From a virus, in the IMG/VR virus record IMGVR_UViG_3300035389_000038, positions 1-35,620 of that record: 35,620 nucleotides of DNA; one strand, given 5' to 3'. A program made the translations under genes and the position numbers. The stretch's first letter is position 1. Each line of letters opens with the position of its first letter. A model generated the notes under the pieces. That model was not told where the DNA came from. It searched no databases and saw only the letters and a list, made by a program, of their open reading frames with translations. Positions 1 through 35,620 of the stretch are shown here, one piece after another.

Positions 1-126
1 GCCATGTCATCGGCCATCGAAATTCTCACCCCCCTTCTTTCTGAAGGTGAAGCCTCAAAAAAAGGAACGGTTATCATTGGAACGGTCAAGGGCGATCTCC
101 ACGACATTGGAAAAAACCTTGTTTCC
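1..126 (+). pseudogene. Corrinoid (B12-binding) methyltransferase protein, host gene fragment interrupted by the prophage
   Basis: Reading from base 1 the frame encodes AMSSAIEILTPLLSEGEA followed by GTVIIGTVKGDLHDIGKNLV. This is the junction between the helical cap and the Rossmann-like B12-binding domain of small corrinoid proteins (MtbC, MttC, MtmC and MetH-like modules). DLHDIG contains the histidine that ligates cobalt. The family carries a methyl group between a substrate-specific methyltransferase and an acceptor. The gene starts before the window. After GKNLV the family normally continues with a hydrophobic helix (MMLEGAGF-like), but here the sequence turns into unrelated, stop-rich DNA, so the gene is cut by the prophage. 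Its 3' half should lie beyond the right end of the element, outside the window. The family call is good, but the substrate cannot be told. Confidence 0.72.
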
Positions 127-225
127 TGTACAGGGGTGTTACTTTCTAACATGGTGGAATTGTTACTTCTGACTTCCCGACTGGTTTACATCCGGTTGAC
201 AGTGGTTAACATAAGACGTTTTATC
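127..225. repeat. Prophage left end with four degenerate transposase-site-like repeats
   Basis: Four related words occur in the same orientation: TGTTACTTTC at 137, TGTTACTTCT at 161, GGTTTACATC at 183 and GGTTAACATA at 204. They are spaced 24, 22 and 21 bp apart, about two helical turns. Mu-type phage ends carry several transposase-binding sites of about 22 bp, so this is the expected place and period for them. A perfect 10-bp palindrome CCTGTACAGG spans 125-134 across the presumed junction. Assignment as MuA-type sites is inference; the matching right-end sites are outside the window. Confidence 0.5.
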
Positions 226-410
226 AAAACAGTTTTGATGTCTTGTTTTGTCGTTGCATTGGATTGAACTTAAACCTGGAACCTGGATCTTGAAGGCGTG
301 TCCATCAACTTTTTTGATCACCGTACCATTCCTTCCATAATCTCTCGCCAGATATTTTTCCACAGCAAGATGTTGTCACCAGGTTGCAGGACCTTGACAA
401 TCCCTTCCAT
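163..410 (-). pseudogene. Small unknown protein at the left end, apparently frameshifted
   Basis: On the minus strand an ATG at 410 follows AAGGTAGGAAAT (possible ribosome site) and opens MEGIVKVLQPGDNILL, then runs to a stop in an unconvincing frame. A -1 shift near base 362 joins it to VEKYLARDYGRNGTVIKK and VDGHAFKIQVPG, which reads as a small beta-rich protein (a GD.VLV..ydaR..GreGtVv..dg pattern). The shifted frame stays open to 163. Its last 35 or so residues overlap the putative transposase-binding repeats and look non-coding. I cannot name a family. It may be a decayed gene, or the sequence may carry a one-base error. Confidence 0.35.
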
Positions 411-503
411 ATTTCCTACCTTGCAACATCATTTGATGTCAGAAAAAACCGTGCGGATAAACGTATCAATAGATAAGGGGGGGGGCAATGAAAGAGTTTT
501 GGC

Positions 504-1079
504 TTATATGTCAATTGTTGGTTTTGGTGGGAATCTCGGTGCGATATGGTTACTTGAAAGGTTGTTCCGCTGGTAAGGTGGTAGCTGCTGAGAATAGAAA
601 TCTTGATAGGTTTGATCCAAAATAATTTCCTTATCTTTTTCCTGGAAGCCACCCATTTGTAATATTATCCCAATTAAAGCAATGAGTAACCCAATGAATG
701 CATATGCTTCTGCCCTATTATTTGGGAAAATACTCCACACAGCGTTGAGTGCTGGATGCTTTTTACATAGTTTTCTCTTGATATTCTTAGGGCTCTTTTT
801 TCGGGCCTGTTCTTTTTTAAGTGTATTCAGCGCCTTTTGCAGCAATAAAAAATCGTCGACTTTTTGCAATATCCCAAACAACTCGTTTCGGACTACACTA
901 TATATGCCATCGAGATTTCGCCCTCTGCTTTTACAAACAGGGCATGGCCCGGCACCAATACCTTCCAAAGTTATCGATTGCATTAGAGGGTGATCAAAAC
1001 CGATTAATTTGGTACCTGGGAATATTGTGGCACATTTCGGATTAAGGCATATGGCCGGAATTGCATAGGAACTTGTCAT
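504..1079 (-). CDS. Zinc-ribbon protein with one membrane helix, unknown function
   Basis: The 191-residue product has an N-terminal cysteine set C11-x4-C16 and C46-P-V-C49 spaced like a zinc ribbon. A central charged helical part (about 60-110) follows, then one hydrophobic segment at about 125-142 (IGLLIALIGIILQM) and a polar C-terminal tail. It is therefore probably a membrane-anchored protein with a zinc ribbon on one side. I chose ATG 1079. A longer in-frame start at 1169 would place the start codon inside a 29-bp palindrome and add an unconvincing 30 residues. No strong Shine-Dalgarno is visible. It is the last gene of the minus-strand accessory block nearest the prophage end, a position where Mu-like phages often carry host-modifying cargo. 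I do not recognise the family. Confidence 0.6.
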   Translation of the reverse strand: MTSSYAIPAICLNPKCATIFPGTKLIGFDHPLMQSITLEGIGAGPCPVCKSRGRNLDGIYSVVRNELFGILQKVDDFLLLQKALNTLKKEQARKKSPKNIKRKLCKKHPALNAVWSIFPNNRAEAYAFIGLLIALIGIILQMGGFQEKDKEIILDQTYQDFYSQQLPPYQRNNLSSNHIAPRFPPKPTIDI

Positions 1080-1136
1080 AATATAGGTGCTCGTTATAAT
1101 CTTTGTTGTGTATGTTTCAAGTTTATATTTTATCAC

Positions 1137-1165
1137 AGACGCATCACCGTAACGGTGATGCGTCT
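1137..1165. promoter_or_regulatory. Perfect 14-bp palindrome upstream of the zinc-ribbon gene
   Basis: AGACGCATCACCGT and its exact reverse complement are separated by a single base. The dyad sits about 58 bp upstream of the start at 1079 on the minus strand. There is no U-run on either side, so an operator for a dimeric repressor is more likely than a terminator. Confidence 0.45.
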
Positions 1166-1407
1166 CCATCCAGTTTTTCCATAGGTCGAAAAAGGTCTGC
1201 CTTGGTCAAAAAAAACAAGTGGGCCGTTTGCCGGAGGCCTGGGATCTCCTCGATCGCAACAGCAAAAAAACTCAAGTGAATCTTTCAGCTGGCGTATGAA
1301 CATCCCCTCCATATATAGGGTACAACCCTCTTTACAACATGGGCTGAAAATTCAGCCCATGATAATCCTCCCTACGTTCAAAAACTTTCAATGCTTTGCA
1401 GTATTGG
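1166..1407. other. Gap without a convincing gene; possible gene remnant and a hairpin
   Basis: No complete gene is seen. On the plus strand a frame from about 1166 to 1291 reads smoothly (GRLPEAWDLLDRNSKK, then TQVNLSAGV and a stop) but has no start codon, and looks like the 3' end of a lost gene. A hairpin lies at 1338-1361. Confidence 0.3.
1338..1361 (-). terminator. Hairpin downstream of the AAA-like gene, possible terminator
   Basis: CATGGGCTGA and TCAGCCCATG form a perfect 10-bp stem with a 4-base loop. It lies 47 bases past the stop codon of the minus-strand gene ending at 1408. A clear U-run is missing, so termination is only a guess. Confidence 0.35.
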
Positions 1408-1932
1408 TTAATTATGATGATGGCTTGCCGGATCAATCGATGCTTGTAAATGAATGTGGGCAGATCTTAAGCTTATGCCTTTATCTTTGTTGATGATTTT
1501 GTCGACTTGGGGGATATCACCGACAAAGAGTATCCCTAAAGGAACTTCGCGGGATCTTGCACTTTCAAAAACTGTTTTCATGGCCTGAAAGACCTTGAGT
1601 TTCAAGAGATGAGCATTTTGAAAAATCAGAAAGATAGGTTTTCGGGTCTCAAAATAATACTCTTGTATGAGTGAAAATAATTGATGAGCTCTTCCTACTC
1701 GCGATCTTTTAACAGGTTTAGATGTAAAGGTTTTGATAACTGTTTTTTCAAATTGAAAAATGCTAAATTTCTCATCGGCGTCAATATCAATTACAAAAAA
1801 ATTATAAATTTCACCATCTTGTTCGGGTAGTTCATCGATAATAGTGAAATAATAGCCGTAATTTATAACCGCTTTAAATATTTCAGCCTTTTTTGTAAAG
1901 TCCATCATTCTTATTGTCCTGTTGGTGCTCAT
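1408..1932 (-). CDS. Degenerate AAA/MuB-like protein without a Walker A motif
   Basis: The 174-residue product has in its C-terminal half a pattern like the Walker B/sensor-1 part of AAA_22 (MuB/GspA-type) ATPases: KPIFLIFQNAHLLKLKVFQA, where family members have LLIIDEAHLL, then PLGILFVGDIPQVDKII in place of the usual LVGQPEL. No Walker A (GxxGxGKS) precedes it, and the acidic Walker B residues are replaced (QN for DE), so it should not hydrolyse ATP. The N-terminal half (FFVIDIDADEKFSIF) is of unknown fold. It could be a decoy or immunity partner of the prophage's own MuB-like protein, or just a remnant. The start ATG 1932 gives MSTNRTIRM; the sequence upstream stays open for a few codons and is shared with the neighbouring zinc-finger gene. 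Confidence 0.5.
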   Translation of the reverse strand: MSTNRTIRMMDFTKKAEIFKAVINYGYYFTIIDELPEQDGEIYNFFVIDIDADEKFSIFQFEKTVIKTFTSKPVKRSRVGRAHQLFSLIQEYYFETRKPIFLIFQNAHLLKLKVFQAMKTVFESARSREVPLGILFVGDIPQVDKIINKDKGISLRSAHIHLQASIDPASHHHN

Positions 1933-1960
1933 TATAATTTTACGGCTGAAGTTGTGATAC
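1906..1960 (-). repeat. Leader repeat copy A (partner at 2559-2611)
   Basis: About 50 bp around the start of the gene at 1932 match 2559-2611 at roughly 80-85 percent, with a three-base gap. A shorter related copy lies at 1085-1112. The core is GGTGCTC-TATAATTTT on the plus strand. Confidence 0.6.
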
Positions 1961-2008
1961 TCTTCTGACAGTCAGCCGTCCTCCTGTGGTCTCCTTGATC
2001 ACCCTCAA

Positions 2009-2362
2009 TTACGCAATCATATCAGGTGGCTCCAGATCCAGCTTCAGCTCCTGTTTGGCCTTGAGGAGTCGAAGAATGACAGCCACATCAAAGCAGACCT
2101 CTTTAAGTTCGCTATGATCAATCTGTTCTATCTCTTCGAGTATCTTATAAATTCGATACCGGTCAAAGTTCAGATGATATGCATCCATTATCCTTGTCAA
2201 ATCTGCGGTTTCTTTGACCTTTGATGTCACCTGACCTGCAAAGATTTCAAAACACCTGTTGCAGATTTTTCCATTTTTGTCGGAAAGGAGAAGTTCAACA
2301 TCGTTTCTATCCTTGCCACAAAAAGTACAGCAGAAATGTCCATCGGTGTTGTTGGAGCTCAT
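2009..2362 (-). CDS. ClpX-type zinc-finger protein
   Basis: The N-terminus carries a four-cysteine zinc finger, C12-T-F-C15-GK and C34-N-R-C37. This is the spacing and context (CxFCGK...V..L) of the zinc-binding domain at the N-terminus of the ClpX unfoldase. The remaining 80 residues are helical ([20 protein letters not shown]) and are not the ClpX ATPase; total length is 117 against more than 400 in ClpX. In ClpX this domain dimerises and binds substrates and adaptors such as SspB and MuB. A role in redirecting host ClpX is inference. The start ATG 2362 overlaps the stop of the upstream zinc-finger frame (ATGA), indicating translational coupling. Confidence 0.7.
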
Positions 2363-2633
2363 TCCTTTTCATCCGTTTTATTTTCGGTGACATTGAGTCC
2401 GTAAAGCTTACCGTTGGTCCAGCCTGCAATATCCTCTTCAAGAATGTTAGCGCACAAGACTATGCACTCGTTGCAAATATAAACACTGGGGCCTGCAATC
2501 AGTTTTTTGACTTCTCTGTATTCTTTGCCGCAAAAGCTACAGTAAAAATAAGGATCTTCATTCTCATCCTGTCGGTGCTCGTCATAATTTTGCGGCTGAG
2601 GTTGTGATAACGTTTCTGTGTAGGTGCTCTCAT
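2359..2633 (-). CDS. ClpX zinc-binding-domain mimic, start region frameshifted
   Basis: The minus-strand frame ending at TGA 2361-2359 encodes [18 protein letters not shown] then [20 protein letters not shown]. This is a near copy of the zinc-binding domain of bacterial ClpX (CSFCGK..xEV.KLIAGP..YICDECV.LC). A short tail ending TENKTDEKE replaces the ATPase domain. This frame has no ATG, GTG or TTG back to about base 2720. The ATGs at 2633 (15 bases after GGAG) and 2585 lie in another frame, and a -1 shift around 2585-2550 is needed to reach the zinc finger. A missing base, a real frameshift or a non-standard start are all possible. Its stop overlaps the start of the next zinc-finger gene. 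Confidence 0.55.
2559..2611 (-). repeat. Leader repeat copy B
   Basis: This copy matches the segment 1906-1960. In the common frame both encode YHN(L/F)SRKI followed by a ST-containing start region (MTSTDRM and MSTNRT), with a codon-sized gap between the copies. Confidence 0.6.
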
Positions 2634-2658
2634 AGCGATTTTGACTGTCTCCTTTTCC

Positions 2659-2693
2659 AAAACAGTACCTGTCAAACTGGCAGGTACTGTTTT
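2659..2693 (-). terminator. Strong hairpin between the antirepressor-like and zinc-finger genes
   Basis: AAAACAGTACCTG and CAGGTACTGTTTT form a perfect 13-bp stem around a 9-base loop. On the minus strand the stem ends in TTTT and begins 10 bases after the stop codon of the gene ending at 2703. It is an intrinsic terminator by shape. The A/T symmetry means it could act in either direction. Confidence 0.7.
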
Positions 2694-2702
2694 TAGATGC
2701 GT

Positions 2703-3347
2703 TTATTTTATTCGCATTATGATGCTATGGAGTTTTTTTAAATTTTGTTCTCCCAATTGAGTAAGAGACGAAACCCTTTTCTCTAAATTTGTATAAACGA
2801 TGTTATAGACCTCCCCTTTGGATAAATTCAAATTTCTGGCTCTGGCCCAAATCGCCCCGTAGAGCTCGTTCCTCCATTTTGTATTGTCTGTGCGACGAAT
2901 TTTTGTTCTTTTGATGGCCGATTGCTGCTTAATCCAAGAAAGGGCTTCATCTCCTAAATGGTATGAGATCTCCTTATAAGTGCTCACCTCATATCGATCT
3001 TTTATAACACCCCACCACTTTGAATAGGCTTTTTTACGAGGCATTCCTCCAGCTTCTTCTTTTGAAACAAGGTTATCAACAGCATCTTTTATTTGTTTCG
3101 CTTGCTTAGCTTCAATATGCTGAGGGCCCGGCGTGAATTGGGGACGTTCAATTTTTGGACGAGGACTTAAGTTTAAATCTCCAGAAATATTAATATCTCC
3201 GCCTGAAGTAATGTTATTGTTTCCTGTAATAGAAATATTGGTGCTACGTTTGGGCTTTTCAGTATCGGGGTCTTTCTCATCGCCCTTACTCTTGGCCTTA
3301 TTAAACAAATGAATAATTTCTCCTTTTACATCATCATCCTTGCTCAT
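2703..3347 (-). CDS. Antirepressor-like phage protein (ORF6C-like C-terminus) with Asn/Gly repeat stretch
   Basis: The 214-residue protein begins with a charged region, followed at about 36-62 by an Asn/Gly-rich stretch that alternates like a beta-helix ([24 protein letters not shown]). After a proline-rich linker comes a helical domain (about 90-150: [35 protein letters not shown]) resembling the ORF6C domain found at the C-terminus of phage antirepressors. Its position just downstream of the repressor on the same strand suggests expression in the lysogen. The start ATG 3347 is preceded by AGGAGTTAAGAG. It could be a modulator of the repressor or a lysogenic-conversion protein; the ORF6C match is by eye and only moderate. 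Confidence 0.55.
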
Positions 3348-3443
3348 CTCTTAACTCCTAATTGTACAACTAATTCGATAATTCAATCTACTGGGATGTA
3401 TCAAACCCATTTTTATGTTTCATTTTGGCTCTTTACCTTTTCT

Positions 3444-3878
3444 CTAAACCGCAAGTTTCACATACTTTGAAACGATATTCGAATCCGCTTCCTCTCCAGA
3501 TTTATGGAAATATTCGTATAGGAGAATGATGACCTGGGCTTTTTTATCAGGATCAAGCTCCTTATTTGCCATTCCCAGAACTCCTTCAACGCCAGCGATT
3601 ACACTTTCCAGAAGTTCGAGGTCAACAGGAGGGGGTGGGGTCTTTGGTGGTCCCTCAATCTCTCTCAGATCTGGTTCGCCTTCTCCACTTATAAGCCACT
3701 CCAGATTAATCCAGGGAATGTTAGCCTTTAACCTTTGATAAAATGCTGTCCCTGGGCTTTGGTCTCCTTTTAGATACTTAAAGAGTTGAGCTCTACTTAT
3801 TCCACCAGACTTAGCAAACTCATCTCTTTTAAGACCTGATCGACTAATTACAGTTTTTAATCTATCGGAAAAATTCAT
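3444..3878 (-). CDS. CI-type phage repressor with N-terminal HTH
   Basis: Residues 1-65 form a helix-turn-helix domain of the phage CI type: FSDRLKTVISRSGLKRDEFA, then GGISRAQLFKYLKGDQSPG and the WLISGEG motif typical of phage repressors at the end of the DNA-binding domain. A proline-rich linker (GPPKTPPPPV) leads to a short helical C-terminus (about 90-144) that probably mediates oligomerisation. No LexA-like protease domain is present, so RecA-stimulated self-cleavage is not expected; 144 residues is normal for this short class. It is transcribed divergently from the Ner-like gene and should hold the early promoter of the prophage silent. Confidence 0.85.
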   Translation of the reverse strand: MNFSDRLKTVISRSGLKRDEFAKSGGISRAQLFKYLKGDQSPGTAFYQRLKANIPWINLEWLISGEGEPDLREIEGPPKTPPPPVDLELLESVIAGVEGVLGMANKELDPDKKAQVIILLYEYFHKSGEEADSNIVSKYVKLAV

Positions 3879-4047
3879 TCTAATAACAACCAGTTAGTTT
3901 GTGTCGGTAGTGGTTGGATATGTTTTGGTATCCAAAAGTTGATTTTTAATTGTTGACAGGTCTCCAAAAGTTTATTACTTTAGTCTCACTTAGTTAACAC
4001 GCCTGATAAAACAGCGTTATGGTTAATATCTAAAAAAGGAGCCACAC
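3879..4047. promoter_or_regulatory. Divergent operator/promoter region of the lysogeny switch
   Basis: The 169 bp separate the repressor (minus) and the Ner-like gene (plus). A plus-strand promoter is visible: TTGACA at 3953-3958, a 17-bp spacer, then TACTTT at 3976-3981. A direct repeat TCCAAAAGTT occurs at 3931 and 3963, spaced 32 bp (three turns), so that the second copy sits inside the promoter spacer. These are good candidate operators. Leftward promoter elements are not clear. Confidence 0.6.
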
Positions 4048-4335
4048 ATGTCAGTATTGAAAAATATGACCCCCAAAACAATCAAGCGAGAGATAGACGA
4101 TGCAGGTTTTACCCAGGCAGGGCTTGCCCGGGACCTGAACGTAACCCCTCAACACATTTACAAGGTTATCAACGGGATAGCCTCAAGTCACCGTGTGCGC
4201 AATCACATTGCCAAAGCAATAAACAAGTCGGTTGAGGAAATCTGGCCTGAAATATACCCGGCCAAAGCGACCCCGGCAAAAACAGGTCGTCCTCTCTCCC
4301 GTGGACTCTATGACTGTCAGGCTGCTTGCGCCTGA
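4048..4335 (+). CDS. Ner/Nlp-type HTH regulator
   Basis: The 95-residue protein carries one helix-turn-helix (about 12-52: IKREIDDAGFTQAGLARDLN, VTPQHIYKVINGIASSHRVR) followed by NKSVEEIWPEIY. That ending is the signature of the Ner/Nlp (SfsB) group, where a conserved W-P follows the DNA-binding domain. In Mu, Ner represses both the repressor promoter and early transcription during lytic growth. AAAAAAGGAG stands 8 bases before ATG. It is the first gene of the early operon, directly after the switch region. The C-terminal tail (AKTGRPLSRG) is basic. Confidence 0.85.
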   Translation: MSVLKNMTPKTIKREIDDAGFTQAGLARDLNVTPQHIYKVINGIASSHRVRNHIAKAINKSVEEIWPEIYPAKATPAKTGRPLSRGLYDCQAACA

Positions 4336-4369
4336 TTTCCCGTCTAACCTCTTTCTGTGTGGTATTGAT

Positions 4370-4822
4370 ATGTTAAAACCAAACAAAATGCAAGATTCTT
4401 CCCAGTCACCCATGGTGCCGTTCGAATATGGCGGAGTCTCTCTTAGAGAGGCCGTATACATTCATGGAGCTCCTTATTTTACCCGGCGCGCCATTGGGGA
4501 GTACCTTGAATATAAAGATCCTCAAAAAGCCATTGATAACATCATAAGCCGCAACCCCCACATTAATAATTCTGAGTGGTCAACAGCCCTCAAACTGAGG
4601 GCTGTTGAAGGGAGTCGATTGGTCAAACGTGAAACCCGCGTATACAATGTTGTCGGTCTCCAGCTCATCACCTTTGAATCCCGCCAGCCCAAAGCCATCC
4701 AGTACAAGATAGCCGTTGCCAAACTCGTGGCCGACATGATGAACGGTGAATACGACCGTAAGTTTATCCAGGAGTGCATAGACTCCGCCAGGGCCTACGC
4801 AAAACGTAAGAAACTTAAATAA
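4370..4822 (+). CDS. BRO-N/antirepressor-like phage regulator
   Basis: The middle of the 150-residue product resembles the N-terminal domain of BRO or P22-type antirepressor proteins: VSLREAVYIHGAPYFTRRAI, then GEYLEYKDPQKAIDNIISRN, with the typical pattern of a beta strand, a helix and 'GY.dp.kAi'. The C-terminal half (YNVVGLQLITFESRQPKAIQ..KIAVAKLVADMM) is helical and replaces the usual KilA-C/ORF6C domain. The frame is open back to 4232, but that part overlaps the Ner-like gene. I chose ATG 4370, while ATG 4310 or 4388 are possible, and no strong ribosome site marks any of them. Such proteins antagonise repressors or regulate early genes. Confidence 0.6.
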   Translation: MLKPNKMQDSSQSPMVPFEYGGVSLREAVYIHGAPYFTRRAIGEYLEYKDPQKAIDNIISRNPHINNSEWSTALKLRAVEGSRLVKRETRVYNVVGLQLITFESRQPKAIQYKIAVAKLVADMMNGEYDRKFIQECIDSARAYAKRKKLK

Positions 4823-4869
4823 TTAAATTATCATAAAAATTGAATCCAAGTAACAGGAGATTATAGACA

Positions 4870-5379
4870 GTGCGCGAAACATTTAACGAAGACTCTGAAA
4901 CAGGGCGACAGCACAAGGAATTTTTGAGCGACATGCTCATGGGCATGGGCTTGAAAACCAAGTCTGCAGCAGGCAAGATCAATATCTCGGCTGAGCGGTT
5001 GTACAAATACCTGAACGAATCTGCCGGTAATAACAACCTGCCTTCCTATTTGGTACCTATCGTGACCACCATGATCAGCCCAGCCTACCTGGAGTGGCTG
5101 TGTGCCGAAGCGGGCTATTCCGCGACCAAGCTTCCCGAAGGAGAGATGGATATAGTTGACGCTATACGGCTTGGAGGTATGGCTATGGAGGACTGCGGCA
5201 AGGTTCTGTCCACTTATTCTAAAGCAATTGAGGATGGCCGTATTTCTTCGAAAGAGGAGGCAGATGTCAAGCGGAGTGTGAGGTATGCAATTAAGTCCCT
5301 CCTCGCCATTCAGGAAATTACATCAAAAATGCGTAAAAGAGTTGAATCCAGTAGCTATCGAAACATAGATCGCTACTAA
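4870..5379 (+). CDS. CII-like phage regulatory protein
   Basis: The 169-residue protein has the layout of phage regulatory proteins of the CII/CP76 type: a helical DNA-binding-like N-terminus (KEFLSDMLMGMGLKTKSAAG, KINISAERLYKYLNE), a central YLEWLCAEAGY segment, and a long helical C-terminus. The start is GTG 4870, 8 bases after AGGAGA. The Lys-Ile-Asn context matches the place where CP76 proteins have 'KLNP'. It probably controls early transcription or the decision between lysis and lysogeny. It sits in the early operon between the antirepressor-like and wHTH genes. Confidence 0.55.
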   Translation: MRETFNEDSETGRQHKEFLSDMLMGMGLKTKSAAGKINISAERLYKYLNESAGNNNLPSYLVPIVTTMISPAYLEWLCAEAGYSATKLPEGEMDIVDAIRLGGMAMEDCGKVLSTYSKAIEDGRISSKEEADVKRSVRYAIKSLLAIQEITSKMRKRVESSSYRNIDRY

Positions 5380-5425
5380 TTGAGTCCAAATATAATCAGG
5401 CGATGGATCATATCGAGGGATAGCA

Positions 5426-5716
5426 ATGACAACATATAGGCGTATCAAGGCTGTTGGCCTTTCTAACAGAATTTTACGGTTCTTGGCGGATCAAAGATTG
5501 CCAGTGACCGGGAAGGAGGTCGCACGTGGGCTTGACATCAAATATGAAACTGTCATGTGCCACCTGGCCACCCATGAGGACGATTTGATGGTGCGCCGGA
5601 TTGGTGAAAAATTCGAACTTGGTCAGGGTATGGCCTATTATTGGGCGAGATACAAGTCACAGATTGAGTCCAAAATCGACAACATGACGGATGAACTAAA
5701 ACAATTGGAGATATAA
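5426..5716 (+). CDS. Small winged-helix protein
   Basis: The 96-residue product looks like a single winged-helix domain: SNRILRFLADQRLPVTGKEV (helices 1-2), ARGLDIKYETVMCHLATHE (recognition helix) and a wing MVRRIGEKFELG, followed by a short coiled-coil tail (KSQIESKIDNMTDELKQLE). It probably binds DNA in early control. GAGGGA lies 5 bases before ATG. The stop codon is directly followed by the ATG of the next gene (5717), so the two are likely co-translated. No specific family is recognised. Confidence 0.65.
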   Translation: MTTYRRIKAVGLSNRILRFLADQRLPVTGKEVARGLDIKYETVMCHLATHEDDLMVRRIGEKFELGQGMAYYWARYKSQIESKIDNMTDELKQLEI

Positions 5717-6637
5717 ATGACAGAAATAAAGGAACTTGACCCCGACTCGGCAGCGGCAATGGAGGTTGTAACTCTGGAACAGAGGCGGGATGAGAACGCC
5801 TTGTCCGATCAGGAAAGGAAAGAACAGCTTATTGCCAAGACGTATAAGATGATGGGGCAGATTGAAGCGGCCGACATGTTTACCAAAATGGGCGTCGCCG
5901 CCAGTTTGGTCTGGCTAAAACAGGTCAAAGAAACAAAGACCTACAAAGACCTCCCAGGGATAGAAACGTGGGAAAGGTTCTGTAATCACATAGGAAAATC
6001 ACGAAGGGTCATAGATGAACAGCTTCAGAACCTTCAAATCTTCGGAGAAGAGTTTTTGGCGTCCGCCGCCAGTTTATCAATAGGGCAGAAAGATTTCCGC
6101 AAACTCCGAAAATCTGTTGCCGAAGGAGAGGTGGTCATCGAGGCCGAGGTGATAAGGATCGGGGATGAAGAGATCTCATTCTCTCCAGAACACAAGGATG
6201 ACCTTCAGGCCGCTTTGGAAGAGATGATCGATTCCAAACAGCAACTTGCAAAGGAAAAAGCGGATGCTATCAGGACCAAGACTCGTGTCATCGATTCCCT
6301 CCACGAGACAATCGACAAGCGGGACAAGGTGATAGCCAAGTTTGAGAAAAAGGCCGAGGAAAAAGGGTATGAGGCCGGTGAGGAGGAGAAGATCAAACAG
6401 ATTGAAGCCCTCCAGACTTCATTTGATGGGTTTGCCATCAAGATTGACCCGGAGAACAATATTTGCCTGCTTAACCAGACCGACCGGGTAAAGGCGCGCT
6501 ACTTCGCTGCCCTGGGGTACATGAAGCGGGTTCTTGAGGCGACATGGGACACGGCAATGGCGGAGTATGGTCAGCCAGGAGATGAGCCTGATGAGAAATG
6601 GGTTCAGCCTGGGCGGGACAGTGAAGGTCTGGATTAA
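5717..6637 (+). CDS. Early phage protein with long coiled coil (DUF3102-like), unknown role
   Basis: The 306-residue protein has three parts. Residues about 40-115 form an all-helical region, AADMFTKMGVAASLVWLKQV and then YKDLPGIETWERFCNHIGKS, which resembles proteins annotated DUF3102 and the ParB-like 'strolling' helices of mobile elements. Residues about 165-240 are a charged coiled coil (LEEMIDSKQQLAKEKADAIR onward). The C-terminus (about 245-306) is globular and then acidic. It lies immediately upstream of the transposase gene, the usual place for accessory DNA-binding factors in Mu-like phages of Deltaproteobacteria. Function is not known. Confidence 0.6.
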   Translation: MTEIKELDPDSAAAMEVVTLEQRRDENALSDQERKEQLIAKTYKMMGQIEAADMFTKMGVAASLVWLKQVKETKTYKDLPGIETWERFCNHIGKSRRVIDEQLQNLQIFGEEFLASAASLSIGQKDFRKLRKSVAEGEVVIEAEVIRIGDEEISFSPEHKDDLQAALEEMIDSKQQLAKEKADAIRTKTRVIDSLHETIDKRDKVIAKFEKKAEEKGYEAGEEEKIKQIEALQTSFDGFAIKIDPENNICLLNQTDRVKARYFAALGYMKRVLEATWDTAMAEYGQPGDEPDEKWVQPGRDSEGLD

Positions 6638-6648
6638 CGGGTGGGCCG

Positions 6649-8367
6649 ATGTGGAAAATGGAACTGGTCAGAGATTTGGGGGCAGCTAGGGACGGTGATG
6701 GAAAAGCTACCAATGTTATGCGGAGATACATGGAGTGTACCGGAAAATCCAAGCAGCAGCTATACCGGATCGCCAAGGATAATGGTTACAAACCCAAGAC
6801 TAAAAGGAAAAGGAGGTGTGATTTGGGAACCTGTTGCCTAACGGATGAGCAGATCGGATATGTGGCCGGAAGGCTTCATACATCTGCCCGACAGATCAAG
6901 GGGGTCATTATCCCGGTTGAGAAGGCCCTGGAGGATGCTTTTGACAACGGGATCATCGACCGGGGGAGTATCTCTGTATCCAGGATGCAGGCGATTCTCC
7001 GGGAAAGAGGCTTGAACGCAGAGGCTCTGAATGTTCAGGAGCCTCATATAGAGATGAGGTCCCTTCATCCCAACCACGTGCACGAATGGGATGTCTCCGT
7101 GTGTATTCAGTATTACCTGAAAGGAAAACAGGGTTTGCGGATCATGGATGAGCGCAAATTCTATAAAAACAAATGGGAGAATTTCGCTAAGGTCAAGCAG
7201 AAGATATACCGCTATGTTCTTACCGATCATTTCAGCCATACGATCTTTATCAAATATTACATTGCCAAGGGTGAAACCCAGGATAATTTATACGACTTCC
7301 TTTCTGCTGGGTGGGCCGGTGGCAAGCATAAGAAACTGCCTTTCAGGGGCGTTCCGTTTTTTGTTCTGATGGATGCCGGTGCCGCCAATATCAGCAAGGC
7401 CATCACAAGGCTTATTAATCGGCTTGATGTCAAGACACCGAAAGCGCTTCCCTCAAATGCCAAGCGCCAGGGGTCTGTTGAAAGAGCCCAGGAAGTCGTT
7501 GAAAAGTGGTTTGAATCGGAGCTTCGGTTCCAGCCCGCCGACAGCATTGAGACTCTTAACGAGTGGGCGCTTGACTGGTGTGTCTGGTTCAATGCGACCA
7601 AGAAACATACCCGCCATAAGATGACACGGACGGCTTGCTGGTTACAGATCAAGGAGGAACAGCTCCGGGAGCTTCCGGCACCTGAGATTCTTCATAACCT
7701 GTATGCCCAGCCGGAAAAAGAATGTCTGGTTTACGGGGATTATTCGATCAAATTCAACTCAGAGCGGTTCCGGGTGAAGCACATTGAGGGGTTGATACCC
7801 CATAAATCAAAGGTGAAGGCCATCTTGCGGCCCTATCACTGGCCTGAAATCGGTATTGTGTTCAACGATGTTGAGTATCTTGCCAGTCCCATTGGGACGG
7901 CTGATGGCGGGTTCAGCGCTGATGCCTCCGTGATCGGGGAAGAGTTCAAGGCCATGCCGGAAAGCATCACCCAGAAGGGCAAGAAGCGTATCGAGAACCG
8001 GGCCTACGGTGAAGACAGGAAGAAAGACGACATCCCGTATGCAGGTTCCGGCACCATGGGGAAACAGGCCGCCAAGGTGACCTATGATTTCATGCCCCGC
8101 AAGGGAACGCCCATGGCGTTTGACAAGGCCGGGGTTGAAGAAAAGGAGATCCCCATCACTGAGTTTTTTAAACGTCTGATCGGACAGGGGTGCAGCATCA
8201 CTCCTGAGATGAACAAGGCTATACGGGCTGAATACGGCAAATCGATCAGCCTCACGGAGTCGGCCAGGCTGATCGATTTAATTGAGAGTGGAGATGCCTA
8301 TGTCTTGAACGGGAAACTGATGATGGAGAGCCAGGATGATACGTTTAAAGCAGTTGCTAATTCATAG
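6649..8367 (+). CDS. MuA-type DDE transposase
   Basis: This 572-residue protein joins and cleaves the phage ends during integration and replicative transposition. An N-terminal HTH region (about 20-110) precedes the RNase-H-like catalytic core. The three catalytic acids are visible: D148 in HEWDVSVC, D242 in FFVLMDAGAAN and E278 in AKRQGSVERAQEVVEKWFE. The last two are separated by exactly 35 residues (DD35E, as in integrases), against 55 in Mu itself. A beta-barrel/DNA-binding part with SERFRVKHIEGL follows at about 360-430. The C-terminal helical tail would be the MuB/ClpX contact region by analogy with Mu. GGGTGGG stands before ATG 6649. The 3' end overlaps the MuB-like gene by 32 bases. 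Confidence 0.9.
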   Translation: MWKMELVRDLGAARDGDGKATNVMRRYMECTGKSKQQLYRIAKDNGYKPKTKRKRRCDLGTCCLTDEQIGYVAGRLHTSARQIKGVIIPVEKALEDAFDNGIIDRGSISVSRMQAILRERGLNAEALNVQEPHIEMRSLHPNHVHEWDVSVCIQYYLKGKQGLRIMDERKFYKNKWENFAKVKQKIYRYVLTDHFSHTIFIKYYIAKGETQDNLYDFLSAGWAGGKHKKLPFRGVPFFVLMDAGAANISKAITRLINRLDVKTPKALPSNAKRQGSVERAQEVVEKWFESELRFQPADSIETLNEWALDWCVWFNATKKHTRHKMTRTACWLQIKEEQLRELPAPEILHNLYAQPEKECLVYGDYSIKFNSERFRVKHIEGLIPHKSKVKAILRPYHWPEIGIVFNDVEYLASPIGTADGGFSADASVIGEEFKAMPESITQKGKKRIENRAYGEDRKKDDIPYAGSGTMGKQAAKVTYDFMPRKGTPMAFDKAGVEEKEIPITEFFKRLIGQGCSITPEMNKAIRAEYGKSISLTESARLIDLIESGDAYVLNGKLMMESQDDTFKAVANS

Positions 8368-9517
8368 CGGAATCAGCCAGAAGGAGTTTGCCTCCCGGGT
8401 TGGATGGAGTTTGACCAACGTGAATGGAGTGCTCTCCAGGGGTGCTTTCCCTAAGAAAAAGGAAGCGTTTGTTAAAGATGTTGAAAGCGCGGTTCGGGCA
8501 TCTCCAGAAATAATGAAACTTCTGGCAAAAAAAAGATGGCTGGTTCCTGAGATCTGGAACAAACCACAAAGTGGACGATACGCAAAACACAAGGGATTCA
8601 ATGCTCAGCGGGTTGTGGCTAAGCCCCTGGAGATGGGAGATCCGCTTGAAATCAAACCAAGAAAGGATATTGAAATGCTGACACAAAAGGCAGTTAAATT
8701 TTTTAAACTTTTTCGTAATCCGTTTATTAACGACGTGGCAGGCAAGAAGGATGTTTTTTTGTCCCAGGACCACCGGTTCCTGATGGAGATGATGCTTGAT
8801 TCTGCGAGGTACTCTGGGTTCTGTGCCGTATCTGGCGGTGTTGGGTCCGGCAAGTCTGTAATGCGGAGGGTTGCGGTTGAGCAGCTTATGCAGGAAGGAA
8901 TCAAGGTTGTGTTCCCTGTGATCGTTGATAAGTCCAGGATCACCCCGTCCAGCCTGATCGATGCGATCATAATGGACATATCCGACGAGAACCCCAAGAG
9001 AAATCTTGAACAGAAAACACGTCAGGCCCTGAAACTCCTTAAGAATCGGGCCAATCACAGCATGAAGCAGGTGTTGATCATCGAGGAGTCTCAAAGTCTG
9101 GATATAAGGGCATTTAAGGCGCTCAAACAGATCTATGAACTGGAGGATGGATACAGCAAGCTGATAGGCATCGTCCTTATTGGGCAGCCGGAGCTTATGA
9201 AAAAGCTGGATGATGTGCACTACCCCGAAATGCGGGAGGTTATCAGGAGGATCTCAACCGCTGAGATCGAAGGCTTGATGGATGATGTTGAGCCTTATCT
9301 GAAGCACAAGTTTGAGCGTATCGGCAGGAAGGCTGGGGATGTCTTGGAGGCTGACGTGTACCCGGCAATCAACAAGAGGTTGATAAGGGCGAAGGGTCGG
9401 AAAATGATGAATCGAAGCTATCCTTTGTCGGTGAATAACCTTGTTACCAGGGCTATGAATCTTGCCGCTGATATGGGTGAGGAGAAGGTAACCGCAGATT
9501 TGATTTTAGGCTGTTAA
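8336..9517 (+). CDS. MuB-type AAA ATPase, transposition target selector
   Basis: The 393-residue protein has an N-terminal HTH (about 1-50: LIHSGISQKEFASRVGW, SLTNVNGVLSRG) as in MuB. It is followed by an AAA_22 ATPase domain with Walker A GGVGSGKS at 167-174, Walker B QVLIIEES at 245-252 and sensor-1 LIGQPEL at 281-287. An arginine-rich lid (REVIRRIS) and a helical C-terminus complete it. MuB binds DNA as an ATP-dependent filament, captures target DNA and activates the transposase. At 393 residues it is somewhat longer than Mu MuB (about 312). The start at 8336 overlaps the transposase gene, so expression is coupled. Confidence 0.9.
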   Translation: MIRLKQLLIHSGISQKEFASRVGWSLTNVNGVLSRGAFPKKKEAFVKDVESAVRASPEIMKLLAKKRWLVPEIWNKPQSGRYAKHKGFNAQRVVAKPLEMGDPLEIKPRKDIEMLTQKAVKFFKLFRNPFINDVAGKKDVFLSQDHRFLMEMMLDSARYSGFCAVSGGVGSGKSVMRRVAVEQLMQEGIKVVFPVIVDKSRITPSSLIDAIIMDISDENPKRNLEQKTRQALKLLKNRANHSMKQVLIIEESQSLDIRAFKALKQIYELEDGYSKLIGIVLIGQPELMKKLDDVHYPEMREVIRRISTAEIEGLMDDVEPYLKHKFERIGRKAGDVLEADVYPAINKRLIRAKGRKMMNRSYPLSVNNLVTRAMNLAADMGEEKVTADLILGC

Positions 9518-9527
9518 GGAGGAGCGT

Positions 9528-9812
9528 ATGTGTGAACAGGAAATTAAAGCAGGGGTTAAGGAGCAGGCCGAGGAGATCGAGGCCCTTTTTAAGGCGATTG
9601 AGCAGGGTAAACTCACCAGGAAGAAAGCCCTGGAGCTGATCACCTCCATGGAGAACCTGACCGACTACCTTAATCATACTCTGTGGCCTGATACCCATTT
9701 TGTGCCGGCGCTTCCTTTGGGTGAAGAGGCCAAGATCAACGGTCTTTTGGTTGAGATTCAAGGAGAGGTGTCTGCATCGGCTTCATTAGAATTAAACGAC
9801 CTATCAGCCTGA
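9528..9812 (+). CDS. Small helical early phage protein
   Basis: The 94-residue acidic protein follows the MuB-like gene by 10 bases, with TAAGGAGGAGCG as a strong ribosome site. It is almost entirely helical: EQAEEIEALFKAIEQGKLTR, KKALELITSMENLTDYLNHT. A short C-terminus (LVEIQGEVSASASLELNDL) follows. No motif for catalysis or metal binding is seen. The stop overlaps an upstream ATG of the next frame. The family is not recognised; its place in the early operon suggests a role tied to replication or host takeover. Confidence 0.65.
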   Translation: MCEQEIKAGVKEQAEEIEALFKAIEQGKLTRKKALELITSMENLTDYLNHTLWPDTHFVPALPLGEEAKINGLLVEIQGEVSASASLELNDLSA

Positions 9813-9919
9813 TGCAGACGGAGAACAACCGGAGGCGGGGAGCTGCAACTGCCCGTCTCCAAACAAGACCCACAATACAGGAGAACGGCCTGTATGACAA
9901 TAGCGAGGAGGACAGCACT

Positions 9920-10147
9920 ATGGCAGCCACAGCAGTTGAAATGATCCAGAATAAGGACCAAGAGCGTATTGATGACGTTCACCTGCACCTGAACGATATT
10001 TTTGAGTCTCTGCTCCGCATCCCGCCAGGTTCCCATGACGGGGACATGGCAAAGCAGGAGGCCGTCAAAGCCCTGGTCAAGATCCGTGTGCAGCTCTCTA
10101 ATCTGGGCCTCAAGCATAGTGAAGCCGGTGTCAAGGGAGGTTGCTGA
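9920..10147 (+). CDS. Small early phage protein
   Basis: The frame opens at 9812, but AGGAGG at 9905-9910 lies 9 bases before ATG 9920, giving a 75-residue helical protein (AATAVEMIQNKDQERIDDVH, LHLNDIFESLLRIPPGSHDG). The stretch 9812-9919 reads as an arginine-rich, unstructured extension and may be untranslated leader. The stop TGA overlaps the ATG of the next gene. No family is recognised. Confidence 0.55.
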   Translation: MAATAVEMIQNKDQERIDDVHLHLNDIFESLLRIPPGSHDGDMAKQEAVKALVKIRVQLSNLGLKHSEAGVKGGC

Positions 10148-10551
10148 TGTATTGCAAAAGATATCGAGCAGACATCCCCGAGGTCACCTGCATTGCAAGA
10201 CAGGAAAGGGCCAAGGGTAAGAAGTGGCGCTCCTCAGATCCTGGTTGCAGGAAATGTCCCCAGGGACAACAGCTTCTTTTGTTGAAGACACAAGGAAAGG
10301 CCATTGAAACGCCGCAGCCAGCGTCAAAGGAATGCAAGGCTTGCGGTCATATGAAAGATCTGAAAAAGGGTTATCACCCGGACCCCGGCACCAAGGATGG
10401 CTACAAATCTGTCTGTAAAGTCTGTTTCAATGTGGCCAGGCAGAGGCGTCGTGATCTTCAAAATGGAGGTATAGAGCAGCCCACGGGCTTGAATATCTAT
10501 CCTGTAGGGACCAACAATCAATTTGCGAGACTGGAGGCAAGGCATGCCTGA
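10147..10551 (+). CDS. Double zinc-ribbon early phage protein
   Basis: The 134-residue protein contains two cysteine clusters. The first, near the N-terminus, is C3, C16, C34 and C37 (GCRKCPQG). The second is C-x2-C...C-x2-C (KECKACGHMKDLKKGYH, then KDGYKSVCKVCFNVARQRRR), a pattern common in small phage zinc-finger proteins related to HNH-type zinc knuckles. No HNH catalytic His-Asn pair is seen, so binding of nucleic acid is more likely than cleavage. GGGAGG stands 6 bases before ATG 10147, which overlaps the previous stop. An in-frame TTG two codons upstream is possible. Confidence 0.6.
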   Translation: MYCKRYRADIPEVTCIARQERAKGKKWRSSDPGCRKCPQGQQLLLLKTQGKAIETPQPASKECKACGHMKDLKKGYHPDPGTKDGYKSVCKVCFNVARQRRRDLQNGGIEQPTGLNIYPVGTNNQFARLEARHA

Positions 10552-11275
10552 ATTCTGGGGATATCAAAGGTTTTTTAGTGAACCTGTATTGGAGACATGT
10601 GACGGCGGCAGCTGGCCAGTGGATGTGATGAAAGAGCACGATGACATTAAGTTCTTTGTTGAAGCGTTCAATGCACCTTCAAGAGAAGATGCTCAAACCA
10701 TCTTAGAAGAGCACTGCAAGCGTGAAGGAATGATTAACCGGGTTCTGCATACTTCTGTTGATGAAGGGATCAGGATGGGGATCAGGAATATTGATGATGC
10801 CGAGGTCCTTAAGGAGTGCTTGAAACGGGAGCAGGGAGGGGATGCTCCACGGGTAACCCTGGTTAAGGCCCTTTCGGCAAGAATCAGAAGATTGGAGAAG
10901 CTGGGAACGGCCAAATCTAAGCAGGTCAAGGATACAGAGGGTTCTCCCGGCAAGCCGTTGGATCTTAAACAAATGAAAGCAGACGGCGCTACTCAAAAAG
11001 AAATTATTAAGGCTTTTCAGGACAGTATGCCTAAGGGGCGGCCCCGGCTTTCTTTTGCCGATGCAAGGAAGATTCTGATTACCAACAAGCTCATCATGCC
11101 TAAGCAGGCCAAGGAGGAAGCCGCCCTTGAGGGAGTTGAGCTGGTTTGTGTGGAATGTGGTTATGAGGGGACATTTGTTCGCCCTGGCAGGTATGAGTAC
11201 TGCCCTATTTGTAGTGCTGTACTGATCAAGCCCGGGATTATTGATAGCTTTAGCTTGGATGACGATAATGAGTGA
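10544..11275 (+). CDS. Early phage protein with C-terminal zinc ribbon
   Basis: The 243-residue protein has a helical body (about 20-190) and a C-terminal rubredoxin-like zinc ribbon (CVECGYEG, 14 residues, then CPICSAV). It includes a KADGATQKEIIKAFQDSM segment that resembles a recombinase/resolvase HTH ('G.s..eIa..l'), and PRLSFADARKILITNKLI. Together these suggest a DNA-binding regulator. The start ATG 10544 has GGAGG 8 bases upstream and overlaps the previous gene by 8 bases; a further ATG at 10523 is less likely. Function unknown. Confidence 0.6.
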   Translation: MPEFWGYQRFFSEPVLETCDGGSWPVDVMKEHDDIKFFVEAFNAPSREDAQTILEEHCKREGMINRVLHTSVDEGIRMGIRNIDDAEVLKECLKREQGGDAPRVTLVKALSARIRRLEKLGTAKSKQVKDTEGSPGKPLDLKQMKADGATQKEIIKAFQDSMPKGRPRLSFADARKILITNKLIMPKQAKEEAALEGVELVCVECGYEGTFVRPGRYEYCPICSAVLIKPGIIDSFSLDDDNE

Positions 11276-11606
11276 AACTGAGAAATATCGCTGTAGCTTT
11301 TGCGGCAAGTCACAAGACGAAGTCGATATGCTGGTAAGGGGCTTTTCTGACGCTTTTATGTGCAAGGAATGCATTCTCTACAGTGTTAAAAAGTTTGAAA
11401 TCAAAGAAAAAATAGAACTCCAGGAAGAAAAGAAATTTATTGTCCATATATCAGGTCCGGACGACATCATGGGCCCATACACTGAGCTTGAAGCCTACAG
11501 ATGGGCTAATGGGATAAATAATCTTTGGGTCAAAGTCCGTGCGAAAGAGGGGGATGACACCCCTCTGTGTGTTGCGGTCGTAAATGAAGCGGAACGGAGC
11601 GGATGA
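11268..11606 (+). CDS. ClpX-type zinc-finger protein, early operon copy
   Basis: The N-terminus MSETEKYRCSFCGKSQDEVD carries C9 and C12, and C32-K-E-C35 closes the finger. E. coli ClpX reads CSFCGKSQHEVRKL at the same place, so the match to the ClpX zinc-binding domain is close. No AAA domain follows. The rest of the 112 residues is a small alpha/beta domain (KKFIVHISGPDDIMGPYTEL, EAYRWANGIN). This is the third protein of this kind in the prophage and the only one in the lytic early operon. ATG 11268 overlaps the previous stop by 8 bases. Binding to host ClpX or its adaptors is inference. Confidence 0.7.
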   Translation: MSETEKYRCSFCGKSQDEVDMLVRGFSDAFMCKECILYSVKKFEIKEKIELQEEKKFIVHISGPDDIMGPYTELEAYRWANGINNLWVKVRAKEGDDTPLCVAVVNEAERSG

Positions 11607-11695
11607 TGAATTGGCCTGAAGCTTTTACGATAGTAGGTGTCTTTTGGGCCTTGGCAGCAATATTCATCGGGTTGGCCTGGAGTCTGAAAAAGTAG
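11603..11695 (+). CDS. 30-residue single-pass membrane peptide
   Basis: ATGATG at 11603 opens a 30-codon frame MMNWPEAFTIVGVFWALAAI followed by FIGLAWSLKK and TAG. GGAG lies 5 bases upstream and the start overlaps the stop of the zinc-finger gene. About 20 consecutive hydrophobic residues form one membrane helix with a basic C-terminal end, typical of phage membrane microproteins. Possible roles are host membrane modification or early superinfection exclusion; the sequence does not decide. Confidence 0.6.
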   Translation: MMNWPEAFTIVGVFWALAAIFIGLAWSLKK

Positions 11696-11734
11696 AATCC
11701 GCTTAATGATATATAAAACAAATTAGGAGACATT

Positions 11735-12352
11735 ATGAAAGCAGAAATTAACATGAACGAATACATGAAAGACAGCATGGGGCGGCTTGTTCCCATGGAT
11801 GTTGTTCCCGAGATCGACAAGACGAGAGACTCCCTGGTAAAGGAGCTGATTGGCAAGGCCAAGGCGCTCCAGGCCGACATGAAGCGATTCAAGGAGCTTG
11901 TGATGGGTGACGTTCACGCCTTTGTGGAGCTTTCGGCAGAAAAGTATGATGTCAGCCTTGGCGGCAAGAAGGGAAACGTCTCCCTGACCAGTTTTGACGG
12001 ACAGCTCAAGATCCAGATGGCGATCAGCGAGACCATGAGCTTTGATGAAAGGCTCAAGGCTGCCAAGGCCCTTATTGATCAATGTATCGCCGACTGGACC
12101 GAAGGCAGCAGGAGCGAACTCAAGGTACTGGTGCTGGGTGCTTTTCAGGTGGACAAGGAAGGTCAGATCAACACGGGCCGGATATTGGGACTGAGACGCT
12201 TGCAGATCGAGGATCCAAGATGGATCAAGGCCATGAAGGCTCTTTCAGAAAGTCTCCAGGTGATTGGCAGCAAGTCCTATATCCGGCTCTATGAGCGCAC
12301 CGGAGAGGATAACAAGTGGACGGCAATCCCTCTTGATATGGCGGCATTATAA
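11735..12352 (+). CDS. DUF3164 family Mu-like phage protein
   Basis: The 205-residue protein matches the DUF3164 pattern common in Mu-like prophages: NEYMKDSMGRLVPMDVVPEI near the start, a helical region FKELVMGDVHAFVELSAEKY, then GNVSLTSFDGQLKIQMAISE and the conserved C-terminal block INTGRILGLRRLQIEDPRWI. The biochemical role is unknown, but the family is encoded between the transposition genes and GemA in many Mu-like phages, as here. The start follows TTAGGAGACATT. Length is normal for the family. Confidence 0.85.
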   Translation: MKAEINMNEYMKDSMGRLVPMDVVPEIDKTRDSLVKELIGKAKALQADMKRFKELVMGDVHAFVELSAEKYDVSLGGKKGNVSLTSFDGQLKIQMAISETMSFDERLKAAKALIDQCIADWTEGSRSELKVLVLGAFQVDKEGQINTGRILGLRRLQIEDPRWIKAMKALSESLQVIGSKSYIRLYERTGEDNKWTAIPLDMAAL

Positions 12353-12379
12353 CTGTCTGTTACTGAGGAGAACGATTTC

Positions 12380-12973
12380 ATGACGATCAATAAGAAGAAT
12401 AAACCCAGCAGCGGCAAGCAACGCCAGCTCCTGGCCATTGCACGCCAGCAACTTGACATGGACCGGGATGATTACAAGGCCCTTATGACGGAGCGCTACG
12501 GCGTGGATAGTTCAACAAAGCTCACATTTGAGCAGGCCGGTGAACTGATCGACTATTTCATCACCAAGGGCTTTGTCATCACCGGCACTAAACGCCGGTA
12601 TATGAAACGGCGGAGCACGGGCAAGAAAGGCTCCAAGCTTGTCGCCCTGGTGTCTCCTGCGGAGCTTGAAAAGATTGATGCTGTGGCCGGGTTGATCCGG
12701 TGGCGCTGCGAGGATGGAATGACCCTGTGGATGAAAAAGTTCCTCAAGATCGACAAGGTCAAGACCGGTGGGGATGCCTTCCGGGTCATTGAGGGATTGA
12801 AGAAAATGTTTGAAAACGGCATGGTCAAGGCGTATGGGGTTGATTGGTGGCTCAATGAGTATGAGGACACGGAAATCAATGCCTATATCGTGACCCACCT
12901 GCCTGCCAGGTATGAAGGGCGGGCAGTGCCTGCATTGAGCTATATGAGTGACAGAAACCGCAAGACAGCGTGA
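12380..12973 (+). CDS. gemA: GemA-like regulatory protein (gp16, DUF1018)
   Basis: The N-terminal 70 residues are the DUF1018/GemA signature: SSGKQRQLLAIARQQLDMDR, DDYKALMTERYGVDSSTKLT and FEQAGELIDYF. In Mu, GemA modulates host gene expression and DNA topology. The C-terminal half is a second helical domain (LEKIDAVAGLIRWRCEDGMT ... MKKFLKIDKV), also typical of longer family members. TGAGGAGAACG precedes ATG 12380. The gene sits directly before the Mor-family activator. Confidence 0.88.
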   Translation: MTINKKNKPSSGKQRQLLAIARQQLDMDRDDYKALMTERYGVDSSTKLTFEQAGELIDYFITKGFVITGTKRRYMKRRSTGKKGSKLVALVSPAELEKIDAVAGLIRWRCEDGMTLWMKKFLKIDKVKTGGDAFRVIEGLKKMFENGMVKAYGVDWWLNEYEDTEINAYIVTHLPARYEGRAVPALSYMSDRNRKTA

Positions 12974-12983
12974 CGGAGCGTGG

Positions 12984-13289
12984 ATGATCGAAGATGATGT
13001 ACAACTTGAGGATCTGCCCGAGGAGTTCCGGGAGATAGCGGAGGTGATCGGCCTTGACCGAGCCCTCGGCCTGGCCGATTACATCAACGGTGCCCAGGTG
13101 TATATCCCCAAGAAAGACACGATCGTCCGCCGCGCCAAGTATCGCAGGATACTTGCTGACTTTGAAGAGTGCAGGGATTACGGGCAGGTTGCCATGAGAT
13201 TCAACCTGTCCGAATCCCATGTTAGACGTTTGATCAAGATAATAAGATCCGAAGCAAATCCTTCCCCAAAACAGCAGGAGCTGTTTTAA
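12984..13289 (+). CDS. mor: Mor-family transcription activator
   Basis: The 101-residue protein is a typical Mor/C activator. An N-terminal dimerisation part (LPEEFREIAEVIGLDRALGL, ADYINGAQVYIPKKD) is followed by a C-terminal helix-turn-helix (RRAKYRRILADFEECRDYGQ, VAMRFNLSESHVRRLIK). In Mu, Mor activates the middle promoter and C the late promoters; only one such gene is present here. I chose ATG 12984 because GGAG lies 6 bases upstream; GTG 12948 in the same frame overlaps GemA and adds a non-conserved extension. It is the last gene before the non-coding gap and late operon. Confidence 0.88.
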   Translation: MIEDDVQLEDLPEEFREIAEVIGLDRALGLADYINGAQVYIPKKDTIVRRAKYRRILADFEECRDYGQVAMRFNLSESHVRRLIKIIRSEANPSPKQQELF

Positions 13290-13309
13290 GCCTTTTTTAG
13301 GCTCCTGCT
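13268..13309 (+). terminator. Terminator-like hairpins after the Mor-family gene
   Basis: AAAACAGC-AGGA-GCTGTTTT (13268-13287) forms a perfect 8-bp hairpin across the stop codon, with a TTTTTT run soon after (13293-13298). Overlapping it, AGCAGGAGC (13273-13281) can instead pair with GCTCCTGCT (13301-13309). The two stems exclude each other. Confidence 0.5.
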
Positions 13310-13553
13310 CAATCCCCCAGTATAATGTCATACGTTTTTAGATGAACGCTCAAGTATCGAGTCGTTTTACTTCTCCTATCGCCATATCCTGATCAGGGAT
13401 ACTCCCAAGATCCTCCCTTCCCTCTTTTTCTTCAAAATTATCACGTTTTCCTCACATATGTTTTTCACATAGATTTTTGTTCCTTCACGCACCCTTCCCC
13501 TATGATCGCCTTGTCTTACACAGAATTTTAGATGTTTAGCCAAGGAGGAAGTT
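13290..13553 (+). promoter_or_regulatory. Non-coding gap with candidate late promoter
   Basis: No gene is seen in these 264 bases. A -10-like TATGAT at 13501-13506 has only a weak -35 (TTGTTC, 18-bp spacer), as expected for an activator-dependent promoter. Upstream lie repeated words: TCACGTTTTC at 13441, TCACATATGTTTT at 13452 and TCACATAGATTTT at 13465, 11-13 bp apart. An imperfect dyad around CCTGATCAGG lies near 13388. These are candidate sites for the Mor-family protein. Confidence 0.45.
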
Positions 13554-13970
13554 GTGACCAGGGAACCGGAATTTTCCACCACATCGAAAAGGCGTCTTGC
13601 CACCTGCCACCCTGACTTGCAGAGGTTGTTTAATGCAGTGATCAAGATGATTGATTGCTCCATCATTGACGGCCACAGGAACAGGGAGCGTCAGAACCGG
13701 TTTTACCGGGAGGGACGCTCAAAGGTGCAGTGGCCGGACGGAAAGCACAACAAGGCCCCGTCCGAGGCGATTGATGCCGGTTCCTACATCCCGGGCAAGG
13801 GGATTTCCTGGAATGCGAATCAGTGCTGTTTCTTTGCCGGGATGGTCAAGGCAAAGGCCTTGGAGCTGGGTATCAAGATCCGGTGGGGTGGAGACTGGGA
13901 CAGCGACAATGACGTTAACGACCAGAAATTCAATGACCTGGTCCATTTTGAACTCATATTACCAGACTAA
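13554..13970 (+). CDS. Endolysin, M15-type L-alanyl-D-glutamate peptidase
   Basis: The 138-residue protein is a single catalytic domain of zinc peptidase family M15 (as in phage T5 endolysin), cutting the stem peptide of peptidoglycan at lysis. Visible motifs are SKRRLATCHPDLQRLFNAVI at the start, IIDGHRNRERQN (the family's SGyRs-like block), GKHNKAPSEAIDAGSY with zinc ligands H65 and D74, and LVHFEL with ligand H131. These positions closely match T5 endolysin. There is no signal peptide, so export needs a holin. The start is GTG 13554, 6 bases after AAGGAGGAA. First gene of the late operon. Confidence 0.85.
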   Translation: MTREPEFSTTSKRRLATCHPDLQRLFNAVIKMIDCSIIDGHRNRERQNRFYREGRSKVQWPDGKHNKAPSEAIDAGSYIPGKGISWNANQCCFFAGMVKAKALELGIKIRWGGDWDSDNDVNDQKFNDLVHFELILPD

Positions 13971-13985
13971 AAAAAAGGAGTGATC

Positions 13986-14291
13986 ATGAAAAAGTTTTTC
14001 AAGTTCCTTGGTGCCATGCTCAAACCGTTGATGCCCAAGGCAAAGGTGCTTGCAACCGAGCTTTTCAAAACTATTTCCATGGAAGTGCTGGACATTGCAT
14101 CCACTGCCGTTAAGCAGGCATCCATGGAGCCTGGTCTTTCCGTTAGCGAAAAGCGAAAGATGGCCCGCGATTGCATCCGGAGAGACATGAAAAAACGGGG
14201 CAAGACGGTCAAGGAATCTGTGATCAACACTGCCCTGGAAGTCGCCTATCAAAAGCTCAGACAGGAAACCGTTAACAAGGTGATGCGGTAG
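13986..14291 (+). CDS. Lysis-region helical protein (phage holin LLH-like C-terminus)
   Basis: The 101-residue basic protein starts with a hydrophobic-basic N-terminus (KKFFKFLGAMLKPLMPKAK) that could associate with the membrane. It continues with VAYQKLRQE-type helices and a GLSVSEKRKMARDCIRRDMK block resembling the cytoplasmic part of LLH-family holins (superfamily 6). There is no full transmembrane helix, so it is unlikely to be a holin alone. AAAGGAG lies 6 bases before ATG 13986. It sits between endolysin and a membrane protein and so belongs to the lysis cassette; the exact role is uncertain. Confidence 0.5.
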   Translation: MKKFFKFLGAMLKPLMPKAKVLATELFKTISMEVLDIASTAVKQASMEPGLSVSEKRKMARDCIRRDMKKRGKTVKESVINTALEVAYQKLRQETVNKVMR

Positions 14292-14641
14292 TGGATTCGG
14301 GCCTGACAAACATGTCCACAGCCGAGCTTGAGATTATCAAGTCGGTGGTGGACATGGGCGGGACCATCCTTGTGGTGGTCATGGTTATCGGAGCCTTGGC
14401 TGTGCTTGCCTGGAAATTAATCCCGGCCACTTTGGCCTATCGGTCGGACACCATCAAGGTCATGCAGCAGCAGGCACAGGCCACTGAAAAACATGCCAAT
14501 GCTATGACCCAGATAAAAGACACATTGCAGAGCTATATAACCAAAGACAATGACGAGCACCGGGAGATCCTCCTGGGGCTGCAAGTGCTGGCCAAGGGAA
14601 TGAACGAGCTGACACAGGGGTTACAACATGACAAAGCTTGA
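14291..14641 (+). CDS. Membrane protein of the lysis cassette (holin or spanin candidate)
   Basis: One transmembrane segment lies at about 25-48 (TILVVVMVIGALAVLAWKLI), followed by a coiled-coil tail (TIKVMQQQAQATEKHANAMT onward). This is the layout of an inner-membrane spanin (Rz-like) or of a class III holin; gp24/DUF2730-like proteins of Mu-type phages look similar. The start is GTG 14291, overlapping the previous stop; ATG 14312 is an alternative without a clear ribosome site. The end overlaps the next gene by 14 bases. No separate outer-membrane spanin lipoprotein is seen. Confidence 0.55.
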   Translation: MDSGLTNMSTAELEIIKSVVDMGGTILVVVMVIGALAVLAWKLIPATLAYRSDTIKVMQQQAQATEKHANAMTQIKDTLQSYITKDNDEHREILLGLQVLAKGMNELTQGLQHDKA

Positions 14642-14921
14642 AGCTATAAAACATGACCGGATACGCCAATTGATTCTTGAAGCCCTGGGGGTGGGGTATC
14701 CTAATCTGCTTGACACTGTAGTGCTGCGCCGCCATATGGCCAATTTTGGTTATCCCCTTTCCCATGGTGAGCTGATGTCCTATTGCGCCTACCTGGAAGA
14801 GAAGGAGCTGGTCGAAATAAAAGAAAGGCCTGGTGGTATTGTCATGATCAAGGCCCGTGCAAAGGGGCTTGATGTGCTGGATAAGCGGATTCCCGAGTGC
14901 GGATGCGGGCAGGACCTGTAA
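14628..14921 (+). CDS. Winged-helix late protein, Mu gp25/gp26 region
   Basis: The 97-residue protein resembles an ArsR-like winged helix: IRQLILEALGVGYPNLLDTV, RRHMANFGYPLSHGELMSYC, AYLEEKELVEIKERPGGIVM (wing) and IKARAKGLDVLD. Mu-like phages carry a comparable small protein just before the terminase small subunit. It ends with a cysteine cluster CGCGQDL. The stop TAA shares its last base with the next ATG, so it is co-translated with the terminase. DNA binding at packaging or regulation is inferred from the fold only. Confidence 0.6.
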   Translation: MTKLEAIKHDRIRQLILEALGVGYPNLLDTVVLRRHMANFGYPLSHGELMSYCAYLEEKELVEIKERPGGIVMIKARAKGLDVLDKRIPECGCGQDL

Positions 14922-15586
14922 TGGGCGATCTTCAGGCGCGACATAGGGAGCTTGCCTACAAAACCTGGCGGGAGAACGGGCATAACCTTTCTGCCACGGT
15001 GAAGGCCCTGGATAAGGAGCACGGTTATTCGATCAGCCGCCAGTCCCTGGGCAAATGGCGCAAAAAGTTTGAGTGGGACGACCGGGCCGCACGGGAAGAG
15101 AACGAGGCCCGGGAGCGAGAGGAAGCTACGTCTGATTCATCCATCCTGAACTCCCTGATCAGCCAGAAGCAAAAATACGAGAATTACTTTAAGACCTTGT
15201 CATCCGTCGCCGTGGACAACCAGGCCGTGTACGGTTACAACTCGGTTCTCAAGACCATTCTGGACATCAAGAACAAGATCGAAGAGCGACGCAAGGCCGG
15301 TGAAATCGAGCAGGTCCAAACTGAGAAGCTGCGGCAAATATCCACCCCGGAGGAGGCCCTTGTGGCACTCCGTGAAGCCATTGAAAAAAAGTTAAACGTC
15401 ATGCTCAGCAACCCGGATACTGTTTCCCCAAAATCTATTGATGACATGATGAAAGCCCTGGGCAATGTGGACAAGCTCCAGGCAAGATACGCGCCGGATA
15501 CCGGAGATGATAAAGCCAAGAAAGGTGGTTTCACTGATGATTCAGCCGATGATATCAGGCGTAGCCTTCTGGGGATGCAGGTATGA
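14921..15586 (+). CDS. Terminase small subunit (Mu gp27-like)
   Basis: The 221-residue protein begins with an HTH like phage terminase small subunits and transposase-type HTHs (YKTWRENGHNLSATVKALDK, SRQSLGKWRKKFEWDDRAAR). A charged linker and helical oligomerisation region (ILNSLISQKQKYENYFKTLS, VLKTILDIKNKIEERRKA) follow. The C-terminus is helical (SKSIDDMMKALGNVDKLQARY-like pattern). It should recognise phage DNA and deliver it to the large subunit. The start ATG 14921 overlaps the previous stop; the end overlaps the large-subunit start by 4 bases. Confidence 0.75.
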   Translation: MGDLQARHRELAYKTWRENGHNLSATVKALDKEHGYSISRQSLGKWRKKFEWDDRAAREENEAREREEATSDSSILNSLISQKQKYENYFKTLSSVAVDNQAVYGYNSVLKTILDIKNKIEERRKAGEIEQVQTEKLRQISTPEEALVALREAIEKKLNVMLSNPDTVSPKSIDDMMKALGNVDKLQARYAPDTGDDKAKKGGFTDDSADDIRRSLLGMQV

Positions 15587-17067
15587 CGAAACCTGTAAAA
15601 GAAAACCGGGACCAGCGTGCTCCTAAAGTGCTCCTGCCATACCAGCAACGGTGGCAGATGGACCAGTCCCAGGTGAAGGTCTACGAAAAATCCCGCCGTA
15701 TCGGTATCTCCTGGGACGAGGCCAGTGAGGACGCTCTGCTTGCCGCAAGCAGGAATGGGATGGACGTTTTCTACATTGGCTACAATCATGACATGGCCCA
15801 GGAATTTATTGAAGATTGCGCAGACTGGGCCAGACACTACAGCAAGGTGGCCGCTGAGGTTGAAGAATTCATCTTTGACGATCCGGACAAGGATATAATT
15901 GCCTTTCGTATTCGGTTTGCGTCCGGGCATAAGATCGTGGCCCTTTCTTCTCGACCCTCTAACTTGAGGGGCAAGCAGGGCAAGGTGGTCATTGATGAAG
16001 CGGCTTTCCACGAGGACCTTAAAGAGCTTTTGAAAGCGGCTATGGCTCTTTTGATGTGGGGTGGTCAGGTGGTGGTGATCTCTACCCATGACGGTGAAGA
16101 CAACGAGTTTGCCCAGCTGGTGGAAGAGATCAATGCCGGTAAAAAACCGTACAGCCTCCATAGAACAACCTTTGACGATGCTCTTGATGACGGTCTTTAC
16201 CAGCGGATCTGCTTGAGGCTTGGCACAGAGTGGACCCAGGAGGCCCAGGATCAATGGCGTCAGAAAATCATTGATCTATACGGAGATGGAGCGGATGAAG
16301 AGTTGTTTTGTGTTCCAAGCCATGGCGGTGGGACCTACTTCACAAGACCTCAAATCAAGAATTGTATGCAGCCTGGCATTGATACCATCTCCTGGGCCCA
16401 GGATGATGAGTGGGCAATCCTATCGGACGAGGACCGATGGGAGGAAACCCAGGAGTGGCTGGAAGAGACGGTGCAACCGTATCTTGACGCCCTTGATCCT
16501 GATCGAAAGCACTGGTTCGGTGAGGATTTTGCCAGGAACCAGAACCTGACGGTTGTGTGGCCCATCCAGCAGAAAGCGGATGCTAATTTGCGTGTACCGT
16601 TTGCCCTTGAGCTATTCAACATCCCATTCAGGCAACAGGAGCAGATCCTGTTTTACATCCTGGACCGGCTCCCCAACTTCCAGGGTGGGGCCATGGATGC
16701 CAGGGGCAATGGTCAGGCCTTGGCCGAGTACACCATGCAGCGGTTTAATCCGGAGATGATCCATATGATCATGCTCACGGACAAGTGGTATTCCAGGTGG
16801 TTCCCCACTTATAAGGCGACCATTGAGGATCGGGCCATTGACCTTCCGGCAAACGCGGATGTGATGGACGATCACAGGACAATCAAGAAAGTCAAAGGCA
16901 TTCCCAAGATTGCAGAGGCCCAGAAGCAGGACAAGAAATCCAGAAAAAAACGCCATGGTGATTCTGCCATAGCAGGCTTGATGGCTGTCTATGCTGTCAA
17001 TGAGATTGAATGTGCAGCACCGCAGATTTCAGACGTGTTGCCTGAGTTTACGGAGATGACAGCATGA
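15583..17067 (+). CDS. Terminase large subunit (Mu gp28-like)
   Basis: The 494-residue packaging motor/nuclease has an ATPase half with a Walker A-like KSRRIGISW at 36-44 (variant form common in gp28-type terminases), Walker B VVIDEA at 135-140 and a coupling motif VVVISTHDGEDN at 163-174. The RNase-H-like nuclease half includes FGEDFARNQNLTVVW (D315) and GAMDARGNGQ (D372). It packages phage DNA, with flanking host DNA in Mu, into the prohead through the portal. Length is normal for the family. The stop overlaps the next start (ATGA). Confidence 0.92.
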   Translation: MTKPVKENRDQRAPKVLLPYQQRWQMDQSQVKVYEKSRRIGISWDEASEDALLAASRNGMDVFYIGYNHDMAQEFIEDCADWARHYSKVAAEVEEFIFDDPDKDIIAFRIRFASGHKIVALSSRPSNLRGKQGKVVIDEAAFHEDLKELLKAAMALLMWGGQVVVISTHDGEDNEFAQLVEEINAGKKPYSLHRTTFDDALDDGLYQRICLRLGTEWTQEAQDQWRQKIIDLYGDGADEELFCVPSHGGGTYFTRPQIKNCMQPGIDTISWAQDDEWAILSDEDRWEETQEWLEETVQPYLDALDPDRKHWFGEDFARNQNLTVVWPIQQKADANLRVPFALELFNIPFRQQEQILFYILDRLPNFQGGAMDARGNGQALAEYTMQRFNPEMIHMIMLTDKWYSRWFPTYKATIEDRAIDLPANADVMDDHRTIKKVKGIPKIAEAQKQDKKSRKKRHGDSAIAGLMAVYAVNEIECAAPQISDVLPEFTEMTA

Positions 17068-19316
17068 GTTTTTTGAACCGTTTTAAAAAGAACAAGCCAG
17101 CAAAAACCGTGGATGTCAATCCGGGCAGGACTTCGGTTCCCGAGGAGACCATCAAGACCGGCATGGGACGACTTGCCGGGTTCTACGGAATCACGACTCC
17201 CAAATTCCCCTTGGAGTACCTGGGAATCCTTGAGTCGCTGGCAATCTGGAACCCGGACATCTCCCAGGCCCTATCCATCGTGGTTAACCTTGGCAATACC
17301 GGCCACCAGGTGAGCGTTGACGGCAAGAACCCGGACGCAATCCTTGACCGGCTCAACACCCTGGCGGGCAAAATCTACGGCATCGGCGGTGGCATGGACG
17401 GCCTTGTGAATCATTTTCTCCGTCAAAATGCCTTGATGGGTGCTCTGTCCGCCGAGTGGGTGATTGAAGACAATGTCAGTGAAGGAGTCAAGGATGTTGC
17501 CGTGGTGCCGGTTCGGTCAATTCGGTTCAAGCGTGAGGATGGGATATTCAAGCCCTACCAGTACACAGGCGGTGCCTTTGATACGGCATATGTGGAGCTT
17601 AATCCCCTGACATATTCTTACTGTCCCACCCATACCATGGATGACAGCCCTTACGGAATACCGGCGTTCTATGCGGCCCTGAAGAATATCGAGATACAAC
17701 TTGAGTCAGTGGGCGGGATTGCCCAGATCGTTAAGAAGATGGGCCTCCTGGGATTCCTGGATGTGTCGTTGAACATCCCGGAAAAAAACTCTGGAGAGTC
17801 CGACGAGCAGTATAGAGCGAGGCTTCAAAACAGGCTGAAGGATTATGCAGGAGCATTTTCTGCCAACTTCTCCAAGGGGGTGGCTGTCCATTACAGCGAC
17901 CAGGACCTGAAGCATAACAATATTGGATCAACGGCGGCGGCAGGAGCAAAGACGGTATTCAACCTGAACGAGGAGCAAATTCTTTCTGCCCTGGACATAC
18001 CACCATCAATGATGGGCAGGAGCTACTCCACCACAGAAACCTATGCCGGGGTGGATTTTGAACGCCTCATTACCCGGCTTGCCAACAGCCGCAGGAGCAT
18101 CAAGCGGTTTATCGAAAAAGGATATCGGCTGGATCTGCTACTCACCGGCATTGATGCGGATGTCTCTGTTAGCTTCAACGAGAATAGCGGGTTCCAGGAA
18201 AAGGAGAAAGCTGAGGCTGAAGAAAAAAGAATCGGCAACGTCCTCAAAAAACGTGACGGCGGCATCATAAGTGATGACGAGGCCGCCCAGGAGCTGGGGT
18301 ATGAGAAAGCCACGGGTAAGTGCCAGGTCAGCATGGAACGGGGATTAACGTTCCGGTTCAACCAGGAAAGAGCACGGTACGAGCATGTTCCAGAGAGCCT
18401 TCCTGAGGTGCGGCTTGATCGGTTTGTCCAGGATGACCAGGGTAAGCGCGTCCAGAATTATGCCGAGGCCATAAGGAGCATTCTTGAGCCGTGTGAGGCA
18501 AAGGCTTTAAAGGCTGCCCTGGCCGTCGTCGGGAAGAGCTTTGACGATGAAACCGCTTTTGCCGAGGCCGTGTTCAAGGCCTTTGCAGACACGTTGCTGG
18601 CCGAGCTTGGCAAGTCCAGGGCAGACACCATCTCCGACAAGTATGTCAAGGATGCTTGGCAGTTCTATCGCCATGAGGACACAAGCTTCCTGCCCAAGCG
18701 AAAGAGCCAGGGCGTTTACAGACGGTTCGGCATTGACATCAATGTCACAGACACCTCTGCCATTCGTTATCTGACATCCATTGACCGGTTCTTTTTCGGT
18801 GCCGGCAACTACCTTTCCACGAACAAGGTCGTGGGAGCCAAATTCATTAACTGGCTTGAGAACGAGTACATCACCAAGGGGCTTAACATCCGGGACGAAA
18901 AGACCCAGCAGGCGTTCAAAGAAGAGTTCACGGAGATGGTCGGGGAAACCACCTGGCAGAAGATCAACCAGCTGGTGAACACCACCATGGCCCGTATCCA
19001 GAACTTTGGGCAGACCATGAAGCTCTATGAGGCAGGGTTCAAGCGGTTCCGCATTGTCGGCCCAAGAACCGCCCCTATCTGCGATTTTTGCCGGAACATG
19101 GTCGGTAGGGTGTTTGAAGTGGAAAAAGCAGCCATACGGCTTTCCAAGGTGGTTGGTAAAGGGTTTGAGGACGTGTCCGACCTGCCGCCGTTCATCACCA
19201 ACGCATATTCTCCGGATGACTTGAAGGACAAGACGGATAAGCAACTCCAGGACGAGGGATTTGAAAGCCCTCCCTATCACCCGGAATGCAGGCACAGGAA
19301 AGCGGCTGAAGATTAA
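17064..19316 (+). CDS. Portal protein fused to F-like minor head protein
   Basis: A single 750-residue frame contains two proteins that are separate in Mu (gp29 and gp30). Residues about 1-400 are a portal: LEYLGILESLAIWNPDISQA, NHFLRQNALMGALSAEWVIE, and the typical LDIPPSMMGRSYSTTETYAG followed by a long helical region. Residues about 470-750 are an F-like/SPP1 gp7-type head morphogenesis domain ending in VGPRTAPICDFCRNMVGRVF and PPYHPECRHR, with paired cysteines and histidine. The portal forms the dodecameric DNA channel; the F domain would place minor head protein at that vertex. No stop or restart is seen at the junction. Confidence 0.88.
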   Translation: MSFLNRFKKNKPAKTVDVNPGRTSVPEETIKTGMGRLAGFYGITTPKFPLEYLGILESLAIWNPDISQALSIVVNLGNTGHQVSVDGKNPDAILDRLNTLAGKIYGIGGGMDGLVNHFLRQNALMGALSAEWVIEDNVSEGVKDVAVVPVRSIRFKREDGIFKPYQYTGGAFDTAYVELNPLTYSYCPTHTMDDSPYGIPAFYAALKNIEIQLESVGGIAQIVKKMGLLGFLDVSLNIPEKNSGESDEQYRARLQNRLKDYAGAFSANFSKGVAVHYSDQDLKHNNIGSTAAAGAKTVFNLNEEQILSALDIPPSMMGRSYSTTETYAGVDFERLITRLANSRRSIKRFIEKGYRLDLLLTGIDADVSVSFNENSGFQEKEKAEAEEKRIGNVLKKRDGGIISDDEAAQELGYEKATGKCQVSMERGLTFRFNQERARYEHVPESLPEVRLDRFVQDDQGKRVQNYAEAIRSILEPCEAKALKAALAVVGKSFDDETAFAEAVFKAFADTLLAELGKSRADTISDKYVKDAWQFYRHEDTSFLPKRKSQGVYRRFGIDINVTDTSAIRYLTSIDRFFFGAGNYLSTNKVVGAKFINWLENEYITKGLNIRDEKTQQAFKEEFTEMVGETTWQKINQLVNTTMARIQNFGQTMKLYEAGFKRFRIVGPRTAPICDFCRNMVGRVFEVEKAAIRLSKVVGKGFEDVSDLPPFITNAYSPDDLKDKTDKQLQDEGFESPPYHPECRHRKAAED

Positions 19317-19332
19317 ATAACAGGAGTCAATT

Positions 19333-20400
19333 ATGCCAGGTTTCGAAGTAATAAAAGAGGGGTTTGCCAAGGCTCAGTTTGGTTTTGTCCCGGAAAACAT
19401 GCCCCTTGAGAAAGGTTCAAAGCCGTTCAGTTTTGAGGTTGAGGGCGACGGCCAGGAGCAGTCCAGCGATGAGTTCTATGTCAAGCTGTTCCGGTGCCTG
19501 TCGGCAGGCACGACCCAGTCCCGGTTCTTTGATTTCTCAACACCGGGAGTGCTCAAAAAGGCGGTCTCCTTTTTTGAGAACGTGACCATCTTTGCCAACC
19601 ATCGCAACGATGTGACCCAGTGGAAAGGGTTTACCAAGAACGCTGTCTGGGACGGCAAGAACGAGCCCAACGGGATCAATGCCCAGTTTGTGCTGGATAG
19701 GACCGTTGATCCGGCCCTTGTAAGGGGCGTTGAGATCGGTGCTCTGAGAAGCGCATCGGCAACGGTCTGGTTCAAGTACCAAAAATCCCATCCTGACCTG
19801 AAATGGTTTTACGACCACCTGGGTACAGAGGTGGACGGGGAGATCGTCCGGTTTATCGTGACGGAGATCCAGAACGTGGGTGAGATGTCCATTGTCTGGG
19901 AGGGAGAAGACCGTCACGCAAAATCGTTTGAAGCAGGGGAGCACCCTGAAACACAAGAACAGTTTAACCATGGAGAAAATGAGATGCCGTTTACAGATGC
20001 GTTTAAAAAAAAACTCAGCATCGGGGAGAATGATTCCACCGAGGCCGTGGAGTTTGCAGCCATAGAGAGGATCACCGGACTTGAGACCCAGGTCAATGAA
20101 CTAAAGGCCGATGCGGAGATCGGCAAACAACTTTTGTCAGATACCCGGCAAAAAGCCGTGACCCTCTACAAGGCGGCCAAGGGTGAGGCTGCAAAGGAGA
20201 GCTTCATCACAAACGTTATCGAGACCGCCAATCTTGAGACGGCCAAGTCCTTTGTGGACGAGTATCAGACAGCGGCGGAGGATGCCTTTCCCCTGGCCTG
20301 CCCTAAGTGCGGGGAGACGCTTGCCAGGCGATCTTCAAAGCCCGGAGAGTCGGAAGGCAACAAGGCTGACATTGATATCAGCAACTTTAAAATTTCATAA
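19333..20400 (+). CDS. Prohead protease with C-terminal scaffold (Mu I-like)
   Basis: The 355-residue protein has a protease-like N-terminal domain (about 1-200) with H90 in VTIFANHRND and serines 140/142 in RSASATVWFKY, placed like the His and Ser of phage prohead proteases. From about 218 onward a helical, charged scaffold follows (ERITGLETQVNELKADAEIG). A half zinc-ribbon CPKCGE near 330 precedes an acidic tail. In Mu the protease I and scaffold Z share one frame, with the scaffold made from an internal start; the same arrangement is visible here. AGGAG precedes ATG 19333. Confidence 0.8.
   Translation: MPGFEVIKEGFAKAQFGFVPENMPLEKGSKPFSFEVEGDGQEQSSDEFYVKLFRCLSAGTTQSRFFDFSTPGVLKKAVSFFENVTIFANHRNDVTQWKGFTKNAVWDGKNEPNGINAQFVLDRTVDPALVRGVEIGALRSASATVWFKYQKSHPDLKWFYDHLGTEVDGEIVRFIVTEIQNVGEMSIVWEGEDRHAKSFEAGEHPETQEQFNHGENEMPFTDAFKKKLSIGENDSTEAVEFAAIERITGLETQVNELKADAEIGKQLLSDTRQKAVTLYKAAKGEAAKESFITNVIETANLETAKSFVDEYQTAAEDAFPLACPKCGETLARRSSKPGESEGNKADIDISNFKIS
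19984..20400 (+). CDS. Nested scaffold protein from an internal in-frame start
   Basis: ATG 19984 is in frame with the protease gene (its residue 218). It has GGAGAAAATGAG just upstream, placing a ribosome site 8 bases before the ATG. The product (138 residues, MPFTDAFKKKLSIGENDS onward) is only the helical scaffold part. This matches Mu Z and lambda Nu3. Separate synthesis is inferred, not seen. Confidence 0.6.
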   Translation: MPFTDAFKKKLSIGENDSTEAVEFAAIERITGLETQVNELKADAEIGKQLLSDTRQKAVTLYKAAKGEAAKESFITNVIETANLETAKSFVDEYQTAAEDAFPLACPKCGETLARRSSKPGESEGNKADIDISNFKIS

Positions 20401-20423
20401 CCCGGATAGAAAAGAGGTGGATC

Positions 20424-20789
20424 ATGTTTGAGGTGAGTGTCAAGGGGATCGGTAAGAACGGTGCTGTGACCTTCCTGGCGGCAAGCGGTGTGACGGTGGT
20501 GAATGAAGGTCATGTGGGCAAGATTGGAGCCGCTAAAACCGTTGATGTCTGTGAGGCAGAGGATGTCTTTTACGGCGTCATCGAGAAGGTTGATGTGGGC
20601 ATCCTGGCCATGGAGCGAAGGGGCCTGAACGATGTGTCCTATACCGGGACCATCGCCTCTGGATGGAAGGAACTTGTTGCCGATGGCAGCGGAGGCGTCA
20701 AGGCCCCTGTAAGTGCGGGAACGGGTCGGTTCTTCCATGTGGTGGATGTGAATACCACGGACAAAATTTTGACCCTGGATCTGGGATAA
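20424..20789 (+). CDS. Capsid decoration-like protein
   Basis: The 121-residue beta-rich protein (VKGIGKNGAVTFLAASGVTV, YTGTIASGWKELVADGSGGV, GTGRFFHVVDVNTTDKILTL) lies between scaffold and major capsid, where Mu-like phages encode DUF2190-type or other decoration proteins. The glycine-rich turns and ending in a 'VDvntt...ltLdLG' strand fit that group. It probably trims the capsid surface at the threefold or pseudo-threefold sites. AAGAGG precedes ATG 20424. The family match is moderate, while position supports it strongly. Confidence 0.7.
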   Translation: MFEVSVKGIGKNGAVTFLAASGVTVVNEGHVGKIGAAKTVDVCEAEDVFYGVIEKVDVGILAMERRGLNDVSYTGTIASGWKELVADGSGGVKAPVSAGTGRFFHVVDVNTTDKILTLDLG

Positions 20790-20817
20790 AACAAACAGCA
20801 AGAAGGAGAAGAGATAC

Positions 20818-21813
20818 ATGGCAGTAGCAATTACCAAAGAAGCCTATGCCGAGGCAGGAACCAAAGGGGTAACCCTGTCCCAGCTTTTGGAAAAAGATCG
20901 GCCTTCCGAGATCGAGGGGCTTGACGCATTTGAGTTCGCCCTGGCCGAGCAGGAGATCAACCTGCGGAACGATACAGTGGAGAAGTTTTACCGCACCAGT
21001 GACGACAAGGTGCTGTTCCCTGAGTTCATCAACCGCAACGTCAGAATCGGCATGGTGGGACTGGGTAAGAAGGACGTGACCCTGGAGGATCTTGTGGCCA
21101 CCACCGTCACCATTGACAGCGGCGTTTATGAGACCGTTAAGGCAGAGTTTAACAACAAGGATCTCGATTTTAAAAGAATCGCTGAAGGCAGCTCTTTCCC
21201 CACGGTCAAAATGGGGGTGGGGAAGCAGTCCATACGGCTGGGGAAGATCGGACTTGGCCTGGATGCCACATATGAGGTGCTTCGCAGGATGAAGCTGCCC
21301 TTGCTTTCTATTCACATGCAGCTCATCGGCAAGCGCCTGGCCAAGAAGATGGTGGCCTATGCCGTCCATACCCTGGTGAACGGTGATGGCAACTCAAACC
21401 CTGCCGAGACAACTAAAAAAGCCATGGACTATGCAAATCTGCTTGAGTTTGACCTTGCCATGGATGACTGGGAGGCGAGTCTCTGGTTTGCTAAAAAAGC
21501 GGAAATTCAGTCCATGAGCCTGATTAATGAGTTCAAGGATACCCGGTTGTTTGACACAGCCCGGAGTGGTGCCTGGGTTACGCCTTTTGGAAATCCCATG
21601 AAAAAGTTCAACTGGAAGGAGAGTGAACTGGGCGACGGTCAGATCATCCAAATCGACAAGTCCGCTGCCCTGGAGCTGGTCAAAGAGTCCGGCGCTGAGC
21701 TGATCGAGACCGACAAGGTGATCGACAAGCAGTTTGAAAAGACCGTGGTGAGCCAGGTCGTGGGCTTTTCCAAGATCTTCCCTGACGCTTGCAGAATCTT
21801 TGAGGCTGCATAA
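20818..21813 (+). CDS. Major capsid protein, HK97-fold
   Basis: The 331-residue protein has the features of the Mu gp34/HK97-fold group: a helical N-arm (SQLLEKDRPSEIEGLDAFEF), then FPEFINRNVRIGMVGLGKKD, and a P-domain/A-domain pattern IRLGKIGLGLDATYEVLRRM followed by LIGKRLAKKMVAYAVHTLVN and GDGNS. The C-terminal FSKIFPDACRIFEA closes the A-domain. Length is normal without a long delta domain; the separately encoded scaffold replaces it. AGAAGGAGAAGAG precedes ATG 20818. It forms the icosahedral shell. Confidence 0.88.
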   Translation: MAVAITKEAYAEAGTKGVTLSQLLEKDRPSEIEGLDAFEFALAEQEINLRNDTVEKFYRTSDDKVLFPEFINRNVRIGMVGLGKKDVTLEDLVATTVTIDSGVYETVKAEFNNKDLDFKRIAEGSSFPTVKMGVGKQSIRLGKIGLGLDATYEVLRRMKLPLLSIHMQLIGKRLAKKMVAYAVHTLVNGDGNSNPAETTKKAMDYANLLEFDLAMDDWEASLWFAKKAEIQSMSLINEFKDTRLFDTARSGAWVTPFGNPMKKFNWKESELGDGQIIQIDKSAALELVKESGAELIETDKVIDKQFEKTVVSQVVGFSKIFPDACRIFEAA

Positions 21814-22190
21814 TGGCGACAATCGGCGAGATGGTTGCAAACCGGTTGCCGGATGAGGCCGTGCTCTTTGAACCTTCTTTGGTTTCTTTTATCGAAGAGA
21901 GCGCGGCCCTGGCAGGGTTTGACGGTGTTCCAGAACAGGATCTCACCACCCTGCAAAAATCCCTTGTGGCTGACATGGTTGCCAAGGCCCTCATCCTTCC
22001 GGCCATGAGCAAATACAAGAAAGATCTTGCTTCAGCCGAGGGCGATGGCGCAGGCAAGGCTGAGTTTGCGGACAAGCTCAAGTTCCTGAAAGAGATGGAG
22101 ACCAAGCTTGCCACAGACATTGAAGAGAAGCGATCCAAGGTATCGGCAAGCGTGGACACCGGTGTTCCCCTGGTGGTGACCTATGGCTGA
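21813..22190 (+). CDS. Head-tail connector protein (Mu gp35/36 region)
   Basis: The 125-residue helical protein (IGEMVANRLPDEAVLFEPSL, LQKSLVADMVAKALILPAMS, KFLKEMETKLATDIEEKRSK) follows the capsid gene, with its ATG overlapping the capsid stop by one base. Position and helical layout fit a head-completion adaptor that sits on the portal. No catalytic motif is present. Assigned mainly from gene order. Confidence 0.6.
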   Translation: MATIGEMVANRLPDEAVLFEPSLVSFIEESAALAGFDGVPEQDLTTLQKSLVADMVAKALILPAMSKYKKDLASAEGDGAGKAEFADKLKFLKEMETKLATDIEEKRSKVSASVDTGVPLVVTYG

Positions 22191-29961: not shown

Positions 29962-30764
29962 ATATAACGGGATTTAAGATACATCTTGTGGTCGGGAAGT
30001 TTCAAGTGGTTCGCTGTCCTGGCTTCTGGATCGAGTCGGAACGCCATGCACCATTGACCCGTGGAGGGATAACCCTTCCCGATCCCAAGGGTCGCCTGTT
30101 CCAGAGCATTCAAGAAGGTGAACCCGTCAACATCTCCTTGGGATACAGGAATCAAGCGCCTGCCGAGTGGAAAGGAACGGTTGCCTGGCTGCGACCCGGA
30201 ACCGGAAAGGATCAGGTTGAGATCGGTGTGGTCGGCAATGACCTACCCCTTACAGCAACACGGTTAACCCAGGCGTTTGAGAATGAGGCTCCGGAGGCAA
30301 TCGTCAGGTGGGCCATCATTGAGGCGGGACTGACACCTGGAAGGATAGAGTCACCCGGCGTTATCTTCCCCAGGTGCGTTGTCTCGGATATCCCGGTATG
30401 GCAGGTGGCACGGCAGTGCTGTCACACCTGCACCAGGGCCTTTGGTCTTGATATGCGGGAGTGGGCCTTGTGGATGGGTGCTGACAAAACCGTTAACTGG
30501 GGGCCGTTTGATGAGCCAGGTCAAGTCCCTGTCATTGCCAGCGGTGCCAACCTTATCCAGCACTCTCCGGATAGCGAGGCCGTCATGTTCAACCAGGTTG
30601 AAACCTTTCTCCTGCCAGCCATGAGGCACTCCATGCGATTTCGTTTGACGGATGCCAGGCGGGGAGTAGATGGAACGTTCCGGGCTGTTAAGGTTCGGCA
30701 TTCCATGCAGGAAACAAAGATAAGAACCTTTCTTTTGTACGGAGAAGACCATGAACAATACTGA
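29958..30764 (+). CDS. Baseplate hub protein (Mu gp44/P2 D-like)
   Basis: The 268-residue protein has the hub pattern of gpP/gpD/VgrG N-terminal domains. It opens with strands (FKIHLVVGKFQVVRCPGFWI), has LPDPKGRLFQSIQEGEPVNI, a middle with NDLPLTATRLTQAFENEAPE (the helical insertion 'aiv.wi...aGl.pg'), and CVVSDIPVWQVARQCCHTCT, corresponding to 'v.....sa...i..lar..g'. It forms the trimeric ring that holds the spike. Two adjacent cysteines and a third (CCHTC) are unusual. The start overlaps the previous stop (ATGA). Confidence 0.78.
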   Translation: MNITGFKIHLVVGKFQVVRCPGFWIESERHAPLTRGGITLPDPKGRLFQSIQEGEPVNISLGYRNQAPAEWKGTVAWLRPGTGKDQVEIGVVGNDLPLTATRLTQAFENEAPEAIVRWAIIEAGLTPGRIESPGVIFPRCVVSDIPVWQVARQCCHTCTRAFGLDMREWALWMGADKTVNWGPFDEPGQVPVIASGANLIQHSPDSEAVMFNQVETFLLPAMRHSMRFRLTDARRGVDGTFRAVKVRHSMQETKIRTFLLYGEDHEQY

Positions 30765-31491
30765 AATTAAGGCCCTTTTAAAGCGTGTTGTTGAGATAGT
30801 CATGCCGGATCTCAGGAGTTACTACCGGGTTGTCCGGAAAGCCAAGATCGTTAAAACATACCCTTCCGATGGTCGGTACTGGGCTGATGTCCAGCCGCTC
30901 CGGAATGATGAAAGCGTGGATGAAAAAGAGCCGGTCATCCCCAGGGTGGAGATCCCGGTTGTGTGGGCCGGTCCTAATCGGGGCGTTGTGTGTCCTCCGG
31001 AGGTGGGAACGTTTTGTGACCTTGAGTATTACGATGGAGATCCGGACTATCCACGGATCAGTAATTTCAGGTGGCATGGCATGGCCGCTCCAGAGGTGGA
31101 GATCGGCGGCCTGATCATCCAGAGGGAATCCGGAACACACATCAAGATTGATGCTGCAAACAACATCATCCATGTGACCCCGGCTAATCGGGCAAACACC
31201 GTTGGCGGCAATAAAACCGAGGCGGTTGGCAAAAACTGGACCATGGCCGTGAGTGGTGATGCGACAGTGACGGCTTCAGGCACGGCAATCATCCAGGCTC
31301 CACAGATCAATCTGATTGGGAATCAGTCATCAACCGGCAAGGGCGGCGGCATGGGCGTCTCCACGGAGAAATCAAAAAAGACCCATGACGGCAGTTTGAC
31401 GCTTAATGGCCCTTTAACGGTCAATGGAAGCATTACCGCTTCCGGATCAATCATGGACGGTGGCGGGAACTCAAATCACCACAGTCATTAA
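30751..31491 (+). CDS. Baseplate spike protein (Mu gp45/P2 V-like)
   Basis: The 246-residue protein begins with an OB-fold (KAKIVKTYPSDGRYWADVQP, VWAGPNRGVVCPPEVGTFCD, LEYYDGDPDYP), then an EIGGLIIQRESGTHIKIDA linker. A repetitive beta-helix spike follows (VGGNKTEAVGKNWTMAVSGD, then ATVTASGTAI and LTLNGPLTVNGSITASGS). It ends in GGGNSNHHSH: the H-x-H at the tip is the iron-binding apex known from P2 V and phi92 gp138. It punctures the outer membrane. Overlaps the hub gene by 14 bases. Confidence 0.88.
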   Translation: MNNTEIKALLKRVVEIVMPDLRSYYRVVRKAKIVKTYPSDGRYWADVQPLRNDESVDEKEPVIPRVEIPVVWAGPNRGVVCPPEVGTFCDLEYYDGDPDYPRISNFRWHGMAAPEVEIGGLIIQRESGTHIKIDAANNIIHVTPANRANTVGGNKTEAVGKNWTMAVSGDATVTASGTAIIQAPQINLIGNQSSTGKGGGMGVSTEKSKKTHDGSLTLNGPLTVNGSITASGSIMDGGGNSNHHSH

Positions 31492-31503
31492 GGCAGGAGC
31501 ACC

Positions 31504-31932
31504 ATGGAAGAGATCTACGGACAGGACATTAAACTTGATGAAAACATGCAGGCCCTTGTGGCGGCAAACGGAGAGTTACTGTTGACCGATGGCCCGGAAA
31601 CCGGGTCTCAGGATATTAAGCTCAGGCTTTTTACGCCTTTGCATGAGCTGTTTTACGATAAGGACTTTGGTTCTCTGCTTCATCAATGGATACAGGAAGA
31701 GAATACATTAACGACCCGCATGGCTTTTGAGGCTGAGGTGTTAAGGCGGGTGCGGATTGACTCCCGTGTGGTGGTGGGTTCCGAAAGCTGCACCATTTTG
31801 GCATGGGATAATCAGGGAATAAAGGCGAGCGTTTCCTGGCAGTTCATTGACACAACACATCCGTTCAACCTGGTGCTGGAGGTCGGAACAGATAAGGAGA
31901 TGGTGATCAAAGATGTCAATCCCAATCAATAA
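31504..31932 (+). CDS. Baseplate wedge protein (Mu gp46, GpW/gp25 family)
   Basis: The 142-residue protein has the gp25-like layout: GQDIKLDENMQALVAANGEL ('l..dg' opening), LLTDGPETGSQDIKLRLFTP, LHELFYDKDFGSLLHQW, and a C-terminal strand block (ASVSWQFIDTTHPFNLVLEV). The core 'ei..ri..rL.t..ge.......G' fits the family. It links sheath initiation to the baseplate wedges. GGAG lies before ATG 31504; the end overlaps the next gene by 20 bases. Confidence 0.85.
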   Translation: MEEIYGQDIKLDENMQALVAANGELLLTDGPETGSQDIKLRLFTPLHELFYDKDFGSLLHQWIQEENTLTTRMAFEAEVLRRVRIDSRVVVGSESCTILAWDNQGIKASVSWQFIDTTHPFNLVLEVGTDKEMVIKDVNPNQ

Positions 31933-33055
31933 GACCCTTGAGGATGTCCGGAACGATCTGTTTGCAAAGATCACCGATGCCCAGAAAGACGGCCAGCTGC
32001 CCCAGATGTTGAACCTCAACAAGGGCGTGGTCCGTGGCTTGATCGAGATATGGGCCTGGGGTTTGTTTCAGCTTTACCAGTTTCTTCAGATTGTTTTGAA
32101 ACAGGTCTTTATCGAATCTGCCACAGGTCTATGGCTGGAGCTTCTTTGCAGGATTGTAGACATAACCCGCAAACCATCCACCAGGGCCAGCGGCCATGTT
32201 CATTTCTATCGGGCGTCAACTTCCGGAAATGTTCCGATTCCAAAGAATCGAATCGTGAAAACCCTTCCGGACGGCATGGGCCGGGTGCTTAGGCTCGTCA
32301 CCACTGAAGACGCAATCCTGAATGAAGGCATGACTTCCGTGGCCGTGCCGGTTGTCGCTGAAGAGTATGGAACCGCTTCCAACGTAACCGTCGGTCAGAT
32401 CACGGAAATAGCAACGACAATACCGGGAGTGGACGGTGTGGAGAACCGGGAGAGCTGGCTTGTATCCGAAGGGGCTGACCTGGAGGAGGATGAGAGCTTA
32501 AGAGCCCGCTACATCCTGAAATGGAGGGGTAACAACGGCTGCACCAAGTATGCCTATGAGGGGTGGGCCAGGTCCGTCCCTGGGGTACTGTCTGCAAAGA
32601 TTCTCGACCAGCATCCGAGAGGCCAGGGAACGGTAGATGTGATCGTACGAGGAACAGCTGGTATTCCTACAGAAAAACTGATTACAGCCGTGGATGCAGT
32701 GGTCCAGGAGGAGATCCCGGTGAATGACGATGCCCTGGTGCGAGGCCCTGGTATGGTAAATGTTGCGCTTTCAGGAACGCTTGAGCTTATATCCGGCGAT
32801 CCCTCAAAGATCCTTCATGACGTTGAGAACCGCTTGAGGGCGTTGTTTTCAAGCTCTTCCCTTTATGAAAACATCAAGCCATTTGGGATCGGGGAGGATG
32901 TAATGATGGACCGTATGATTTCGGTGGTTATGGCGGTGCCAGGCATCAAAAGGATCGTATGGGCTTCTCCTTTGGGAGACATTCCGGTTCCGGAAGATGG
33001 TTTGCCGGTCCTGGAAAGCCTTAATTTCAATACGACATGGGCGGAGTCTGAGTAA
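31913..33055 (+). CDS. Baseplate J-like protein (Mu gp47)
   Basis: The 380-residue protein is a baseplate wedge subunit. Typical blocks are FLQIVLKQVFIESATGLWLE ('..da.g.wLd'), RKPSTRASGHVHFYRASTSG, NVPIPKNRIVKTLPDGMGRV (the 'ip.Gt.v.t..G' motif), EEYGTASNVTVGQITEIATT and IPGVDGVEN, and EDESLRARYILKWRG. The C-terminal third carries the helical 'v...v...l...' part and VPGIKRIVW. Length and order next to the gp46 and gp48 homologues are standard. Confidence 0.9.
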   Translation: MSIPINKTLEDVRNDLFAKITDAQKDGQLPQMLNLNKGVVRGLIEIWAWGLFQLYQFLQIVLKQVFIESATGLWLELLCRIVDITRKPSTRASGHVHFYRASTSGNVPIPKNRIVKTLPDGMGRVLRLVTTEDAILNEGMTSVAVPVVAEEYGTASNVTVGQITEIATTIPGVDGVENRESWLVSEGADLEEDESLRARYILKWRGNNGCTKYAYEGWARSVPGVLSAKILDQHPRGQGTVDVIVRGTAGIPTEKLITAVDAVVQEEIPVNDDALVRGPGMVNVALSGTLELISGDPSKILHDVENRLRALFSSSSLYENIKPFGIGEDVMMDRMISVVMAVPGIKRIVWASPLGDIPVPEDGLPVLESLNFNTTWAESE

Positions 33056-33721
33056 ATGAGTCTCTTTTTTAACTATTTCAAGACAAAGCTGAACTGGCTT
33101 TTTATCCAGACGTCCGGACCACTTTCGGCAATCGTACAGGGTGGCGCCGTGGTTCTGGACAATACCCGTGATTCCATCCTTTGGCTTAGAAGACAGTTCT
33201 CTCCTGAGACCTGTGAAGAGATCTATCTGGCCAGCCACGGAAACGCCAGAGGGATTTTTCAACGGCCTGGTGAGTCTATGGAGCAGTTCCGCGTCAGGGT
33301 CAGCAAGGCATATGCATGGCAGCTCCTAGGTGGCAAAAAGACCGGCTTACCCCGAATCCTGGCTCATTATGGTTATAACGATGCGTCCCTGGTTGATCTG
33401 AAGCAGGAAGACCCCGAACGTTGGGCGGAGTTCAGGGTTGAACTGCCTTTGCCAAATGACGTCACCATAACCGGGGATGACATTGGCAATATCGATGATG
33501 TTGTGAATGATCAGAAACCGGCCAGGTCAAAACTTGCCGCATTGAGAATTATCAGAGAACGAAGGCATGACACTCTGTATGCATCGGTTATCCAGGTTCA
33601 TACCCATGTCACTGTGGCTTGCTATGTCCCGGCCTCAAAAATCAAAGAATCGGCAATCCATTATTCGACCGGAATGATTGTGGCCGTTAAAACTTCAGTA
33701 TTACCTGTAGCAGAATCGTAA
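33056..33721 (+). CDS. Tail protein I-like / Mu gp48 (DUF2313-like)
   Basis: The 221-residue protein directly follows the J-like gene without a gap. Its start FFNYFKTKLNWLFIQTSGPL is unusual for the family, but FSPETCEEIYLASHGNARGI, FQRPGESMEQFRVRVSKAYA and WQLLGGKKTGLPRILAHYGY, followed by a strand-rich C-terminus, fit the tail-I/gp48 layout that connects baseplate and fibres. An IIRERRHDTLYASVIQVHTH segment ends the globular part. Good support from gene order, moderate from sequence. Confidence 0.72.
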   Translation: MSLFFNYFKTKLNWLFIQTSGPLSAIVQGGAVVLDNTRDSILWLRRQFSPETCEEIYLASHGNARGIFQRPGESMEQFRVRVSKAYAWQLLGGKKTGLPRILAHYGYNDASLVDLKQEDPERWAEFRVELPLPNDVTITGDDIGNIDDVVNDQKPARSKLAALRIIRERRHDTLYASVIQVHTHVTVACYVPASKIKESAIHYSTGMIVAVKTSVLPVAES

Positions 33722-33734
33722 GGAGGAAGTAAAA

Positions 33735-34889
33735 ATGCCTGAATTTCCAGGTTTTGTACTAACAAAGGAAGGGCTTAATCTTAAGGCCAAATGTGAGGCC
33801 GGAGCCGTGTTGAACTACACAAAAGCCCAGATCGGATCTGGCAGCTTGCCGCCAGGCGGGAATGCATTCTCAGCAACATCCCTTGCCGGATTGATCACTA
33901 TCTATAACAGTGAAAAGGGGAGCGTGGCCCACGCTGTTGACGGAAATACCGGTTTTTCGATATCCGTTCAGACCCAGGGCGCATCCGACACGGCAGAGAT
34001 CACAACCGTAACCCCTTTGGCCGCATCTGAGCTTAGTGGTGGAGAGTATCTCCTTTTGCACTCTCCCGCCCTTGATTTCCACGTCTGGTACCGGGTTGAC
34101 GGAAATGGTTTAGATCCAAGGCCCAATGGCAGCATTGGTGTGGTTGTGGATGTAGAGTCTCTTGATTCTGCCATTGTCGTTGCAGAGAAAACAGCCACGG
34201 CGATTGATCAGGACAGAACGGAAGCGGGTGACTTGGTCAGGCTGATTCATCATGAAATGAATGCGGGCATAGCTGATGTGATGAACCTGGGGAACGGAAC
34301 TACCAAATTGCCGCTTCAGTTTTCCAATGAAGGACTTGAGCATGGCTTTGCCTGGCGGGAAATCGGTATCTTTGCCGAAGATCCGGATGTGGGTGATATC
34401 CTTTATTCCGTCACCAATGCCGGAGATCTGGCTGATCCGGTACCAGCCCAGGGCGGTGCAACGATCGTCGAGTATGTCTTAGATGCGATCACCAGGATCG
34501 GCAACATTACCGATGTCAAGGCGATCGTTGTTCCATCATCAACCTATGCCAGCAAAGCTGATTTGAGTGGCCATGAAAGTGATCCAAAAGCCCATGGGAA
34601 TAAATGGATCATCAAAGATTCTGATTATCCTGCCCAGGCAGGGGATAAGCTGTTTGTAGACACTTCCGGCGGCGTAGTCCCTATCACGGTCCCGGAAATT
34701 CCAAATATCAATGACAGGGTTGATTTTGTAGACTATGCAAAGACCTTCAATCGAAACAAAATGATCGTCAAGCGTGCCGTGTCAGGGGAAAAGATCCAGG
34801 GCCTGGAGGAGGATATGGATGTTGATTTCAAGGGGCTGGATTTTGGTTTGGTCTGTGCCGGTGATGCAAAGGGGTGGGTGGTTGTATGA
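33735..34889 (+). CDS. Tail-collar fibre protein (DUF3751-like)
   Basis: The 384-residue protein has the N-terminal baseplate-attachment domain of tail-collar fibres: FVLTKEGLNLKAKCEAGAVL, then NYTKAQIGSGSLPPGGNAFS, and later HHEMNAGIADVMNLGNGTTK with FAWREIGIFAEDPDVGDILY and SVTNAGDLADPVP. After a linker (DLSGHESDPKAHGN, the 'H......aH' motif frequent in fibres) comes a small C-terminal domain. TAAGGAGGAAG precedes ATG. It anchors the receptor-binding fibre. Its stop overlaps the next start. Confidence 0.85.
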   Translation: MPEFPGFVLTKEGLNLKAKCEAGAVLNYTKAQIGSGSLPPGGNAFSATSLAGLITIYNSEKGSVAHAVDGNTGFSISVQTQGASDTAEITTVTPLAASELSGGEYLLLHSPALDFHVWYRVDGNGLDPRPNGSIGVVVDVESLDSAIVVAEKTATAIDQDRTEAGDLVRLIHHEMNAGIADVMNLGNGTTKLPLQFSNEGLEHGFAWREIGIFAEDPDVGDILYSVTNAGDLADPVPAQGGATIVEYVLDAITRIGNITDVKAIVVPSSTYASKADLSGHESDPKAHGNKWIIKDSDYPAQAGDKLFVDTSGGVVPITVPEIPNINDRVDFVDYAKTFNRNKMIVKRAVSGEKIQGLEEDMDVDFKGLDFGLVCAGDAKGWVVV

Positions 34890-35620
34890 GTAATATTAAG
34901 GACTTTTTTGGTGATTCTTCAGAAAATGGTGGTAGCTCTCTTGAAAAATTGAGGAATGATGCTGAATATTTGAATTATTCAACAGTTGAGACATATGGTA
35001 CAAATGTGCCACGTTATCAACCTCTCGGTATTATACGGAATCCTAAAAAGATACCAGCGGATTGTTTTGGGGCTATCGGTAAAGTAAATACAATACCCAC
35101 AACAACCACAACAGTAGGAAATATCCAGGTAAATGATAAAACAATAGCAACATTTTCATTTAACAAACCAGGGCAAATCCCAGCACCAGGAACCCCACTT
35201 TATTCTCTAACCCCTGGTGAGGGAACTCTTTCACCATTAAACAATGGTGCATATCCAGAAGTCGAAGTTCGAAGAAAGTATGTAGTTACAGCGGTTGATT
35301 CTCTTGGCGAAACAACAAAAAGTGGTGCCAAATATGCTGTTTTGAACTCTGGGCAAACATATGGTCAAATTAGTGGTGGTAATCTCGGGATTGGTCCTGC
35401 TGGACAACAAGCGGTATCATCAGAATTTTTAAGGTATTATAGTATTGGAATAATTGGGACAGATGGAACTGAAACAAGACCCGTAAAACCAATGGCACTC
35501 ACATTCTCAAATAAAATAAAAAACCCCACCCATCCTGGATCTGCCAATGCCGTTGCATCTGGTAGTAGTACTCTACCAGCAGGCACATATGAATCAAAAA
35601 TTTCTTTTCTTGATTGGAAT
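34886..35620 (+). CDS. Distal tail fibre or receptor-binding protein, partial
   Basis: ATG 34886 overlaps the previous stop (ATGA) and opens a frame running off the window after 245 codons: MSNIKDFFGDSSENGGSSLE at the start, then Gly/Thr/Ser-rich beta sequence such as NTIPTTTTTVGNIQVNDKTI, two copies of an Ig-like pattern around RRKYVVTAVDSLGETTKSGA and LRYYSIGIIGTDGTETRPVK, and LPAGTYESKISFLDWN at the edge. It is markedly richer in A and T than the rest of the late operon, suggesting recent exchange of the host-range module. The receptor cannot be told. Confidence 0.7.
   Translation, partial: MSNIKDFFGDSSENGGSSLEKLRNDAEYLNYSTVETYGTNVPRYQPLGIIRNPKKIPADCFGAIGKVNTIPTTTTTVGNIQVNDKTIATFSFNKPGQIPAPGTPLYSLTPGEGTLSPLNNGAYPEVEVRRKYVVTAVDSLGETTKSGAKYAVLNSGQTYGQISGGNLGIGPAGQQAVSSEFLRYYSIGIIGTDGTETRPVKPMALTFSNKIKNPTHPGSANAVASGSSTLPAGTYESKISFLDWN

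Follow-up and report, generated by a model that had tools for sequence, protein, structure and literature searches.

The genome of a Mu-like virus of bacteria, record IMGVR_UViG_3300035389_000038 (35,620 bases; the window, below, means this whole record), carries three genes that we tentatively read as stand-alone copies of the N-terminal zinc-binding domain of ClpX, accessory genes of a Mu-like prophage whose products may compete for the ligands of the host ClpX N-domain. Two of them (copies 1 and 2) lie on the minus strand, on the repressor side, and the third (copy 3) lies in the plus-strand operon that follows the transposase and MuB genes, so that the first-pass annotation was right to place two copies in the lysogeny block and one in the early operon. 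The features that the argument needs are as follows.

1408 to 1932, minus strand: pseudo-MuB, a MuB-like AAA protein (by profile, alignment and predicted fold)
1904 to 1959: first copy of a 56-nt direct repeat, where the pseudo-MuB gene starts (the two copies are 80% identical and spaced by 650)
2009 to 2362, minus strand: copy 1, a 117-aa protein with a ClpX-type C4 zinc finger and a tail (PF06689, 29.3 bits)
2359 to 2577, minus strand: copy 2, a ClpX-type finger, the nearest to real ClpX (PF06689, 66.5 bits)
2554 to 2609: second copy of the 56-nt direct repeat, just upstream of the copy 2 finger (same 80% pair)
2659 to 2693: inverted repeat with 16-nt arms, upstream of copy 2 (repeat search)
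2703 to 3347, minus strand: anti-repressor-like or ORF6C-like protein (phrog_17822, unknown, E 7.3e-9; phrog_245, anti-repressor, E 1.8e-6)
3444 to 3878, minus strand: helix-turn-helix (HTH) protein resembling a repressor, in the lysogeny block (phrog_2328, transcriptional repressor, E 6.7e-10)
6649 to 8367, plus strand: MuA-like transposase (phrog_310, transposase, E 9.4e-57)
8336 to 9517, plus strand: MuB-like ATPase with an intact Walker A (phrog_296, DNA transposition protein, E 4.6e-45; AAA_22, E 2e-16)
11268 to 11606, plus strand: copy 3, a 112-aa early-operon protein with a ClpX-type finger and a C-terminal segment (PF06689, 44.5 bits)

Scans of the window for promoters and terminators returned numbers at the level of shuffled sequence (10 promoters against a mean of 9.5 and 4 terminators against 3.8), and operon limits were therefore inferred from strand and spacing. 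The inverted repeat upstream of copy 2 was absent from the list produced by the simple terminator scan. The gene at 2703 to 3347 sits between the repressor gene and the finger genes; its product resembles an anti-repressor at the C-terminus and has a run of NISITGNN-type motifs at the N-terminus, with relatives in related prophages (L063:5401-6012, minus strand, E 7e-51, and L076:6150-6827, minus strand, E 5.5e-39). At the left edge, the frame at positions 1 to 267 has GTVKGDLHDIGKNLV, which by its motif we take to resemble a corrinoid-binding host protein; because this frame looks like a host protein, the prophage probably ends near base 130.

To place the fingers in a family, we searched the whole window in six frames with the zf-C4_ClpX profile (PF06689). 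This search found copy 1 at 2243-2332 (minus strand, E 1.4e-8), copy 2 at 2434-2544 (minus strand, E 4.2e-20) and copy 3 at 11289-11378 (plus strand, E 2.4e-13), and no fourth match at an E value of 1 or lower. All three scores listed above pass the curated cut-off of 27 bits, which bears out the earlier description of three C-x2-C...C-x2-C fingers in a ClpX context; zf-C4_ClpX was the top Pfam family for each of the three proteins, and no other Pfam family came close to its own cut-off in any of them. In an alignment of 15 fingers that included all three copies, the four cysteines, in two CxxC pairs, were invariant. The copies also keep the ClpX signature beyond the cysteines (the F within the first pair, GK, EV or DV, and L). 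The only solved structures matched with an E value below 0.1 were ClpX chains, the best being 1ovx, the E. coli ClpX zinc-binding domain (E 3.8e-16 for copy 2, 8.2e-5 for copy 3 and 7.9e-4 for copy 1). The three proteins had also been described as lacking an ATPase domain, and indeed a Pfam scan found no AAA or other ATPase domain in them, and the ClpX equivalog models TIGR00382 and NF003745 were far from reached (24 to 47 bits against cut-offs of 359 to 371). The PHROG families of stand-alone fingers, phrog_6797, phrog_12435 and phrog_5259, were matched by copies 2 and 3, and by copy 1 only at 0.006. A comparison with defence systems brought up nothing noteworthy, only PtuB1 with copy 1 (0.0091, 13.7 bits), which we took as chance.

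Copy 1 and copy 3 each form an open frame that begins with ATG, and their mean codon scores (0.25 and 0.12, respectively) fall inside the range of the phage's other genes, which extends from 0.18 to 0.48 for 15 plus-strand training genes and from -0.01 to 0.14 for four repressor-side genes. Against the four best host ClpX proteins, copy 1 is 32 to 41% identical over 29 to 42 residues and copy 3 is 58 to 68% identical over 28 to 31 residues. As we read the alignment, both keep F16, and the position of I46 is occupied by Q in copy 1 and by K in copy 3. Each has a C-terminal segment of approximately 70 residues past the finger. A tail search found no relatives of the copy 3 segment, and a C-terminal module suspected to be common to copy 3 and the L050 zinc protein found no support, the joint profile having matched only L050 and loci with the same protein. 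Copy 3 is the last of three consecutive early genes (10141-11606, plus strand) that have CxxC pairs in each; the product of 10141-10551 is Lar/endonuclease VII-like, and that of 10523-11275 has a zinc-ribbon-like C-terminal stretch.

Copy 1 is predicted to take, as a monomer, the zinc-binding treble-clef fold of the ClpX finger. The mean pLDDT of the model is 65, with blocks 11-40 at 90 to 94 and blocks from 51 on at 44 to 57, and the tail is predicted to be helical with low confidence. The top fold match was ClpX itself (9a5x_A, E 0.0058), followed by the ClpX zinc-binding domains 2ds5_A, 2ds6_A and 2ds7 (TM-score on target of 0.83 to 0.86, rmsd of 0.8 to 1.0 Å, E 0.07 to 0.12); over the solved ClpX zinc-binding domains as a whole, the rmsd was 0.8 to 2.0 Å and E was 0.07 to 0.5. 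The first-pass annotation had staked its reading on the treble-clef zinc dimer, and the copy 1 model bears it out for the monomer, ClpX and its zinc-binding domain being what the model lies closest to, with no fold match at an E value of 0.001 or better and with an input alignment that held ClpX fingers and leaned the predictor toward the ClpX fold.

Copy 2 had been called nearly identical to real ClpX, which holds for a 12-letter core and fails over 39 residues, where none of the host ClpX proteins compared exceeds 74% identity, the figure for that of a Desulfobacteraceae genome (L198, G008). By alignment, it keeps both residues of the adaptor pocket, F16 and I46. The gene assigned to it, 2359-2633, does not stand: it is 275 nt long and is not an open reading frame, and the frame read from the ATG at 2633 runs to 2499 (inside a 58-aa ORF) and is not that of the finger. 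The finger frame is open back to a stop at 2725-2727, and the 61 codons between this stop and the first cysteine include no ATG, GTG, TTG, CTG, ATT or ATC, only a single ATA at 2706. Because the ATG lies in the other frame, copy 2 is frameshifted, decayed, misassembled or unusually read; codon scoring did not place the site of the frame change. The 56-nt direct repeat (80% identical) ties the stretch before the copy 2 finger to the start of ORF 1408-1932, and recombination between its two copies may have caused the break, sequencing or assembly error and translational frameshifting being possible alternative causes. The earlier suggestion that the fingers act as decoys is weakened as a consequence, because copy 2, the most decoy-like of the three, has no in-frame start.

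The fingers are accessory genes that lie outside the core Mu pathway, since they are missing from nearly all of the related Mu-like loci examined. Among 137 loci around related transposases (several entries are the same contig twice), a custom finger profile found one clear finger, at L073 14527-14838 (E 4.7e-11), which belongs to the early operon and lies approximately 3 kb beyond the transposase, a position similar to that of copy 3; the weak matches in L148 (E 0.032) and L100 (E 0.26) were left out of the count. Most of the 58 loci L050 to L107 could have shown a finger, because at least 4 kb lies downstream of the transposase match in 46 of them and at least 4 kb lies upstream of it in 45. 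A Pfam search found no finger in five related viral records, which may be fragments. In 15 genomes with related prophages, a PF06689 search found one full-length ClpX each (open frames of 418 to 438 aa) and two extras, a second 426-aa frame in G017 and a 104-aa frame in G018, the latter being the L073 finger locus, so that three fingers in one phage are more than chance would give. Across 297 genomes of the phylum, 283 had a PF06689 match and ten had a second match (profile hits counted from the table).

Stand-alone ClpX fingers are already known in unrelated phages, and what is new here is their triple occurrence on both sides of the switch. Used as a query against the viral collection, copy 1 found no relatives, and copy 2 found 38 loci, comprising 30 of the P88 type, two other stand-alone fingers (L005 and L008), five full ClpX proteins (L004, L018, L021, L038 and L041) and one unsorted locus (L007). 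A tblastn search of 50,697 phage records with copy 2 gave matches in 52, P88 and D6 among them, with one match per record; several of the 52 are annotated as Clp or ClpX and several carry no annotation. Copy 3 matched 24 phage records, all at less than 60% identity and in the finger part only. The finger protein of P88 (Peduoviridae; AIZ95127.1, L204:3815-4147) carries the name carboxylate-amine ligase and a remark on ClpX, and that of D6 (YP_009914770.1, L205:2818-3138) is annotated as carboxylate-amine ligase, a name that is probably a propagated naming error in both. A stand-alone finger gene of a lambdoid phage (L047:6001-6189, plus strand) lies between NinB and NinG; because lambda O degradation requires the ClpX zinc domain (PMC7804408), this site could, by analogy, fit a protective role for ClpX-sensitive replication proteins, a fit that is no proof. 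Among the matches listed in a search of the open-access literature, with subscription journals mostly outside its coverage, no paper dealt with phage stand-alone ClpX fingers, phage ClpX decoys or repressor-linked MuB copies.

We judged the pseudo-MuB tied to the repressor to be a more surprising part of this prophage than the fingers. Its gene, ORF 1408-1932, lies downstream of copies 2 and 1 on the same strand. In a 56-sequence alignment, it has no Walker A, the P-loop G and K, both nearly invariant, being replaced by Y28 and F29, and the acidic pair of Walker B is replaced by Q105 and N106. In Pfam, it matched AAA_22 at E 0.01, below the cut-off, and only from profile position 28 on; the pseudo-MuBs of two related loci, L123 and L128, matched the same family only from profile position 33 on. 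As a single query, it found L123 at 2.5e-10, L128 at 2.9e-7 and ten MuB frames of related loci at 0.002 to 0.05, and a profile made from ORF 1408-1932 and its L123 and L128 relatives, three seeds none of which has a Walker A, matched the MuBs of related phages at 6e-12 to 0.06. These sequence matches point to a MuB identity. In the predicted structure, blocks 51-150 have a pLDDT of 85 to 97 and both ends are low. A second-look fold comparison gave TnsC (7plh) a Z score of 12.7 (148 residues, rmsd 3.2) and MuB (8xvc) one of 12.4 (146 residues, rmsd 3.4), with Cdc6 (1fnn) tied with MuB at 12.4, whereas in plain Foldseek ORC/Cdc6 AAA proteins led the list, TnsC came at ranks 14 and 26, and the best 50 included no MuB; the input alignment of the predictor held MuBs. 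By its predicted fold, this is an AAA protein from the group of initiators, TnsC and MuB, within which structure by itself does not pick out MuB.

Among the profile matches in the 137 loci, a Walker A pattern missed only the pseudo-MuBs of L123, L128 and L088 and the protein of L084, which follows the transposase and has a GAGKT stretch and which we therefore rejected as a pseudo-MuB and counted as an ordinary MuB. The L123 pseudo-MuB gene (1318-1758, minus strand) is directly downstream of an HTH repressor gene (1772-2176), as is that of L088, from Moraxella caprae (6862-7308, minus strand; repressor at 7312-7701), and a protein identical to the latter is present in L182. In L128, the HTH and pseudo-MuB parts are fused in one 318-aa frame (3007-3963, minus strand), and in the window the repressor is separated from the pseudo-MuB by three genes, 2703-3347, copy 2 and copy 1. 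The finger profile found no finger in L123, L128 or L088, so that among the loci compared fingers and a pseudo-MuB were seen together only in this window. As a single query, the pseudo-MuB found no relative in the viral collection; a profile of four pseudo-MuBs confirmed 2 of 61 stretches there, both on contigs already in the set, and the L123 and L088 proteins had no match in the 50,697 phage records. Run against 24 genomes, the four-member profile matched in 19, where the sole frame as short as a pseudo-MuB was that of L088 (149 aa), the remaining frames being of 289 to 513 aa, plus one of 249 aa with an internal stop.

The Mu repressor is degraded by ClpXP. Both MuB and ClpX bind the C-terminal domain of MuA, and ClpX remodels the Mu transpososome (PMC3562280 and PMC3362531), with MuA being recognized by the ClpX N-domain (PMC5415555). 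Passages of PMC7804408 describe the E. coli ClpX N-domain as a dimer and a docking site for adaptors, with SspB, RssB, trigger factor and lambda O docking on the zinc domain; F16 and I46 lie in a hydrophobic side pocket in which SspB and RssB also bind. The first-pass annotation had the zinc domain binding both adaptors and MuB, and the adaptors are confirmed in these passages, in which MuB was not found as a ligand. According to the same passages, mutants at F16 and I46 lost only the enhancement by trigger factor and still degraded lambda O, so that the adaptor pocket is not the whole of N-domain function. During prophage induction in S. aureus, ClpX is needed to clear a CI fragment (PMC10584840).

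Competition for the ligands of the host ClpX N-domain is to us the likeliest mechanism, one that we put forward tentatively and rate level with a generic binding role. A free finger, whether it dimerizes with itself or joins a host domain, would present the ligand-binding surface of the host N-domain and would thereby weaken or redirect what ClpX does to a phage target through that domain. In the lysogen, the target would be the repressor, whose loss would be slowed; early in the lytic cycle, it would be the transposase or another replication protein, whose handling would be altered. Free N-domains could have such effects by analogy, because ClpX acts on MuA and on the CI fragment. The data establish the family of the phage fingers, their lack of an ATPase, their location, their rarity among relatives and the predicted fold of copy 1; that they bind zinc, dimerize, are expressed and touch ClpX or its ligands is inference, as is the way in which the effect would run. 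Judged from gene position, it is possible that fingers on both sides of the switch cover both states, as had been suggested.

The recurrence of stand-alone fingers in the unrelated phages P88, D6 and lambdoid L047, and in the related Mu-like L073, speaks for competition, as do the top Pfam and PDB matches of all three copies, the predicted fold of copy 1 and the pocket residues kept in copy 2. Against it, copy 2 has no in-frame start and I46 is lost in copies 1 and 3, and if copy 2 is untranslated, the proposal rests on these two diverged copies, in which the pocket is only partly kept; with one clear finger in 137 loci and none in the five viral records, the core pathway evidently works without one. 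A conserved partner gene of the fingers did not turn up. The early operon contains other small zinc proteins as well, and a generic binding role is easy to imagine. We give the same tentative standing to the explanation that the fingers are generic treble-clef modules of ClpX-finger ancestry with no tie to ClpX today, binding DNA or proteins as early or moron proteins. The strong divergence of copies 1 and 3, with I46 lost, speaks for this explanation, as do the further CxxC proteins of the early operon (10141-10551 and the C-terminus of 10523-11275) and the CxxC protein of another kind that L050, L053 and L054 (the same protein in each) have in a comparable early-operon stretch; it accounts less well for the ClpX signature kept outside the cysteines and for other Pfam families being nowhere near their cut-offs.

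An adaptor role, in which the fingers pair with the host ClpX N-domain and their tails deliver a phage or host protein to ClpXP for destruction, appears unlikely, although the dimeric, adaptor-docking nature of the E. coli N-domain (PMC7804408) and the segments of approximately 70 residues that follow the finger in copies 1 and 3 would suit it. Compared with the two-helix module found in P88-type and L008 finger proteins, the copy 1 tail scored 7.3 bits, a level attained by 4 of 1,000 shuffles and by none of 193 windows taken from other phage proteins; however, this match was sought after the fact and had a probability of only 6.8% in a profile comparison, so that the likeness is a lead only, and the tails have no recognized function. 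Less probable still is that copy 2 is debris, a clpX 5' end that was captured and is now frameshifted, copies 1 and 3 being remnants of greater age and divergence. The missing in-frame start, the 74% identity over 39 residues to Desulfobacteraceae ClpX and the repetition of the ORF 1408-1932 start region before the finger all speak for such an origin, whereas copies 1 and 3 are intact frames with starts and codon scores within the phage gene range, and all four cysteines are kept in all three copies. Two candidate degrons were also tried and rejected: several of the 17 transposase relatives end in Ala or a hydrophobic residue, and these ends are too poorly conserved to count as ClpX-like degrons, and the KLAV end of the repressor is not shared by the HTH proteins of L123 and L088, which end differently.

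The pseudo-MuB prompts a wider version of the competition proposal, which we regard as a long shot. Because MuB and ClpX both contact the same MuA domain, the repressor-side block may hold look-alikes of both ATPases that act on the tail of the transposase, namely ClpX docking domains and a MuB that is dead as an ATPase, which would form a protein-level layer of lysogeny. Made in the lysogen, these look-alikes would occupy the MuA C-terminal domain or the ligands of ClpX, and this occupancy would block stray transposition and protect the repressor, on top of transcriptional repression. If this were true, the pseudo-MuB would be a more general device, since three other Mu-like phages have one beside an HTH repressor or fused to it. 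The link between a dead MuB and the repressor suggests that, besides repression, a protein-level control of transposition may operate in the lysogens of some Mu-like phages. Phage finger families sit in databases without a function or misnamed 'protease' or 'carboxylate-amine ligase', and a phage with three fingers, from a group in which the model phage depends on ClpX, opens a ClpX question to testing.

With the ClpX N-terminal zinc-binding domain (PF06689; 1ovx and 2ds5 to 2ds8), the three copies have in common the four cysteines, their spacing and C-[ST]-F-C-G-K, as well as, for copy 1, the predicted fold; unlike ClpX, they have no AAA+ domain, keep I46 in copy 2 only and have additional tails on copies 1 and 3. 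The stand-alone finger proteins of other phages (phrog_6797, phrog_12435 and phrog_5259; P88; D6) have the same finger without an ATPase, as in the window. In the P88 type, approximately 60 residues with a two-helix-like stretch precede the finger, whereas the tails of copies 1 and 3 come after it, and the other phages have one finger per record (52 copy 2 records), whereas this phage has three, two of them on the repressor side. The pseudo-MuB shares its profile and predicted fold with the MuB/TnsC transposition ATPases and differs from them in its missing Walker A, its degenerate Walker B and its location on the repressor side.
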